Positions 1 through 64,000 of a DNA stretch of 64,000 bases are shown in pieces. A program made the position numbers and the translations under genes. Position 1 is the first letter of the stretch, and the number at the start of each line of letters is the position of its first letter. Source of the DNA: Deltaproteobacteria bacterium (GTDB lineage: Bacteria; Desulfobacterota; GWC2-55-46); NCBI GenBank assembly GCA_016234935.1, contig JACRNL010000004.1:1-64000 (forward strand), read 5' to 3'. The notes beneath the pieces are model-generated. The model was not told the DNA's origin. It searched no databases and saw only the letters and a program-made list of their open reading frames with translations.

Positions 1-59
1 CGTTCGACGGCCATCTGCCTAAATGCCTGAGGATGCCGTCCCACTCGTTTCTTTGTCAC
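1..59 (-). mobile_element. Transposase N-terminus, truncated by the window edge
   Basis: Reading the minus strand from a GTG at 59 gives VTKKRVGRHPQAFRQMAVER and the frame stays open to base 1. A good ribosome-binding site (GGAGG, 7 nt before the GTG) decides the start. The basic RVGRHPQAFRQMAVER opening resembles the N-terminal helix-turn-helix of IS3/IS66-type transposases, which is recollection of the family rather than a search result. The frame can be extended to an ATG at 107 without a stop. The ORF track misses it because it is short and cut off. The rest of the element would lie to the left of the window. Confidence 0.45.
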
Positions 60-140
60 TTGGACACCTCCGCTCTGTGCCAAGTGTGCCATATTCGAGT
101 GTCTCATTCCAGGGGTTCAGTCCACGGCCTTGGAAATGGC

Positions 141-169
141 AAAAGAGGTTACGGATTGCTCCGTAACCC
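141..169 (-). terminator. Intrinsic terminator downstream of tRNA-Lys
   Basis: On the minus strand GGTTACGG-AGCAAT-CCGTAACC is followed by TCTTTT, 12 bases past the tRNA CCA end. It fits a Rho-independent terminator for the tRNA transcript. Confidence 0.6.
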
Positions 170-180
170 CTTGATTTACA

Positions 181-256
<76 letters not shown>

Positions 257-277
257 GCGCAAACTGTTAAGAACTAA

Positions 278-401
278 CAGGCTGCTGAAAAAGCTTCATC
301 TACTGCGTTGTCTTCGTCGTTCGTCACTGCGGCGTGCCCAAAAGCACGCCTCATTCCTTACTCCTCGACGCCTTGTATCTGAGGCTTTTTAAGCAGCCTG
401 C
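278..401. repeat. Family A inverted-repeat element, copy 1
   Basis: A 124-bp element bounded by CAGGCTGCTGAAAAAGC and its inverse GCTTTTTAAGCAGCCTG. The interior reads TGCGTTGTCTTCGTCGTTCGTCACTGCGGCG with a shorter palindrome at the centre. It lies between the two tRNA genes and codes for nothing. Copy 2 is at 732-856 and a disrupted copy is at 59043-59297. Confidence 0.85.
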
Positions 402-493
402 ACGAGTATATTAATTTTTCAGCACCCTGCTAAAGCTAAACCGTAAAAATGCCGAACTATATAGAAAACGTGGATAAAACCCTCTTTGGCGGC

Positions 494-569
494 TGGTGCG
501 CCTGAGAGGATTCGAACCTCCGACCCTCGGCTTCGGAGGCCGATGCTCTATCCACTGAGCTACAGGCGC
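494..569 (-). tRNA. tRNA-Arg (anticodon CCG)
   Basis: Minus-strand cloverleaf with acceptor GCGCCTG/CAGGCGC, D-arm TAGCTCAGTGGATAGAGCA, anticodon loop CTCCGAA (CCG reads CGG) and T-arm GGTTCGAATCC. CCA is encoded at 494-496. Its promoter is visible just upstream (587-615). Confidence 0.97.
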
Positions 570-586
570 TCAAACATAATCAGCTT

Positions 587-615
587 AATTTATTAAAAAA
601 AAACGGCTTTGTCAA
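587..615 (-). promoter_or_regulatory. Sigma-70 promoter for tRNA-Arg
   Basis: Minus strand TTGACA, 17-bp spacer, TAAATT; predicted start about 10 nt before the mature tRNA 5' end. Confidence 0.7.
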
Positions 616-731
616 GAAAGATAATTTCATGAAAGATAATTGCCGCCCGCCTCAGGCCATTTTTAGCGGCCTCGGCGCGGCGTTTTCACAGGACTACTAT
701 TATAATTCAGGCGGTTGTGCTAATATATCAG

Positions 732-856
732 CAGGTTGCTGAAAAAGCCCCATCTGCGTCGTTGTCTTCGTTGCTCGTCACTACGGCGTAATTACCATTA
801 CGCCTTCGTTCCTCGCGCCTCGCCGCCTAGCATCTGGGGCTTTTTGAGCAACCTGC
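732..856. repeat. Family A inverted-repeat element, copy 2
   Basis: Ends CAGGTTGCTGAAAAAGCCCC and its inverse GGGGCTTTTTGAGCAACCTG. The interior TGCGTCGTTGTCTTCGTTGCTCGTCACTACGGCG matches copy 1, and the central palindrome reads GGCGTAATTACCATTACGCC. It occupies most of the gene-free stretch 570-930. A fragment with the element's terminal sequence (TTTCAGCAGGCTGTTAG) follows at about 871-888. I see nothing else in the gap except the tRNA-Arg promoter. Confidence 0.85.
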
Positions 857-930
857 ACAATATGGGGAGTCTTTCAGCAGGCTGTTAGAATAAATTGTAT
901 CAGCTCTTAACGGCAGCGCCCCTTTAAAAA

Positions 931-3303
931 ATGTTCAACTTCATTAAAAAAAGCCTGCATTTAAAGATTCTCCTTCTCATGATCGGCATCATGACCCTGG
1001 CCATGGTCATTGCCATCACATGGGAATTGAAGAACCGTGAGAACGCGCTCATTGAGGAAAATATCCGGACGAGCAGATTCATGGCGAAACCTATATTGAG
1101 CGACATATACGATCACATGACCGAGGGGAGGGCCGACCTCGTGCGCTATCTTATAAAATCCCTCGGAAACATGAAGGACATAGATCTGCAGATAGTAAGA
1201 AACAACGGCGTGGAGGAGGCATTCAAAGACCTCAAGACCATACGCGCCGTTGAAAAAGAGTACGGCAGGATACGGCCGGAGTGGCTCGCCGACCACCCTG
1301 ATGAGCAAAACAACAGGGCAAAGGGAGTGGACTCCGCCAAATTTCAGAGCGCCCTCAGGTCATACAGGGAGGACTGGAACCGCGGCCCGACATATTACAT
1401 CGAAAAGGACAAAACAGGAAAAACATCCTTCACCTATCTGCTGCCCATCGAGAAAAATGCCGCATGCAACGGCTGCCACGCAAGCGAAGGGGCGCGCGGC
1501 ATACTCATGATCTCGACGCCGATGGACAGCGCCTACGGCGCGCTTAACCGGACGAGGAACCAGTGGATCGTCTCCGGCATACTCGGCATACTGGCCGGCT
1601 CCCTGCTTCTGTCGCTCCTCATCAGAAGGTCTATCACCGGGCCGGTAAAGAAAAACATGGAGGTAATCAAGCGGATAACCGACGGCAAAGGCGGGATACA
1701 CGAGCGCGTGGAGGCGTCATCTGAGGACGAGATAGGATACCTCGCAAGCGCCTTCAACAACATGCTTGACGCCCTCGAAAAAAGGGAGCAGGAAAACAAG
1801 AAACTCTTTGCAATGGTCGAAAAGAGCAAGGAGGAGTGGGTGGCGACATTTGACGCCATCCATGACCTCATCATGATCCACAGCCCCGACAGAGGGATAT
1901 TAAAGGTCAACAAGACGCTCGCGCTTAAACTGGGGCTTACGCCCGGCGAGCTTATCGGCAAAACATGCTGCGACGTGCTCTACAAGGCGGATAGCCGGCA
2001 CGAAAACTGCCTTGACAGTTTGACCCTCGGGGCGGGAGAGGCCTCCTGCATAGAGGCGGACGACCTCGCGATAGAAGGCACTTACGAAATAACGAGCTTC
2101 CCCGTGCACGACGAGCGCGGCAATATACAGGCTGTCGTGCACATCGCAAGGGACGTCACCAACGAAAAGATCCTGCGCCAGCAGCTCCTTCATTCAGAAA
2201 AAATATCAAGCGTAGGCAAGCTCGTGGCCGGCATAGCGCACGAGCTCAACAACCCGCTGATGGGCATAATGGGGTTCAGCCAGATACTCATAGACATGCC
2301 CGGCGACACGCGGATAGAGGCGGTCAAGGACAAGCTCAGGAAGATCTATCACGAATCGCTGAGGACGTCCAAGATAGTCCAGAACCTGCTCACCTTCGCG
2401 CGCACGAAAAAAACTGAGCGCGAATACAGAAGCGTCAACGACCTGCTTGAACATACCCTCGAACTCAAGGAATATTCGCTGAAGTCCAACAACATCGAGG
2501 TCGTCCGCGCGTTCGAGCCGGACCTGCCCAGGACCATGATAGACATCTATCAGATTCAGCAGGTCTTCATAAACATCCTGAACAACGCCGAAGACGCGAT
2601 GACGGCCCGCGGCGGCAGCGGCAGGATCGAGGTGAAGACGAACAAGGTCAGAAGCCGCATCAGGATGAGTTTTACGGACAACGGCCCGGGCATACCCGAT
2701 CAGATAATCCACAAGGTCTTTGACCCGTTCTTCACGACAAAGGACGTCGGCAAGGGCACCGGCCTCGGCCTTTCCATCACGCACGGCATCGTCACCGAGC
2801 ACGGCGGCTCCATAGAGATAACCTCTCCCGAAGACGGCGGCACGCGAGTCACCGTGGAGCTGCCCATCGTGGAACAGGAGCAGTGGACCGAGATACAGGA
2901 AGCCCTGGAAAACGAAACTCAGCAGGAGAAAATGCCCGGCGAGAAGGTGCTTATCGTTGACGATGAAAAGAACATACGGGAGGCCCTTGCGGACATTCTA
3001 ACGCACAAAGGCTTCCATGTGGAGATAGCGCGTGACGGCCAGGAGGCCCTTGAGCATCTTGAGCGGGTCAAATTCTCCATGCTCCTGACAGACGTCAAGA
3101 TGCCGACATTAAGCGGCATAGACCTCTACGACGCGGTGCAGAGGAAGCACCCTTACCTGAAGGACAGAACCATCATCCTGACCGGCGACGTCTTCAGCCA
3201 GAGCATACGCGAGTTCCTGGACAAGACGGGCTGTCCGTATATCCTGAAGCCCTTTGCAATGAAAGACCTCATGGCTATCATCAACAAGTTATTAAGCAAT
3301 TGA
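931..3303 (+). CDS. Hybrid sensor histidine kinase with heme-binding periplasmic sensor
   Basis: 790-residue inner-membrane kinase. A membrane helix at about 12-31 is followed by a periplasmic domain of Tll0287/DUF3365 type with a c-type heme motif CNGCH at 179-183, and a second helix at about 212-231. Then come HAMP (about 232-285), PAS (about 300-410), HisKA with GIAHELNNP (phospho-His437), HATPase_c with NILNNAEDAM, DNGPGIPD and GKGTGLGLSI, and a C-terminal receiver (about 667-790; VDDEKN, LLTDVKMP, ILKPF). The heme suggests sensing of redox state, NO or O2; the ligand is inferred. No partner DNA-binding regulator is adjacent, so output may pass through the fused receiver to an unlinked protein. 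Confidence 0.9.
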   Translation: MFNFIKKSLHLKILLLMIGIMTLAMVIAITWELKNRENALIEENIRTSRFMAKPILSDIYDHMTEGRADLVRYLIKSLGNMKDIDLQIVRNNGVEEAFKDLKTIRAVEKEYGRIRPEWLADHPDEQNNRAKGVDSAKFQSALRSYREDWNRGPTYYIEKDKTGKTSFTYLLPIEKNAACNGCHASEGARGILMISTPMDSAYGALNRTRNQWIVSGILGILAGSLLLSLLIRRSITGPVKKNMEVIKRITDGKGGIHERVEASSEDEIGYLASAFNNMLDALEKREQENKKLFAMVEKSKEEWVATFDAIHDLIMIHSPDRGILKVNKTLALKLGLTPGELIGKTCCDVLYKADSRHENCLDSLTLGAGEASCIEADDLAIEGTYEITSFPVHDERGNIQAVVHIARDVTNEKILRQQLLHSEKISSVGKLVAGIAHELNNPLMGIMGFSQILIDMPGDTRIEAVKDKLRKIYHESLRTSKIVQNLLTFARTKKTEREYRSVNDLLEHTLELKEYSLKSNNIEVVRAFEPDLPRTMIDIYQIQQVFINILNNAEDAMTARGGSGRIEVKTNKVRSRIRMSFTDNGPGIPDQIIHKVFDPFFTTKDVGKGTGLGLSITHGIVTEHGGSIEITSPEDGGTRVTVELPIVEQEQWTEIQEALENETQQEKMPGEKVLIVDDEKNIREALADILTHKGFHVEIARDGQEALEHLERVKFSMLLTDVKMPTLSGIDLYDAVQRKHPYLKDRTIILTGDVFSQSIREFLDKTGCPYILKPFAMKDLMAIINKLLSN

Positions 3304-3344
3304 CGGGCATCGCCCCATTACTCTGCCGTTCGTCGTCCATTATC

Positions 3345-3364
3345 TGCTATAATCAAAGACCGTG
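3345..3364 (+). promoter_or_regulatory. Extended -10 promoter directly abutting a GTG start
   Basis: TGCTATAAT (TGn extended -10, hexamer 3348-3353) ends 8 nt before the GTG at 3362. No clear -35 and no Shine-Dalgarno lie between, so the transcript would be leaderless or nearly so. Confidence 0.45.
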
Positions 3365-4027
3365 AAGGTCTCGGTAATAATCCCCGCGCTTAACGAAGAG
3401 GAAAACATCTCCGGCGCAGTCGCGTCCGCCGGCAAAGGCGTCGAGATAATCGTCGCCGACGGCCACAGCACGGATAGTACCGCGCGCGTTGCCCGGGCGC
3501 TCGGCGCGCAGGTCTATCAGGCGGCGCAAGGCCGGGGCGCGCAGATGGACGAGGCGGCGGCAAAGGCGGCGGGAGACGTCTTTGTTTTTCTGCACGCGGA
3601 CACGAGGCTTCCGGAGAGTTGGCTGGAGGCCGTCACCGGAGCGTTAAAGGACGGGCGCGTGGCGGGCGGCGCCTTCCGGCTGTCGATAGATTCCGCGGGC
3701 ATCGGCTTCAGGCTAACCGAAGGCCTCGTTACGCTTCGCTCCACGCTTTTAGGCCTCATCTACGGCGACCAGGTCATTTTCGCGAGAAAAAACGCCTTTT
3801 TAAAAGCGGGCGGCTTCAGGAAACTCCCCTTGATGGAAGACGTTGATTGTGTTAAGAGATTAAGGAGGCAAGGACGGTTCGTCCTTCTTAATCTGCGCGC
3901 AACTACAAGCGCGCGCAGATGGACGGCCAGGGGGATGGTTAAAAACACCCTTGGAAACTGGCTGATGCTCTCGCTCTACATGGCGGGAGTTTCGCCACGG
4001 CGGCTCTGCAGATGGTATTACAGATGA
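3362..4027 (+). CDS. Family 2 glycosyltransferase, TIGR04283-like (arsenosugar-associated family)
   Basis: 221 residues, close to the usual family length. The GT-A opening VSVIIPALNEEENI, ADGHSTDST and the DXD-like FLHADTRLP mark a family 2 nucleotide-sugar transferase. The overall shape (no membrane tail, YGDQVIF, MEDVDCVKRL) fits TIGR04283, often found with arsenosugar genes. Two of those (ArsS and its peroxidase-like partner) lie 12 kb away at 15.2-16.8 kb, so a role in the same pathway is plausible but inferred. Start is GTG. The gene stands alone between the kinase and the aldolase. Confidence 0.75.
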   Translation: MKVSVIIPALNEEENISGAVASAGKGVEIIVADGHSTDSTARVARALGAQVYQAAQGRGAQMDEAAAKAAGDVFVFLHADTRLPESWLEAVTGALKDGRVAGGAFRLSIDSAGIGFRLTEGLVTLRSTLLGLIYGDQVIFARKNAFLKAGGFRKLPLMEDVDCVKRLRRQGRFVLLNLRATTSARRWTARGMVKNTLGNWLMLSLYMAGVSPRRLCRWYYR

Positions 4028-4080
4028 ACAAACGCTCACGTTGACGCCGGCATAATGCTATTCATAAAAGGAGGATTTTC

Positions 4081-5424
4081 ATGGAATTCAAATCAGTGGA
4101 TTCGATATATGACTATTTGAGGGGGATTGCAAGGGAAACAACGGACGGCATGCACGTCGTGGGCGAAGACGAGCTCCGGGAAGACTCCATGGAGATTCTC
4201 ATCTACAACGCTGTTTTCAATCCCAAAAAGGACGTTCTCGACAGGACGCGCCTCGTCATAAAACAGCTTGCCGCTAACCTCGGCATAAGGTCCGCTTCCA
4301 TCCAGGGGCTTTACGAGGCGATGGGCAGAGGGGATTGCTCCGGCTTCACGGTTCCGGCGGTCAACATCCGCGGACTCACCTACGATACGGCGCGCGCCCT
4401 CTTCAGGTCGGCTAAAAAACATAACTCAGGCGCATTTATATTTGAAATAGCCAAAAGCGAGATAGGCTACACCGAGCAAAGGCCGGCGGAGTATACCGCG
4501 TGCATCCTTGCGGCGGCCATAAGGGAGGGCTGCAAAGGGCCGGTCTTCATACAGGGAGACCACTTTCAGGTAAACGCAAAAAACTTCGCAAAGGACAAAA
4601 ACGCCGAGATAGACGGCCTTAAAAAGCTCATAAAAGAAGCCGTGGAAGCGGACTTTTTGAACATAGACATCGACTCATCCACGGTCGTTGACCTTTCAAA
4701 GCCGGACGTCGCCTTGCAGCAGAGGCCGAACTTCGAGACAACGGCGATCCTCACGGATTACATCCGCCAAATAGAGCCTAAAGGCGTGACCATTTCCGTG
4801 GGCGGAGAGATCGGCGAGGTCGGCGGGAAGAACTCGACCGAAGAGGAACTGCGGGCCTTCATGGACGGCTACCTTAAAACCCTCGGCAAGGGCAAAAAAG
4901 GCATCAGCAAGATAAGCATCCAGACCGGAACGTCTCACGGCGGCGTGCCCCTGCCGGACGGGACGATCGCGAAGGTTAAGGTCGACTTCGACACCATAGA
5001 GCGGCTTTCGAAGGTCTCCCGCGAGGTCTACGGCATTGCCGGGGTCGTCCAGCACGGGGCGTCCACCCTGCCGGATGACGCCTTTGACATATTCCCCAAA
5101 CGCGCCGCCGCCGAGGTGCACCTGGCAACGGGCTTCCAGAACATGATCTACGACAGCCCCGCCTTCCCGGAAGATCTGAAAATGGAAGTCTACAAGCACC
5201 TCGCCCAAAAGCATTCCGATGAGAGAAAACCCGGCGACACGGAGGAGCAGTTCCTTTACAAGACCCGCAAAAAAGGTTTCGGCCCCTTTAAGCGCCGGAT
5301 GTGGACGATGGACTCAAAGAAAAAAGAGGCTATCGGCAAGGAGCTTGAGGCCCGCTTTGACCTCCTTTTCGACAAGCTCAACTGCAAGGGCAGCGCGGAT
5401 TACGTAAAAAAGTGGATCGCATGA
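4081..5424 (+). CDS. Class II fructose-bisphosphate aldolase-like protein (long form)
   Basis: 447 residues, longer than the usual 280-360 of class II aldolases. The TIM-barrel zinc and catalytic motifs are present in order: FTVPAVNIRG, IQGDHFQVN, DIDSSTVVDLS, GGEIGEVGG, QTGTSHGG and VQHGASTLPDD. About 80 N-terminal residues and a C-terminal helical extension are additional. It should cleave or form fructose-1,6-bisphosphate or a related ketose bisphosphate; the exact substrate cannot be read from sequence. An AAAAGGAGG site precedes the ATG. The class V FBPase at 55.6 kb could work with it in gluconeogenesis. Confidence 0.8.
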   Translation: MEFKSVDSIYDYLRGIARETTDGMHVVGEDELREDSMEILIYNAVFNPKKDVLDRTRLVIKQLAANLGIRSASIQGLYEAMGRGDCSGFTVPAVNIRGLTYDTARALFRSAKKHNSGAFIFEIAKSEIGYTEQRPAEYTACILAAAIREGCKGPVFIQGDHFQVNAKNFAKDKNAEIDGLKKLIKEAVEADFLNIDIDSSTVVDLSKPDVALQQRPNFETTAILTDYIRQIEPKGVTISVGGEIGEVGGKNSTEEELRAFMDGYLKTLGKGKKGISKISIQTGTSHGGVPLPDGTIAKVKVDFDTIERLSKVSREVYGIAGVVQHGASTLPDDAFDIFPKRAAAEVHLATGFQNMIYDSPAFPEDLKMEVYKHLAQKHSDERKPGDTEEQFLYKTRKKGFGPFKRRMWTMDSKKKEAIGKELEARFDLLFDKLNCKGSADYVKKWIA

Positions 5425-5446
5425 ACAAAGCCGCGAAAATATGCAG

Positions 5447-5475
5447 TTGAAAAATGCTATATTATATGTTATATT
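5447..5475 (+). promoter_or_regulatory. Sigma-70 promoter for efp
   Basis: TTGAAA, 17-bp spacer, TATATT. Predicted start near 5482, giving a leader of roughly 70 nt ending in an AAAGGAG site. Confidence 0.6.
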
Positions 5476-5554
5476 TAAAAGCTAAGCTCGGTTTTATCCG
5501 CGGCCACATGGCGCGTCCGAATCGGCAAACATACAAAAGGAGCATCTTCAACTA

Positions 5555-6118
5555 ATGATCCCGGCAACACAGTTAAGGGTCGGCATGACCATACTTTACA
5601 ACAAGGAACCGTACAGGGTGGTGACCGTCCAGCACATAACCCCCGGCAACTGGCGCGGCATGGTGCACACGAAGCTCAAGAACCTCAAGACCGGCGGCAG
5701 CGTCGAGAACAGGTTCCGCTCAGAGGACAAGCTCGAAAGGGCGGCGCTTGAACAGCACGAGATGGAATATCTCTACGACAACGGCTCTGACTACTTCTTC
5801 ATGAACAGCGAAAACTATGAACAGGTCTCCCTCTCAGCCGAAGTCCTCGGGGACAACGTCTACTACCTCAAGCCCAACATCAAGTTCATGATAGAATACT
5901 ACAACGGTCTGCCCGTCGGCGTAGACCCGCCGAAAATCGTCGAACTGAAGATAGTCGCGACGGCGCCGAGCATGAAGAGCGCGACGGTCACGGCGTCCCA
6001 AAAGCCGGCAACGCTTGAGACAGGGCTTGTCGTGAACGTGCCGGGCTTTATCGAGGCGGGCGAAACGATACGGATAGACACCGCCGAATGCAAATACCTG
6101 GAAAGGGCAAAGGGTTAA
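5555..6118 (+). CDS. efp: Elongation factor P
   Basis: 187 residues with the three-barrel EF-P architecture: KOW-like N-domain (PYRVVTVQHITPGNWRGMVHTKLKNLKTG), OB domain (MEYLYDNGSDYFFMN) and C-terminal OB (KPATLETGLVVNVPGF). It relieves ribosome stalling at proline stretches. The loop that carries the modified Lys34 in E. coli (PGK) reads PGNWRG, so the lysine is replaced by Asn with Arg two residues on. Neither epmA-type beta-lysylation nor the EarP arginine position fits directly, so modification status is unknown. It has its own promoter and terminator. Confidence 0.95.
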   Translation: MIPATQLRVGMTILYNKEPYRVVTVQHITPGNWRGMVHTKLKNLKTGGSVENRFRSEDKLERAALEQHEMEYLYDNGSDYFFMNSENYEQVSLSAEVLGDNVYYLKPNIKFMIEYYNGLPVGVDPPKIVELKIVATAPSMKSATVTASQKPATLETGLVVNVPGFIEAGETIRIDTAECKYLERAKG

Positions 6119-6125
6119 GCGGCCA

Positions 6126-6162
6126 CCTTCAAGGGGTTCGACCCACTTGAAGGGGTTCAACC
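6126..6162. repeat. Short repeat of the CCTTCAAGGGGTT type (family F)
   Basis: CCTTCAAGGGGTTCGACC followed by CTTGAAGGGGTTCAACC. Relatives with the CTTGAAGGGG/CCCCTTCAAG core followed by (C/T)TGA(G/A)CCCC lie at about 19497-19520, 19885-19905, 21158-21172, 37909-37944 and 43103-43125, all intergenic or at gene ends. Confidence 0.6.
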
Positions 6163-6187
6163 ACTGCCATTTAAGAACGGCGCATCC

Positions 6188-6224
6188 AAGCCCGAACCCT
6201 GAAGTCCGCGGTTCGGGCTTTTTT
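6188..6224 (+). terminator. Terminator after efp
   Basis: GCCCGAAC, loop, GTTCGGGC then TTTTTT. Confidence 0.85.
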
Positions 6225-6270
6225 CATTTTATTCCGTTGTTCGTCCGTTCAAGCCAAAAGATAAACCGAC

Positions 6271-8139
6271 ATGAACATCGAAGAAAAATTAAAAACCCTG
6301 CCCGCCTCGCCCGGCGTATACGTCATGAAGGGCATATCAGGCGAAATACTCTACATCGGCAAGGCCAAGAGCCTGCGCTCGCGCGTGCGCTCCTATTTCC
6401 GCAAGGGAGGCGACGAGCGGTATGCCGTCAAGTTCCTCGCCGCGAAGGTAGCCGACATCGGCTTCATCGTCACCGCGAGCGAGAAGGAGGCGCTACTTCT
6501 CGAAGACACCCTCTGTAAACGGCACAGGCCCAAATACAACATCCGCCTCAAGGACTCAAAGACCTACGTCAGCATCAAGCTGACGGTCAACGAACGGTTC
6601 CCGCGCATCTCCGTGACGCGGCATATAAAAAAAGACGGGGCCAGGTACTTCGGCCCATACGTAAGCGCGAGGGACGTGCGCGGCACCATTAAGCTGCTCA
6701 GAAAGGTATTCGCCCTTTGCGCCTGTTCCCCCGCGGTCTTCAGGAACAGGGTCAGGCCGTGCCTCGATTTTCAGCTTGGCCTGTGCTCGGCCCCGGCCGC
6801 GGGACTCATAGGCGAAGCGGCCTACGCCAAACTCGTCAAGGGCGCGGTAATGTTCCTCGAAGGCAGGAACGCCGAGCTTATGAAGGCTTTAAAAGAGCAG
6901 ATGGCCGGCGCGGCAAAGGCCCTTGACTTCGAGGAGGCCGCAAGGCTCCGGGATAAAATCGCGGCCATTGACGAGATGCTCGAAAAACAGCGCGTGGTAT
7001 CGCACAGGGGAGAAGACCAGGACGTATTTGCGATGGCGCGGGGCCCTGCGGCTGACGTTATGCAAACCCTCCTCATACGCGGCGGCCGCCTCGCGGCGAG
7101 CGGCGGTTATTCCTTCAAGGCAACGCACCTCCCTGACGATGAGCTGTTATCCTCATTCATCACCGAGTACTACCGCGGCGGCAGGCATATCCCGGACGCG
7201 GTCATCGTGCCTGTAAGGCTCGACGACGCGCCCCTTATCCGGGAATGGCTCTCGGAAAAGGCCGGAAGGCGCATTGCGCTGATAACGCCCGTTAAAGGGG
7301 ACAAATCAAAACTCCTTGAAATGGCCCGCGTCAACGCCCTTGAGACATTGAAGAAAAAAGAGGCCGCGCCATCAACGGACAATATCCGCGCGTCGTCCAT
7401 CGAGGCCCTTAAGAAACGCCTGCGCCTTAAAAACCCGCCGGAGGTGATAGAGGCGTTTGACATCTCCAACATCGGCGCCGACCTTGCCGCCGGCGCGATG
7501 GTCACCTTTGCCAACGCCGAGCCGGACAAAAGCCGCTACCGGCTTTACAGGATACGGAACGCCGCCGGGCCTGACGACTACGCCATGATGCAGGAGACGC
7601 TCACCCGCCGGTATTCCGGAGGCGGCAACTTGCCGCTGCCCGGCCTTATCCTCATTGACGGCGGCAAGGGCCAGCTGAATATCGCCGTAAAGGTTCTGTC
7701 GGAACTCGGACTCAAGGGAAAGGTCGAGGTGGCGGCGCTGGCAAAGGACAAGGGGGAAGCGCCCCGGTCACCGGAGGAAAGCAAAGGTCTTTTTAAGAAA
7801 CCCGCGGCTAAAGGCGAGCGCATCTACCTGCCCAACGTCAAGGACCCGATACTCCTCAGGGAAGGCTCCGCGCCGGATTTATTGCTGAGGCGCATTCGCG
7901 ACGAAGTCCACAGGTTCGCCGTTTCCTACATCAGGCGTCTTAAATCAAGAACCGGCATCGGCTCTGTCCTTGACAACATCCCCGGCATAGGCCCCAAAAA
8001 GAGAAAAGCCCTTTTTGAAAGGTTCGCCAGCATCGAAGGGATAAGGAACTCAAGCGCCGAGGAGCTGACGGCTGTCGATGGAATAACGGAAAAACTTGCA
8101 AGGGCAATAAAAGAGGGGATTTCAAAAAACCTGCATTAA
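6271..8139 (+). CDS. uvrC: Excinuclease ABC subunit C
   Basis: 622 residues, full family length. A GIY-YIG nuclease domain opens the protein (SPGVYVMKG, ILYIGKAKSLRSRVRSYF), then a UVR motif (EQMAGAAKALDFEEAARLRD), the RNase H-like C-terminal nuclease (EAFDISNIGADLAAGAMV, LILIDGGKGQLNIA) and helix-hairpin-helix DNA binding (LDNIPGIGPKKRKALF). With UvrA and UvrB it makes both incisions in nucleotide excision repair. The last 4 bases overlap the convergent phosphohexomutase gene. It follows the efp terminator. Confidence 0.97.
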   Translation: MNIEEKLKTLPASPGVYVMKGISGEILYIGKAKSLRSRVRSYFRKGGDERYAVKFLAAKVADIGFIVTASEKEALLLEDTLCKRHRPKYNIRLKDSKTYVSIKLTVNERFPRISVTRHIKKDGARYFGPYVSARDVRGTIKLLRKVFALCACSPAVFRNRVRPCLDFQLGLCSAPAAGLIGEAAYAKLVKGAVMFLEGRNAELMKALKEQMAGAAKALDFEEAARLRDKIAAIDEMLEKQRVVSHRGEDQDVFAMARGPAADVMQTLLIRGGRLAASGGYSFKATHLPDDELLSSFITEYYRGGRHIPDAVIVPVRLDDAPLIREWLSEKAGRRIALITPVKGDKSKLLEMARVNALETLKKKEAAPSTDNIRASSIEALKKRLRLKNPPEVIEAFDISNIGADLAAGAMVTFANAEPDKSRYRLYRIRNAAGPDDYAMMQETLTRRYSGGGNLPLPGLILIDGGKGQLNIAVKVLSELGLKGKVEVAALAKDKGEAPRSPEESKGLFKKPAAKGERIYLPNVKDPILLREGSAPDLLLRRIRDEVHRFAVSYIRRLKSRTGIGSVLDNIPGIGPKKRKALFERFASIEGIRNSSAEELTAVDGITEKLARAIKEGISKNLH

Positions 8140-9578
8140 AAACCGGCCTCTATCTCCGGGCAGGCTTTTTTCATGCAGTCCTTCATGAAGGCCTTTGCCT
8201 TTGATATGAGGGCCTCGTCCGAGGCCTCAAAGCGCATGACGAGCACAGGCTGCGTGTTGGAGGCGCGCACCAGCGCCCATCCGCCTTCGAAGTTCACGCG
8301 GAGGCCGTCTATCCTGATGATGTCCTTAATCTTGAACTCCTCCGTGCCGCCGCCGATGGCGGCGCTTAATTTTTCTATCGCCTGAAACTTGAGATTGTCC
8401 GGGCAATCCACGCGGATCTCCGGCGTGGCGCACGTCCTGGGGATGCCGGAAAGAAGGGCCGAGAATTTAAACGCAGGGTCAGCCGCCCTTTTCCTGGCCA
8501 GTATCTCCACGGCCCTGCACGAGGAATATATCGCGTCGTCGAAGCCGAACCACCTGTCGGCGAAAAAGATGTGCCCGCTCATCTCCCCTGCCAGCGCGGC
8601 CTTTACCTCTTTCATCTTGGCCTTAATGAGGGAGTGGCCGGTCTTCCACATGACCGGGACGCCGCCGCTCTTTTTTATCTCGTCATACATCACCTGAGAG
8701 CTTTTAACCTCGCCCACTATCACCGCGCCGGGCGTTGTCTCGAGTATGTCCTTTGCAAAGAGCAGCATGAGCTTATCGCCCCAGATGACGCCGCCGTTTT
8801 CGTCAACGGCGCCTATCCTGTCGGCGTCTCCGTCGTAGGCTATGCCGAAGTCGGCCTTCTCTTTTTTAACGGCGTCAATGAGCGCGGCAAGGTTTTTCTC
8901 CACGGTAGGGTCCGGATGATGGTTCGGGAAACGCCCGTCGGGCGCGCTGAAAAGCTCCACCACGTCGCAGCCGAGCCGCTTTAAAAGCTGAGGCGCGACC
9001 GGCCCGGCAGTGCCGTTGCCGCAGTCAATGGCGACCTTCACCGGACGCTGAAGTTTGGGCAGCTTGAACTTTCCGGCCACGTAGTCCACGTACCTTGTGA
9101 CGATGTCGAATGTTTCAACGTTGCCGGTGTCGGCGTCCGGAGCCGGTTTCCCGATAACTTCGTTGTTGATGACGTCTTTAAGCCTTTGAATCTCCCGGCC
9201 GTGTATCGTCTCTTTGCCGATGGACACCTTGAAGCCGTTATATTCGGGCGGATTGTGGCTTCCGGTGATCATGACGCCGCCGTCGACGTCAAGCATGTGC
9301 ATGGAAAAATATTGAAGGGGCGTGGGGCACTCGCCTATGTCTATGCAGTTGACGCCGCTTTCGGCAAGCCCTTTTATCAGCGCGTCCCTGAGCGCGCCTG
9401 AGCTGAGCCGCACGTCCCTGCCGACACTGACCGTTATAGGGTCTTTAAGAAGCCCGGTTTTACGCACATAAACCGCGTAGGCCCTGCCGATAAGCTCGGC
9501 GGTCTCCGGCGTCAGGTCCTTCCCGTATTCGCCCCTTATGTCGTACTCCCTGAATATCGCGCCCGATACATTGGTCAT
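8136..9578 (-). CDS. Phosphomannomutase/phosphoglucomutase
   Basis: 480 residues of the alpha-D-phosphohexomutase family. Phosphoserine loop MITGSHNPPEYNGFK, metal loop AYDGDADRIGAV, sugar-binding loop GEMSGHIFF and phosphate-binding RASNTQPVLVMRFE are all present in the standard order. It interconverts hexose-1- and -6-phosphates for nucleotide sugars used in LPS and polysaccharide; AlgC/ManB-type dual specificity is likely but not provable here. AAGGA precedes the ATG. tadA lies 33 bp upstream on the same strand, so the two may be cotranscribed. Confidence 0.9.
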   Translation of the reverse strand: MTNVSGAIFREYDIRGEYGKDLTPETAELIGRAYAVYVRKTGLLKDPITVSVGRDVRLSSGALRDALIKGLAESGVNCIDIGECPTPLQYFSMHMLDVDGGVMITGSHNPPEYNGFKVSIGKETIHGREIQRLKDVINNEVIGKPAPDADTGNVETFDIVTRYVDYVAGKFKLPKLQRPVKVAIDCGNGTAGPVAPQLLKRLGCDVVELFSAPDGRFPNHHPDPTVEKNLAALIDAVKKEKADFGIAYDGDADRIGAVDENGGVIWGDKLMLLFAKDILETTPGAVIVGEVKSSQVMYDEIKKSGGVPVMWKTGHSLIKAKMKEVKAALAGEMSGHIFFADRWFGFDDAIYSSCRAVEILARKRAADPAFKFSALLSGIPRTCATPEIRVDCPDNLKFQAIEKLSAAIGGGTEEFKIKDIIRIDGLRVNFEGGWALVRASNTQPVLVMRFEASDEALISKAKAFMKDCMKKACPEIEAGF

Positions 9579-9611
9579 CCTGAAATCCTTTTCAAGTTTT
9601 TTGTCTCCGCC

Positions 9612-10094
9612 TTAAAGCATCTTGCAAGCGGCAGCCTTTTTTCTCTTTCGCAGCGTCCTGAAGAATCCCTTTAAAAGCTCCCCTGCCTCGGCGTCTCCCA
9701 CGCCGTAAAATACCTTCACGCTGTGATTAAGCCGCGCGTCGCTTGAGAGGTCGTAGACCGAGCCGCACGCGCCGGCCTTCGGGTCAAAGGAGGCGAAGAC
9801 AAGGCGCGGTATGCGCGCCTGCAGCACCGCGCCCATGCACATGAGGCATGGCTCAAGCGTGACGTAAAGCGTCGCGTTGCCGAGCCTCCAGCTATTGGCC
9901 TTCTTTGCCGCGCGCCTTATAGCGGACATCTCCGCGTGCAGGGTCGGGTCAGCCCCGCTTTCCTTCGTGTTGTGTCCCCTTGCGATGACCTCGCCTGCGC
10001 GCACGAGAACCGCGCCAACGGGCACCTCCTCTTTTTTAAAGGCCTTTCTCGCCTCTTTGATGGCCTCGGCCATGAAAAAACCGTCTTTGTCCAT
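9612..10094 (-). CDS. tadA: tRNA-specific adenosine deaminase
   Basis: 160 residues. The zinc and catalytic motifs HAEMSAI and PCLMCMGAVLQARI of the CDA fold are intact, with VPVGAVLV near the N-terminus. TadA converts A34 of tRNA-Arg(ACG) to inosine. The first in-frame ATG is used because a TAG lies four codons upstream. AGGAGG sits 17 nt before it, which is far for a Shine-Dalgarno. Confidence 0.93.
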   Translation of the reverse strand: MDKDGFFMAEAIKEARKAFKKEEVPVGAVLVRAGEVIARGHNTKESGADPTLHAEMSAIRRAAKKANSWRLGNATLYVTLEPCLMCMGAVLQARIPRLVFASFDPKAGACGSVYDLSSDARLNHSVKVFYGVGDAEAGELLKGFFRTLRKRKKAAACKML

Positions 10095-10276
10095 GCGCTC
10101 GCGCTAATCGCCCTCCTGCTCAATGTCCCTTGCTGATTGTCTTTAAATTACAATAAAAAGCATTACGCGTCAAGGCGCGTTATCCGCGTAAAAAATGCAT
10201 GGGCTTTAATAATTCTTTAACGTCCCGCGTTGTAGAATGAGGCCGTAGACGATGAATAGGAATCAGGACCGGACTG

Positions 10277-10411
10277 ATGGACAGGACAAAAAAAGGATGG
10301 ACTGACATGACTGACATACCGCACATGATAAAAGCGCTTATCGCGACGGCGATCACGGCCCTTGCCGTATCGAGAATATTAGCCGCGGCCATTTTGAGCG
10401 GCGCGATATAA
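10277..10411 (+). CDS. Possible 44-residue small membrane protein
   Basis: ATG preceded by AGGA at about 9 nt; translation MDRTKKGWTDMTDIPHMIKA... then a hydrophobic stretch ALIATAITALAVSRILAAAIL that could span the membrane once. It is the only candidate gene in the 345-bp gap between tadA and the cyclase gene. It is absent from the ORF track because of its size. No family is recognised, and chance cannot be excluded. Confidence 0.25.
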   Translation: MDRTKKGWTDMTDIPHMIKALIATAITALAVSRILAAAILSGAI

Positions 10412-10439
10412 AAAGCCGCTTCTCTTTTTCCGGCAGATA

Positions 10440-11321
10440 CTACCCCGGCCTTTCTATCTCAAGGACTATCCTGCCATTTTTGAATATACGCACGTCCCCG
10501 GTAGAGCCGGAAATCGTTATAGCCGCGGCGTCCGTGACGTCGCTGATGCCCGCGGCGGCCATGTGCCTGCAGCCGAGGCCGGGAAGATGGCGATTCTCGT
10601 CCTTAAGCGCGGCGTCAAGGTGCGCTCCCGCGCTCATTACAACGCCGTCTTCGCGCACAAGAAAGGCCCCGTCCATAAGGGCAAACTCCTTGATGGTCTC
10701 ATGCACGGCTTCATCCAGGATGTTGCGCGCCTGTTCGGGATATCCCTTGAACGGATTCATTATGAGCTGGCGCGATAGTTCATTCACCTTCGCGTAGTCG
10801 CCTATCACGAACGTGGCGCCAAGGGGCTTTCCCTCCCTGCCTTCGCCGGAGAGCTCAAGGGCGAGGCTCAATACGGTCTCCAAAACCTCCGGCCTTACCG
10901 TCTTCAAAAGCCCCTGCATGGCCCCCCTGGTGGTTATCACCTCGGTCTCCTTCGACAGGTCAAGCACGACCATCGCGTCAAGGACGCCGCTGCCGGCCAC
11001 GCCGCCGAGGCAGACCACCCTGTCCGCGTTGCCTATGACCCCTCCGGTCACGCAGGTGATTATGGACAGCTTTATCTGCCCGATGCGCGTAAGCTTGAAC
11101 GGCGGCAGCTTCACCACCGCTCCAAGCTCGTTTTCGTATGGCTTCAGCCCCTCTTCAGTAAAGGCATTCTGCGTCACGATAATGAGCTTCTTTCTATCCT
11201 GCACGCCCTTCCATACATCCCAGTCATCGATAGCGTCAATAAAAAGTATGACCGCCGCGCCGCCGATCTCCCTTAGCGCGCCCAAGGCGTTGCCAAGCAT
11301 TATACCGTTTAAATCCGGCAT
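10440..11321 (-). CDS. Diadenylate cyclase (c-di-AMP synthase), DacZ-like architecture
   Basis: 293 residues. The C-terminal third is a DisA_N/DAC domain: DGAFLVREDGVV holds the DGA motif and LPGLGCRHMAAAGIS the RHR-type motif, here RHM. It should condense two ATP to c-di-AMP. The N-terminal 170 residues are a soluble alpha/beta region (GGVIGNADRVVCLGGVAGSG) resembling the pyruvate kinase C-terminal-like domain of archaeal DacZ, instead of the membrane helices of CdaA or the DNA-binding tail of DisA. That comparison is from memory. AAGGA precedes the ATG. It lies 61 bp downstream of rtcB on the same strand. Confidence 0.8.
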   Translation of the reverse strand: MPDLNGIMLGNALGALREIGGAAVILFIDAIDDWDVWKGVQDRKKLIIVTQNAFTEEGLKPYENELGAVVKLPPFKLTRIGQIKLSIITCVTGGVIGNADRVVCLGGVAGSGVLDAMVVLDLSKETEVITTRGAMQGLLKTVRPEVLETVLSLALELSGEGREGKPLGATFVIGDYAKVNELSRQLIMNPFKGYPEQARNILDEAVHETIKEFALMDGAFLVREDGVVMSAGAHLDAALKDENRHLPGLGCRHMAAAGISDVTDAAAITISGSTGDVRIFKNGRIVLEIERPG

Positions 11322-11382
11322 GTCTTTTCCTTGAATTCAGCGTTATCTTGCCTTGCAGCGCGCTCGGCGCGCTTTAGCGCCG

Positions 11383-12846
11383 TCATCCTTTTATGCAGAC
11401 AAGGGGCCTCAGCCTTGCCACCTTCTGGTTGACGCCCGCCCTGTGCATTATCTCAACGACCCTGTCAACGTCTTTATACGCGCCGGGGGCCTCCTCGGCC
11501 ACGCCGGACTTGCTGCCTGATTTTATGACGATGCCTTGCTCGCCAAGCTCCTTTATCAGCACGCTCCCGCTCCACTGCCTGCTGGACTGCACACGCGACA
11601 TGGCCCGGCCGGCGCCGTGCACGGCGCTCCCGAAACAGTCGGCCATGCCCTTTTGGGTGCCGCGCAGGATATACGACGCCGTGCCCATTGTCCCGCCGAC
11701 AAGGAGCGGCTGGCCGACGCCCCTGTACCTTGCCGGAACCTCTTCTCTGCCCGGCCCGAAGGCCCTTGTCGCGCCCTTTCTGTGGATAAGAAGCTGTTTT
11801 TTAACGCCGTCAATCTCATGCGTTTCTATTTTACATGTGTTATGCGCCACGTCGTAAAGCAGTTTTACATCAGCCGGTTTTATGCCCATAACGCGCGCGA
11901 AGGAACCGCGCGCGAGGTGCGAGATGGCCTGCCTGTTGGCAAAGGCGGAGTTCATGCCCGCGTAGACGGCGCTGAGATACCGCCGCCCCTCCGGGCTTTT
12001 CACGGGCGCGCAGACAAGCTCCCTGTCCCTTATCGGTATGCCGTACTTTCTGCTCGCCTCCTCAAGCGTCTTCAGATAATCCGTGCCTATCTGATGGCCC
12101 AGCGCCCTTGAGCCGCAGTGGATGGCGATGACTATCTGCCCCCTGCGCAGTCCGTAAACGGCCGCGGCCTCGTCATCGTAAATCTCCTCGACCCACTGCA
12201 CCTCAAGGTAGTGGTTGCCGCTGCCGAGCGTTCCCACCTGCTTATACTGCCTTTCTTTTGCCCTGTGGCTGACGCTCTTGGGGTCCGCGCCTTCCATGCA
12301 GCCGTTTTCCTCGGTGTATTCAAGGTCTTCAGGCAGGCCGTAGCCCCTGTCTATGACAAACCTCGACCCAATCACTAAAAGCTCGTCTATCTCGCGCTCA
12401 CCGAGCTTGATGTCTCCTGTGGAGCCTACGCCCGAAGGGACGTCGCGGAAGAGCTGGTTTGCAAGCTGTTCTTTTTTCGGCTCAATTGCCTTTTTATCAA
12501 GCGGCGTCGTCAGAACGCGCACGCCGCAGTTTATATCAAAGCCCACGCCGGCGACGCTTATGACGCCGGTGTCAATGTCAAAGGCCGCCACCCCGCCGAT
12601 GGCAAAGCCGTAGCCCGGATGTATGTCGGCCATCGCGAGCGACGCCTTCTGTATGCCGGGGAGACAGGCCACGTTGGCCACCTGCATGAGCGCAGGGGTA
12701 AACCCTCCACCCTTTTTCGCGTCTACATCCTTTAAAAGCTGGCCGAACGTCTCCTCGTCGGCGTATATTCTTCCGGGCACGAGCATATCCCCGGTCTTTT
12801 CAAGCTCCCATAGGTAATCGGAAATCTTTTTAGTCTTTATCTGCAA
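11383..12846 (-). CDS. rtcB: RNA-splicing ligase RtcB
   Basis: 487 residues, full length for RtcB. Manganese and GTP-site motifs visible: ADIHPGYGFAIGGVAAFD, GVGFDINCGVR, TLGSGNHYLEVQ, HCGSRALGHQIG, YDVAHNTCKIE and HRKGATRAFGPG. It joins 2',3'-cyclic phosphate or 3'-phosphate RNA ends to 5'-OH ends using GTP. The start is TTG with AGAGG 6 nt upstream. The archease gene ends 12 bp before it, so the activator and ligase form one operon. Confidence 0.95.
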   Translation of the reverse strand: MQIKTKKISDYLWELEKTGDMLVPGRIYADEETFGQLLKDVDAKKGGGFTPALMQVANVACLPGIQKASLAMADIHPGYGFAIGGVAAFDIDTGVISVAGVGFDINCGVRVLTTPLDKKAIEPKKEQLANQLFRDVPSGVGSTGDIKLGEREIDELLVIGSRFVIDRGYGLPEDLEYTEENGCMEGADPKSVSHRAKERQYKQVGTLGSGNHYLEVQWVEEIYDDEAAAVYGLRRGQIVIAIHCGSRALGHQIGTDYLKTLEEASRKYGIPIRDRELVCAPVKSPEGRRYLSAVYAGMNSAFANRQAISHLARGSFARVMGIKPADVKLLYDVAHNTCKIETHEIDGVKKQLLIHRKGATRAFGPGREEVPARYRGVGQPLLVGGTMGTASYILRGTQKGMADCFGSAVHGAGRAMSRVQSSRQWSGSVLIKELGEQGIVIKSGSKSGVAEEAPGAYKDVDRVVEIMHRAGVNQKVARLRPLVCIKG

Positions 12847-12858
12847 ATGCCGCCTCTG

Positions 12859-13287
12859 TCAAACGTCAAGTATGCATTCAAGGCAATGCCTGCCGCCCTC
12901 TCCCTTATAGTAGCGGAGGCCGGAATAGGTCGCGCCTTTGACCTCCGTCCTCACCTCGTGCTTATCGAGGTTTAACTTTTCGCCGTGCGCGATTCCCGTG
13001 AAGATGAACCCTTTGTCCGTCTCTTCAAGCCCGCGCGTTTCAAGCCTTTTAAGCGCCAGACCGTCTCTGCCCTGCATGGACAGCACCTCGTTTATGACCT
13101 CCACGAAAAGAAGGTCTATCTCTCTGGCGCCGGCCTGTATGGCGACCTTCACGCTTTCATCCACAGTATCGAGAACGAACATCACACCCAAAACAGCCTC
13201 CACCCCGCTTTCAAAAGCGGCGGCCAGCGTCTCCCCTTCCGCGTGTATGCCGATGTCAGAGATGTGCTCGATGTAGCTGTATGACAT
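12859..13287 (-). CDS. Archease, RtcB activator
   Basis: 142 residues. The opening YIEHISDIGIHAEG is the archease hallmark, with DLLFVEVINEVL and KGATYSGLRYYK following. Archease speeds guanylation and turnover of RtcB, whose gene is next in the operon. The ATG is 6 nt after an extended -10 hexamer and has no Shine-Dalgarno. Confidence 0.92.
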   Translation of the reverse strand: MSYSYIEHISDIGIHAEGETLAAAFESGVEAVLGVMFVLDTVDESVKVAIQAGAREIDLLFVEVINEVLSMQGRDGLALKRLETRGLEETDKGFIFTGIAHGEKLNLDKHEVRTEVKGATYSGLRYYKGEGGRHCLECILDV

Positions 13288-13302
13288 AAGGTGATTATAC
13301 CA
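13285..13302 (-). promoter_or_regulatory. Extended -10 promoter of the archease-rtcB operon, leaderless geometry
   Basis: Minus strand TGGTATAATCACCTTATG: TGn-TATAAT (13299-13294) then 6 nt to the ATG. Transcription would begin at or next to the start codon. Confidence 0.55.
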
Positions 13303-13382
13303 CAGAAAGCGGGCTTGACCGTGTTGCCGCGTTATGATATTTTTTCAGGAGAAGTCCATTTGCCGTGCGCGGGGGAATATTT

Positions 13383-14477
13383 TTGAAAAAGGTCTTTATA
13401 AAGGACTTGAAAGAAAAGGATCAGATCCATGACTCCTTTCTTGTCACAAGAAAGGACACCGGCATAAGCAAGAACGGCAAGCCCTATCTGAACCTCAAGG
13501 TAATAGACTCAAGCGGCGAGATGGACGGCCGCGTATGGGACGACGCCGAGGATATAGCCAAAAAGTTCAATAAAGACGACGTGGTTTTTATAAAAGGCTT
13601 TGCCGTGGCGTATCTCGGCGGCCTGCAGATGAACGTCACCGACGTGCGCAGACTAACGGAGGCTGACTACTCTCTGAAGGATTACCTGCCCTCTTCAAAA
13701 AGGGATTTTAAGGAAATGGCCTCGGAGCTTGACGGGATCATCGCCCGGATGACGGACAGGCGCCTCAGGGGCCTTCTGACATCCATATTCAACGACCCTG
13801 ATATCCGGCCAAAATTTCTCATCGCGCCCGCGGCAAAGGCCATGCACCACCCTTACGTGGGCGGCCTTGTCGAGCACACCCTTTCCATCTGCGGCCTGGT
13901 GGAAAAGATATCCGTCCACTACAACGCGGCGGTCAACAAAGACCTTCTCACGGCGGGCGCGCTTCTTCACGATATCGGCAAGATTCACGAACTTTCCTAC
14001 CAGAGGTCTTTTGACTACACCGACGAGGGCAGGCTCCTTGGGCACATCACCATCGGCGTGGAGCTTGTGGAGGAGAAAATAAGACAGGCCAAGGACTTCC
14101 CGCGCGAGCTCGCCGTGCTTTTAAAGCACATGATACTCAGCCACCACGGGCAGCTTGAATTCGGCTCGCCCAAGAGGCCGAAGACCATCGAGGCCGTGAT
14201 ACTGTCATACCTTGACGACATGGACGCGAAGGTGGCGGCCATCAGCGCCATGTCCGCAAACCCCGCGGATACTGGATCGAACTGGACGGCGTATCAAAAA
14301 TTAGGATTTGAACGCGCCATCTACAAGGGCGGAGCGCCTTCCCCCGCTTCAGACACGCGAGGGCAGGCTGAGGATGACGCCCCGAATGAAGACAACGCCA
14401 GAGACGCCGCAGAAGCGGCAGAGGTAAAAAAAGCCGCAATGAATATAGACCTCGACCTTTTCAAAAAACGCATCTGA
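13383..14477 (+). CDS. YhaM-like 3'-5' exoribonuclease (OB fold plus HD domain)
   Basis: The N-terminal OB-fold (KVIDSSGEMDGRVWDDAEDIAKKF, VFIKGFAVAYLGGLQMNV) is followed by an HD phosphohydrolase domain with HHPYVGGLVEHTLSI, LLHDIGKIHEL and HMILSHHGQLEFGSPKRP. This is the arrangement of Bacillus YhaM. The track starts at GTG 13365, but GGGGGA lies 6 nt before the TTG at 13383, which gives LKKVFIKDLKEKDQI and matches the family start better. The tail after about 320 is acidic and low-complexity. Confidence 0.82.
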   Translation: MKKVFIKDLKEKDQIHDSFLVTRKDTGISKNGKPYLNLKVIDSSGEMDGRVWDDAEDIAKKFNKDDVVFIKGFAVAYLGGLQMNVTDVRRLTEADYSLKDYLPSSKRDFKEMASELDGIIARMTDRRLRGLLTSIFNDPDIRPKFLIAPAAKAMHHPYVGGLVEHTLSICGLVEKISVHYNAAVNKDLLTAGALLHDIGKIHELSYQRSFDYTDEGRLLGHITIGVELVEEKIRQAKDFPRELAVLLKHMILSHHGQLEFGSPKRPKTIEAVILSYLDDMDAKVAAISAMSANPADTGSNWTAYQKLGFERAIYKGGAPSPASDTRGQAEDDAPNEDNARDAAEAAEVKKAAMNIDLDLFKKRI

Positions 14478-14498
14478 CGCGCCATCCCTAAAAAAACC

Positions 14499-15077
14499 TT
14501 GAACGCAAACATCCGGCTCGAAAAACTCCAACGGAAAATAGAAGCCGCCTGCAACAGGTCTGAGATGTTTAAAGACTCGGTTGCCGTCCCCGGACAGGGA
14601 CCTGCCCCATGCGGCCTGATGGTCGTCGGCGAGGCCCCCGGCAGGGACGAGACGCGCCTTAAAAGCCCGTTCGCCGGCAAGGCCGGCGCCTTCTTCGTGT
14701 CCATTCTCGAAAAAACGCTGAAGGTTGCGAGAACGGAAGTCCGCATCTCGAACGCCGTCAAGGTCTGGCCGGTCATACGCACGAAACGTCTTAAGACCCG
14801 GCCTCCGTCAAAAGAGGAGCTCGCCTTCTTCCTGCCTTATCTGAAAGAGGAAATCGAGATAGTCGACCCAAAGGTCATCATCGCCGTGGGCAAGACCGCC
14901 TTTCACGCGCTTGCGCCCGGCCATCCCTTCAAGCCCGGAGAGTTCGTAAGCGCGGCAGGCCGCCTGATAATGCCCGTCTACCATCCGGCATACATCCTGA
15001 GAAAACAAAAAAGCCTCAAGGAAAACACCGAAGGGCTGAAGGCCGCGCTCGGAAAAGTGAAGAGAAGCATCTCATGA
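14499..15077 (+). CDS. Uracil-DNA glycosylase family protein
   Basis: 192 residues. Motifs of the UDG superfamily in family 4/5 style: MVVGEAPGRDETR, SNAVKVWPV and VYHPAYILR. It should excise uracil from DNA. Family 4 enzymes carry four cysteines for a 4Fe-4S cluster; here the N-terminal region has only AACNRSEMF and other expected cysteines are lacking, so a cluster is unlikely. The start is TTG with no strong ribosome site. It lies 21 bp after the YhaM-like gene. Confidence 0.75.
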   Translation: MNANIRLEKLQRKIEAACNRSEMFKDSVAVPGQGPAPCGLMVVGEAPGRDETRLKSPFAGKAGAFFVSILEKTLKVARTEVRISNAVKVWPVIRTKRLKTRPPSKEELAFFLPYLKEEIEIVDPKVIIAVGKTAFHALAPGHPFKPGEFVSAAGRLIMPVYHPAYILRKQKSLKENTEGLKAALGKVKRSIS

Positions 15078-15192
15078 TTCGCGCCTCCTTACCCCCGTAT
15101 CAGTCCCTTCAAGGGGCAGGCTCCGCCCTCTGACCCGGAACGACAGGAAGGAGCGGCGGCAAGCTGACAGGACTGCGCCGAGGCCGGTTCCA

Positions 15193-16419
<1,227 letters not shown>

Positions 16420-16422
16420 GGC

Positions 16423-16758
16423 CTAAAGCCCGACCTTTTGAGCCGCGTTCTTCATCTGCACGCCGTGGACGAGCGCCGCGCCGCCTTTTATGGCCGCGGC
16501 CACGTGCACCGCCTCCGTCATCTGATTTTCATTGGAGCCTTTTTCAAGGCAGGACTGCGTATACGCGTCTATGCAGTAGGGACACTGCACGGCATGGGCA
16601 ACGGCAAGGGCGATGAGCGCCTTTTCGCGCTCGGTCAGCGCCCCTGCGGCAAAGACCGCGCCGTACCAGTCGTTGAATTTTTTCCACAATTCCGGCGCGC
16701 CGCCGCCGACGGACGGGAATTTTACAAGATCTTCAGGGTTGTAGTAGGTTTCCATCAT
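16423..16758 (-). CDS. Arsenosugar biosynthesis-associated peroxidase-like protein (AhpD/CMD fold)
   Basis: 111 residues, carboxymuconolactone decarboxylase/AhpD family. The redox pair is CPYC in AHAVQCPYCIDAYTQSCLEKG. The opening YYNPEDLVKFP and the pairing with arsS identify the TIGR04169-type partner. GGAGG precedes the ATG. The operon promoter is at 16787-16815. No arsM methyltransferase is in the window. Confidence 0.85.
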   Translation of the reverse strand: MMETYYNPEDLVKFPSVGGGAPELWKKFNDWYGAVFAAGALTEREKALIALAVAHAVQCPYCIDAYTQSCLEKGSNENQMTEAVHVAAAIKGGAALVHGVQMKNAAQKVGL

Positions 16759-16786
16759 GGCCTCCGCACGGCTTATTTTAAATCAG

Positions 16787-16815
16787 AGCTTAATATGGGC
16801 GTGATTTTGTGTCAA
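16787..16815 (-). promoter_or_regulatory. Sigma-70 promoter of the arsenosugar operon
   Basis: Minus strand TTGACA, 17-bp spacer, TAAGCT; about 30 nt of leader before the first ATG. Confidence 0.6.
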
Positions 16816-16909
16816 GTTCCGCCGAGGGGCGGGATACAAACCCGCCCTCTGTTGTTTTCGATTCGGTAACGTCAAGCTTTTTGTGTCAAAAAAATTGAAG
16901 TTCTTTGGT

Positions 16910-16935
16910 CTTACCTTTCTTTCAAGAAAGGTAAG
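16910..16935. repeat. Perfect 12-bp inverted repeat
   Basis: CTTACCTTTCTT-TC-AAGAAAGGTAAG, 13 bp before the amidase -35. It could be an operator or a small mobile palindrome. Confidence 0.6.
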
Positions 16936-16948
16936 CGATTCTGTCCTA

Positions 16949-16977
16949 TTGACATCCGCGCCGCGTAAACTTAGAAT
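16949..16977 (+). promoter_or_regulatory. Sigma-70 promoter of the amidase gene
   Basis: TTGACA, 17-bp spacer, TAGAAT, then 7 nt to the ATG at 16985. The start site would fall on the start codon, a leaderless geometry. Confidence 0.65.
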
Positions 16978-16984
16978 AGTAGCA

Positions 16985-17827
16985 ATGACGCGTATTTTCA
17001 AGTATGTTGTCCCTGCCCTCTTTTTCCTGACGCTTGCCGTTTCGCAGGACGCCGGGGCCTATATGTCCGGGCCGAACGTGCCGGTGGATATTGCGGCTGA
17101 CGGGCAGTTTACCATTGTCATAGACCCCGGCCACGGCGGCCAGGACAACGGAGCGACAGGCATCAAAGGCGTTGAGGAAAAAGACATAACACTCGCCCTG
17201 GCCAAAAGGCTTAGCCGGACGCTTCGTAAAAGACCCGGCCTGCGCGTCCTGCTGACGAGGCAGCATGACGTCTTCGTGCCGCTCGGCGAGCGCACGGCAT
17301 TTGCCAACAAAAGCCGGGCCGACGTCTTCATCAGTATACATGTGAACTCCGCGCCGAAAAAGGACGTCGGCGGCATTGAGACCTTCTTTTCAAGCATCGA
17401 AGCCACGGACGACGACGCAAGAAGGCTTGCGGCAATGGAAAACGGCGTCGAGGCCCCTGCCGGCACATCCGCCTCCGTCGCCGACGACCTGCGGGAGATA
17501 CTCTCCGACCTGACGCATTCGCTGGCGCACCATGAAAGCGGCGCCCTGGCAGAGGCCGTCCAAACGAGCCTCGTGGCAGGCACGGGCAGGGAAAACAGGG
17601 GCGTGAAGCAGGCCCCGTTCGCCGTCCTTTCAGGGGCCATTATGCCGGCGGCGCTCGTTGAAGTGGGTTTTATATCGAACTCCCTTGAAGCCGGACGGAT
17701 CTCGTCTGATGAAGACCAATTAAAGACCGCGGACTCGATAGCCGACGGGATTGACGGCTTCAGGAAATTAACCGCAAAGGGCAACGGACAAAGTGACCGA
17801 AGACAGGCAAGACAAACGCCCAGATAA
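16985..17827 (+). CDS. N-acetylmuramoyl-L-alanine amidase (Amidase_3)
   Basis: 280 residues from the ATG at 16985; the track's start at 16883 lies upstream of the promoter and is rejected. A signal peptide ([25 protein letters not shown]) sends it to the periplasm. The catalytic zinc domain shows [39 protein letters not shown] and VEVGFISNS. It cleaves the MurNAc-L-Ala bond, probably at division. There is no AMIN or LysM domain. Its last 35 bp overlap rph. Confidence 0.9.
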
Positions 17828-18536
17828 CAGGGATTTAAGCGACCTGCGCCCGGTGAACATCACGCGCAGGTATCTGAAGTTCGCCGACGGATCCGTCCTC
17901 ATAGAAGCGGGCGACACCAAGGTCATCTGCACGGCCACCATTGAAGACAGGATACCGCCGTTCCTGAAGGGCACCGGCAAGGGCTGGCTGACGGCCGAGT
18001 ACTCCATGCTTCCCGGCTCTTCTGGCAAGAGGATACCGCGCGAGGCCGCCACAGGCCGCGTAGGCGGCAGGACGCACGAGATACAGCGCCTCATCGGCAG
18101 GAGCCTGCGCGCCGCGTTTGACCTCTCAGCCCTCGGCGAAAGGACCGTGACCGTAGACTGCGACGTGGTGCAGGCCGACGGCGGCACGCGGTGCGCGTCC
18201 ATCACAGGGGCCTATATAGCCGTCATGGACGCGCTTTCGACCTTGACGGCCAAAGGCATTTTAAACTCGATACCGGCGGTGGATTCGGTCTGCGCCGTGA
18301 GCGTGGGCATGGTCAAGGGCAGGGCCTGCCTCGACCTCAACTACGCCGAGGATTCCGGCGCCGAGGTTGACATGAACGTCATCATGACCGGCTCCGGCCA
18401 GTTCGTCGAGGTGCAGGGCACAGCCGAGAGCGCGCCGTTTAAAAGGCGCGAGATGGACTCGCTTATCGACCTTGCCGTAAAGGGGTGCGCGGAGCTGACG
18501 CGCCTGCAGACGGCGGCGCTTAATAAACTATTATAA
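17793..18536 (+). CDS. rph: Ribonuclease PH
   Basis: 247 residues. [75 protein letters not shown] and [15 protein letters not shown] are the standard RNase PH blocks, including the phosphate-site arginines. It trims tRNA 3' ends phosphorolytically. The start is GTG inside the end of the amidase gene. rdgB follows 21 bp downstream, a common rph-rdgB pairing. Confidence 0.96.
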
Positions 18537-18557
18537 AAAAAGGAATATGGAACCGGC

Positions 18558-19160
18558 ATGAAGAAGATAATAATCGCAACGAGAAACAGGGCGAAAGCCG
18601 AGGAGATAAGGCAGATACTCGGCCCTGGATTCGAGATAGAAACGCTCCTTGACCATCCGGACATAGCGCTGCGCCCGGAAACAGGCACCACCTTCAAGAT
18701 GAACGCCCTTGCAAAGGCGCGCTACGTCGCATTGAAGACGCGCATTGCCACCATCGCCGACGACTCCGGCCTTGAGGTGGACGCCCTCGGCCTTCGCCCG
18801 GGCATCTTTTCCGCAAGGTTTGCCGGCCCTAACGCCACCGACAAGGAAAATGTCGACAAGCTCCTCCATGAGCTTGAGCGCCTGACCGCGCCCGCGAGGA
18901 GACAGGCGCGCTTCAGGTGCATCATAGCCTACGTAGAGCAGGGGAAGGGCGAAGTGACCTTTGAAGGGAACCTGAAAGGCGCCATAGCCCTTGAACCCAA
19001 AGGCGAAAACGGCTTCGGCTACGACCCGGTATTCCTCCTGCCGGAAAGGGGCAAGACGCTTGCCGAGCTTGCCGCCGAAGAGAAAAACGCCATAAGCCAC
19101 AGGGCCGAGGCGCTAAAAAGACTCAAAAAATGGCTTGAATACGGGTTCAGCGAGGAGTAA
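18558..19160 (+). CDS. rdgB: RdgB/HAM1 non-canonical purine NTP pyrophosphatase
   Basis: 200 residues. IIIATRNRAKAEEIRQIL, IADDSGLEVDAL, PGIFSARFAG, GYDPVFLLPE and SHRAEALKRL are the HAM1 motifs. It hydrolyses ITP, dITP and XTP to monophosphates. Cotranscribed with rph. Confidence 0.95.
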   Translation: MKKIIIATRNRAKAEEIRQILGPGFEIETLLDHPDIALRPETGTTFKMNALAKARYVALKTRIATIADDSGLEVDALGLRPGIFSARFAGPNATDKENVDKLLHELERLTAPARRQARFRCIIAYVEQGKGEVTFEGNLKGAIALEPKGENGFGYDPVFLLPERGKTLAELAAEEKNAISHRAEALKRLKKWLEYGFSEE

Positions 19161-19218
19161 GGAAAAGGATGTAAGATTTTAATCAAGCCCATCATTAATT
19201 TTTTCAACCATTTACTGC

Positions 19219-19395
19219 CGTGTTCACACAGGGAATTATACCAAACAAATGCCTGCCCGCAAACCACGCCCATGAGCTGATATATATCCCTTTTTCAGAC
19301 ACGGGCTTGGAGCTTGTGCAGCCGGACATGAAGCTCGCCATCAACAAAATCGCCGTTGAATCCTCTTCCAAAAAACGCGGAAATAGACCTTGACA
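19219..19395 (+). CDS. Uncertain short ORF in the rdgB-csp gap
   Basis: The 404-bp gap after rdgB holds a frame from GTG 19219 encoding about 58 residues (FTQGIIPNKCLPANHAHELIYIPFSD...). No ribosome site is evident and no family is recognised. It may be a remnant. The rest of the gap is the cold-shock promoter, its leader and a family F repeat. Confidence 0.15.
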
Positions 19396-19418
19396 TGACA
19401 CGTCTTTTCCATTAAACT
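19390..19418 (+). promoter_or_regulatory. Sigma-70 promoter with long leader for the cold-shock gene
   Basis: TTGACA, 17-bp spacer, TAAACT. The start near 19425 leaves about 140 nt of untranslated leader, typical of cspA-type mRNAs whose leader folds in a temperature-dependent way. Confidence 0.65.
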
Positions 19419-19564
19419 TACGCTTGAAATAAGTTGCGGATGGTTTTGTGCGTCAGGCAGACAAGGCGTTCAGTTGAAGTCCCTGAAGGGCACAAAACCC
19501 CTTGAAGGGGCTGAGCCCCATGAAACTTATGAAATAAAATCTGTGAAAAAGGAGGATGTGCGCG

Positions 19565-19765
19565 ATGCCTTCAGGAAAAGTAAAATGGTTTAACGAGTCT
19601 AAGGGGTTTGGATTTATCGAGCAGGATTCCGGTGACGATATTTTTGTCCACTATAGTTCGATTAAGGGTGATGGATTCAAGACCCTGAAAGAAGGCCAGA
19701 GGGTCGATTACGAAGTCACAACGGGCCCCAAAGGGCTCAAGGCCGAAAATGTCATCCCGAGCTGA
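19565..19765 (+). CDS. Cold-shock domain protein
   Basis: 66 residues from the ATG at 19565 (AAAGGAGG upstream). [30 protein letters not shown] contains RNP1 (KGFGFI) and RNP2 (DIFVHY). It is a CspA-family RNA chaperone. The gene is monocistronic with its own promoter and a strong terminator. Confidence 0.95.
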
Positions 19766-19787
19766 AGTTTTCTGAAAAGAGACCATA

Positions 19788-19824
19788 AAAGGCCTTCATC
19801 CTTGCGGATGGAGGCCTTTTTTTT
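19788..19824 (+). terminator. Terminator after the cold-shock gene
   Basis: AAAGGCCTTCATC-CTTGCG-GATGGAGGCCTTTTTTTT, a stem with a long T run. Confidence 0.92.
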
Positions 19825-19937
19825 CTTTCATGCTTTTTTTAAAAAATAATCAGGCTCGCGCTTGCGCGTCTCTTATATTTAATCTATTTGAAGGGGCTGA
19901 ACCCCTCTCGTGGAAACAGAGTTCAGGAGGCCTGCAC

Positions 19938-21086
19938 ATGGAAGAAAAAATGGTCATGGACGTCGTTCCGGGGCTTGAAGGCATCCCGGCCGCGGAGTCG
20001 GCCATCAGCTTCATAGACGGCGAGGCCGGAAAACTCGAATACCGGGGCATCTCAATAGAAACCCTGGCTGAAAAAAGCACCTTCCTTGAAACGGCCTATC
20101 TTCTCCTTTTCGGGAAACTTCCGGGCAGGGCGGAACTCGCAAGGTGGCAAAACGACATAGTCTTCCACACGAGGCTGAAGCTCAAGATTTTAAGGATGAT
20201 GGAATACCTTCCGGAGGGCGGCCACCCCATGCACTACCTTCAGGCCGTCACGTCCGTGCTCGGCATGTATTACCCGGCAAGGGACACGCTGGACCCGGAG
20301 GCACGCTACTGGTCGGCCGTGCGCCTCATCGCGAAGATGCCGACCATCGCGGCGGCCTGCCACCGCCTGCGCCACGGCGATGCGCCCATAAATCCGAGAA
20401 ACGACCTCTCCTTTGCCGCCAACTTCTACTGGATGCTCTTTGAGGTCGAACCCTCCCCGCTCATTGAAAAAATATTGGACGTTATACTCATCCTTCACGC
20501 CGACCACACCATGAACGCATCCACCTTCAGCGCGCGCGTCGTGGGGTCAACGCTTGCCGACCCCTACACCGTCGTCTCTTCGGCCATCGGCACCCTTTCC
20601 GGCCCGCTGCACGGCGGCGCAAATGAAGAGGTCATGCGCATGATAGGCGAGATAGGCTCAAAGGAAAACGTCCAACCCTACATCGAAGGCAAGCTCGCGA
20701 GAAAAGAGAAGATAATGGGCGTGGGGCACAGGGTATACAGGACAGGCGACCCGCGCGGCGCGGTCTTGAAGACCTACATAAAAAAGCTCTGCGAGACCGG
20801 CAACGTGGACAAAAAGACCATAGATATCTCCGAGGAAATAGAACGGGTAGTCGGCGAAAAACTCGCACAGAAGAAGCTCCATCCGAACGTTGACTTCCAC
20901 TCCGGCATCGTCTTTGACGCCATCTGCATTCCAATTGACCTCTACACGCCGGTCTTCGCTATGGGCCGCGTTGCCGGGTGGCTCGCGCACTGGATGGAAC
21001 AGTTGAAAACCAACCGCATCTACCGTCCCACGCAGAAGTACACGGGACTGAGGGAGCAGCCATATGTGCCGATAGATAAAAGGTGA
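19938..21086 (+). CDS. Citrate synthase
   Basis: 382 residues from the ATG at 19938, set by AGGAGG; the 36 upstream codons in the track overlap a family F repeat and are not coding. Blocks of citrate synthases: YRGISIETLAEKSTF, LILHADHTMNAST, SGPLHGGANEEVM, GVGHRVYRTGDPRG and NVDFHSGIVFDAI. His of LHADH and HGG, and Asp of VDFHSG, are the catalytic set. It condenses oxaloacetate and acetyl-CoA; a 2-methylcitrate synthase of the same family is an alternative. Confidence 0.92.
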   Translation: MEEKMVMDVVPGLEGIPAAESAISFIDGEAGKLEYRGISIETLAEKSTFLETAYLLLFGKLPGRAELARWQNDIVFHTRLKLKILRMMEYLPEGGHPMHYLQAVTSVLGMYYPARDTLDPEARYWSAVRLIAKMPTIAAACHRLRHGDAPINPRNDLSFAANFYWMLFEVEPSPLIEKILDVILILHADHTMNASTFSARVVGSTLADPYTVVSSAIGTLSGPLHGGANEEVMRMIGEIGSKENVQPYIEGKLARKEKIMGVGHRVYRTGDPRGAVLKTYIKKLCETGNVDKKTIDISEEIERVVGEKLAQKKLHPNVDFHSGIVFDAICIPIDLYTPVFAMGRVAGWLAHWMEQLKTNRIYRPTQKYTGLREQPYVPIDKR

Positions 21087-21239
21087 TATTAATAACACCG
21101 GAAGATGTGTTATTTGTGGTTTTAACGCAAGCTCCGGCGCCATCTCAAATTCCCTCAGCCCCTTCAAGGGGATTTCGTAATTGACCTTTTTTCTCATAAG
21201 TAGACCGCCTTCTTATTTTATTATCAAAGGAAAAACACC

Positions 21240-22133
21240 ATTACTAATCTAAAATTTTTCTTTGCCGCGCTCTCGCTTCTTTTTCTCGCAAGCGGCTGCG
21301 TGAGCAGCAGGTACTTACAGGTGCCCGGCATGAAAGAGGTTCTGCTGCCTGAACTCACCGGGCGCATGAAGACCAGGCGCGTCGTCTTCATCGGCGAGGT
21401 GCATTCCAGAAGCTCTCACCACGAGAAGCAGCTCCAGATAATCCAGGCCCTGCACGAGGCCGGCTTCCCCATGGCCATTGGCCTTGAGATGTTTCGCTCA
21501 GGCAGCCAGAAGGATATCGACAAGTGGCTCTCCGGCCAGATGGACGACGACGCGTTTTTAAAGGTCTACTACGATAACTGGCAGATCGAATGGCCGCAAT
21601 ACAGGGCAATCTTCCTTTACGCAAAGCAAAACCAAATACCGCTTGTCGGGCTGAACATCCCCTGGAGCATCATCCGGCAGGTCGTTAAGGGCGGCGTAAA
21701 ATCCTTAAAACCCGAAGACAGCGCCGGACTGGCGGATATTACCTGCAGCGACGCCGATGCCCGCTACCGGCGTCTCATAAAGGACGCCATGGACGAGCAC
21801 GGCAAACACGGAGAGAAGTCCGGCTCCAAAGACTACGTCTTTGATAACTTCTGCGAGGCGCAGATGGTCTGGGACATTTCCATGGCGCGGCGCATCGCCG
21901 GATACCTGAAGGAAAATCCGGATAAAAATATGGTAGTCCTCGCCGGAGGCGCGCATTCATGGAAACGGGGCATTCCCAAACAGCTCTCCCGCATCGCAGA
22001 CACAAGCCTTGACGCCGCATATATCACCCTGATGCCTGAAATGAACGACACCCTAACCACCGGCGACGTTACGCCGGAGGATACGGATTACATATGGACA
22101 GACCCGTGGGGCTGGCTGGACATCGGGGACTGA
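21240..22133 (+). CDS. ChaN-like heme-binding lipoprotein family protein, probable ATT start
   Basis: The track begins at a GTG (21300) just after a lipobox. Upstream in frame is TNLKFFFAALSLLFLASGC, a complete lipoprotein signal with LASGC, and no ATG, GTG or TTG exists before the stop at 21201. The only plausible start is ATT at 21240, with AAGGA upstream. The mature protein has the ChaN/DUF399 features VVFIGEVHSRSSHHEKQLQII, IGLEMFRSGSQ and VLAGGAHSWKRGIP. E. coli-type relatives bind heme or act in iron handling; the function here is inferred. Confidence 0.8.
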   Translation: MTNLKFFFAALSLLFLASGCVSSRYLQVPGMKEVLLPELTGRMKTRRVVFIGEVHSRSSHHEKQLQIIQALHEAGFPMAIGLEMFRSGSQKDIDKWLSGQMDDDAFLKVYYDNWQIEWPQYRAIFLYAKQNQIPLVGLNIPWSIIRQVVKGGVKSLKPEDSAGLADITCSDADARYRRLIKDAMDEHGKHGEKSGSKDYVFDNFCEAQMVWDISMARRIAGYLKENPDKNMVVLAGGAHSWKRGIPKQLSRIADTSLDAAYITLMPEMNDTLTTGDVTPEDTDYIWTDPWGWLDIGD

Positions 22134-22208
22134 CAGGAAAGGACGGACAGTAAAAAGAATATCCTCAACCGATGCTGACATTTGCAAAACATCACAAATC
22201 CCTCAACG

Positions 22209-22248
22209 CTAAAACGGCCTCTCCCCTTAAGGGGAGAGGCCGTTTTAG
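22209..22248. terminator. Perfect 40-bp palindrome, bidirectional terminator
   Basis: CTAAAACGGCCTCTCCCCTT is followed immediately by its exact inverse. It lies between the convergent ChaN-like and caspase genes and has A/T tracts on both sides, so it can end both transcripts. Confidence 0.8.
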
Positions 22249-22255
22249 CAAAGTA

Positions 22256-25168
22256 TTACCTGCTAACCGCCACCGGGAAGTCCGATACCGTGGCGGGTTT
22301 CGTGGTCGTGGGAGTCTGGCTGCCTTTGGTCAGCTCCTTTACCCTTTCAGAGATATACAGGTCGAGCATGTTGACGCTTATCTTGCCCTTTCCCGTGTAG
22401 TCGGCCTTGCCGTTTAACCCCTCTACAAGGGCCTTTGTAAAGGCGCCATTGCCCCAGGCCGCATTTTCAAGAGAGTACTGGTTGCCGGTGGAAGACGCAA
22501 AGACAACGGCGCCGTTTTCCGCGCTTGACAGCTCGTTGACAACGGCGTTTATGTCGGCTATGCCCCTTCTCGTGCCCATGATGTTGCCTGAGTGGCATGT
22601 GTCAACGAAAAGGACGGTCTTGCCGGCAAGCGACGCCACCGTGTTCTTTATGTCGGAGAAGGCGACGGCCGTGCGCTTCAGCTTGTCCGTCTGCACGCCT
22701 ACCGGCAGATAGTAATATACGCCGCTTGAGTCGTTCACGCCGTGGCCTGATAAAAAGACCATTGCAACGTCTTTGCTGGTGGTCTCGCGCTGTATCCATT
22801 CAAGGCCGTCAAGTATCTCGTCCTTCGTGGCGGTTTCGTCCGTAAGAACCTTTACAGCTACGTCGCGGTATATGCCGTCCTTCTGCCTTGAAAGCGCGTC
22901 GGCAAAATCCTGGGCGTCCTTGGAGGCAAGGACAAGGGTCAGATTCTTGTCGTGATATTTGCTGACCCCGATGGCAAGGACGTATAACTTTGGCTTTATG
23001 ATGAAATCATCACCGCTCGCCGTGCCTGACCATTTGATCCGCACTGTGGCGGGCTCGCTTGAGGTGAAGCGGTTTTCAGCTATTATGGATATCTCCGAGT
23101 CCTTATCCGGCAGGGCGACCTGCATCTCCCTGACGTCTTTATCTTTATCCCTGGCAACTACCTGAACGCCCTTTTGCATGGCAACCGGCCTGCCGTCAAC
23201 AAGGGCCTTTACGCCCGTGACAGGCTCGCCCGAAGGAGACCTGACGGCATACCTTACGGTTATGACTTTTGAAGATACCGCCTGAGAGTCCCTCGGCTCA
23301 AGAATGGTCACAATGGGCGGAAGCGCCTTTTCAATGGAGACCTGCTGAGTCCGTTTCCCTGATTCTTCGTTGGCAAGCCTTATGGCCGCGGCTTCGTCAA
23401 GCGTCGTCAATACCTTTGCAACCACGTCGGCCCTGTAGAAGGTCGACCTGAACCTTCCGGCCGGGAAGAAGTCGGCGGCCTGGTCTTTGCCGTTGTTGAT
23501 ATGCCAGCCGATGAGGTCGTCAGCGCCGGAGGATGCGTCGTAGTAGCCGGACGGAGTCCACACGACCCATCTCTTCCTGTCGCCGTGCGGGAAAAAGGAC
23601 AACATCTCCTTCCCGTCGGTCATCCTGTACCATCTTATGGTGCCGTCCCCGAAGGCGGCCACAGCCGCCTTGCCGTTTCCGGAGATGTTCACAGCCCACG
23701 CCGCGCTCGGCGTGTCGGCCTCCCATCTCTGGGCGCCGCTCCTGTCAAACAGGCGGACCCGCCATTCCGTGCCGAGCAAAAACGACTGGCCGTCCTGCGC
23801 GACGGCAAGGCTCCTTGAGCGGTCGTTCGCCTCGACGTCTAATTTGCGTCCGTTAAGTTCGGGGCCGAGAACGTTCTTCCAGTTAGTGACGTTTATGCCG
23901 TCCGCGTATGCCAATGGCTGAGAAAGCGTCTCGGCAGGCGGCGTGCCCGCGTCCGTGAGGACGCGATCCTTAATGGAAAAACGCGCCTGCGATTCGCCCC
24001 ACAACTCATAGCCGAACTGCACGGTCATGCCGTCGTTTGACAGCATCAGCCCTTTTTTGTTCTCCCTGTAATCCGCGATGAAGGGGGGCTGATAGACAAC
24101 CCTTTTGCCGCTTGCGTCATAGACGCCGAAGGCCGGGTCATAGGAACCATAGGCTATGCCTCCGTTATTAAGGCCGACGATGTGTCTGATGGAATTTTCA
24201 GCGGCGCTCAGGTCCGTATGGCTTCTCCTGCCCGCGTCCGCCCATTTGCGGATGATGAACCAGCCCCACAGCGCTTTGCCGGCGTAGAGATGCCGCCCGT
24301 CCGCGGACCATGCAGTCACGGCCAGATTGCCGTTGGTTAAGTCGGACGTGTCCGGCGAGTAGAGATGCGAGAGGTCCTTTCCTGAAAGGACGTTGACCTT
24401 GAGACTGTCGTTGAAACCAACCGAGATCTTGCTGCCGTCAGGGGAAAAAGCCGTTGAAAAAACCTGCCCGGCGTCAGGAGGCTTTACCTTTATAATGAGT
24501 TTTAATGCCGGATAAGCAGACTCGTCGATTTCATAAAGCCGCACATAGCCGTCATAGCAGGCGGTGACCAGACGGTTATTGGCGTCGAAGTCTGCCCAGC
24601 TGCTCCGTTCATCATAAGCAGTGTCCTCGCCCACGAGCTTGTAATCAACCGCGCGCCACACCTTGACGCCGTAGCTGCCGAGGGAGGCCGCCAGATACCT
24701 GCCGTCTTTTGAATAAACAAGGTTGAATGTCACGTTGGGAAGCCCGGCTATTCTCTTTATAAGCGCTCCGGTTTCCCTGTCGAAGAAATAAATATAGCTT
24801 TTACCTTCCCAATCCCATCCGGTCCAGCCGCCTGCGGCTATCGTTCGGCCGTCGGGCGAGATGGCCGCGGAGTACAGCTTTCCTTCGTTGCCCTCGCCAA
24901 GCGGCGGCCTTATTATCTTCAAGAGCTTCCCCGTGGGGAGGTCCCACACCCTTATGGTCTTGTCGTCGGATGCGGTCACGAGGAAACGGTTCATGGAATC
25001 AACGCCTATCCTCGAAATGGTGGCTGTGTGCATGCCGGTCTCTATGCGAAGGACAGGCTCAGCCGGAGGCTCCCCTGCCCCTGCCGCCATCGGCCAGGCG
25101 GCCAGGGCAATAAAAAAGGCAACCCATAGGAAAATTTGTCTTGCAAAAAAAGACGCCGCCTTATTCAT
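22256..25168 (-). CDS. Secreted WD40-repeat protein with caspase-like (C14) domain
   Basis: 970 residues. A signal peptide (IFLWVAFFIALAAWPMAAGAG) is followed by WD40-type repeats over about 40-530 (VTASDDKTIRVWDLPTGKLL, AISPDGRTIAAGG, AFSPDGSKISVGF). A linker with an Ig-like segment (about 610-700) leads to a C-terminal caspase fold. There MVFLSGHGVNDSSGVYYYLP supplies the catalytic His and VLFVDTCHSGNIMGTRRG the Cys, so it looks active. It belongs to the metacaspase/orthocaspase group and would act in the periplasm. The DUF4384 gene lies 36 bp upstream in the same operon. Confidence 0.85.
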   Translation of the reverse strand: MNKAASFFARQIFLWVAFFIALAAWPMAAGAGEPPAEPVLRIETGMHTATISRIGVDSMNRFLVTASDDKTIRVWDLPTGKLLKIIRPPLGEGNEGKLYSAAISPDGRTIAAGGWTGWDWEGKSYIYFFDRETGALIKRIAGLPNVTFNLVYSKDGRYLAASLGSYGVKVWRAVDYKLVGEDTAYDERSSWADFDANNRLVTACYDGYVRLYEIDESAYPALKLIIKVKPPDAGQVFSTAFSPDGSKISVGFNDSLKVNVLSGKDLSHLYSPDTSDLTNGNLAVTAWSADGRHLYAGKALWGWFIIRKWADAGRRSHTDLSAAENSIRHIVGLNNGGIAYGSYDPAFGVYDASGKRVVYQPPFIADYRENKKGLMLSNDGMTVQFGYELWGESQARFSIKDRVLTDAGTPPAETLSQPLAYADGINVTNWKNVLGPELNGRKLDVEANDRSRSLAVAQDGQSFLLGTEWRVRLFDRSGAQRWEADTPSAAWAVNISGNGKAAVAAFGDGTIRWYRMTDGKEMLSFFPHGDRKRWVVWTPSGYYDASSGADDLIGWHINNGKDQAADFFPAGRFRSTFYRADVVAKVLTTLDEAAAIRLANEESGKRTQQVSIEKALPPIVTILEPRDSQAVSSKVITVRYAVRSPSGEPVTGVKALVDGRPVAMQKGVQVVARDKDKDVREMQVALPDKDSEISIIAENRFTSSEPATVRIKWSGTASGDDFIIKPKLYVLAIGVSKYHDKNLTLVLASKDAQDFADALSRQKDGIYRDVAVKVLTDETATKDEILDGLEWIQRETTSKDVAMVFLSGHGVNDSSGVYYYLPVGVQTDKLKRTAVAFSDIKNTVASLAGKTVLFVDTCHSGNIMGTRRGIADINAVVNELSSAENGAVVFASSTGNQYSLENAAWGNGAFTKALVEGLNGKADYTGKGKISVNMLDLYISERVKELTKGSQTPTTTKPATVSDFPVAVSR

Positions 25169-25204
25169 GGCATTCTCCTTGTTTTAAACTGCCCGGCCGG
25201 CCCG

Positions 25205-26092
25205 TTACCGCTTTTCAGTCTTTACCGCGGACTTTTCCTCGACAAACTCGGACGCCTGCGCCTTTCCTCCGGCGGTCTTTTCCAGTATCTTCACGCCGCG
25301 CGTCCTTGCGCCTATGTCCTTTGACTCGGTCAGGACTTCGTATACGCCGGCAACAGGCTTCAGGGCAAGCTCGCCCAGAGGGGCCGAGCTTGCGTAGAGC
25401 GTTACCTCCTCGGAGCCGAACGGCGGGGTCACTTCAAGGGTGAACCTGTCATTGCCTGACGGTACCTCGTAGACAACGCCGCCGTTAAAGTAGTTGTCGC
25501 TCCTGAACGGGTTGGGAAGCAGCTGAATGACGTTGCCGCCGGCGTCTTTATAGATTATGCGCGCGTAAAAGGGCTTGTTGCCCTTTATGTAGACCTTTAC
25601 ATCCTGCCCCTGGCCGTATTCCTTTTTGTCCGTCCAGAGCCGGACGGTCAGCGGGGCCAGGGGGTCGTCAATGAACCCTTGGGCCTTTGGATTTTGAGAG
25701 ACGCTTACCGCCTTTTCGTCGGGGATGACCTCTGCCTTTACCTTGACACGGTAACACTCGCCGAGGGTATCGTCCCTGTACCAGCCCTTTTCAAGCTCAT
25801 TTAATATCCTGACCGACGCGCTGGCGTAGGCGTCCACAAGGTCTTTTTCAATGGCGTAGTTCTTTACGCTGGTTTCGGTCTTTATGTATGTAAGTGCGGA
25901 TTCTGCGGCCTTCCTCTTGGCGTCGGCAACGGCGATATCTTCCGTTTGTTTCCGTGATTTGTCGTCGCCCATACAGGCGTAGCCGCTTGCCACGACGATG
26001 CTCGATTGCGCCGCGTGAAGGGCCGTGCCCCCGAGCAAAAGAACGCATATCGCTTGCAGGAATATTTTCACATGGAATACGCGGGATGTCAT
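25205..26092 (-). CDS. DUF4384-domain exported protein
   Basis: 295 residues with a signal peptide (IFLQAICVLLLGGTALHA). The N-terminal half (ASGYACMGDDKSRKQTEDIAVADAKRKAAESA) resembles LPP20/FlgT-like domains. The C-terminal half (VRLWTDKKEYGQGQDVKVYIKGNKPFYARIIYKDAGG) is DUF4384. DUF4384 proteins are often found beside caspase-like or protein kinase genes, as here. It is the first gene of a pair with the WD40-caspase gene. An AAAGGAGG site precedes the start. Confidence 0.75.
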   Translation of the reverse strand: MTSRVFHVKIFLQAICVLLLGGTALHAAQSSIVVASGYACMGDDKSRKQTEDIAVADAKRKAAESALTYIKTETSVKNYAIEKDLVDAYASASVRILNELEKGWYRDDTLGECYRVKVKAEVIPDEKAVSVSQNPKAQGFIDDPLAPLTVRLWTDKKEYGQGQDVKVYIKGNKPFYARIIYKDAGGNVIQLLPNPFRSDNYFNGGVVYEVPSGNDRFTLEVTPPFGSEEVTLYASSAPLGELALKPVAGVYEVLTESKDIGARTRGVKILEKTAGGKAQASEFVEEKSAVKTEKR

Positions 26093-26165
26093 CTTTGCGC
26101 CTCCTTTCCTCGATAGAGACCCCCGATAAAAGCATTCGAGGGCAGGCTATTCGAGGACATGTTAT

Positions 26166-27302
26166 TTAAACCGCGGCTCCGTCATGCCGCTCCTCGCCGT
26201 CACGGTTTTCATCGAACAGCCTTCTGAACTCATCGGCGCAGTTCTCAAAGGCCTTGTATATGACCGGGTCGTGCCGGTCTTTTTCCTCCGCGATCATCCC
26301 GCACGCCGCGGCGTGGTCAATCGCCGCCTTATAGGGGCGTTTGCTTCTAAGGGCGTCGTAGATGTCGACTATATGGACTATGCGCCCCGTCATCGGGATA
26401 TCCTCCCCTTTAAGCCCTTGCGGATAGCCTTTGCCGTCCCATGACTCATGATGGGTCAGCGCGACCTCCTGGGCGGCCTTGAGTATCTCGGAATCGGAGT
26501 CCCGCAAAATCCCGGCGCCGATGGTCGTATGCGTTTTCATGATATCCATCTCCTCCGGCGTAAGCCTGCCCTGCTTGAGCAGGACAGCGTCGGGTATGCC
26601 TATCTTGCCCACGTCGTGCATGGGGCTTGCGAAGAATATCGCCTCCACCTGCGATTCCGTCAGGCCCAGATACCTCGCGAGGAGCTGTGAATAAAGGCTT
26701 ATCCTCTTTATGTGGCCGCCGGTTTCCTTGTCCCTGTATTCCGCCGCGAGGGTCAGGCGGTAGACCGTCTCGGTGTAGCCGTATTTTATCTTTTCAAAGG
26801 CCTTCTCAAGCTGGAGCGTCTTGCTTTCCACCTCGTGCTCGAGGGTCGCGCCGTGCTCAAGCAGATAGTCCTCGAACTTCTTGACCTTTAGAAGATTTTT
26901 CACCCTGACGTTGAACTCGGTCTCGTCCACGGGCTTGTTTAAAAGCTCGTCCGCGCCGCACTCAAGGCCCTTCACCTTGGAGGCCCTGTCCAGAAGCGAG
27001 GTGACGATAAGCACCGGTATATGCAGCGTCAGAGGATCGGCCTTCAGTCTCCTTGTGACCTCAAAGCCGTCCATGCCCGGCATGAGAACGTCGGTTATTA
27101 TAATATCGGGCCGGTATTTTGGCGCCTTTTCAATAGCCTCAAGGCCGTTGTTTACAAGGAGGCAGTCATACCCGGCTTCCTTTATGAGGTCGGCGTAGAC
27201 GGCAAGCATGAACTTGTCGTCGTCGGCCACAAGCACCCTGGGCTTTGACTTCTCGGCGGCATCCGCCGCCTTGTGTAAAATATCTTCTCTGTTTTTTTCC
27301 AT
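26166..27302 (-). CDS. Response regulator with HD-GYP c-di-GMP phosphodiesterase output
   Basis: 378 residues. Receiver domain (about 17-137: VLVADDDKFMLAV, DIIITDVLMPGMDGFEV, NKPVDE) then a coiled linker and an HD-GYP domain with MHDVGKIGIPD, THTTIGAGIL, LTHHESWDGKGYPQGLKGEDIP and VDIYDALRSKRPYK. The HD pair and GYP are intact, so c-di-GMP hydrolysis is expected. The cognate kinase is not adjacent. It is 73 bp upstream of the DUF4384-caspase pair on the same strand. Confidence 0.9.
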   Translation of the reverse strand: MEKNREDILHKAADAAEKSKPRVLVADDDKFMLAVYADLIKEAGYDCLLVNNGLEAIEKAPKYRPDIIITDVLMPGMDGFEVTRRLKADPLTLHIPVLIVTSLLDRASKVKGLECGADELLNKPVDETEFNVRVKNLLKVKKFEDYLLEHGATLEHEVESKTLQLEKAFEKIKYGYTETVYRLTLAAEYRDKETGGHIKRISLYSQLLARYLGLTESQVEAIFFASPMHDVGKIGIPDAVLLKQGRLTPEEMDIMKTHTTIGAGILRDSDSEILKAAQEVALTHHESWDGKGYPQGLKGEDIPMTGRIVHIVDIYDALRSKRPYKAAIDHAAACGMIAEEKDRHDPVIYKAFENCADEFRRLFDENRDGEERHDGAAV

Positions 27303-27470
27303 AGCCCTGCCTGGCGGATATTTAAATGCCGCGTGTCAGCGCGCAAATCAAGGTCATGCCTTAGATTATTACGAAGGATGCAATATGTCAAGAACGTGAT
27401 ATTTGTTACCGCCAATGAACGGGAGGATGAATTATGCTGTATCCAGCCTGCGCAGAACGCCGCCAATTGC

Positions 27471-27499
27471 TTGACACAAAGGGATTCTTTGACTATGAT
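27471..27499 (+). promoter_or_regulatory. Near-consensus promoter overlapping the M23 peptidase ATG
   Basis: TTGACA, 17-bp spacer, TATGAT. The -10 overlaps the ATG at 27495, so transcripts from it would start near 27506 and could only use a downstream start (TTG 27531). Confidence 0.5.
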
Positions 27500-28868
27500 A
27501 AAAGAAATTTTAAAAGAGGTTAAGAATCATTTGAAAGAGATTTCAGATAATCAAACACGCGGCGCCGGACTGACGCGTCCGATACTTCTTGCCGTGCTCG
27601 TCGGCATCTCCATTTTTTTCACGGTTTTTTTCATTCTAAGCCCCAAGGCATTCTCTCAAAAAGAGACCGGCAACGCCCGGGGTATCGCTCCTCAGGATAC
27701 CGGGGGGCCTGGGCCTGCGGCCCTCGCTGAGCCGGCGCCCGCCCTTTCACGCAGATACGACTTCAGGCTCTCTGATGCCGACACATTTTACAGAATACTT
27801 TCCTATTTCAACCTGTCCGGCGTCCAGACGCAGGAGATCATACAAAAGACGAAAGCGGTCTATGACCTGCGCGCCCTCAAAAAAGGGGAAGTGCTTCGCG
27901 TTTACGCCGAGGGTAACCGCATAGACGCCATCGAGTACAGGATCAGCGACTTCGAGATGCTCAATATCACACGCGACGCCTCGGCGCCTGAAGGTTTCAA
28001 GGCCGCCAGGGTGGAACTGCCTCATGAGATGAGAACGATGACCGTTTCAGGGACCATCCAAAACTCCCTCTACGAAGACGGAATAAAGGCCGGGGCCGAC
28101 GCCCAGGGCATAATGAACTTTTCAGACATATTCGCGTGGGACGTTGACTTTGCCGCGGACATAAGAAAGGGCGACACGTTCAAGATATATTATGAAACGC
28201 ATTACGTGGACGGCAAGTATCTAAAGACCGGCAAGATACTCGGCGCGGAGATAGTCTCAGGCGGCAGGCGGGTCGCGGCCGTTTACTTCGAGGGCGGCGA
28301 CGGAAAGGCCGGCTACTATGACGAAGACGGAAAATCATTAAGGAGGATGCTGCTTAAATCCCCATTGAGGTTTTCGCGCATATCGAGCAGGTTCACAACC
28401 AGCAGGTTTCATCCCATACTGAAGATGTACAGGCCGCACCACGGGATAGACTACGCCGCGCCAACGGGCACGCCCGTTGAGGCCTCCGGCAGCGGCAGGG
28501 TGGTGTCTGCCGGATGGAAAAGCGGCTACGGCAACTTTATCGAATTAAAGCACCCTAACGGCTATGTCACCGGCTATGGCCATCTTTCGAGGATAGGAAA
28601 GGGCGTATCGCCGGGAAGGGCCGTTGAGCAGGGCGAGGTCATCGGCTACGTCGGCTCTACCGGCATCTCCACCGGGCCTCACCTGCATTACGAGATAAAG
28701 GTCAACGGCTCGCTTATAAATCCGCAGCGCATAAAGGCGCAGCCCAACAAGTCGGTTGCCAAAAACGACATGCGCCGCTTTGCCTCGGCAAGGGATGAGA
28801 TAATGAAAAAACTGGCCGCGGACACGATAGCCGTCGCATCGCGCGGCAATGTAAGCGCGAGGAATTAG
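27495..28868 (+). CDS. M23 family metallopeptidase, membrane-anchored
   Basis: 457 residues from ATG 27495; TTG 27531, with AGAGG upstream, is the alternative if the overlapping promoter is real. One N-terminal membrane helix (PILLAVLVGISIFFTVFFIL), an OapA/LysM-like middle region, then the LytM/M23 zinc domain: FHPILKMYRPHHGIDYAAPTGTPVEA, GYGHLSRIGKGV and STGPHLHYEIKVNG. The three metal ligands (H, D, HxH) are present, so it should be a peptidoglycan endopeptidase like MepM. The track's 27333 start precedes the promoter. Confidence 0.88.
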   Translation: MIKEILKEVKNHLKEISDNQTRGAGLTRPILLAVLVGISIFFTVFFILSPKAFSQKETGNARGIAPQDTGGPGPAALAEPAPALSRRYDFRLSDADTFYRILSYFNLSGVQTQEIIQKTKAVYDLRALKKGEVLRVYAEGNRIDAIEYRISDFEMLNITRDASAPEGFKAARVELPHEMRTMTVSGTIQNSLYEDGIKAGADAQGIMNFSDIFAWDVDFAADIRKGDTFKIYYETHYVDGKYLKTGKILGAEIVSGGRRVAAVYFEGGDGKAGYYDEDGKSLRRMLLKSPLRFSRISSRFTTSRFHPILKMYRPHHGIDYAAPTGTPVEASGSGRVVSAGWKSGYGNFIELKHPNGYVTGYGHLSRIGKGVSPGRAVEQGEVIGYVGSTGISTGPHLHYEIKVNGSLINPQRIKAQPNKSVAKNDMRRFASARDEIMKKLAADTIAVASRGNVSARN

Positions 28869-28924
28869 TTAGCCGCGCTACCCGGAAAGATGGTACGGGA
28901 ATCTGGTTTTATAATTTGATGAAG

Positions 28925-29062
28925 TAAGACCATATCCCCGATAGAAGTCCTCGGGGATGACAGCAGGGCGGCATACGGGGAACGAATCCGGTTTTACGGG
29001 AATGACAATATTTAACTTTTTTTTGTCATCCCCGAATGTTTCTATCGGGGATCTGATTTTAC
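28925..29062. repeat. Family C repeat (TCATCCCCGA...TCGGGGATCTG)
   Basis: ATCCCCGATAGAAGTCCTCGGGGATGACA and, after about 60 bp, TGTCATCCCCGAATGTTTCTATCGGGGATCTG in inverse orientation. A related copy lies at 35254-35360. It fills the gap between the M23 and rhodanese genes and may end both convergent transcripts. Confidence 0.7.
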
Positions 29063-29071
29063 GGTATCTGC

Positions 29072-29491
29072 TTATTTTATCAAAATCGGCCCCTTCCACT
29101 TCCTCATTCCGCCCATCACGTTGTAGACCTTCTTGTAGCCGTTTGCCGTGAGCATCGCCCCAAGCTCATCGCCCATCGGCCCGCCGTGGCAGATAAATAC
29201 GATAGTGTCCTTCGGGGACAGCTCCTTTAAGATTCTCTGCTTTGCGCCGTCGTACGGGATGTTTACGGCGCCCGGCACATGTCCGTCCTTGAAAAGCTCC
29301 GGCTCCCTCAGGTCAACGATGACGAGCTTTTGTCCGCTTTTCATCATCTTCTCAAGCTCCGGCCCGTCTATCCTCATGTGGCCCGCGGCAAAGGCCGCCC
29401 GGCAGGCGATGAAGATAAAAGCGAGCAGCAAGGCTGATGCCCGCATCCATGTCACCGCGGGCTTTAAGCGGGGATTCGCATGCTTTTTCAT
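29072..29491 (-). CDS. Exported rhodanese-domain protein
   Basis: 139 residues. A signal sequence (ASALLLAFIFIACRAAFAAG) then one rhodanese domain: KLVIVDLREPELFKDGHVPGAVNIPY, active loop FICHGGPMGDE with the catalytic Cys, and GYKKVYNVMGGMRKWKGP. It could transfer sulfane sulfur in the periplasm; the partner is unknown. AAAAGGAGG precedes the start. Confidence 0.85.
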   Translation of the reverse strand: MKKHANPRLKPAVTWMRASALLLAFIFIACRAAFAAGHMRIDGPELEKMMKSGQKLVIVDLREPELFKDGHVPGAVNIPYDGAKQRILKELSPKDTIVFICHGGPMGDELGAMLTANGYKKVYNVMGGMRKWKGPILIK

Positions 29492-29587
29492 TTTTAAAGA
29501 CCTCCTTTTTCTGAATCATATTTGCAATCGAAAAATATCAGAACAGCCTTTGACTTTAAACGCGGATATGTCTTATCCTTCATGTAA

Positions 29588-30103
29588 ATGAAAAGACCGA
29601 CCGCCAATCAGCCTATTTGGTTCAGCCGCTATGAGTCGCCCCTTGGGGTCATATTCGCGGCCGCTGCGGCCGATGGCGTCGCGGAGCTTTCCATCGGAGC
29701 GGATGAGGCCTCTTTTCTAACGAAGATGCGCGCTAAATACGGCTATCAGATAATCGAGATGCGCCGCCCGTTCTTCGGGCTTTTTGAAAAACTTGACGTC
29801 TACTTCGACGGCCTGCCGGTTGACTTCGCAATTCCGGTCATGCTTTCCGGCACCGCATTTGAAACGGCCGTCTGGAATGCCTTGAGGACCATCCCGTGGG
29901 GCCATACCGCGAGCTACGCCGAGGTTGCCTTGATGATAAGCCGTCCAAATGCCGCAAGGGCGGTCGGCGGCGCCTGCGGCAGAAACCCCCTGCCTATCGT
30001 CATACCATGCCACAGGGTCTTAAACGCGGATGGAAGGCTCGGCGGCTACACTGGCGGCGTGGAGATAAAAATAGCGCTTCTTAAGATAGAAGGCGTTTTA
30101 TGA
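29588..30103 (+). CDS. ogt: Methylated-DNA-[protein]-cysteine S-methyltransferase
   Basis: 171 residues. The acceptor motif IPCHRVL, the helix-turn-helix FETAVWNALRTIPWGHTASYAEVA and the Arg-finger RPNAARAVGGACGRNP are all present. It repairs O6-alkylguanine by suicide transfer. It lacks the AdaA zinc domain, so it is Ogt-like. No conserved partner lies nearby. Confidence 0.93.
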   Translation: MKRPTANQPIWFSRYESPLGVIFAAAAADGVAELSIGADEASFLTKMRAKYGYQIIEMRRPFFGLFEKLDVYFDGLPVDFAIPVMLSGTAFETAVWNALRTIPWGHTASYAEVALMISRPNAARAVGGACGRNPLPIVIPCHRVLNADGRLGGYTGGVEIKIALLKIEGVL

Positions 30104-30127
30104 ACTGCCCGGCCGCAAAAACGCCTA

Positions 30128-30613
30128 TCAGAAAATCTGCAACCCGTGCGCGACAAACACCCCTGCGGTCGCCGCCACAAGAGAAATAAAGACCATTACC
30201 CAGTGGACGACGCCGAGCCGTTTAAATATGGCGTCTATGTCTAACTTCGTGCCGCCCTTGGCCATCTGGTCGAGCATCTTTCTGATGATTAGCGGCTCAA
30301 GACCGAAGAGCATCACGAACCAGAATACCCAGATAAGGGTCATGACGGTCAGCGCAAGCCCGGCCATCGTGAAAAGAAGCCTGTGCCAGTCGGTAAGGAA
30401 TATCATGGCAAAGCCGCTTATGCCGGTGATGATGACATATATGCGCGCGACCTTTGCGAACCTGTGCTCAATCCTCTGGAATAGCAGCACCTTCTGGAGC
30501 GCGTCCGGCGTCCTGATGGCCATTGGCAGGACTATGCTTGTCACAAAGGCAAGCCCGCCTATCCATAGAATTACCGTCAATACATGCACTATGTGCATCA
30601 AATAAAAAAGCAT
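30128..30613 (-). CDS. CopD-like four-helix membrane protein
   Basis: 161 residues with four predicted membrane helices. The first contains HIVHVLTVILWIGGLAFV, whose two histidines match the CopD/DUF2269-type core that may bind heme or copper. The conserved HW near the last helix (GVVHWVMVFISLVAATAG) fits. Exact function is unknown. GGAGG precedes the ATG. Confidence 0.55.
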   Translation of the reverse strand: MLFYLMHIVHVLTVILWIGGLAFVTSIVLPMAIRTPDALQKVLLFQRIEHRFAKVARIYVIITGISGFAMIFLTDWHRLLFTMAGLALTVMTLIWVFWFVMLFGLEPLIIRKMLDQMAKGGTKLDIDAIFKRLGVVHWVMVFISLVAATAGVFVAHGLQIF

Positions 30614-30866
30614 TTTCAGACCTCCGCTTCAGTTGTATATCGTTAATGTTTCTCAAACATACTTGTCGGCCTAAATAAGCGTGAGACGTATTTTTTCATA
30701 AAATCTCACGCAAATCAAATTTTTAAAATGACAAAAGTCATGGGCGGGCCGATGACGAGTTTTTATTTACCGCTCCCGCGCTCCAACATCCCGCACCAAT
30801 TGACAGCCATTTGACAGCCATCTCCAACCGCTGCCATTAATGCGCACAAAACGCGAAAAAAAACAG

Positions 30867-30902
30867 TTGACATATTTTTCATTTTTACTATAATAGAATT
30901 AT
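30867..30902 (+). promoter_or_regulatory. Promoter and PerR/Fur-type operator of the peroxide operon
   Basis: TTGACA, 16-bp spacer, TATAAT (30889-30894). Overlapping the -10 is the palindrome ATAAT-AGA-ATTAT (30890-30902), close to the PerR box core TTATAATNATTATAA. A second inverted repeat, ATTCCAA...TTGGAAT, lies at about 30900-30930. Autoregulation by the downstream Fur-family protein is inferred. The rest of the gap 30614-30866 shows no gene. Confidence 0.65.
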
Positions 30903-30958
30903 TCCAAGATGATAAGTGTTCTAATTGGAATACGGAATACTTTAATAACGAGGCGTTT

Positions 30959-31390
30959 ATGGAAAACATAATAAAAAAATACCGTGAATTAGGCTTCAAG
31001 CTCACGCCGCAAAGGCTTGGCATACTTCAGTACCTTGACGGCAACACCAGCCACCCGACGGCGGAAGATATCTTTTACAGCATAAGGAAAACATATCCGA
31101 CCATATCCTTCGCAACGGTCTATAATACCGTCCAGGCGCTGAGGGACAGGGGCGAGATAGTTGAAATAACCATAGACCCGGCCAAAAAGCACTTTGACCC
31201 CAACACCTATCCGCACCATCACATCATGTGCGATACGTGCAGGAAGGTGGAAGATGTCTTTGCGGATTACTCCGCGGCGCTAAAGCTGCCCGCCGAGGTG
31301 TCAAGCCGTTTTACCGTGACCGGCAACCATGTTGACTTCTACGGCATCTGCGCCCGTTGCAGGGACAAAGGCGGCTCTGAAAAGATTTAA
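30959..31390 (+). CDS. perR: Fur-family regulator, PerR-like
   Basis: 143 residues. Winged helix LTPQRLGILQYL...HPTAEDIFYSIRKTYPTISFATVYNTVQAL, regulatory metal site HFDPNTYPHHHIMCDTC and structural zinc pairs CDTC and CARC. Placement upstream of a peroxiredoxin gene and the AT-rich palindrome at its promoter favour PerR (peroxide sensing by Fe-catalysed His oxidation) over Fur. The symbol is an inference from context. Confidence 0.8.
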   Translation: MENIIKKYRELGFKLTPQRLGILQYLDGNTSHPTAEDIFYSIRKTYPTISFATVYNTVQALRDRGEIVEITIDPAKKHFDPNTYPHHHIMCDTCRKVEDVFADYSAALKLPAEVSSRFTVTGNHVDFYGICARCRDKGGSEKI

Positions 31391-31424
31391 ACCGCATTTC
31401 ATCCGGAATCAGGAGATTAATTTT

Positions 31425-31655
31425 ATGAAAAACACCGAACTTGAACATGAAGTCAATGAATTCCGGGAAAAGGTTGCAAGGGTCTCAGACGCCGGCAACG
31501 CCGAGAGGCTTTTTAACGAAGGCGGCGATATTCTTAAGAAATTCATACTTGGCAAAGAGGTAAATACCCTCCTCTACGAGGAGTTTGCCGATCTCCGCTA
31601 CATAGTCTACAACAAGAAAAAGCGCGCCGCGTCCGGCAGAAAGGCCGGCAGCTGA
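31425..31655 (+). CDS. Small hypothetical protein in the PerR operon
   Basis: 76 residues from the ATG at 31425 (AGGAG upstream); the track's longer version overlaps perR. Mostly charged and helical (ELEHEVNEFREKVARVSD, NTLLYEEFADLRYIVYNKKKRA), soluble, no cysteines. I recognise no family. Its place between perR and the peroxiredoxin gene suggests a role in the peroxide response. Confidence 0.7.
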   Translation: MKNTELEHEVNEFREKVARVSDAGNAERLFNEGGDILKKFILGKEVNTLLYEEFADLRYIVYNKKKRAASGRKAGS

Positions 31656-31749
31656 ATTTTTATGCCGAGCGCGCGTCAATCGTCAGGTCATACTGACCAG
31701 AAAAAGTTTATTTTGAATAATCCGATAAAAATGGAGGGAGAAAACAACA

Positions 31750-32343
31750 ATGAGTGAAGCAATCGTTCAAAAAGAGGCGCCGGAGTTCACGGCGCAGGCG
31801 GTCATGCATGATGGAAGCATAAAGGATCTGAAGCTCTCGGATTACAGGGGGAAATACGTCGTGCTGTTCTTCTATCCCCTTGACTTCACATTTGTCTGCC
31901 CGACGGAGATAATTTCCCTTAGCGACAGGCTGGGCGAGTTCACCAAAAGAGACGCGGCCGTCATAGGCGTGTCTGTTGACAGCCACTTTTCACACATCGC
32001 GTGGAGGAACACCTCCAGGAAAAAGGGCGGCATCGGCGACATAAGCTACCCCCTAGTGTCGGACCTTGACAAATCCATCAGCAGACAATACGGCGTCCTT
32101 ATTGAAAAGCCGGGCATAGCCTTAAGGGGTCTTTTCATAATAGACAAGGCCGGAAAGCTCCGCCACATTACCATCAACGACCTGCCGCTGGGCAGAAACG
32201 TGGATGAAATGCTCAGGACGCTCGACGCCATACAGTTCAATGAAAAGAACGGCGAGGTCTGCCCCATGAACTGGAAAAAGGGAGACTCGGGCATGAAGCC
32301 GACACAGGACGGTCTGAAAGACTACGCTGAGAAGCATTTTTAA
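31750..32343 (+). CDS. Typical 2-Cys peroxiredoxin (AhpC/Prx1 type)
   Basis: 197 residues. The peroxidatic Cys lies in [14 protein letters not shown] and the resolving Cys in [13 protein letters not shown], with the conserved Arg in SRQYGVL. It reduces H2O2 and organic peroxides. No AhpF is adjacent, so thioredoxin is the likelier reductant. Last gene of the perR operon, with a GGAGGG site. Confidence 0.93.
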
Positions 32344-32348
32344 GGGAA

Positions 32349-32378
32349 TCGCAGGGGCGGGCGCTAAACCCGCCTTTG
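32349..32378 (+). terminator. Weak terminator / family D palindrome
   Basis: GGCGGG-CGCTAAA-CCCGCC-TTTGT after the peroxiredoxin gene. The stem belongs to the GGGCGGG...CCCGCCC repeat type also seen at about 16822, 33537 and 37041. Confidence 0.5.
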
Positions 32379-32510
32379 TATGTTAGACAGCGCCCTATTG
32401 CGTAATTTTTAAATCTTTTTTTCTCCTATCCCCTCGCGGGAGAGGAAATATGGAAGTGTTCATCGACCCGCCCTTCCGGCAACCGCGAATCGTACCGATA
32501 AGGAGGCATT

Positions 32511-33464
32511 GTGAAAAATGATGTCGCCGTCCATAAAAATGTAATAAACATGCTCAAAGCCTCCCGTTTGAACGACGAAGAACCGGGCGGATTGGATGCG
32601 CGCAGGGAAAGCGCCGATAACGGCTGCCATGCCCATGCAAACGACGCGGTAAGCGTCTACTTCAGCAACATAAAAAGGTTCCCGCTCCTTTCCGCAAAGG
32701 AGGAGATAGGTCTGTCCAGGAAGATACGCTCCGGAGATGCCGGGGCGAGACGCAAGATGATCGAATCGAACCTGCGTCTTGTGGTAAGCATGGCAAAGCG
32801 CTCCATAAACAAGGGTCTGCCGCTGGCCGACCTCATCGAGGAGGGCAATATCGGCCTGATAAAGGCCGTGGAGCGCTTCCAGACCTCCAAGGGCTGCCGC
32901 TTCTCCACATACGCGAGCTACTGGATAAAACAGGCGGTTGACAGGGCCGTAATGAACCAGGCGTCCACCGTGAGGCTTCCCATACACGTGACAAACGACC
33001 TGTCAAAAATCACGCGCGCCATGCGCGAGCTTGAAAGGACGCAGGGCAGAGAGCCGAGCATACCGGAGATAGCCGGCAAGACGGGGCTCTCCGGCAGGTA
33101 CGTCAAAAAGCTCCACGCCATAAACAGGAAGACCTGTTCGCTGGAGTCCGCCCCTAACGACAACAGCGACAAGCCGCTCATGGAACGGCTTGCGGACGAG
33201 GCCTCCCCCTCCCCGCTGGAGGCCTTTGACAGGGAGACGCGGACAAGGATGGTCAGGCAGTGGACCATCATGCTCAGCGATACCGAGCGCGACATCATCT
33301 CCAAGAGGTTCGGCCTTGACGGCGATGAACCGGAAACCCTTGAAAACATCGGAGCGCGCTTCGGCATCACAAGGGAACGCGTCAGACAGATAGAACTTAA
33401 GGCAATATACAGGCTGAGGAAGATAGTCGAAGCGGCGCACATCCAATTTTCAGACGTCGTTTGA
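32511..33464 (+). CDS. RNA polymerase sigma factor, RpoS/RpoD-like (group 2)
   Basis: 317 residues, GTG start with AAGGAGG. Region 1.2 (DAVSVYFSNIKRFPLLSAKEEIGLSRKI), region 2 (NLRLVVSMAKRSINKGLPLADLIEEGNIGLIKAVERFQTSKGCRFSTYASYWIKQAV), region 3 and region 4 (ETLENIGARFGITRERVRQIELKA) are complete, and region 1.1 is absent. The length and the -10-recognition helix fit an RpoS-type stationary or stress factor. Its position beside the peroxide operon fits a stress role. Confidence 0.88.
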   Translation: MKNDVAVHKNVINMLKASRLNDEEPGGLDARRESADNGCHAHANDAVSVYFSNIKRFPLLSAKEEIGLSRKIRSGDAGARRKMIESNLRLVVSMAKRSINKGLPLADLIEEGNIGLIKAVERFQTSKGCRFSTYASYWIKQAVDRAVMNQASTVRLPIHVTNDLSKITRAMRELERTQGREPSIPEIAGKTGLSGRYVKKLHAINRKTCSLESAPNDNSDKPLMERLADEASPSPLEAFDRETRTRMVRQWTIMLSDTERDIISKRFGLDGDEPETLENIGARFGITRERVRQIELKAIYRLRKIVEAAHIQFSDVV

Positions 33465-33466
33465 TT

Positions 33467-33512
33467 AAAAACGGCCTTTTGGGGAATTTTAACTCCCCCG
33501 GAAGGCCGTTTT
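33467..33512 (+). terminator. Terminator after the sigma factor gene
   Basis: AAAAACGGCCTTTTGGGG, loop, CTCCCCCGGAAGGCCGTTTTC. A second T-rich hairpin (GGGACGGGTTTAGAACCCGCTTTTTT) follows at about 33537-33563. Confidence 0.85.
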
Positions 33513-33739
33513 CAATCGCCCCGCACCGGCCCGGCAGGGACGGGTTTAGAACCCGCTTTTTTGCCCCCTTACCAGTCAAATCCAACCCCCCTTTTTACGG
33601 CCATTTTCTCTTGACTCAGGCTTATAAATACGCTAATGTCTAATATTCTGAATTCCGGCGCGTTAACTTATGGATTTAACGGCGAAAATGTCAGTATGCC
33701 GCAGCGACGAAGATTATGATAATTTTTAAGGGGCCTGAC

Positions 33740-35245
33740 GTGGAACAGAAGATATTAGAACAAAAAACTGTGGAACAGAGGAGCGGGGAGTTCGAGCAGA
33801 GGCTGGAAAAACTTAAAGGTTTAAGGGCAGCCGGCGTCGAGCCTTACCCCAACGACTTCAAGCCGGGCACGACCGCCGGCGCGGTCTCAGGGGAGTTCTC
33901 CTCCCTTTCAAAGGAAGAGCTTGCGGCAAACCCAAGGACTGTTTCCGTCGCCGGCAGGATAATGGCGCACCGCGACTTCGGCAAAGCATCCTTCGTGCGC
34001 ATACAGGACAGGAGCGGCTCCATACAGGCGTATATTAAAAAAGACATCCTCGGAGACGCCGCCTTCAACGTATTCAGGCTCTGCGACGTGGGCGACATTA
34101 TCGGCGTCGAGGGGCCGCTCTTCAGGACGCGCACGGATGAGCTGACCATCGAAGCAAAAAATCTGCGCCTTCTATCAAAAGGCCTCAGCCCCCTGCCGGA
34201 GAAGTGGCACGGCCTCAAGGACGTTGAGGCGAGATACCGCCAGAGGTACCTTGACCTGATGGTCAACCCGGAGGTCAAAGACGTTTTCCTGAAACGTTCC
34301 CGGATAGTCCGCTTCATTCGCGAATTTCTCGTCTCAAGGGATTACATAGAAGTCGAGACGCCCATGCTCCATCCCATAGCCGGCGGGGCGGCGGCAAAGC
34401 CCTTTAAGACCCGCCACAACGCCCTTGACATGGACATGTACATGCGCATCGCGCCTGAACTCTACCTTAAACGGCTTATAGTCGCGGGCCTTGAGCGCGT
34501 CTTCGAGATAAACAGGAACTTCAGGAACGAAGGCGTCTCCACGCAGCACAACCCGGAGTTCACGATGCTCGAGTTCTACGAGGCATACGCCACGTTCGAA
34601 GACCTCATTAACCTAACCGAAGAGATGATAAGCAAACTCGTCCTTGAACTCTGCGGCTCCATGAAGATTGCATATCAGAGAACAGAAATTGACTTCACGC
34701 CCCCCTGGACGCGGATAAGCGTCAAGGACGCCATCCTGAAATATTCAAACGCAAGCGGGGATATCTTCACAAACAAGGAAAAGGCAATGCAGTTTGCCCA
34801 AGGTCTCGGCCTTCAGATACCCAAGGAGTTGAGCCACGGCAAGGTCATCACGGAGATATTCGAAAAAACGGCCGAGCACATGTTCATCCAGCCGACCTTC
34901 TGCACGCACTACCCGATAGAGGTCTCCCCCCTTGCGAGAAAGAACGCGCAAAACCCGGAGATAGTTGACAGGTTCGAGCTTCTCGTCATGGGCAAGGAAA
35001 TAGCCAACGCATTCTCCGAGCTTAACGACCCTGTTGACCAGAAGGAACGGTTTTTGAAGCAGCAGGAAGAAAGGGCGCACGGCGACCTTGAGGCCCACGA
35101 GATGGACGAAGACTACGTCCGCGCCCTTGAATACGGCATGCCGCCAACGGCGGGCCAGGGTATCGGCATAGACCGCCTTGTGATGCTGTTAACGGATTCG
35201 CCGTCAATACGCGACGTAATCCTCTTCCCTGCGTTAAGGAGATAA
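33740..35245 (+). CDS. lysS: Lysyl-tRNA synthetase, class II
   Basis: 501 residues from the GTG at 33740, chosen because TAAGGGG lies 6 nt upstream; the ATG at 33716 has no ribosome site. N-terminal OB-fold anticodon domain (VSVAGRIMAHRDFGKASFVRIQD) then the class II core: motif 1 (FLVSRDYIEVETPMLHPIAGGAAAKPF), motif 2 (FEINRNFRNEGVSTQHNPEFTMLEFY) and motif 3 (GIGIDRLVMLL). It is the first gene of the plus-strand envelope cluster and lies upstream of lolC, a common neighbourhood. Confidence 0.97.
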   Translation: MEQKILEQKTVEQRSGEFEQRLEKLKGLRAAGVEPYPNDFKPGTTAGAVSGEFSSLSKEELAANPRTVSVAGRIMAHRDFGKASFVRIQDRSGSIQAYIKKDILGDAAFNVFRLCDVGDIIGVEGPLFRTRTDELTIEAKNLRLLSKGLSPLPEKWHGLKDVEARYRQRYLDLMVNPEVKDVFLKRSRIVRFIREFLVSRDYIEVETPMLHPIAGGAAAKPFKTRHNALDMDMYMRIAPELYLKRLIVAGLERVFEINRNFRNEGVSTQHNPEFTMLEFYEAYATFEDLINLTEEMISKLVLELCGSMKIAYQRTEIDFTPPWTRISVKDAILKYSNASGDIFTNKEKAMQFAQGLGLQIPKELSHGKVITEIFEKTAEHMFIQPTFCTHYPIEVSPLARKNAQNPEIVDRFELLVMGKEIANAFSELNDPVDQKERFLKQQEERAHGDLEAHEMDEDYVRALEYGMPPTAGQGIGIDRLVMLLTDSPSIRDVILFPALRR

Positions 35246-35253
35246 TCAGTTTC

Positions 35254-35360
35254 TGTCATCCCCGAATGCCTCTGTCGTGGATCTGGTTTTAATTTATCAA
35301 AACAGATTCCCGATTAAAACCTCCTCCGCTTAAAACACGCGGGGGCAGGCGGGAATGACA
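35254..35360. repeat. Family C repeat, copy 2
   Basis: TGTCATCCCCGAATGCCTCTGTCGTGGATCTGGTTTT ... AAACAGATTCCCGATTAAAAC ... GGCGGGAATGACA, ends inverted. It fills the lysS-lolC gap, and its right end supplies the GCGGGA upstream of the lolC ATG. Confidence 0.7.
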
Positions 35361-35362
35361 AT

Positions 35363-36655
35363 ATGGAAAAACCTTTAAAAAACATGTCTTACGAACTTTT
35401 CATAGGTCTCAGATATCTGCGCGCGAAAAGGAAGCAGACCTTCATCTCCGTGATAAGCCTTATTTCCGTCCTCGGCATCACGGTGGGGGTCACCGCCCTT
35501 ATCATCGTCCTTTCGGTCATGACCGGTTTTGAGGACACGATGAAGGAGAAGATACTCGGCGTTAACGCGCACGTGGTCGTGGTGAGCTTCGGCGGCGGGG
35601 TCGCGAACTACGACAAAGTGACGGATAACGTCAAGACCGTCAAAGGCGTGGTCGGCGCAAGCCCTTTTACGTATAATCAGGCGATGATCTCATCCGGCGC
35701 AAGCGTGACCGGCGCCGTGATACGCGGCCTTGACACAAAGACGGCCGGCACGGTGACCATCCTGCCTGAGCGCGTGAAGCAGGGCTCACTGGACGGCGTA
35801 AACGTCCCGTTAGGCGGAGGCGCGGGCGCGAAGGGAGAGCTTCCGGGGATAGTCCTCGGCAATGAACTTTCCCGCAACATCAGCGCGCACGTGGGCGACA
35901 CGGTAAACGTCATATCTCCCCTTGGAACCATGACCCCGGCCGGGCCGGTCCCAAGGCTGGCCGCCTTCAAGGTGACAGGCATCTTCGAAATAGGCATGTA
36001 CGAGTACGACTCCAACATCGCCTTCATTTCCGTCCCGAACGCGCAAAAGTTCTTCCGCCTCGGCGACACCGTCACGGGCGTGGAGGTTAAGATAGCCGAC
36101 ATCTATCAGGCTGACCAAACGGCAAACGCAATCATGGAAAAGCTCGGAGGCCGTTACTGGACGCGCACGTGGATGGAGATGAACCGGAACCTCTTCTCGG
36201 CGCTAAAGCTTGAAAAGGTGGCCATGTTCATCATACTGACGCTTATAATTCTTGTAGCCGCCCTGAACATCATAAGCACGCTGATAATGGTCGTCATGGA
36301 AAAGAACAAAGACATCGCCATACTTAAGAGCCTGGGCGCGACAAGGGCGGGCATCATGAAGATATTCATGATCGAAGGCATCGTCATAGGCGTGGTCGGA
36401 ACGTTCAGCGGCGCGGCAATCGGCATTGCGGCGGCGCTTAACCTTGAGAGAGTCGTCGGCCTGATAGAAAGGATCTTTCACTTCAAGGTGCTGCCTCCGT
36501 CCATATATTACATTGACAGGCTGCCCTCAAAAGTCGAGCCTATGGTCGTGGCGGTAATAATCATAATATCCCTGGGCATAAGCTTTCTCGCGACTATTTA
36601 TCCTTCATGGCAGGCATCCCGGCTTCACCCGGCGGAAAGCCTGCGCTATGAATAA
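35363..36655 (+). CDS. lolC: Lipoprotein-releasing ABC transporter permease LolC/LolE
   Basis: 430 residues. SYELFIGLRYLRAKRKQTFISVISLISVLGITVGVTALI is the family opening with the first membrane helix. A large periplasmic domain follows (about 60-285), then three C-terminal helices with MEKNKDIAILKSLGAT, the coupling motif of MacB/LolC-type permeases. With LolD it extracts lipoproteins from the inner membrane. Only one permease gene is present, so it likely works as a homodimer (LolF-like). An alternative start is ATG 35384. Confidence 0.9.
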   Translation: MEKPLKNMSYELFIGLRYLRAKRKQTFISVISLISVLGITVGVTALIIVLSVMTGFEDTMKEKILGVNAHVVVVSFGGGVANYDKVTDNVKTVKGVVGASPFTYNQAMISSGASVTGAVIRGLDTKTAGTVTILPERVKQGSLDGVNVPLGGGAGAKGELPGIVLGNELSRNISAHVGDTVNVISPLGTMTPAGPVPRLAAFKVTGIFEIGMYEYDSNIAFISVPNAQKFFRLGDTVTGVEVKIADIYQADQTANAIMEKLGGRYWTRTWMEMNRNLFSALKLEKVAMFIILTLIILVAALNIISTLIMVVMEKNKDIAILKSLGATRAGIMKIFMIEGIVIGVVGTFSGAAIGIAAALNLERVVGLIERIFHFKVLPPSIYYIDRLPSKVEPMVVAVIIIISLGISFLATIYPSWQASRLHPAESLRYE

Positions 36656-36661
36656 CGGCAT

Positions 36662-37897
36662 ATGAGCAACGTTAACCCGCAAACAGCCGTAGCCGCAAAG
36701 GACAAGGCCGAAGACCTTTTTGTAAAAGGACGGTTAAGGGAGGCCTTTGAGACCTACGAGCAGGTGAAGGCATACGGAGAAAAGGACCCCCGCATATTCA
36801 TCCGCATGGGCGACATCGCGCGCAAGCAGGGCAACGCCTCGGTGGCGGTGGACTGCTACAGGGACGCGGTAAAGACATTCGTAAAACAGGGCTTCCTCAT
36901 AAAGGCCATTGCCGTCTGCAAGCTCATCATCAGCATAGACCCCTCGCAGGAGGATATCCAGAAGAAGCTGGCTGAGCTGGCCGCCAAGGGCGCCGCTCCG
37001 ATGATAACCCCTGCCCATGCGGCAGCGCTAAAATCGGAGGCAGGGGCAGGTTCTAAACCTGCCCCTGTAGAGCTAAAGAGGCTTCCCAAGGTGCCGCTCT
37101 TTTCGGACTTCAACGAGGAGGAGTTCCATGCCATCGTCAGGATCGTAAAAGCCCGTGATATCGCCGCGGGCGACTATCTTTTTCGCGAGGGCGACAGCGG
37201 GGACTCCTTGTTTTTCATCTCCGAGGGAGACGTCGAGGTGATCGGGCGCGCGAAGGACGGCCATGAGATTTCTTTCGCGCGCCTCAGGGAAGGCGACGTG
37301 TTCGGAGAGTTCGGCTTTTTCTCCGACGCAGTGAGGCTCACCGGCATAAAGGCGGCGAGCCGCACATCGGTTCTCGAGCTTACAAAAAAAGACCTGGATG
37401 AAATAATACAACATCATAAAAGGGTCGGCGAAATACTCATAAACTTCTACAAGGAACGGGTCGTTGACAGGCTTATGGCTTTGTCCGACGTATTCCAGCC
37501 GCTTTCCGCTCTCGACAGGAAGGAGATTTTAAAGCGCCTGTCCATCGTAAGCTGCCAAAAAGGCAGCATTATAGCAAGGGAAGGCGAACCCGGCGACACC
37601 ATGTACCTCATAAAATCGGGAAGCATCGCAGTGTCGGTCAAGGGCAAGGCCGGACAGGAGACCAAACTCGCGGAAATGAAAGAAGGCGACTTCTTCGGAG
37701 AGATCGCCCTAGCCACGAACAAGCCCCGCATGGCTACGATAACGGCCCTTACGGACGTGAGCCTTGTTGAATTCTCAAGACCGCTCATAAAGGACATCCT
37801 CGGCAAATACCCGGCGGTAAAGTCCATACTGGAGCGCGTAATCAAGGAGCGCGCCTCCGCCGTGATAACTGCGAGGGAGAGCGGGGCGCTCACATAA
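36662..37897 (+). CDS. Protein with two cyclic-nucleotide-binding domains and TPR-like N-terminus
   Basis: 411 residues. Residues 8-115 form TPR-like helices (AEDLFVKGRLREAFETYEQVKAYG). A Pro/Ala-rich linker encoded by a palindromic insert follows, then CNB domain 1 (about 140-258: LFSDFNEEEFHAIVRIV, FREGDSGDSLFFISEGDVEV, GDVFGEFGFF) and CNB domain 2 (about 275-395: IIAREGEPGDTMYLIKSGSI, GDFFGEIALATNKPRMATI). Domain 2 keeps the FGEIAL...RMATI phosphate cassette; domain 1 is more degenerate. No DNA-binding or enzymatic output is visible. It lies between lolC and lolD, 6 bp after lolC. Confidence 0.82.
   Translation: MSNVNPQTAVAAKDKAEDLFVKGRLREAFETYEQVKAYGEKDPRIFIRMGDIARKQGNASVAVDCYRDAVKTFVKQGFLIKAIAVCKLIISIDPSQEDIQKKLAELAAKGAAPMITPAHAAALKSEAGAGSKPAPVELKRLPKVPLFSDFNEEEFHAIVRIVKARDIAAGDYLFREGDSGDSLFFISEGDVEVIGRAKDGHEISFARLREGDVFGEFGFFSDAVRLTGIKAASRTSVLELTKKDLDEIIQHHKRVGEILINFYKERVVDRLMALSDVFQPLSALDRKEILKRLSIVSCQKGSIIAREGEPGDTMYLIKSGSIAVSVKGKAGQETKLAEMKEGDFFGEIALATNKPRMATITALTDVSLVEFSRPLIKDILGKYPAVKSILERVIKERASAVITARESGALT
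37041..37067 (+). repeat. Family D palindrome inside a coding region
   Basis: CAGGGGCAGGTT-CTA-AACCTGCCCCTG, perfect 12-bp arms, read in frame as part of the linker AGSKPAPV. The same palindrome type is otherwise found between genes. Confidence 0.75.
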
Positions 37898-37951
37898 TCT
37901 CCCCCTTTAGAAAAGGGGGTTGAACCCCTTCAAGGGGCCGGGGGGATTTGA

Positions 37952-38635
37952 ATGGACTTTATAATACTTAAAGACCTCCGCAAGACCTACGGCAACGCCA
38001 AAAAAAAGGTCGACGTCCTGCAGGGCATAAACCTGACGGTAAAAAGGGGCGAGACCGTGGCGGTGCTTGGCGCGTCCGGCGTGGGCAAGTCAACGATGCT
38101 CAATATCATCGGCGCTCTCGACAGGCCGACGAGCGGTGACGTTTTCTTCGGGGGCGAGCCTCTTTCGCGCCTTGACGACAAAAGGCTTGCGGCCTTCAGG
38201 AACAGATTCATAGGTTTTGTATTCCAGTTTCACCACCTCCTGCCGGAGTTCACGGCGCTTGAAAACGTCATGCTTCCCGCCCTTATCGGCGGGATGGATC
38301 CCGGCGCGGCGCGCTCTCGCGCCCAGGAGCTCCTCGGCGAAGTCGGCCTCGGGGAAAGGCTCGACCACAAGCCCGGAGAGCTGTCGGGCGGCGAGCAGCA
38401 GAGAGCGGCAATCGTGCGGGCCATCATACAGGATCCGCAGCTGATCCTGGCGGATGAGCCAACCGGCAACCTGGACACGCGGACTGCCGACGAGGTCTTT
38501 GAAGTGCTTATGTCTCTGAACAAAAAGAAAAACACGACGATGATAATCGTAACGCATAATGAACGGCTGGCCGCAAGGATGTCCAGACGCATAAAAATGG
38601 TTGACGGCTGCATAGTCGAGCATGGACAGGATTAG
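37952..38635 (+). CDS. lolD: Lipoprotein-releasing ABC transporter ATPase LolD
   Basis: 227 residues. Walker [11 protein letters not shown]-loop [19 protein letters not shown], signature [14 protein letters not shown], Walker [13 protein letters not shown] and the H-loop VTHN are intact. Partner of the permease gene 1.3 kb upstream. A family F repeat lies in the short gap before it. Confidence 0.94.
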
Positions 38636-38644
38636 AACCTGCCC

Positions 38645-41386
38645 ATGCGGGATTTGCGGACCGGCCATCGGATTGGCCATAGCGAAAGAAAAGGGGCGCT
38701 TCATAGATTGAGGTTTATTTACCGCTGTTTGGCAATCATAGCATTTCTGACGGCATTTCCATTCGCGGCTCGCGCAGAGCAGACGCATCTAAAGGTGCTT
38801 ATGCTGCCTTTTGACATGCACAGCAAAGAGGACATCTCCTCCGTCAGAAAGGCCGTAATGGAGCTGCTCGCCTCCGAGCTTCACAGGCGCGGCGTTGAGA
38901 TAACCGGCATACCGGCCCTCAAGGAGCTGATGCTGAAGGAGGGCGTAAAAAAGTTCGACGACGCCTCGGCCTTCAGGATAGCCGCTTTAGCGCCGTCGGA
39001 TTATGCCGTCTCCGGCTCCGTCACGCGCATAGGCCGGCACACGAACGTTGATTTCCGCATACTCGATATCGCGGACAGGAGCGTCGTGGCCTTCTATTTC
39101 AAGTCGGCAGGGTCTGACGCCGAATTGATGCAGAGGCTTAAAGAGGCGGTCCCGTCCATGCAGGAAAAGATGTCCGCCGGCCTCAAGGCGCGCCCCTCCG
39201 TGAAATCGGGCATAATAGACGGCATAATGATAGCCGGCAACAGGCGGGTCGACACCGCGGCGATAATGAAAAAACTTGCGTCAAAGGCCGGCGAGCCCTT
39301 TTCGCCCGACAACGTCAAGGATGACCTGCGCGCGGTCTACGCCACCGGTTTTTTCGAGGACGTCTCGGCTGACCTTACGGACAGCGCCTCCGGCAAGGTG
39401 CTCACCTTCATCGTCAAGGAGATGCCCTTCGTCAAGAAGATAGCGCTCAGCGGCAACTCCGCGTTGAAGGAGGACAGGATCCGCGAGGCGCTTACCTTAA
39501 AGGAAAACACCGCCCTCGACAGCGTGTCGCTCGGCGAAAACGCGGCGAAAATAAAGGGGCTTTACGCCGAGGAGGGCTTTTATCTGGCCAGGATCACCCT
39601 TGAGATATCCTCCGACGGCGTTGAGGCCACCGTCACCTTCAAGATAGACGAGGGCCCGGAGGTAAGGGTAAAGCGCGTTACGTTCATAGGGAACAGACGC
39701 TTCTCAAAAGACAGCCTTCTCGGCCTGATGAAGACCTCCGAGGTCGGCTGGTGGTCGTTCGTGACGCAGTCGGGCAAGTTCAGCGAGTTCATATTCCAGA
39801 ACGACCTCGCATCCATTTTGAGCGAATACTATGACAACGGCTATGTCACCGCGGACATAACAGACCACCGGGTGCTCCTCAGCGAGGACAAGAAGTGGTT
39901 TTACATAACCGTCGCGCTCAGCGAGGGCGAGCAGTACCGGATAGGCAACATAGACATAAAGGGCGACTTCCTCACGACGAAGGCCGACCTCTTTGAAAAG
40001 TTGAAGATAAAAAAGGGCGAGATATTCAGCAGGGCGAAGCTCTCCAGGGACATCGAGGCCGTCTCCGACGTCTACGGGGACAAGGGATACGCCTACGCTG
40101 ACATAAGGCCGCAGACGAGCCTCGATCCTAAGGAAAAGACCATTGACATAACGATCGACATCCGCAAAAACGAGCTGGTTTACGTTGAGAGGATCGATAT
40201 GACCGGCAACGTCCGCACGCGCGACAAGGTCTTGAGAAGAGAGCTCGAACTGGAAGAAGGAAAGCTTTTCTCCTCCACCGACGCAAAGCTCAGCAGGAAC
40301 AACCTCAAGCGGCTCGGCTACTTCGAGGACGTGTCGATAAACCAGACCAGAGGAAGCGCCGACGACAAGATGAAGGTGGACATCAATGTGAAGGAAAGGC
40401 CGACGGGCTCCATCTCGGTAGGAATGGGCTACTCGTCGGTAGACAAGCTCATAGGCACGGCGTCCATCTCTCAGAGCAACTTCATGGGCACCGGCATAAG
40501 GCTCGATCTGACCGGAACGCTCTCCGCGAGCAGTTCGCGCTACTCCCTCGGCGTCACCGAGCCGTGGCTTTTCGACAAGCCCATCTCCGCCGGCTTTGAC
40601 GTCTACAACGCGGACAAGACATATCCCGACTTCAACCAAAGGACTACCGGCTTTGACGTCAGGCTGGGCTTCCCGATAACCAAGAGATACACGCGGGGCT
40701 TTATCACCTACAGGCTGGAAGACGTGCATATCTCCAAAGTGGCGGACACGGCTTCGAGCCTCATCAAGAAACAGCTCGGCGCATCCACGATGAGCAGCAT
40801 CAAGGGCGCCATCAGGCGCGACACGCGGGACGACGCCTTCTTCCCGCGCGAAGGCTCCGTGCAGATAGCCTCCGCGGAATTTGCCGGCGGCCCGCTCGGC
40901 GGGACGAACTACTTCATCAAATACGAAGGCGACGCCGTAAAATACCTCCCCGTCTCATGGGGAGACACGGCGTTTTCCGTGCACGGCGGCGCCGGCTACG
41001 TGCAGAGCTACGGCGGCAAGACATCGCCGGTGTATGAAAGGTACTACCTTGGCGGCATAAATTCGGTGCGCGGCTTCAAAACAAGGTCGCTGGGCCCCAA
41101 AGACGCGATTACCCGCGACCTTGTCGGCGGCGACACGATGATCGTCTTTAACGGAGAGTTCCTCTTCCCCATTTCAAAGCAGAGCCTGCGCGGGGTAGTC
41201 TTCTACGACGCGGGCAACGCATTCAGGGGGGCCATCAGACTTGATCAGCTCAGGACCGCTGCGGGCTTTGGCGTAAGGTGGTATTCGCCGATAGGGCCTC
41301 TAAGGCTTGAGCTCGGCTTCAACCTCGATCCCAAGCCGGGCGAGGCCAAGCAGCAGTTCGACTTCACCATTGGCACGCTTTTTTAA
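38645..41386 (+). CDS. bamA: Outer-membrane assembly factor BamA with extra N-terminal domain
   Basis: 913 residues, about 100 longer than usual. A signal peptide (FIYRCLAIIAFLTAFPFAARA) is followed by an additional domain at about 48-180 (LKVLMLPFDMHSKEDISSVRKAVMELLASEL, YAVSGSVTRIGRHTNVDFRILD) resembling TolB N-terminal or FlgO-like domains. Then come five POTRA domains (about 190-560) and the Omp85 barrel ending FDFTIGTLF with a terminal Phe. The barrel has VRGF in NSVRGFKTRSLG. It inserts beta-barrel proteins. The true start may be TTG 38708, just before the signal helix. skp follows. Confidence 0.92.
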   Translation: MRDLRTGHRIGHSERKGALHRLRFIYRCLAIIAFLTAFPFAARAEQTHLKVLMLPFDMHSKEDISSVRKAVMELLASELHRRGVEITGIPALKELMLKEGVKKFDDASAFRIAALAPSDYAVSGSVTRIGRHTNVDFRILDIADRSVVAFYFKSAGSDAELMQRLKEAVPSMQEKMSAGLKARPSVKSGIIDGIMIAGNRRVDTAAIMKKLASKAGEPFSPDNVKDDLRAVYATGFFEDVSADLTDSASGKVLTFIVKEMPFVKKIALSGNSALKEDRIREALTLKENTALDSVSLGENAAKIKGLYAEEGFYLARITLEISSDGVEATVTFKIDEGPEVRVKRVTFIGNRRFSKDSLLGLMKTSEVGWWSFVTQSGKFSEFIFQNDLASILSEYYDNGYVTADITDHRVLLSEDKKWFYITVALSEGEQYRIGNIDIKGDFLTTKADLFEKLKIKKGEIFSRAKLSRDIEAVSDVYGDKGYAYADIRPQTSLDPKEKTIDITIDIRKNELVYVERIDMTGNVRTRDKVLRRELELEEGKLFSSTDAKLSRNNLKRLGYFEDVSINQTRGSADDKMKVDINVKERPTGSISVGMGYSSVDKLIGTASISQSNFMGTGIRLDLTGTLSASSSRYSLGVTEPWLFDKPISAGFDVYNADKTYPDFNQRTTGFDVRLGFPITKRYTRGFITYRLEDVHISKVADTASSLIKKQLGASTMSSIKGAIRRDTRDDAFFPREGSVQIASAEFAGGPLGGTNYFIKYEGDAVKYLPVSWGDTAFSVHGGAGYVQSYGGKTSPVYERYYLGGINSVRGFKTRSLGPKDAITRDLVGGDTMIVFNGEFLFPISKQSLRGVVFYDAGNAFRGAIRLDQLRTAAGFGVRWYSPIGPLRLELGFNLDPKPGEAKQQFDFTIGTLF

Positions 41387-41425
41387 ACCCTTGATGCAGC
41401 CTAAATAAAAGAAAAGGAGCCATAA

Positions 41426-41968
41426 ATGAAAAAAATAAAATTGCTATGTATGTTTTTCGCGGCGCTTTTGATCCTCTCTCACCCCGCGCTGGCAAAGGAA
41501 AAGGATAAGCAGCTCATCGGCTTTGCGAACCTCCAGAGGGCGTTGAACGAGTGCGACGCCGGAAAAAAGGCGCTCGACACCCTCAAGGAAGAGGCCAAGA
41601 AGCTCGAGGACACCCTGAATGAAAAGCAGGAAGAGCTTAAAAAGATGAAGGACGAGCTGGACAAGAAGAGCAGCGTCTGGAACAAGGAAACCCTGGAAAC
41701 CAAGGACAGGGAATTCAAGGCCAAGAGCATGGAGTTTCAGAAGATGTTCACGGATTACAACGACCAGCTCAACAAGAAGAAGCAGGAAAGGGAAGAGATG
41801 ATAATCGACGAGCTTCGCGAAATCGTGGATGAAATCGCAAAGCAGAAGGGTTATTCATACATATTCGAAAGGTCGGTCGGCGGCATACTTTACGCCCCTC
41901 CTGAGGCCGACATCACGGATGAGGTCATAAAGACGCACAACAAGCGTTCTAGGGCAAAGAAGGATTGA
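41426..41968 (+). CDS. skp: OmpH/Skp family periplasmic chaperone
   Basis: 180 residues. A signal peptide (LLCMFFAALLILSHPALA), then IGFANLQRALNECDAGKKALDTL, a long charged coiled coil (KKLEDTLNEKQEELKKMKDELDKKS), and a C-terminal strand (AKQKGYSYIFERSVGGILYAPPEADITDEV). It carries unfolded barrels to BamA, whose gene is immediately upstream. AAAGGAG precedes the start. Confidence 0.92.
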   Translation: MKKIKLLCMFFAALLILSHPALAKEKDKQLIGFANLQRALNECDAGKKALDTLKEEAKKLEDTLNEKQEELKKMKDELDKKSSVWNKETLETKDREFKAKSMEFQKMFTDYNDQLNKKKQEREEMIIDELREIVDEIAKQKGYSYIFERSVGGILYAPPEADITDEVIKTHNKRSRAKKD

Positions 41969-41977
41969 GGTCCCGCG

Positions 41978-43033
41978 ATGACGGCGCGCAAAAGTCTTGA
42001 TGAACTTGCCTCTCTGACGGGCGGACGCGTGCAGGGGGACGGCGGAGCGGTCATCACCGGCATACTCCCGGTGGAAGAGGCGCGCCCCGGCGACATCGCG
42101 TTCATCGCCGGAAAAAGGCAGTTGAAGCTCCTGAAAGACTGCCGCGCCTCAGCCCTGATAGTAAAGGACGGAGAATTTGCCGAAGGCTCTTTCCCTGCCG
42201 GGGTCAATCTGCTGCTTGTTAAAAACCCCTACCTTGCGTTCGCCAAATGCCTGGAGGTCTTGCGGCCTCAAAGCGCCAAAGAGCCGGGGATACATGAAAG
42301 GGCCGTGGTCCATCCGGGCGCGGCCATCGGGAAGGCAGTTTCGATACAGGCCTGCGCGGTCATCGAAGAAGGCGCCGTTGTCGGCGACCGCGCGGTTATC
42401 TACCCAGGCGCATACGTCGCAAGGGGCGCGGTCATCGGCGAAGATGCCGTCATTTACTCCGGCGTTACCGTCAGGGAGGACTGCATTATAGGGAAACGTG
42501 TTATTATACACTCAAACTCCGTCATCGGCAGCGACGGCTTCGGCTACGCAAGGGACGGGGCAAAGTATTACAAAATCCCGCAGACGGGCGTCGTCCGGAT
42601 AGAAGACGACGTCGAGATAGGCGCGTGCTGCGCCGTGGACAGGGCAACGCTTGGCGAGACGGTCATAGGCAGGGGCACAAAAATAGACAACCTCGTTCAG
42701 ATAGCACACAACGTGAAGGTCGGACAGGACACCGTGATAGTAGCGCAGGTTGGCGTGGCCGGCTCCGCTACGATAGGGAGCAGGGTGCAGATAGGCGGAC
42801 AGGCCGGAATCGCCGGACACATCGAGCTGGGCGACGAAGCGATGATAGGCGCGCAGGCCGGAGTGGCAGGAGACGTCCCAAAAGGCTCCGTGATGTCGGG
42901 CTACCCCGCTATCCCGCACGGCGATTGGCTCAGGGCGTCTACCGTTTTCACAAAACTGCCTGAGATGAAAAAAAAACTCGCCGAGCTTGAAAAACTCATC
43001 AGGGAGATTGAAGGCTCTAAAAAAGAGCCTTGA
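41978..43033 (+). CDS. lpxD: UDP-3-O-acylglucosamine N-acyltransferase
   Basis: 351 residues. The N-terminal uridine-binding domain ([18 protein letters not shown]) is followed by hexapeptide repeats of a left-handed beta helix (about 105-310) and a C-terminal helix. The catalytic His lies in [23 protein letters not shown] is the family's signature. Third acyl step of lipid A synthesis. It lies 9 bp after skp. Confidence 0.96.
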
Positions 43034-43149
43034 CCGAAGGCCGCGCGCAGCCTGAGCGCCCCCGCCCTACCCTCCCCCATCAAGGGGGAGAAGATAAGGA
43101 AGGGGCTGAGCCCCCTCAGGGGGTCATCCCAAAACGTCAAGGAGACGTC

Positions 43150-43578
43150 ATGATAGACATTAAGGAGATAGAAAGCATCCTCCCGCACCGCTATCCTTTT
43201 CTCCTCATCGACAGGATAGTCGAGCTGGAAGCAGGCAAATTCGCAAAGGGCATCAAGAACGTAACCATAAACGAGCCGTTCTTCCAGGGCCACTTCCCCG
43301 GACACCCGATAATGCCGGGGGTGCTCCTTATCGAAGCCATGGCGCAGGTCGGAGGCGTCCTTGCCTTCAAGTCCGCCTCAGTCGCCAACAAGGTCGTCTA
43401 CTTCATGGGCATAGACAAGGCAAGATTCCGCAAACCCGTATTCCCCGGCGACACCGTGGAACTCCACGTAAACGTCCTGAAATGCAGGGGCACGATATGG
43501 ATATTCAAGGCAGAGGCGTTCGTCGCCGGCAACCTCGTCGCAGAAGCCGAGCTTATGGCGACGATAATGGAAAAATGA
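43150..43578 (+). CDS. fabZ: 3-hydroxyacyl-[ACP] dehydratase FabZ
   Basis: 142 residues from ATG 43150, preceded by AAGGAG; the track's extra 40 codons cover a repeat-rich gap (family F). Hot-dog fold motifs: [39 protein letters not shown] with catalytic His and Glu, and [17 protein letters not shown]. It supplies fatty-acid precursors beside lpxD and lpxA. Confidence 0.96.
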
Positions 43579-43620
43579 CTTTTACACAGCCATACCACCG
43601 ATAGGAAGGCAACGCTATTT

Positions 43621-44472
43621 ATGAATAAAACGAATCCAAAAGAGGTCACGATAGACCCGACCGCCATTGTGCACCCGTCGGCCCAGCTCGATACGAGCGT
43701 AAAAGTCGGCCCGTTCGCCGTCATCGGCGAGGACGTTCGCATAGGCAAAAACACCGTCATAGATTCCCACGTCGTGATAGACAAATGGACGACCATCGGG
43801 GCCCGCTGCTCCATCTTCCCGTTCGTGTCCATAGGCGCGGCGCCGCAGGATCTTGGCTATAAGGGCGAAAAGACCGAGGTCATAATAGGCGACAACAACG
43901 TCATAAGGGAGTTCGTCACCATACACAGGGCCACAACCAAGGAACAGAGAAAGACCGTGTGCGGAAGCTCCAACCTCCTCATGAACTACGTCCACATCGC
44001 CCACGACTGCCGCATCGGCTCAAACATCATCATGGCGAACGCCGCCACGCTCGCCGGACACGTGAGCATAGACGACTACGCCATAATCGGCGGCCTTGTC
44101 GCCATCCACCAGTTCGTGAGGATCGGCGCATACTGCATCATCGGCGGCGCCTCGGCGGTGAGTAAAGACATCCCGCCCTACGTCATGGCCGTCGGCAACA
44201 GGGCGAAACTCTACGGCCTTAACGCCGTGGGCCTTCGCAGAAAGGGTTTTTCCAGGCAGGAACTCGACGAAATAAAGCGGGCATACCATATAGTCTTCAG
44301 GTCTTCCCTCGGCATACAGGAGGCCGCGGATTTGCTCAAAAAGGAGCTGCCGGACTCGCTTCACGCGAGCCGCTTTGCCGCATTTTTGCATGACTCAAAA
44401 AGAGGACTGGCCCGCGAAAGGGTCAAGAGAAAGGGCGAACAGCCCGATGGCGGGAACGATGAAGAGGGTTAA
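43621..44472 (+). CDS. lpxA: Acyl-ACP:UDP-N-acetylglucosamine O-acyltransferase
   Basis: 283 residues. Hexapeptide repeat helix from about 10 to 195, catalytic His in MNYVHIAHDCRIG, then HVSIDDYAIIGGLVAIHQFVRIG and the C-terminal helical domain (GLRRKGFSRQELDEIKRAY). First step of lipid A synthesis. The C-terminus overlaps the next gene. Confidence 0.96.
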   Translation: MNKTNPKEVTIDPTAIVHPSAQLDTSVKVGPFAVIGEDVRIGKNTVIDSHVVIDKWTTIGARCSIFPFVSIGAAPQDLGYKGEKTEVIIGDNNVIREFVTIHRATTKEQRKTVCGSSNLLMNYVHIAHDCRIGSNIIMANAATLAGHVSIDDYAIIGGLVAIHQFVRIGAYCIIGGASAVSKDIPPYVMAVGNRAKLYGLNAVGLRRKGFSRQELDEIKRAYHIVFRSSLGIQEAADLLKKELPDSLHASRFAAFLHDSKRGLARERVKRKGEQPDGGNDEEG

Positions 44473-45412
44473 GACGGCCGTCATAGGCGTAGGCCATCTC
44501 GGCAGGTTTCACGCGCAAAAATACGCGATCCTGCCCGAAGCCGAGCTTGTCGGCGTAGCGGACGCCAGCTTTGAAAGGGCCGCCGCGGTCGCCGCGGAGA
44601 CAGGGACAAAGGCGTTTACGTCATACAGGGATCTTTTCAGCCTTGTCGACGCGGTAAGCGTCGCCACGCCGACAGACAGCCATTTTTCCATCGGCATGGA
44701 CTTCTTGTCAAGGGGCGTAGACGTCCTGATGGAAAAGCCCGTCACGAGCGCCGCCAAAGAGGCGCGCCTCCTCATCGAAGAGGCGGACAAACACAAGGCC
44801 ATCCTTCAAGTCGGCCACATCGAGAGGTTTAACCCCGCGATAACGGCCCTTGAAGGCAGGCTTAAAGACCCGGTCTACATAGAATGCGCGCGCGAATCCG
44901 TCTTTCCGAACAGGAGCTCCGACGTTGACGTCATTCTAGATCTGATGATACACGACATAGACGTCGTGCTGAGCCTCGTAAAGTCGGAGATAACGGAAGT
45001 CCAAGCGGCGGGCGTTGCCGTGCTGACCGACAGGGCGGACGTCGCCAGCGCGAGGCTTTGCTTCAGGAACGGCTGCGTGGCGGTCTTTGCCGCCAACAGG
45101 GCCGCGAAGGACCGCGTTAGAAAGATCGCCATATATCAAAAGGACGGCTACTTCTCAGCCGACTACGCAAGCCAGCTGCTTGCGTTTTCCAGAGTGGCGC
45201 GCTCCGCCGGCGCCTCTTTTGGCGCGCTGGTCCGCGCGGATATACCCATCGAAAAAAAGGACACCCTTCTTGAAGAGATCAGGTCCTTTGTAAAATGCTC
45301 CGCCCAAAGGTCTGTTCCGGTCGTCTCAGGGGCCGACGCCCTCAGGGCGCTTGAGGCCGCCGGGCGCATACAGGAGGCAATGGCCTTCCATCATGGGCCG
45401 GAGCGGCTTTAA
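44459..45412 (+). CDS. Gfo/Idh/MocA-family oxidoreductase between lpxA and lpxB
   Basis: About 318 residues. Rossmann motif AVIGVGHLGRFHAQKY, the signature MEKPVT and NPAITALEGRLKDPVYIE with a downstream DLMIHDIDVV metal/substrate segment. The start is ATG 44459 (or 44447), inside the end of lpxA. In Acidithiobacillus and Leptospira, GnnA of this family oxidises UDP-GlcNAc at C3 for amide-linked lipid A. No GnnB aminotransferase is present here, so that role is only a possibility. A Gfo/Idh gene at this place is common in Deltaproteobacteria-like genomes, from memory. Confidence 0.8.
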   Translation: MKRVKTAVIGVGHLGRFHAQKYAILPEAELVGVADASFERAAAVAAETGTKAFTSYRDLFSLVDAVSVATPTDSHFSIGMDFLSRGVDVLMEKPVTSAAKEARLLIEEADKHKAILQVGHIERFNPAITALEGRLKDPVYIECARESVFPNRSSDVDVILDLMIHDIDVVLSLVKSEITEVQAAGVAVLTDRADVASARLCFRNGCVAVFAANRAAKDRVRKIAIYQKDGYFSADYASQLLAFSRVARSAGASFGALVRADIPIEKKDTLLEEIRSFVKCSAQRSVPVVSGADALRALEAAGRIQEAMAFHHGPERL

Positions 45413-45573
45413 AAGCCGCATTCAACCTCAAAGCGCAGCTAATTCCGGAAACCGCATGCATACCCTTTCCCTTGCGGCAGCCGGGGCTTCTTGCTTGAAT
45501 TTTACCGATACGAAAACGATTTACCGCAACCTCAAGCCAGTCTCTGACTTTTCGTCCCCGGAATGACTAAAAA

Positions 45574-46743
45574 ATGACTAAAAACATCTTCATAGTGAGC
45601 GGAGAGGCGTCCGGCGACCTGCACGGCGCGTCGCTTATGCGCGCCCTACAAAGGCTGATGCCCGGCATCAAGGCCGCCGGCATGGGCGGCCCAAGGATGC
45701 GGGAGGCCGGCCTTACCGGCCTTGACTCAAAAGAGGTCTCGGTTGTCGGCATCACAGAGGTCGTCGCAAAGCTGCCGCAGCTGTTAAGGGCGTTCAGGGA
45801 ACTGAAAAAGCTGCTCATGAACGGCAGATTCGACGCCGTCATCCTCATAGACTTCCCGGACTTCAACCTGCGCTTTGCCAGGGCCGCCAAGAAAACCGGC
45901 GTCCCTATAATATATTACATAAGCCCGCAGGTCTGGGCGTGGAGAAGGGGCCGGGTCAGGAAGATAGCCGCCCTTGTTGACAAAATGCTCGTGGTCTTTC
46001 CGTTCGAGGAGGATATATACAGGCAGGCAGGCGTTGACGTCGAATACGTCGGCCACCCGCTCTACGCCGCCGCCGTATGTCCGCTCACAAAGGGCGAGGC
46101 GCGCGCAAAGCTCGGCCTGGCCGGCGAGGAAACCGTCATCGCGCTTCTGCCCGGAAGCAGGACGGCTGAGATACGACGCCTCCTGCCCCTGATGCTGGAA
46201 GCGGCCCCTCTCATCGAAAAACGGCTGGGCAGAAAAACGGCGTTCATCCTTCCCGCGGCGGACTCTGCGGAAGACGCGCTCCTTGACGACATCTTAAAGG
46301 CATCTCCCGTTCCCGTGAAGGTGCTCAAAAAAGAGACATACACCGCCCTGAGGGCGTCGGACGCGGCTGTGACAGCCTCAGGCACGGCTACGCTTGAAAC
46401 CGCGCTCATAGGGACGCCGATGGTCATCGTCTACAAGATATCCCCTCTCACATACGCGATAGCGCGGATGCTGATAAGCATTAAGGACATGGGCCTGCCG
46501 AATATCGTCGCGGGGAGACGCGTGGTAAGGGAACTCGTGCAGGACACTGTGACCCCTGTGAATATCGCCGGGGAGATCGCCGATATATTGACCGATTCCA
46601 CGAAAAAAAATGGTATAATTAAAGATTACGGCGAGATACGCGGGAAGCTTGCGGCCTCCGGGCCGGGCATTGCCGTTGACAGGGCCGCGGCCGCCGTATT
46701 CAAGGTGATAAACAGACATGGAACAGATAAAAGACAGCGCTGA
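45574..46743 (+). CDS. lpxB: Lipid-A-disaccharide synthase
   Basis: 389 residues, GT19. IFIVSGEASGDLHGASLM, VGITEVVAKLPQLLRA, LIDFPDFNLRFA, YYISPQVWAWRRGRVRKI, VEYVGHPLY and LLPGSRTAEIRRLLP are the family blocks. It joins UDP-diacyl-GlcN and lipid X. The ATG follows a short ATGACTAAAAAATGA that duplicates its own start sequence. Confidence 0.96.
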   Translation: MTKNIFIVSGEASGDLHGASLMRALQRLMPGIKAAGMGGPRMREAGLTGLDSKEVSVVGITEVVAKLPQLLRAFRELKKLLMNGRFDAVILIDFPDFNLRFARAAKKTGVPIIYYISPQVWAWRRGRVRKIAALVDKMLVVFPFEEDIYRQAGVDVEYVGHPLYAAAVCPLTKGEARAKLGLAGEETVIALLPGSRTAEIRRLLPLMLEAAPLIEKRLGRKTAFILPAADSAEDALLDDILKASPVPVKVLKKETYTALRASDAAVTASGTATLETALIGTPMVIVYKISPLTYAIARMLISIKDMGLPNIVAGRRVVRELVQDTVTPVNIAGEIADILTDSTKKNGIIKDYGEIRGKLAASGPGIAVDRAAAAVFKVINRHGTDKRQR

Positions 46744-47098
46744 AAAACCAAAGAGGCCGCTGATCATCTCTATCATATGCATACTTAACTTCATCTCCTT
46801 GCCGTTTTACTTCGCCATGCTCACGAACCCTGAGACCAAGGCGGCCCTTGAGAAGGACTACGGCTCCGCCTACGTGCCGACGGCCTTCGTTCTGGCCGCC
46901 TTCAGCACGGTGGCCATCATGGGGCTCTGGCGGATGAAAAGGTGGGGGGTCTGCGTCTTTACCGCCGCGGGGATAATCGGGCTGCTATACGACCTCTTTT
47001 ACATCGCGTCAGATAAAACGCCGACGAACCTGCTCAGCTATCTTTTTGAGATATTGTTTATAACCATCATTATCGCGCATTACAAAAAAATGACATGA
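46718..47098 (+). CDS. Small membrane protein of unknown function
   Basis: 126 residues with four predicted hydrophobic segments (PLIISIICILNFISLPFYFAML, AFVLAAFSTVAIMGLW, WGVCVFTAAGIIGLLYDLFYI, LLSYLFEILFITIIIAHY). It overlaps the end of lpxB by 26 bp and msbA by 4 bp, so it is translationally coupled to both. I recognise no family. Confidence 0.75.
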   Translation: MEQIKDSAEKPKRPLIISIICILNFISLPFYFAMLTNPETKAALEKDYGSAYVPTAFVLAAFSTVAIMGLWRMKRWGVCVFTAAGIIGLLYDLFYIASDKTPTNLLSYLFEILFITIIIAHYKKMT

Positions 47099-48876
47099 AC
47101 CTCTACATCCGCCTTTTAAAACTCCTGCCGCCATACAGGGGGCAGTTCATCCTCGCCTTCATAAGCATGATCGGTTTTGCCGTGTCAAACGGCGCCATGG
47201 CCTATCTTATCGGCCCGGTCATGCAGTTCCTCTTCTCCGGCAAGGCCGGAGCCGAAGAGCCGGTAAAACTCATCCCGTTTGAGATCTTTTCCATACCCAA
47301 AGACAGGATGATGGTCGCCATCCCGATAGCCATCATAGTCGTGGCGCTCGTAAAGGGCCTCAGCTCATACGGGCAGTCCTACTTCATGGGCTGTGTCGGG
47401 TACGGGGTGGTGCGCGACATAAGAAATAAGCTCCACAACCACATCCTTGAGCTGCCTATAAATTTTTTCAGCAATACGCCCACCGGCGTCCTGATGTCGC
47501 GCCTGACGAACGACGTGAACCTCATCCAGTCCGCCACGAGCGAAGCCGTCTCCACGGTCTTGAAGCAGAGCCTCACCATCATCGTCCTTGCCGGCGTGGT
47601 CATAAGCCTTGACTGGAAGCTCGCCCTTGCCGCGTCCGTCGCCCTTCCCCTTTCGGCATATCCCATGAGAAGGCTGGGCAAGCGCATGAAGAAGATATCC
47701 ACGCAGGGGCAGGTGACCATGGGCGCGATGACGGCCCTTTTGCATGAGGCCATCGCCGGCATAAGAATAGTAAAGGCATTCTGCATGGAAGGATATGAGT
47801 CCCTGAGGTTTCAAAAGGAAAACGAGAGCTTCAGGAAAAACCAGATCAAGACGCTGAAGGTCCGCGCCGTCTCGTCGCCCCTCATGGAGACCTTCGGCGC
47901 GGTGGGCTTTGCCGTGACCATCTGGTACGCGGCATACAGGATAAGCCACGGCACGCTGAGGCCCGAGACGTTCATATCCTTTTTCGCCTCTGTAATCATG
48001 TTCTACCAGCCCATAAAGGCCCTTAACGGCGTGAACCTCAACATCCAGCAGGGCCTTGCCGCGGCCGCGCGCGTCTTTGACGTCATAGACATTGAAAAAG
48101 AAGCGGCCGCCCCTGACGGCGCGGCAACGGGCGGGAAGGAGCTTGCCGGCATCAACGATTCCATAGAATTCAGGGACGTATCCTTCCGCTACGGCGGCGA
48201 TTACGTGCTCGCCGGCGTCAACCTCAAGGTCAGGCGCGGCGAGGTCATAGCCATAGTCGGAAGCTCAGGGGCCGGGAAGACCACCTTCGTCAACCTCCTT
48301 CCGAGGTTCTACGACGTAACCGGCGGGAGCATCCTTTTTGACGGCGCGGACGCCAGGGAATTTACGCTTAAATCGCTGAGATCGCAGATAGCCATAGTCT
48401 CCCAGCACGTGGTGCTTTTCAACGACAGCGTGAAAAGAAACATCGCCTACGGCGACTACCGGAGGACGGACGCGGAGATAATCGCCGCGGCAAAGGCGGC
48501 AAACGCGCATGAGTTTATCTTGAGGCTCCCGGCGGGTTATGATACGCTCATCGGCGAAGGCGGCGTCAGGCTCTCCGGCGGCGAAAGGCAGCGCCTTTCC
48601 ATAGCGCGGGCCATCCTCAAAAACGCGCCAGTACTCATACTGGACGAAGCTACGTCATCGCTTGACACGGAGAGCGAACACGAGGTGCAAACCGGGCTTG
48701 GCAACCTCATGGAAGGCCGCACTACCTTTGTCATCGCCCACCGCCTCTCTACCGTGAGGAACGCCGACCGCATCATCGTCTTTTCAGGCGGCGGCATAAA
48801 GGAGACGGGCAGGCACGAAGAGCTTCTAACGCGCGAAGGCGAATACCACAGGCTCTATTCAATGCAGTTCAAATAA
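47095..48876 (+). CDS. msbA: Lipid A export ABC transporter MsbA-like
   Basis: 593 residues: a six-helix ABC exporter domain (about 1-325) fused to an ATPase. Walker A GSSGAGKTTF, signature LSGGERQRLSIARA, Walker B VLILDEATSSLD and H-loop AHRLSTV are intact. It lies among lipid A genes, so flipping of lipid A-core is the likely job. Confidence 0.93.
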   Translation: MNLYIRLLKLLPPYRGQFILAFISMIGFAVSNGAMAYLIGPVMQFLFSGKAGAEEPVKLIPFEIFSIPKDRMMVAIPIAIIVVALVKGLSSYGQSYFMGCVGYGVVRDIRNKLHNHILELPINFFSNTPTGVLMSRLTNDVNLIQSATSEAVSTVLKQSLTIIVLAGVVISLDWKLALAASVALPLSAYPMRRLGKRMKKISTQGQVTMGAMTALLHEAIAGIRIVKAFCMEGYESLRFQKENESFRKNQIKTLKVRAVSSPLMETFGAVGFAVTIWYAAYRISHGTLRPETFISFFASVIMFYQPIKALNGVNLNIQQGLAAAARVFDVIDIEKEAAAPDGAATGGKELAGINDSIEFRDVSFRYGGDYVLAGVNLKVRRGEVIAIVGSSGAGKTTFVNLLPRFYDVTGGSILFDGADAREFTLKSLRSQIAIVSQHVVLFNDSVKRNIAYGDYRRTDAEIIAAAKAANAHEFILRLPAGYDTLIGEGGVRLSGGERQRLSIARAILKNAPVLILDEATSSLDTESEHEVQTGLGNLMEGRTTFVIAHRLSTVRNADRIIVFSGGGIKETGRHEELLTREGEYHRLYSMQFK

Positions 48877-48888
48877 GGCAGGCGGACG

Positions 48889-49550
48889 ATGCTTAAAAAA
48901 ATATCCGGCGCCGCCGGCGCCGCGCTTATCCCGGTTATCGCGAGCGGCCTCATAAGGCTCATCGCCGCGACCATGCGCATCAGCTGCGTCCATTTCGACG
49001 AATACCGGAGCGCGCTCAAGCAGGGCCGCCAGCACATCCTGACCTTCTGGCATGGAAGGCTCATGATGATGCCGCACGCGTACCGCGGCGGCAAGGGCAT
49101 CACAATCCTCGTCAGCCAGAGCAGGGACGGGGAGCTTGTCTCAAGGACGGTCAGGCGGCTTGGCATCGAGTCCGTGCGCGGCTCATCCACCCGCGGATGG
49201 CTCGGCGGGATCAAGGGACTTTTAAAGGCCGCGCAAAGCGGACGCGACCTCGCCATAACTCCGGACGGCCCAAAGGGGCCGCGCTATAAGGCGCAGATGG
49301 GCGTTATCCAGATAGCGCGCGCAACCGGCCTTCCCGTCTTCCCCCTGGCCTTCGGCGCTTCAAAAAAAAAACATTCGGCAGCTGGGATTCCTTTATAATG
49401 CCATACCCCTTTTCCAGGGGGGTCTTTATAGCCGCTCCGCCGATAAGCGTGCGCGCTCAAGCAACGCCGGAAGAAATGGAAGAAGCGCGCTCGGCGCTTG
49501 AACGGACGCTTAACGCGATAACGGCAGAGGCGGACAACTATTTTTCATAA
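48889..49550 (+). CDS. DUF374 lysophospholipid acyltransferase-like gene, frameshifted at an A10 tract
   Basis: The track's 169-residue ORF stops at 49398. Family features are present: ILTFWHGRLMMMPHAYRG with HX-type catalytic His, VSQSRDGELVSRTVRRLG, RGSSTRGWLGGIKGLL and AITPDGPKGPRYK. After the run of ten A (49362-49371) a -1 shift continues as KTFGSWDSFIMPYPFSRGVFIAAPPISV and ends at TAA 49550, giving the normal family length of about 220. The break is therefore an indel, a polymerase-slippage site or a sequencing error. In-frame peptide after the tract is HSAAGIPL. The gene would acylate or process lipid A precursors. Confidence 0.8.
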
Positions 49551-49588
49551 ACGGGACGCCGCGTCAAGCCGCGGCCTGATATCTATAA

Positions 49589-50869
49589 ATGAAATATGTC
49601 CTCTACGACGTCATCCTTCACGTCTCCCTTTTAGTCACGCTCCCCTATTTTTTTATCAAGATGCTCACCGCGCGCAAGTACCGCGAAGGCATCACGGAGC
49701 GTCTCGGTTTCATACGCGCCCAAAAGCTGAAAGGTCTTTCAGGCGGCCCCGTGCTTTGGGCGCATGCAGTGTCCGTCGGCGAGACGCGGGCCGTAATGCC
49801 GCTTCTCAGGCTCTTCAAGCAGCGGCATCCCGCGGTGAAGATCGCCTTTTCCACGGTCACGCAGACCGGCAACAGGGTGGCCGCCAAGGAAGGCGCGGGC
49901 ATCATTGACGCCCTTTTTTACTTCCCCTTCGACCTTTCGTGGACGGTAAAGGGCGCAATAAAAAAAACAAGGCCCAAGGTCTTTTTAACCGTTGAAAAGG
50001 AGATCTGGCCTAATCTTTTCCTCCATTTAAACCGGTTAAAAACGCCGGTCATCATGGTGAACGGCACCATTTCCGAGAGGTCATGCAGGAGGTTCATCCG
50101 TTTCGGCTTTTTCTTCCGGGGGGTTTTCGGCATGATGCAGGCATTTTGCGCCCGGACGCCGGAGGATATGAAGCGGGCCGTAAATGCCGGCGTGAAAAAA
50201 GACAGCGCCTTTTTGACGGGCAATATAAAGTTCGACATCAGGCCGCCGGAGGTCAATGCCTCCTCGCTGGACGCGCTTAAAAAAGCGCTGGGCCTGAAGG
50301 CCGGCGACAGGGTGATAGTGGCCGGAAGCACGCACCGGGGAGAGGAAGAAATTATCCTGTCCGCGTTCAAGGCGCTCTCAGCTGAATTAAAGGGATTAAA
50401 ACTCATCCTCGCGCCGAGACATCCGGAAAGATTCAACGAGGCCGAGGCCGTTGTCAAAAAGAGCGGCCTGTCCTGGGCAAGGCGCAGCAGCGGGACCGGC
50501 GCCGACGTCGTCATCCTTGACACCATCGGAGAGCTGATGACGGTCTATTCCTTCGCGGACGCGGCCATCGTCGGAGGCAGCTTCGTGGAAGGCATAGGCG
50601 GACATAACCTGCTTGAGCCCGCCCTGCTTGGCAAGCCCGTCGTCTGCGGCCCTTATCTGACGACGTATCTCAACATGGCGGAAATGCTCGAAGCGGCGGG
50701 CGGGGGTTTGCGGACAGAGGCAACCGGCCCGGCCATAGCCGGCGCGCTCAGGAAACTTTTAAACGACGAACAGCTCAGGCTGAGGACAGGCAATGCCGCC
50801 AGCGCGGCGGTCAAGGCGAACAGGGGCGCGGTTCAAAAAACGCTGGATGTGATTGAACGGTATTTTTAG
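49589..50869 (+). CDS. waaA: 3-deoxy-D-manno-octulosonic acid (Kdo) transferase
   Basis: 426 residues, GT30. An N-terminal anchor (VLYDVILHVSLLVTLPYFFIKML), then GPVLWAHAVSVGETRAVMPLL with the catalytic Glu, FSTVTQTGNRVA, EKEIWPNLF, GNIKFD, VAGSTHRGEEEIIL and GHNLLEPALLGKPVVCGPY. Adds Kdo to lipid IVA. Confidence 0.96.
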   Translation: MKYVLYDVILHVSLLVTLPYFFIKMLTARKYREGITERLGFIRAQKLKGLSGGPVLWAHAVSVGETRAVMPLLRLFKQRHPAVKIAFSTVTQTGNRVAAKEGAGIIDALFYFPFDLSWTVKGAIKKTRPKVFLTVEKEIWPNLFLHLNRLKTPVIMVNGTISERSCRRFIRFGFFFRGVFGMMQAFCARTPEDMKRAVNAGVKKDSAFLTGNIKFDIRPPEVNASSLDALKKALGLKAGDRVIVAGSTHRGEEEIILSAFKALSAELKGLKLILAPRHPERFNEAEAVVKKSGLSWARRSSGTGADVVILDTIGELMTVYSFADAAIVGGSFVEGIGGHNLLEPALLGKPVVCGPYLTTYLNMAEMLEAAGGGLRTEATGPAIAGALRKLLNDEQLRLRTGNAASAAVKANRGAVQKTLDVIERYF

Positions 50870-50919
50870 AGCGCGGAGCCGGGCTTTAGCCTTGCCATGC
50901 GTTTCAAACTATCAGGCAT

Positions 50920-52002
50920 ATGGCATCTTTCCTGCAAAAAAATATCAAGCGATGGATGAGCGAGCCGGGCCGGGGGGGGCTTGCTCACATCATACTTTAC
51001 TGCCTTTCCCTTGCTTACGGCCTCGCCGTCTCCGTCAGGCTAAGGCTATACGGCCTCGGTATATTGAGCACCAAAAGGCTTCCATGCAAGGTAATCTCCA
51101 TCGGCAACATCACGGCCGGAGGCAGCGGCAAGACGCCGATGGCCATCCACGTTGCCGGACTTCTGAAAAAGCGGGGAGAGCGCGTTACGGTTTTAAGCAG
51201 GGGCTATGGCCGCGCCAGCTCAGGCGTTTTAACGGTTTCAGACGGTAAGAATATTCTCCTTGGGCCGCGGGAGGCCGGGGATGAGCCGTATCTAATGGCA
51301 ACGCGCCTCAAAGGCGTGCCGGTGGTTGTCGGTGAAGACCGCGCAGAGGCCGGCCTATTCGCCATCCGGAAGTTTAATCCTGCGTGCATTATCCTCGATG
51401 ACGGCTTTCAGCATTTGAGGCTTGAACGGGACCTTAATATTCTGCTCGTTGACGCTCAGGCCGGCTTTGGCAACGGCTTTTTACTGCCGCGCGGGATACT
51501 GCGCGAACCGTTGTCCGCCGTAAAAAGGGCGTCAATTACCATGGTGAAAGGCAGTGGTCTTGGAGACAACACCGCTGATATCATACACCGGTCTGGCAAG
51601 TCTGTCGTTAAATTCAACTATAAACCAAACTGCCTTACGCATCTAAGCGGCAATCAGACGCTGCCCCTTACGAGCCTTAAGGGCAAGCGCGTTATTGCGA
51701 TTGCAGGCATTGCCAACCCGGAATCTTTCTTTTCGACGCTCAGGAGGCTGAATGCCGAAATTGTTAAAACCATCATTTTCCCTGACCATCACGCATATTC
51801 AAAAGCCGATATTCTCAAAATCGAAGCGCTGAAAAAGGCCGCACCTGACGCGGATATTATCATCACAACCGAAAAGGACGGGGTCAAGCTGAAGGGCCTT
51901 GTTGACAGGAGGCTTGGAATTTACGCCCTCTCCATTGATGTCTGGATCGAGGACAGGATGGAATTTGAAAAAGCCTTCTCCTTTCTAAAGGAAGACCGGT
52001 GA
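50920..52002 (+). CDS. lpxK: Tetraacyldisaccharide 4'-kinase
   Basis: 360 residues. P-loop ISIGNITAGGSGKTPM, LSRGYGR, GDEPYLMATRL, LDDGFQHLRLERDLNILL and the C-terminal FPDHHAYSKADI block are those of LpxK. Phosphorylates the lipid A disaccharide at 4'. Its stop overlaps the next gene. Confidence 0.95.
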   Translation: MASFLQKNIKRWMSEPGRGGLAHIILYCLSLAYGLAVSVRLRLYGLGILSTKRLPCKVISIGNITAGGSGKTPMAIHVAGLLKKRGERVTVLSRGYGRASSGVLTVSDGKNILLGPREAGDEPYLMATRLKGVPVVVGEDRAEAGLFAIRKFNPACIILDDGFQHLRLERDLNILLVDAQAGFGNGFLLPRGILREPLSAVKRASITMVKGSGLGDNTADIIHRSGKSVVKFNYKPNCLTHLSGNQTLPLTSLKGKRVIAIAGIANPESFFSTLRRLNAEIVKTIIFPDHHAYSKADILKIEALKKAAPDADIIITTEKDGVKLKGLVDRRLGIYALSIDVWIEDRMEFEKAFSFLKEDR

Positions 52003-52883
52003 CGCTCGCGATGCTTAAAATAACCGCGTTTTTATTCGGCCATCTGCCGCTTTCGATACCGGCCTTATTGGGCAGAATATTCGGCCTTCTTATTTACAGA
52101 CTCGACAAAAAGCACAGGGACATCGCGAAGGATAACCTCAGGCGCGCCTTTGGAGCTGACAAATCCGGGAAGGAAATTGAACGGATAACCAAAAAAGTAT
52201 TTCAAAACCTTGCCGCGGTCTTTTTCGAGTTCATGCGTATTCCGTGGCTTACCGCCAAAAAGCTCGACAACCGCGTCCGGTGCGACGGCATGGAAAACCT
52301 TCAGAACGCGCTAAAAAAAGGCAAAGGCGTTATCTTCATCACAGCTCACTTCGGCAACTGGGAGCTGATGGCCGCGTATTACGGCCTTAAAGGCCTGCCC
52401 GTTGACATCGTCGCCAGGGAGCTTGACAACCCGGCGCTTGAGGAGTTCGTAAAATGGACGAGGCAGCGGAGCGGCAACAGGATAGTCTCAAAGAGCCGCG
52501 CCATGCGCAGGCTCTTAAAGACGCTTGCCTCAAACGGCATCGCGGGCATACTCCTTGACCAGAACGTCGCTGCTGCGGAAGGGGTGTTCGTTGACTTCTT
52601 CGGGACGCCGGCCTGCACGAACAAAGGCCCTGCCATGCTCGCCGCCATAAGCGGCGCGGCCATTATCCCGACATTCATATTGCGCGAAGGCAAAAAACAC
52701 AGGATAATAATAGGCAGGGAAGTCGAGCGCGTCAACACGGGCGACAAAAACCGCGACGCTTTGGTGAACACGGCGCGGATGACAAAGGTTATAGAGGATA
52801 TCATCAGAAAACACCCTGAACAGTGGTTCTGGGTGCACAGGAGATGGAAGACGAGGCCGCCTGAGGAAACGAAGACTAAATAA
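51999..52883 (+). CDS. LpxL/HtrB-family lipid A acyltransferase
   Basis: 294 residues, GTG start overlapping lpxK by 4 bp (ATG 52011 is the alternative). An N-terminal membrane anchor, then the HX4D/E active site in FITAHFGNWELMAAYYGL, VDIVARELDNP, GIAGILLDQNVAAAEGVFVDFFG and EQWFWVHRRWKTRP. Adds a secondary acyl chain to Kdo2-lipid A. Last gene of the envelope cluster; a repeat array follows. Confidence 0.9.
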   Translation: MTLAMLKITAFLFGHLPLSIPALLGRIFGLLIYRLDKKHRDIAKDNLRRAFGADKSGKEIERITKKVFQNLAAVFFEFMRIPWLTAKKLDNRVRCDGMENLQNALKKGKGVIFITAHFGNWELMAAYYGLKGLPVDIVARELDNPALEEFVKWTRQRSGNRIVSKSRAMRRLLKTLASNGIAGILLDQNVAAAEGVFVDFFGTPACTNKGPAMLAAISGAAIIPTFILREGKKHRIIIGREVERVNTGDKNRDALVNTARMTKVIEDIIRKHPEQWFWVHRRWKTRPPEETKTK

Positions 52884-52886
52884 AAA

Positions 52887-53005
52887 GGTTATCGGTTATC
52901 CGTCATCGGTTATCGGTGAAGGTAAAAAATAATATCCTTAAACTGATAACGGATAACCGTTCACCGATAACCGTCTTTGATAACGGATAACTGAAAACCG
53001 ATCAC
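52887..53005. repeat. GGTTATCGGTTATC-type degenerate palindromic repeat
   Basis: GGTTATCGGTTATCCGTCATCGGTTATCGGTGAA is followed after an AT-rich spacer by several inverse units (ACTGATAACGGATAACCGTTCACCGATAACCG, TTTGATAACGGATAACTGAAAACCGATCAC). The array lies between lpxL and the lipoprotein gene. Confidence 0.75.
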
Positions 53006-53019
53006 TGGGGCCATCCGCC

Positions 53020-53481
53020 ATGAAAAAAACATTCCTTTTTATATCGCTTGCCCTAAGCCTTTCGGCCTGCACCACCCTGCACCCGTTTGAAAAGAGCAAG
53101 CTCGCCGAAATCGAGTACAGGGGGATAACCGTTCCGCATGAGCGGGTCAAAGCGCCCTTTACCGCCGGGGCGCTCAATGTTCTGCCTGGCTTCGGGAACT
53201 TCTATCTCGCGTGGGGCACGAGCGAGACGGAGCAGTGGCTCTACGGCTTTGCAAACCTCCTCCTCTGGCCTTATTCCATTGCATGGGGCGTGCCTGAGGC
53301 ATACATTGACGCAGGCACCATAAACAAAAGGAACACCATCTACTACTACACCTTCGGCCCCGGGGCCAGAGAGCTCGGACAGGAGCCGCAGAGGATGTTC
53401 CCGCTTGCGCCTGAGCCGAAAAAAGAGCCTGATGCCAAGCCAGAAGGGCCAAAACCCGCACAGGAGGCGCTGCCCATTTAA
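53020..53481 (+). CDS. Lipoprotein of unknown function
   Basis: 153 residues. Signal peptide with lipobox LSLSAC, so the mature N-terminus is Cys18. The middle has small, glycine- and aromatic-rich segments (ALNVLPGFGNFYLAWGTSETEQWLYGFANLLLWPYSIAWGVPEAYIDAGTINKRN) that look like two hydrophobic hairpins, and the tail is Pro/Glu/Lys-rich. I recognise no family. Confidence 0.75.
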   Translation: MKKTFLFISLALSLSACTTLHPFEKSKLAEIEYRGITVPHERVKAPFTAGALNVLPGFGNFYLAWGTSETEQWLYGFANLLLWPYSIAWGVPEAYIDAGTINKRNTIYYYTFGPGARELGQEPQRMFPLAPEPKKEPDAKPEGPKPAQEALPI

Positions 53482-53499
53482 AAAAAGCCGTGTTAGTGG

Positions 53500-53505
53500 T
53501 ATAAT
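53500..53505 (+). promoter_or_regulatory. -10 of the 6S RNA promoter
   Basis: GTGGTATAATATAAGT; TATAAT with a weak -35 (TTTAAA) 17 bp upstream. The same 16-base context recurs at the second RNA (53831-53846). Confidence 0.6.
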
Positions 53506-53511
53506 ATAAGT

Positions 53512-53689
53512 GAAGGGTATATCGGGTTAAATGGAGATTTGGAACAGGTTACAGTTTGGGGCCCCTCCGGAACGCGGTGTGCAAGCCGACTGGCCCTTAG
53601 GGAGCCAATGCCGGAAGCCTGAAACGTTCTCCCGGGCCGCCACCTGCGCATAAAGCCTCTTCTTCAAATCCTGACATACCCTTATTTTT
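53512..53689 (+). ncRNA. ssrS: Probable 6S RNA
   Basis: About 178 nt starting 7 nt after a TATAAT. The ends pair (AAGGGTAT at 53513 with ATACCCTT at 53676) and are followed by ATTTTTA. The interior contains GGTGTGCAAGCC, AAGCCTGAAACG and GCCGCCACCTG in the positions of the conserved GUGUGCAUGCC, AAGCCUUAAA and CCACCU segments of proteobacterial 6S RNA. Length also fits. 6S binds the housekeeping RNA polymerase in stationary phase. The comparison to the consensus is from memory, so a covariance-model search is needed to be sure. Confidence 0.65.
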
Positions 53690-53690
53690 A

Positions 53691-53806
53691 GCAGCGCAAG
53701 CCCAGCACCACTTTCCGCTGCCAATGCCTGCCCTCGCGTGTCTAACGCGGGGGTTTGTTTTACCATGAACTCTTGACAATAGAAAGTGGTGCTGGGCTTG
53801 CGCTAC
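53691..53806. repeat. Family B palindromic element, copy 1
   Basis: Arms of 25 bp (GCAGCGCAAGCCCAGCACCACTTTC and its inverse, one mismatch). The interior contains the conserved CATGAACTCTTG segment and an extra CCCTCGCGTGTCTAACGCGGGGG. It lies between the 6S RNA and the promoter of the second RNA. Confidence 0.85.
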
Positions 53807-53834
53807 AAGTTGCTCCAAGACACGCAAAATGTGG

Positions 53835-53840
53835 TATAAT
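53835..53840 (+). promoter_or_regulatory. -10 of the second RNA's promoter
   Basis: GTGGTATAATATAAGT, identical over 16 bases to the 6S promoter context. A TTGCTC lies upstream at 19-bp spacing. Confidence 0.6.
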
Positions 53841-53846
53841 ATAAGT

Positions 53847-54050
53847 AGAGAGATGGTTTGCAGGCATTGCTTGGATTAACGCCAGTTGGCGTAAAACTCA
53901 TCCGCAGGGTGCGTTAGACCACCTTAGGAGGTTTTCATCAGGGGGCTTTTTCCCGAAGGGGCTGGGAGTCCGGTCTGGAGGAACTGATACCCTGAAAAAG
54001 GAAAACCGGCGGATTAGAGAAAAGCTATCCGACTAATGCCTGTTTTTTTG
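53847..54050 (+). ncRNA. Structured RNA of unknown family upstream of selC
   Basis: About 200 nt with its own promoter and terminator. Helices seen: P1 CAGGCATT/AATGCCTG (53861/54035), P2 TTGGAT/ATCCGA, hairpin ACGCC-AGTT-GGCGT, P4 CTCATCCG/CGGATTAG with one mismatch, P5 CAGGGT/ACCCTG, hairpin ACCT-TAGG-AGGT, P6 AGACC/GGTCT and a possible crossing helix ATCAG/CTGAT that would form a pseudoknot with P6. A purine-rich bulge AAAAAGGAAAACC sits opposite P4/P5. P1 closes directly onto TTTTTTT, a terminator. No long ORF crosses it. It does not match SRP, tmRNA, RNase P or riboswitch cores I know. Confidence 0.6.
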
Positions 54051-54095
54051 TCTGGATGCGGCTTTCCGAACCAAAATCTTACCAAAGCAAAAACT

Positions 54096-54193
54096 GGAAG
54101 GGGCAAGGGCCCGGCGGCCCTGCAGGTCTTCAAAACCTGTTTATCACCTTTTACGGAGATGGGTGGGTTCGACTCCCGCCCCCTTCCGCCATA
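54096..54193 (+). tRNA. selC: tRNA-Sec (anticodon TCA)
   Basis: 98 nt. Acceptor GGAAGGGG pairs with CCCCTTCC, discriminator G and encoded CCA. Long extra arm (TTTATCACCTTTTACGGAGATGGG), anticodon loop CTTCAAA with TCA reading UGA, and T-arm GGGTTCGACTCCC. This shows that the organism decodes UGA as selenocysteine. selA, selB and selD are not in the window, and I found no gene here interrupted by an in-frame UGA. Confidence 0.96.
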
Positions 54194-54195
54194 AA

Positions 54196-54287
54196 TACAA
54201 GAAGCCCGGCATCACTTTCCATCGCCAAGAGTTCATGCGTAATACAAACGTTGGCGACGGAAAGTGATGCCGGGCTTCTTGTATTCA
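54196..54287. repeat. Family B palindromic element, copy 2
   Basis: Perfect 27-bp arms (AATACAAGAAGCCCGGCATCACTTTCC and its inverse), extended to about 36 bp with one mismatch. It is in the opposite orientation to copy 3: the interior reads CAAGAGTTCATGCGTAATAC. It starts 3 bp after the selC CCA and ends 13 bp before the convergent gene, so it may also terminate both. Confidence 0.88.
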
Positions 54288-54299
54288 ATCCGCGACAAC

Positions 54300-54692
54300 T
54301 CAGAACTTATAAGCAAACAGCCCGACGCTGGTCGCCGTCTCTTTGGCGTCCACGGTCTTGTCCCGCATTGCGCTTACCTTGATAGTGGGCACGTGCATTG
54401 AGAACTTGCCGTTTTCAATCTCGCTGAAGGATTTGGAGCTTGACGCGGTCGTAATGCCGTAGATCGCACCGGCTATCATGCCTAAGCCTGCCCCTGTGGG
54501 GATGTAGTCCAGATGATCGCCGGGCTTGTCGGCCAGAAGCACGAACGCGGAGCCGATGAGCGCTCCGATGATGCCGCCGTAGGCCGTATCCTTAAGCGTG
54601 ACTTCCATTGCGTCCGCGGCAAGGGCGCGGCCGGAGAAAACGAAGAAGGTAAAGATGAGAAAAACTGCCGTAATTTTTTTGATGGATATCAT
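54300..54692 (-). CDS. Exported glycine-zipper protein, unknown function
   Basis: 130 residues. A signal peptide (ITAVFLIFTFFVFSGRALAAD) then glycine-zipper segments (AYGGIIGALIGSAFVLL, GAGLGMIAGAIYGITTA) and a hydrophilic tail (MHVPTIKVSAMRDK). Such zippers insert in or lie on the outer membrane. I recognise no named family. Promoter at 54753-54782. Confidence 0.7.
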   Translation of the reverse strand: MISIKKITAVFLIFTFFVFSGRALAADAMEVTLKDTAYGGIIGALIGSAFVLLADKPGDHLDYIPTGAGLGMIAGAIYGITTASSSKSFSEIENGKFSMHVPTIKVSAMRDKTVDAKETATSVGLFAYKF

Positions 54693-54752
54693 TGCGCCGA
54701 TGCCCCCTTCTATATTATATTTTTATAAAAAACAGTATCCGGGATTTATAAT

Positions 54753-54782
54753 TTTATAGCATCTATCCGAAGGCGTTGTCAA
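54753..54782 (-). promoter_or_regulatory. Promoter of the glycine-zipper gene
   Basis: Minus strand TTGACA, 18-bp spacer, TATAAA. Confidence 0.65.
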
Positions 54783-54817
54783 GAAAAAGCATTTAAATTC
54801 GCGCAGCTACGCCTTAC

Positions 54818-54845
54818 TTGACAGGCCGGGATAAAGGGCTATACT
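54818..54845 (+). promoter_or_regulatory. Promoter of the DUF948-YtxH pair
   Basis: TTGACA, 16-bp spacer, TATACT; then AGAGGGG before the ATG at 54868. It diverges from the glycine-zipper promoter. Confidence 0.7.
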
Positions 54846-54867
54846 AAAAACAGAGGGGAAAAAAGAT

Positions 54868-55248
54868 ATGTCCTACAACGTTTATGAAATTGCGGCGCTC
54901 ATGGCGGCCATATCGGTATCAGCGCTTGCAATAGCCGCGATACCGGCTGTTTTACAGATTAAAAGAACCATCAGGGCGGTAGAGGATCTCTCGCTTGAGA
55001 CGAAAAAATCGGTGGAGACATTGAACGGCATCTTAAAAAGGATTGACTGCGGCGTGGCCGTCTTTGAAGAAACAGCGGCAAGGTTTAAGCAGACCGGAGA
55101 ACGCATAAGCGATGTTATTGATTCATTCATGGAGAACATAAAAAAGCCGATAGCGGTGGTGGCAGGCGTGCTTTCTTCAATTGAATACGCATTCAAACTT
55201 TTCTTCGGAAAAGAGCGTAAAAAAGGAGGTGTTCAAAATGACGAATAG
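54868..55248 (+). CDS. DUF948-like membrane protein
   Basis: 126 residues. One N-terminal helix (YEIAALMAAISVSALAIAAIPAVLQI) then a long amphipathic coil (KRTIRAVEDLSLETKKSVETLNGILKRI), and a second hydrophobic stretch (PIAVVAGVLSSIEYAFKLFF). This is the DUF948 pattern, usually coupled to a YtxH gene as here. Envelope stress or general stress role is inferred from relatives. Confidence 0.7.
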   Translation: MSYNVYEIAALMAAISVSALAIAAIPAVLQIKRTIRAVEDLSLETKKSVETLNGILKRIDCGVAVFEETAARFKQTGERISDVIDSFMENIKKPIAVVAGVLSSIEYAFKLFFGKERKKGGVQNDE

Positions 55249-55516
55249 GGGATATACGGTTCTCGCATTTGTGCTTGGCGGCGTTGTAGGCGCGGGAGTT
55301 GCCCTTCTGTTCGCCCCGGCATCCGGCGAAGTTACCAGAAAACGGATAAGAGACGGAGCCACTGATGCGGCTGACAGGTTAACCGAAAAGTATGAAGATG
55401 TAAAGGAGACCGTCGCCGAAAACGCGGGCAAGGTAAAACAAATGTTCGAGGACAAAAAAGAGGAGCTTAAAGCGGTGTACGAAGCAGGACGCGAGGCCTA
55501 CATTAAAGGGAAATAA
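55238..55516 (+). CDS. YtxH-domain protein
   Basis: 92 residues from ATG 55238, preceded by AAAGGAGG and overlapping the DUF948 gene by 11 bp. One helix with FVLGGVVGAGVALLFAPASGEVTRKRI, the YtxH signature, and a charged helical tail (DRLTEKYEDVKETVAENAGKVKQMF). Confidence 0.85.
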   Translation: MTNRGYTVLAFVLGGVVGAGVALLFAPASGEVTRKRIRDGATDAADRLTEKYEDVKETVAENAGKVKQMFEDKKEELKAVYEAGREAYIKGK

Positions 55517-55623
55517 CCCTTGGCACGGCAGCGTGAGGATGTGAAAAACAATAGTGCATCAGCCATGCGGCACGATAAGCTGCGTGGCTGTGGCTTTCCT
55601 GAGGGGCGCATTGAAATGATTCA

Positions 55624-56799
55624 ATGCCAAAACGCATCTTACGGGGTTATCGCTTGCCTGAAAAAGATTCCAAACAGACCTTGAGCGTTATTACCGCCGA
55701 TGTCGGCGGTTTTATAGGCCATGTCAGTTCCCACCCGGAGATACTCGACACCGCCAAGGAGCGTCTTTTCAACGCCAGGGGAAAAGGCGTTATCACCGAC
55801 TTTCATGTTTTGAGGTGCGGCGACGACATAGCCCTCGCCTTGCTTCACGAAAACGGCCCGGCCAGCGGCAGCGTCAGCGGCCTCGTCTGGAATACCCTCA
55901 ACGCCTGCACGGACGCGGCCAGCAGGATGAAGCTGTACCGTCATGAAGATTTCATCGCCGCCGGAGACAAGGGCTCCGCGGCGAAGGCCGGCGTATCCAA
56001 AGGCGCAAAAGGCCCGACATTGGCAGAGATGGAATTCGCGGAAAGGCAGAGCGAGCCTGTCATCGTCTTCATGGCCAACAAGTCGGCCTATGGTTCGTGG
56101 AACCTGCCTCTATATAAGATATACGCCGACCCCTTCAACACGGCAGGGCTTATCATGAACCCGCGGATGGCTGAAGGTTTCACCTTCACCGTGCTTGACG
56201 TAAAGGATGGCACGGAGATCACCCTTTCAACCCCGGCGGACGCCTATCTGCTTCTTTCCATTATCGGGATAACGTCGAGATACGTCGTAACGTCCGTCCA
56301 CGGCAACCGGAAACAGGATATTACCGCGGCCGTTGCCGCGCAAAAACTCGCCGCCCCCGGCGAAACAGGGCCCTTCACCGTAAGCAGAGACAACCCCGTG
56401 CTTATCCTGCGCTGTCAGTCCGACTTCCCAGCGGTGGGAGAGGCCCTTGAGCCTTTTTCCCTGCCGCACCTCGTAAGGGGATGGATGAGGGCCGCGCACA
56501 ACGGGCCTCTCATGCCCGTGCCGTTCTACGAGGCAAACCCCTCGCGTTTTGACGGCCCGGCGCGCCTGATCGGCGCGGGCTTCCAGATTTCCAATGGACG
56601 GTTCATCGGCCCGCACGACATGTTTGACGACCCCAGCTTTGACGAGGCACGCAGGCTCGCAAACCGGATTACCGATTACATGAGGCGCCACGGCCCTTTT
56701 GAGCCGCACCGTATGCCCGCGACCGAACTGGAGCAGGCTGGAATATCCGCGCTGTTCGATAAAGCAAAGGATAGAATAAAAGATAAGCTCAGCCGTTAG
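55624..56799 (+). CDS. fbp: Class V (archaeal-type) fructose-1,6-bisphosphatase
   Basis: 391 residues, the length of FBPase class V. The metal site appears as VITADVGGFIGH (Asp26 and neighbours) and RCGDDIALALLH; LPLYKIYADPFNTAGLIMNPRM, LPHLVRGWMRAAHNGPLMPV, RFDGPARLIGAGFQ and DMFDDPSFDEARRLANRITDYMRRHGPFEPHR match the archaeal enzyme throughout. The archaeal protein is a bifunctional aldolase/phosphatase using a Tyr and a Schiff-base Lys; the corresponding stretch here reads TSVHGNRKQD, so aldolase activity is uncertain. A separate class II aldolase is at 4.1 kb. Confidence 0.88.
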   Translation: MPKRILRGYRLPEKDSKQTLSVITADVGGFIGHVSSHPEILDTAKERLFNARGKGVITDFHVLRCGDDIALALLHENGPASGSVSGLVWNTLNACTDAASRMKLYRHEDFIAAGDKGSAAKAGVSKGAKGPTLAEMEFAERQSEPVIVFMANKSAYGSWNLPLYKIYADPFNTAGLIMNPRMAEGFTFTVLDVKDGTEITLSTPADAYLLLSIIGITSRYVVTSVHGNRKQDITAAVAAQKLAAPGETGPFTVSRDNPVLILRCQSDFPAVGEALEPFSLPHLVRGWMRAAHNGPLMPVPFYEANPSRFDGPARLIGAGFQISNGRFIGPHDMFDDPSFDEARRLANRITDYMRRHGPFEPHRMPATELEQAGISALFDKAKDRIKDKLSR

Positions 56800-56901
56800 A
56801 AAATGCCCGCTCAACCGGCATCAATGCAGCCTCTGGGCAGCCTCTGGGCAGCCTCAATGTTTTTCGCCTGGCAATAAAATTACAATGGGAGGTAGTCACC
56901 T

Positions 56902-57423
56902 GTGAAAAGCATGAAAGGCCCGCGCATAGTCAAAAAAAAATCAATAAACTCCGAGAAAGACCCGTATCTTCTGGATATCGCCCCGGGCGACAGGGCCGTA
57001 TGCAAAAAGTGCGGCGCCGTATACCACAACAAACGATGGAGCTTCAACAAAAAAACCATCACCCTTCCGGCAGCCGCGAAAAAGATCTCGGTCATCTGCG
57101 CGGCCTGCCAGAAGATACGGGACAAATTCGCGGAAGGGTACGTCACCCTGCATGGAACCTTCCTCAAAGCGCACAAAGACGAAATCATCAGCCTTGTCCG
57201 CAACAAGGAAGCTCACGCCATGCACTTTAACCCCCTTGACCGCATCATCGAAATAAAGGCTCGAAAAAGCCTGATAGAGATAACCACCACGACGGAAAAA
57301 TTGGCCCAGCGCATAGGCCAGATGCTCAAAAAGGCCTTCGACGGAGAGGTGGAATACAAATGGAGCGCAGGCGTCAAGCTCGCGCGTATAGTCTGGACAA
57401 GGGAAGAAGGCGCCCCGGCATGA
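56902..57423 (+). CDS. BCAM0308-family zinc-finger protein
   Basis: 173 residues, GTG start. Zinc ribbon from VCKKCGAVYHNKRW and ICAACQKIRD, then an alpha/beta region (NKEAHAMHFNPLDRIIEI, LIEITTTTEKLAQRIGQMLKKAF). It resembles the NMD3-like/BCAM0308 family of unknown function, perhaps RNA-binding. It lies upstream of amrS. Confidence 0.65.
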   Translation: MKSMKGPRIVKKKSINSEKDPYLLDIAPGDRAVCKKCGAVYHNKRWSFNKKTITLPAAAKKISVICAACQKIRDKFAEGYVTLHGTFLKAHKDEIISLVRNKEAHAMHFNPLDRIIEIKARKSLIEITTTTEKLAQRIGQMLKKAFDGEVEYKWSAGVKLARIVWTREEGAPA

Positions 57424-57524
57424 GGCGGCTGCCGCCATTAAAGGGTCAAAGGGCTTTCCTGGAACAATTCACCTGAATATACATTTCCGGATAGAGAGAA
57501 TTTTTCAGATAAGCCCTGAAACGC

Positions 57525-57655
57525 TCTTTAACCGGCATTACGTCCGCGCAGCCAGCCAATACACATCATGAGAGGATTTTTCGTGGAAGCTCTAAAACAC
57601 TCTTTAACAGGCATTATATCCGCGCCGCCTGCAACTTCACGTCATTGAGAGAATC
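57525..57655. repeat. Tandem imperfect duplication upstream of amrS
   Basis: CTGAAACGCTCTTTAACCGGCATTACGTCCGCGC at 57525 recurs as CTAAAACACTCTTTAACAGGCATTATATCCGCGC about 67 bp later. CATCATGAGAGGA of the first copy matches AATCATGAGAGAG at the gene start, so the duplication includes a second ATG context. From the first ATG (57568) a 26-codon ORF ends at 57648. Confidence 0.55.
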
Positions 57656-58666
57656 ATGAGAGAGGCTCAACTCTATAAGCCCGCCAAAGGCGGCTATGTT
57701 GACTGCTTTCTTTGCTCGTTCAGATGCCACATAGCGGACGGCAAGTTCGGGGTGTGCGGCGTCAGGGAGAACGTAGGCGGCATGCTCTACACGCTTGTCT
57801 ACGGCAAGCTCATAGCGGCGCACCTTGACCCGGTCGAAAAAAAACCTCTCTTTCATTTCCAGCCCGGATCGCACTCATACTCCATAGCCACCGTGGGGTG
57901 CAACTTCAGGTGCCTGCACTGCCAAAACTCCGAGATATCGCAGATGCCAAAGGATCAAAAGCGGATAATCGGCGAAGAGACCAGCCCTGAAGAGGTCGTC
58001 GGGGAGGCGGAAAAATCCGGGGCATCGAGCATATCCTACACCTACACGGAGCCTACGATTTTTTTCGAATTCGCAAAGGACATCAGCGATCTTGCGAGGC
58101 GGAAAAACCTTAAAAATATCTTCGTCACCAACGGTTACATGACGAAGGAATGCCTTGATGAATTGAAGGACGTCCTCGACGCGGCGAACGTCGACATTAA
58201 GGGCTTTACGGAGCCGTTTTACAGGAAAATCTGCGGCGCGCGCCTTGCGCCGGTGCTCGAGTCCATCGAATACATGCGCTCGCTCGGCGTCTGGGTTGAA
58301 TTGACGACACTTGTCATACCGGGCCAGAACGATTCCGAGGAAGAACTGCGCGCCATAGCAAAGTGGATAGCAAAGACCGACAGGACAATGCCCTGGCACC
58401 TCAGCGCGTTCCACCCTGCCTATAAGCTGGCAAACCTTCCCGTCACGCCGGCCGAGACCATCGAAAGGGCAAGGGAAATAGGCCTTGAAGAAGGCCTGCG
58501 CTACGTCTACACCGGCAACGTCCCCGGCATGAAGGGAGAGTCCACCTTCTGCTGGAACTGCAAAAAGATGCTGATAGAAAGACACGGCTTTACCGTTAAG
58601 AAAAACGTCGTCGAAGACTCGAAGTGTCCGCACTGCAAGACAGTCATTGACGGCGTTGATTTATAG
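57656..58666 (+). CDS. amrS: AmmeMemoRadiSam-system radical SAM enzyme AmrS
   Basis: 336 residues. An N-terminal zinc-like region (VDCFLCSFRCHIADGKFGVCGVREN), then the radical SAM site VGCNFRCLHCQN, YTYTEPTIFFE, FVTNGYM, VDIKGFTEPFYRKICGARL and a C-terminal cysteine pair set (CWNCKKMLIER, DSKCPHCKT). This matches AmrS, which usually occurs with AMMECR1 and Memo proteins; neither is in the window. Confidence 0.9.
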   Translation: MREAQLYKPAKGGYVDCFLCSFRCHIADGKFGVCGVRENVGGMLYTLVYGKLIAAHLDPVEKKPLFHFQPGSHSYSIATVGCNFRCLHCQNSEISQMPKDQKRIIGEETSPEEVVGEAEKSGASSISYTYTEPTIFFEFAKDISDLARRKNLKNIFVTNGYMTKECLDELKDVLDAANVDIKGFTEPFYRKICGARLAPVLESIEYMRSLGVWVELTTLVIPGQNDSEEELRAIAKWIAKTDRTMPWHLSAFHPAYKLANLPVTPAETIERAREIGLEEGLRYVYTGNVPGMKGESTFCWNCKKMLIERHGFTVKKNVVEDSKCPHCKTVIDGVDL

Positions 58667-58733
58667 ACGAAACGGATTATTCATAACCTTAAGCCTGCCC
58701 TCGAAGGTTTCTATCGAGGGATGGAGGGACGAG

Positions 58734-59042
58734 ATGCTTGTCGAATTCAGCATTATTCCAATAGGCACAGGGGAGAGTTTAGGTGACGCGATAGCCGGCG
58801 TATTGAAGCTCGTCGATGAAAGCATGCTCCCCTACAAGGCGAACGCGATGGGAACCGTCATAGAAGGCAGCTGGGACGATTGCATGGGACTCATCAAGAA
58901 ATGCCACGAAGAGGTCATGAAAACGGCTCCGCGGCTTGTCTCGAATATTTCGATAGACCTGAGACCGGGTAAACCCCAGGACCGTCTGAACGAAAAGCTG
59001 AAATCAATCGAAAAGAGGCTCGGAAAGAAGTTAAAGGGTTAG
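58734..59042 (+). CDS. MTH1187-family thiamine-binding protein
   Basis: 102 residues from ATG 58734; the upstream 29 codons of the track overlap the amrS end and a family C-like repeat. MLVEFSIIPIGTGESLGDAIAGVLKLVDES, YKANAMGTVIEGSWDDCMGLIKKCHE and RVVSNISIDLRPG-like segment are those of the YkoF-like DUF77 family, which binds thiamine. Confidence 0.85.
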   Translation: MLVEFSIIPIGTGESLGDAIAGVLKLVDESMLPYKANAMGTVIEGSWDDCMGLIKKCHEEVMKTAPRLVSNISIDLRPGKPQDRLNEKLKSIEKRLGKKLKG

Positions 59043-59297
59043 CAGGTTGCGGAAAAACTCAAAATCTGGTCAGACTGCTCAAATCTTCCCATTGCAATAA
59101 TAAAGACGCAATGGGAACCCAGCCAGATGCAAGGCGTCAAGCCCAGCACCACTTTCCGTTGCCAACGCTTGTATTATGCATGAACTCTTGGCGATGGAAA
59201 GTGGTGCTGGGGAGGAACGAGGCGCACTTTGTTGTGCGCCGTTCGTTCCGAACGACGAAGACAACGCCGCAGATGGGGTTTTTTCAGCAGCCTGATA
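59043..59297. repeat. Family A element interrupted by family B copy 3
   Basis: The left end GCAGGTTGCGGAAAAACTC and right end CGACGAAGACAACGCCGCAGATGGGGTTTTTTCAGCAGCCTG are a family A element in inverse orientation. Between GGCGTCAA and GAGGAACGAGGCGC sits family B copy 3 (59141-59212). An additional 70-bp segment lies in the left half. It fills the gap between the thiamine-binding and site-2 protease genes. Confidence 0.75.
59141..59212. repeat. Family B palindromic element, copy 3
   Basis: Arms CCCAGCACCACTTTCC and GGAAAGTGGTGCTGGG, perfect over 16 bp. Interior GTTGCCAACGCTTGTATTATGCATGAACTCTTGGCGATG is nearly identical to copy 2 read on the other strand. Confidence 0.85.
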
Positions 59298-59320
59298 GGC
59301 GTTAAACAGGTGCTCACGTC

Positions 59321-60445
59321 ATGTCAAGAGGCATAAAACTTTTCACAATAGCCGGGATACGCATCTCCCTTGACTACACCTGGTTTATTGTTTTCACGCT
59401 TTTTGCGTGGAGCCTTGCCTTCGGATATTTTCCGTTTCGCTACCCCGGCTTCGCAAAAGCCACATACGTTTCAATGGGTCTTGTCTCCTCATTCCTCCTT
59501 TTCGCGTGCGTCCTCATACACGAGATGTCGCATTCGATAACGGCCAACCGCCTGGGACTGGACATCCACGAAATAACGCTGTTCATCTTCGGCGGCATGG
59601 CGGAGCTTACCAGGGAGCCTGACGACCCCTCGGTGGAGTTGAAAATAGCCCTTGCGGGCCCGGCGGCGAGCGCGGCGCTTGCCCTGTTTTTCTGGCTGAT
59701 ATCCATGATGGTCTCCTTCACGGATTTTCCGGTAGTCCATGCCGTCATCTCGTATCTTGCGATGATAAACGCGATGCTCCTTGTCTTCAACATGATCCCC
59801 GGCTTTCCGCTCGACGGCGGACGCGTGCTCCGTGCCATATGGTGGCTGAAGACCGGCGACATGCCGCGCGCCACAATGGTGGCCAGCAGGATAGGCAGGG
59901 GCTTTGCCATGCTTCTTATCATCTCAGGGGTGCTTCAGATAGCAACGGGCAACTTCACCGGCGGCCTCTGGTCTGTCTTCATCGGCTTTTTCCTCCAGAG
60001 CGCGGCCGAGAGCGGGTATCAGGACATGCTCATGAAGCGCGCCCTCAAGGGCGTGCGCGTGAAGGACATCATGAGCGCCGGCGTTGTGACGATTGACGAG
60101 AAAGTCACCGTTGCCGAAGCGGTTGACAAATACTTTCTGACCCGCCACCACGCCTCATTCCCGATTACCGCCTCCGGGCAGGTCATCGGCATATTGAGCC
60201 TCAGACATGTCCGGGAACTCGGCAAAGACCGGTGGCCGACGACGCAGGTCAAAGACCTGATGACGAGGCTTACACCGGAGACGACCCTGTCGCCTGAAGA
60301 AAGCGCCCTCGGCGCCATCGGCAGGCTCGCGGCAGGCACGGTCGGCAGATGCCCGGTGCTTGACCCGGCAGGGCGGCTCGTTGGCATAGTTTCCAAAAGC
60401 GATATCATCAAGGTGTTGGAGCTTAAATCAGAGCTGCGTAAATGA
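59321..60445 (+). CDS. Site-2 protease (M50) with two CBS domains
   Basis: 374 residues. Six predicted membrane helices (1-225) with the zinc motif HEMSH at 67-71 and [19 protein letters not shown] carrying the third metal ligand. Two cytoplasmic CBS domains follow (about 235-295 with [18 protein letters not shown], and 300-370). CBS pairs bind adenine nucleotides, so cleavage may respond to energy state. Substrate unknown. Confidence 0.9.
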
Positions 60446-60527
60446 ATTTAAAAAAGCTCATCAGAAACAGTCCTTGCCAAGAGCCTGCACGCCATTTGGC
60501 ATATTGACATTCGACTTGCAAATGCAA

Positions 60528-60562
60528 AAAGGCCCCTTGCGGACATTCCGCAAAGGGCCTTT
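60528..60562. terminator. Bidirectional terminator
   Basis: AAAGGCCCCTTGCGG-ACATT-CCGCAAAGGGCCTTT between the convergent protease and carbonic anhydrase genes. Confidence 0.8.
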
Positions 60563-60584
60563 AAACTTACACGCTGGAAAAAAT

Positions 60585-61385
60585 CTACTTCGCCGCGGCG
60601 GCTGCGGCCTTTACTTTTATCGTCCTGCCGTTAAGCGGCTGAACCGGCCTGTTGTTGTTGCGGAATATCTTCTTGAACGCGGCTATCTGCTTCTTGGACA
60701 TCTGTATCGGGGTCTTCAAGACTATCCAGGTCACTATCTCAGAGCACGGCGGGGTCGTCAAAGAGCCGGCATAGGTGTAAAACGCCCTGTCCTTTGGCAG
60801 AAGGTCGTCGGCAATGACCGTCACGTCAAGCTCCTTTTTTTCATTCGCCTTTTTGGGGAGATTCGCGAATACGCCCTTGTATGCCGCGTTTTCAGCGCCT
60901 GCTTCTATAAGCACGCCTATGACCGCGAGCTTGCCGTCCGCGTTCTTGTGCACGAGGTGGTTCTCCATGGCAAAGGACTTTCCGCCGACCGTGTGCTCGC
61001 TGGGGTCGTGGAAGTGAAACTGCACAAGCTCATAATCAACGCCGTCTACCTTTATTCCACTGCCCTTGTCGTAGTTCACCTGTATGGTGTGGCCGTTGTT
61101 TATAATATTAAGCTTTGAAGGCTTGTAGCTGAAGGAGATGTCCGCGAGAGGCGCCTCCGACGTCCCTTCGATGTTTATCGGCGACTGGCTCTTGCCTTTG
61201 CACGCTTCGTTGTCTTTTGAAATATCGCCCCAGTGCGACGGGCCTGCCTCGCCCTCATAGCCCCAGTGCGGGGCATGACCGTGCTCGCCGGCTACGGCCC
61301 CGGCTGCGCCGCAAAATGAGATGCCCAGAGTCAGCGCCGCCGCTAAAAGCCCGCGCTTTGATGCCGCTATCTTTCCGATTATCAT
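60585..61385 (-). CDS. Periplasmic alpha-carbonic anhydrase
   Basis: 266 residues. A signal peptide (GLLAAALTLGISFCGAAGAVAG), then HWGYEGEAGPSHWG, QSPINI, the zinc histidines in VQFHFHDPSEHTV, MENHLVHK, and SLTTPPCSEIVTWIVL. It hydrates CO2 in the periplasm. Terminal KAAAAAAK tail is low-complexity. AAAGGAG precedes the ATG. Confidence 0.95.
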   Translation of the reverse strand: MIIGKIAASKRGLLAAALTLGISFCGAAGAVAGEHGHAPHWGYEGEAGPSHWGDISKDNEACKGKSQSPINIEGTSEAPLADISFSYKPSKLNIINNGHTIQVNYDKGSGIKVDGVDYELVQFHFHDPSEHTVGGKSFAMENHLVHKNADGKLAVIGVLIEAGAENAAYKGVFANLPKKANEKKELDVTVIADDLLPKDRAFYTYAGSLTTPPCSEIVTWIVLKTPIQMSKKQIAAFKKIFRNNNRPVQPLNGRTIKVKAAAAAAK

Positions 61386-61534
61386 GTTGACTGCTCCTTT
61401 TTTGCTTTTTTTTTAGAGTTAATTTTAAAAACAAAACAGGCAATGCGCCCCCTGCTCCCGCACTGTACGCAAGGCTAAAGCCTTGCCCTGCAACACCCAT
61501 GCTCCCGCGGCCTTACAGCTTACTGCCCGGCCTG

Positions 61535-62026
61535 CTACCTGTCCGGTTTTCTGAAGAACAGGTCGTGGAGAGTGTAGACCTCCTTGACGACATATTCCTT
61601 AACGCCGGTCGGCAGGTTTATTACGACATCTTCATCCGGCTTTTTATTAAGAAGTCCCTTGCCTATGGGGGAGTTTACGGAAATCCTGCCGTTACGCGGG
61701 TCAACCTCTTCAGGCGTGACGAGTTCGTAGACGACTTCAAGGCCGGTGCTCTGGTCTTCAAGATGCACGCGGGAGCCAAAACCAACGGCGTCCTTCGGGA
61801 TATTGTCAAGCTTCAGGGAGACAAGGGAGTTCACCCTTGCCGTGAGGTGCGCCACACGCGCCTGCAGGAAAGACTGGCGCTGCTTGGCGGCCTCATATTC
61901 GGAATTCTCGCGGAAGTCCCCGTGGGCCGCGGCCTTTCGAAGCTCCTTGGGCACGTCAAAGCGCAGCTCCTTGTCGACCTTCAAGAGCTCTTCCCTTAAC
62001 TGTTTTACTATCGGCAACTCGTCCAT
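61535..62026 (-). CDS. greA: Transcription elongation factor GreA
   Basis: 163 residues from the ATG at 62026, with GGAGA upstream; the track's 87 earlier codons run through the repeat and the rlmD end. N-terminal coiled coil with the catalytic tip HGDFRENSEYEAAKQRQ, C-terminal FKBP-like fold (VGFGSRVHLEDQSTG, SVNSPIGKGLLNKKPDEDVVINLP). It stimulates cleavage of backtracked RNA. Confidence 0.9.
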   Translation of the reverse strand: MDELPIVKQLREELLKVDKELRFDVPKELRKAAAHGDFRENSEYEAAKQRQSFLQARVAHLTARVNSLVSLKLDNIPKDAVGFGSRVHLEDQSTGLEVVYELVTPEEVDPRNGRISVNSPIGKGLLNKKPDEDVVINLPTGVKEYVVKEVYTLHDLFFRKPDR

Positions 62027-62043
62027 AAATTCTCCGTTTTTCC

Positions 62044-62106
62044 GGCAGGCTGCAACTGGGGCTTCCCCGCTAAAAGCTCGCGGGGACATGTTTTGAGCAG
62101 CCTGCC
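62044..62106. repeat. Hairpin with GCAGGCTGC/GCAGCCTGC ends
   Basis: CGGCAGGCTGC ... CCCCGCTAAAAGCTCGCGGGG ... GCAGCCTGCCGG, a nested stem in the rlmD-greA gap. The outer arms share the CAGGCTGC end of family A, so it may be a short derivative. Confidence 0.6.
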
Positions 62107-62154
62107 GGACATTTTCAGCAACCCGCTCAATCAACGCCGCGAGCCGGACAGACA

Positions 62155-63471
62155 TTACTGTTCCATGACAACCACGCATTCCATGTGATATGTCTGCGGG
62201 AACATGTCGAAAAGGCAGGCATTGAACTTCCGGTAGCCGTGCTCGGCGAATACCGCGAGGTCCCTTGCGAGCGTCGGGGGACTGCACGAAACATATACTA
62301 TTTTTTTAGGCTTCAATTGCGCAAGGGACGTCGAAACGTCCAGATCGCCGCCGCGCGGAGGGTCTAATACTACCACATCGGCGGGATGTTTTTCAATTCT
62401 TTTCATGTTTGATTTAATCCACTCCAGCGCGTCCGCGCGCATGAATCGGGCATTAACTATGGAATTTAACATGGCGTTGTCCGCGCCGTTTTTTACGGCC
62501 TCCTTGCCCGCTTCAACTCCGACAGCCTCTTTGGCGAGCCTTGCCGCAGGCAGCGTGATGTTGCCTGCCCCGGCGAAAAGATCGACCACCCTTTCACCGC
62601 CATGCAGTCCGGCATACTCAAGGGCCTTCCTGACAAGGGCCGGGTTCAGAGACTGATTGGCCTGCGAAAATACGCTTATGCCGGAGGAGTAGGCCACGCC
62701 GCACGAATCATGCAAAAGCCGGGTGTCGCCGAGGGAGACGATGCGCTTGCCTCCTCCTGCCCCGCTATGGATGCCGCCAAAGACACCAGCGGACGGCCGG
62801 AGCCAGACCTCAATGCCCTTTATCGCGTCCACAGCCTTTAAAACCCTTTCCCAATCAAACCCGCAGGCGCGCGAAATGCCTAAAGATGCCACGACCTTGC
62901 CGTCCCTGCGGCTAAGGCCGGCTTCCACCGAGCAAAGCGCGGGCGGAACGCCGGCCTCTTTCATAAAAAATGTCTTTATCCGCTTATAAGCGGCGTTCAC
63001 GAGCGGGTCTGCGAGGGAACATTCGTCAACGTCGACTATCCTGCTGGATGCATGCTCGAAAAACCCCCAGCTCAGCCCCTTTACCTGAAACCGCACCTTT
63101 GCCCTGTAATTGAACTCATCCGGCGAACCGGCCGGCGGCTGGAATGTTATGTCCTCTATCTTCCCGATCCTTTTAACGGTCTCTTCGAATATCTTTTCCT
63201 TCCACAAGAGCTGCTGGGAATATTTTATGTGCTGGAGCTGACAGCCGCCGCAGATGCCGTAGACCGGACATGGCGGGTCTTTCCTGACGGGAGAGGCCGT
63301 AAGGAGTTCCAGCAAAACGGCCTCTGAAAAACCCTTTTTTTCAGCGGTCACGCGCACCCTTGCCGTGTCGCCCGGGGCCGTGAGTGGGACAAAGACGACC
63401 TTGCCGTCTATCCTGCCTATGCCCTTCCCGCCGTAGGCAAGCCCGGTTATTTCAACGACCGCTTCCGTCAT
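62155..63471 (-). CDS. rlmD: 23S rRNA (uracil-5-)-methyltransferase, RlmD/RumA family
   Basis: 438 residues. TRAM domain (VEITGLAYGGKGIGRIDGKVVFVPLTAPGDTARVRV), a 4Fe-4S set (CPVYGICGGCQLQH), SAM-binding VVDLFAGAGNITLPAARLA, VLDPPRGGD and the catalytic VYVSCSPPTLARDL with Cys. ATG preceded by GGAGA and overlapping the engB stop by 4 bp. Methylates U1939-type uridine; RlmC/TrmA specificity cannot be excluded. Confidence 0.9.
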   Translation of the reverse strand: MTEAVVEITGLAYGGKGIGRIDGKVVFVPLTAPGDTARVRVTAEKKGFSEAVLLELLTASPVRKDPPCPVYGICGGCQLQHIKYSQQLLWKEKIFEETVKRIGKIEDITFQPPAGSPDEFNYRAKVRFQVKGLSWGFFEHASSRIVDVDECSLADPLVNAAYKRIKTFFMKEAGVPPALCSVEAGLSRRDGKVVASLGISRACGFDWERVLKAVDAIKGIEVWLRPSAGVFGGIHSGAGGGKRIVSLGDTRLLHDSCGVAYSSGISVFSQANQSLNPALVRKALEYAGLHGGERVVDLFAGAGNITLPAARLAKEAVGVEAGKEAVKNGADNAMLNSIVNARFMRADALEWIKSNMKRIEKHPADVVVLDPPRGGDLDVSTSLAQLKPKKIVYVSCSPPTLARDLAVFAEHGYRKFNACLFDMFPQTYHMECVVVMEQ

Positions 63472-64000
63472 GGCAGCATCTCCCGTATTTTTTTCCAGAC
63501 CATGACCTTGCCAGTGCCCTTGGTCGCGGAAAAAGGAACCGGCGCGGCGGCGATATGCAAATCTCTTTTAAGCCGGGCCATGTTCGAGGCCAGCTCGTTG
63601 CTTGAGAGCTTGTCGGCCTTGGTGAATACCGTTACTACCGGAATATTAAACCGCCCTATCCAATCGTAGAGCAGTTCTTCAGCCTCTCCGGTCTCCCTTC
63701 TGGCGTCAAGGATGACCAGCGCGCCGCCGACGGAAGGCCTGTCTTCAAGGTATCCGTCTATCATCTTTTCCCATGAACGTTTTTCCTCGCGCGACACGGC
63801 GGCATAGCCGAAGCCGGGGAGGTCAACGAGATAGAACTCGCCGTTGACGCGGTAAAAGTTAATCGTCCTTGTCTTTCCGGGCTGCGACGACGTATGCGCA
63901 AGACCCTTGCGGTTGACAAGCGTGTTTATAAGCGACGACTTGCCGACGTTGCTCCTGCCTATGAGCGCTATCTCCGGCAGACGGTCCTTTGGAAATGATC
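63468..64000 (-). CDS. engB: Ribosome-biogenesis GTPase EngB (YihA/YsxC), 5' end cut off
   Basis: The track starts at a GTG (63797), but the frame is open to the window edge and encodes LPEIALIGRSNVGKSSLINTLV (G1), TSSQPGKTRTINFYRV (G2) and LVDLPGFGYAAVSREEKRSW (G3) before it; TKADK (G4) and the SATKGTG (G5) follow. 177 residues are seen. It is a partial gene whose start lies beyond base 64000. Confidence 0.93.
   Translation of the reverse strand, partial: SFPKDRLPEIALIGRSNVGKSSLINTLVNRKGLAHTSSQPGKTRTINFYRVNGEFYLVDLPGFGYAAVSREEKRSWEKMIDGYLEDRPSVGGALVILDARRETGEAEELLYDWIGRFNIPVVTVFTKADKLSSNELASNMARLKRDLHIAAAPVPFSATKGTGKVMVWKKIREMLP

Follow-up and report, generated by a model that had tools for sequence, protein, structure and literature searches.

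A conserved one-base deficit in the lipid A acyltransferase gene lpxJ, most likely bridged by transcriptional slippage

Known slippage systems and the lpxJ site

Programmed slippage of RNA polymerase has been described for few core cellular genes. In Citrobacter rodentium tssM1 (A11) and Yersinia tssM3 a long A run lies within a chromosomal gene devoid of ribosomal stimulators (PMC4256274), and the tssM1 tract gives rise to mRNAs with 10–15 A's and 20–25% frameshifting, where the default frame is truncated and insertion of A restores the full length (PMC4256274). Likewise, the housekeeping gene dnaX of Thermus thermophilus yields two products from one gene by means of an A9 run, and in Buchnera and Blochmannia poly(A) frameshifts in functional genes are rescued by slippage. 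The E. coli RNA polymerase slips from 8 A's upwards only, with insertions exceeding deletions (PMC6260861). The LpxJ family (DUF374) comprises lipid A late acyltransferases (PMC6148475), and mutagenesis of the Rickettsia typhi enzyme revealed that W172 and D173 are each required for activity (PMC6148475).

We analyzed an lpxJ gene carrying an A10 tract in a 64,000-nucleotide stretch of a deltaproteobacterial contig, termed the window. Like tssM1, this gene and its off-frame homologues are chromosomal, contain an extended stretch of A's without ribosomal stimulators and have a truncated default frame that an inserted A would restore to full length. Slippage in tssM has been found in two genes only (PMC4256274), whereas the predicted lpxJ site spans three bacterial groups and concerns a lipid A enzyme. 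With Thermus dnaX the site shares the housekeeping context, the run of A's and, potentially, two products from one gene, although in Thermus the long form is read in frame from the genome and the short one arises by slippage, whereas in lpxJ the short form is the genome-encoded one; it is the intact lpxJ relatives with A10–A11 that resemble the dnaX arrangement. The lpxJ site may have begun like the off-frame A runs of Buchnera and Blochmannia, but those cases occur in AT-rich reduced genomes, whereas here the lpxJ genes are GC-rich (median 58% GC), the deficit amounts to one base throughout and the arrangement is old. The LpxJ proteins of Rickettsia, Helicobacter and Campylobacter are likewise DUF374 members lacking the HX4D motif and share the same conserved His, Asp and Trp-Asp, but no frameshift has been described for them (PMC6148475). 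No report of frameshifting or slippage in DUF374/LpxJ was found in the GeneTack main text (PMC3711429), in the accessible part of the Atkins review or by literature search, and an earlier listing is possible. Thus, the class of mechanism is known, and the lpxJ case is unusual in its breadth and in acting on lipid A synthesis.

The lpxJ locus and its A10 tract

The gene lies between msbA and waaA in a lipid A cluster of the order lpxA, GnnA-like dehydrogenase, lpxB, small ORF, msbA, lpxJ, waaA, lpxK and lpxL-like (Table 1). Based on the match of its ORF to PF04028 (88.9 bits against a curated cut-off of 26.8), we assign it to DUF374/LpxJ, the lipid A secondary (late) acyltransferase family, so that the earlier note's designation as a lipid A cluster acyltransferase was right and can be made specific. 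The GnnA-like dehydrogenase in the same cluster may indicate that the lipid A backbone consists of GlcN3N sugars, with chains attached by amide bonds.

Table 1 Features of the lipid A cluster and of the lpxJ frameshift site in window coordinates
Feature	Position	Strand	Evidence or remark
lpxA	43621..44472	+	TIGR01852 above cut-off
Dehydrogenase resembling UDP-GlcNAc 3-dehydrogenase, between lpxA and lpxB	44456..45409		GnnA-like, under curated cut-off
lpxB	45574..46743	+	TIGR00215 above cut-off
Short hydrophobic ORF of 126 aa, flanked by lpxB and msbA	46718..47098		no NCBIfam match
msbA-like, immediately 5' of lpxJ	47095..48876	+	TIGR02203, 593.8 bits against cut-off 602
0-frame ORF of lpxJ (DUF374), 169 aa; putative default, truncated product	48889..49398	+	PF04028 E=1.6e-25; ORF listing
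A10, candidate slippage tract, 0-frame reading TCA AAA AAA AAA C	49362..49371	+	sequence; A9–A11 in 148/148 off-frame homologues
-1-frame continuation, C-terminal 59 residues of LpxJ	49371..49550	+	C-part profile match without internal stops; dN/dS 0.18 (homologues)
Ser-Trp-Asp codons, in the -1 frame only	49380..49388	+	148/148 homologues; motif equivalent of R. typhi LpxJ W172-D173 (PMC6148475)
0-frame stop ending the truncated product	49396..49398	+	ORF listing
waaA/kdtA, start 38 nt past the lpxJ -1-frame stop	49589..50869	+	NF004388 E=1e-101
lpxK	50920..52002	+	TIGR00682 above cut-off
lpxL/htrB-like late acyltransferase	51999..52883	+	NF006270 E=5e-70

Past the ten A's, which were read directly from the window sequence, the 0 frame of the 169-codon ORF continues as ...GASKKKHSAAGIPL-stop (HSAAGIPL-stop), whereas the -1 frame reads TFGSWDSFIMPYPFSRGVF... 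and remains open for 59 codons up to a stop at 49548–49550. The split of the gene by an off-frame A10 was thus confirmed in the sequence and recurs in 148 homologues. Reading through into the -1 frame results in a protein of 219 residues, in line with the 205–244 aa of intact relatives and with the normal family length that had been suggested for this frame. The conserved motifs are retained in the off-frame genes, where xWH was found in 145/148 and DGPxGP, SxxxDG and WD each in 148/148, with the window gene exhibiting all four. W166 and D167 of the read-through protein are the counterparts of R. typhi W172 and D173 by motif, rather than by alignment with the Rickettsia sequence. The 0-frame product lacks both residues and should therefore be inactive. 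A structure model of an intact relative (L049; pLDDT 87) adopts an acyltransferase fold of the PatA/PlsC/LpxM type, with PatA, PlsC and LpxM as its best PDB matches (E 8e-8 to 2e-6); on this model, a product truncated near residue 160 would lack the last strands and the C-terminal helix.

Conservation of the deficit, the tract and the downstream frame

Homologues were collected from public genomes and translated in all six frames; the amino-terminal (N) and carboxy-terminal (C) parts were each placed by a profile HMM of their own, and the frame of the C part was scored. Among 265 distinct homologues, the C part is in frame in 117 and requires a -1 shift in 148; a +1 shift is required in no gene. 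The tract of the 148 -1 genes comprises A9 in 109, A10 in 38 and A11 in one, with none shorter. The spacer from the Ser codon at the end of the N part to Ser-Trp-Asp measures 17 nt in all 148, whereas in the 117 in-frame genes it is 18 nt in 103 and 21 nt in 14. The -1 genes were found in the window's class, in Syntrophorhabdus-like lineages, in one further family of the phylum, in Nitrospirota (67 genes) and in Acidobacteriota (14 genes); Zixibacteria were represented by four genomes only. As the 148 genes share kinship, their counts are not independent, and the -1 state requires 17 changes in a FastTree phylogeny of all 265, seven of which are forced by well-supported branches. Nevertheless, the arrangement is not a chance one: the 2.15 Mb genome contains only two A10 runs, and the same off-by-one arrangement is present in 148 distinct genes.

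This conservation bears on whether the shift stems from a homopolymer miscount by the assembly or from decay into a pseudogene, either of which might be suspected since the window is known from a single assembly and automatic pipelines would call the gene frameshifted. However, the same one-base-short state occurs in 148 genes from many independent assemblies, some of them single-contig genomes, and the C part is intact and under purifying selection (dN/dS 0.18), so that both can be excluded with next to no residual doubt. Phase variation, where replication slippage in the tract would toggle lpxJ on and off, draws on the mutability of long A runs and on the presence of both in-frame and off-frame genes in the window's class. 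In a preceding tree, built from 202 genes, the window's gene was placed among 50 clade members, of which 37 were -1 and 12 were in frame with long tracts. Phase variation predicts a mixture of 0, -1 and +1 states, but each of the 67 tract-bearing genes sampled in Nitrospirota lacks the same base and is thus 'off', and the spacer is constant at 17 nt in 148/148; in-frame tracts, expected among close relatives of a phase-variable gene, were absent from these 67 genes. Runs of at least 7 A's are absent from the 19 Nitrospirota genes sampled that are in frame. Phase variation is thus very unlikely. The earlier note had listed slippage, phase variation and error as equal options; with error ruled out and phase variation very unlikely, programmed slippage remains and is supported.

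Intact relatives of the window's class also carry A7–A11, and runs of 7–11 A's were noted in the in-frame lpxJ of L003, L005, L007, L009, L011, L012, L014, L015, L017, L028, L070, L182 and L184. By analogy with Thermus dnaX, slippage on these tracts could yield a shortened product.

Purifying selection acts on the downstream -1 frame. Trp-Asp opens the C part in this frame in 148/148 genes, none of which contains an internal stop, and across 45 gene pairs dN/dS had a median of 0.086 in the N part, of 0.18 in the C part when translated in the -1 frame and of 1.54 when this C stretch was translated in the 0 frame. A split gene, in which the C part would be a separately initiated subunit, is compatible with a -1 frame that is open for a median of 114 nt upstream of Ser-Trp-Asp. 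In 112 of the 148 genes, the window's included, this open stretch lacks any ATG, GTG or TTG, and ATG occurs in two only, disfavoring such a subunit and rendering it extremely improbable.

The tract itself is likewise selected, being kept at the nucleotide level. Its Lys codons are AAA in every off-frame gene and never AAG, whereas a control Lys in the conserved DGPKGP motif is encoded by AAA in 55/117 (47%), and the AAA share of the Lys codons elsewhere in off-frame genes amounts to 0.20 in Acidobacteriota, 0.42 in Nitrospirota and 0.51 in the others. The Ser preceding the tract is encoded by TCA in 55 of 57 Nitrospirota genes, where an invariant residue uses its most frequent codon in a median of 49% of genes. 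Across all 148 genes, a single further A9 run was found outside the tract.

Polymerase slippage, ribosomal frameshifting and coupling to waaA

Together, the homologues show a conserved one-base deficit, a tract conserved at the nucleotide level and a downstream frame under selection, and we consider lpxJ to undergo conserved programmed frameshifting, most likely by transcriptional slippage. RNA polymerase transcribing the A9–A11 run would add one A in part of the transcripts; these +1 A mRNAs would be read in frame into the C-terminal quarter with the essential Trp-Asp, giving an active lipid A acyltransferase, whereas unslipped mRNAs would yield a truncated, probably inactive protein. The run would thereby set a fixed, low share of active LpxJ. 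We infer the RNA-level event, its rate and a dose-limiting purpose from the sequence pattern. Consistent with slippage, 148/148 tracts have the 8–9 or more A's on which RNA polymerase slips, and the site is conserved in orthologues and followed by a functional downstream frame. The E. coli polymerase slips worse on A runs than on T runs (PMC6260861), which counts against this reading, and A9 may be a weak slippage site in some species.

The slippery heptamer A_AAA_AAA pointed out by the earlier note is present in the correct phase within every tract, as judged from the tract phases, and would also permit programmed -1 ribosomal frameshifting (PRF) by tandem Lys-tRNA slippage, alone or along with polymerase slippage as in dnaX genes. 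The shift direction is -1 in 148/148, and a single direction kept in orthologues led the GeneTack authors to predict ribosomal frameshifting (PMC3711429), which counts against slippage; this rule is a heuristic rather than a definition, and insertion-biased slippage also predicts a single direction, so that the -1-only pattern fits both. However, seven A's would suffice for a ribosomal shift, yet none of the 148 tracts is below nine, and A_AAA_AAG, which outperforms A_AAA_AAA in ribosomal frameshifting in E. coli (PMC4066793), is absent from them. Efficient cases use stimulators (PMC4066793), and the most efficient V_VV.A_AA.G heptamers lacking them yield only some 0.3% in E. coli (PMC4066793). 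The usual, though not universal, stimulators, an upstream Shine-Dalgarno-like motif or a downstream structure, were not enriched when comparing the 148 with the 117 genes: Shine-Dalgarno-like motifs occur in 6/148 off-frame against 6/117 intact genes, and downstream folding was not above synonymous shuffles (mean z -0.09). A mild fold signal up- and downstream under mononucleotide shuffling is not claimed, since its downstream part vanished under synonymous shuffles; upstream folding under these shuffles gave z -0.37 for off-frame and -0.21 for intact genes. Tracts never shorter than nine A's, the absence of AAG, the scarcity of stimulators and the polymerase threshold of about 8 A's thus lead us to favor slippage with an added A by a clear margin over the other routes, and we regard ribosomal frameshifting as unlikely.

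Slippage might alternatively serve mainly the translation of the next gene, with ribosomes on slipped mRNAs ending at the waaA start and the LpxJ/WaaA ratio being set by translational coupling. Such coupling is possible because in most lineages full-length lpxJ terminates at or close to the waaA start or extends across it: of 102 genes with sufficient flanking sequence, 76 have their -1-frame stop within -20 to +60 nt of the next ORF, and the 0-frame stop lies a median of 110 nt ahead of the -1-frame stop. A polar effect of this kind is known from Shigella spa13 and spa32 (PMC5009743). Nevertheless, the C part is under its own protein-level selection and contains essential residues, so that full-length LpxJ must be made and coupling would only be an added effect; as the main function we deem it rather improbable.

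Returning to slippage that limits the dose of active LpxJ, neutral tolerance of the shift predicts mixed frames, and the window's class has both (37 off-frame to 12 in-frame genes), but every sampled Acidobacteriota lpxJ with a tract is off-frame, as are all those of the Nitrospirota, which suggests that a reduced full-length share is preferred. Judged by these patterns, the deficit has the appearance of a long-established, inherent regulatory device in outer-membrane synthesis and not of a defective gene. More speculatively, and in our view doubtful in its entirety, it could act as an ancient brake, written into the genome, on the acylation of lipid A, where slippage sets the active LpxJ share, possibly tuned by temperature or growth, and the truncated protein or the ribosome stop point adds a second effect through a partner subunit or coupling to waaA.

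An outer-membrane biosynthetic enzyme appears to depend on slippage across much of the Nitrospirota, parts of the Acidobacteriota and two Deltaproteobacteria-like groups, providing many natural replicates for studying how and why slippage is kept. Annotation pipelines would call such lpxJ genes frameshifted, and predictions of lipid A in these groups may wrongly count LpxJ as absent.

The genome contains about 33 A runs of nine or more, and most of the 30 inspected fall either within ORFs that stay open or in regions without long ORFs. The only other A10 (G000 contig C1, 57242–57251; locus L267) is located outside the window and also ends its ORF early, with a CarG-like profile (PF21955) resuming in the +1 frame. 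No relatives of this gene were found in 59 related genomes, and its A10 may represent either a mutation peculiar to this genome or another site of slippage.
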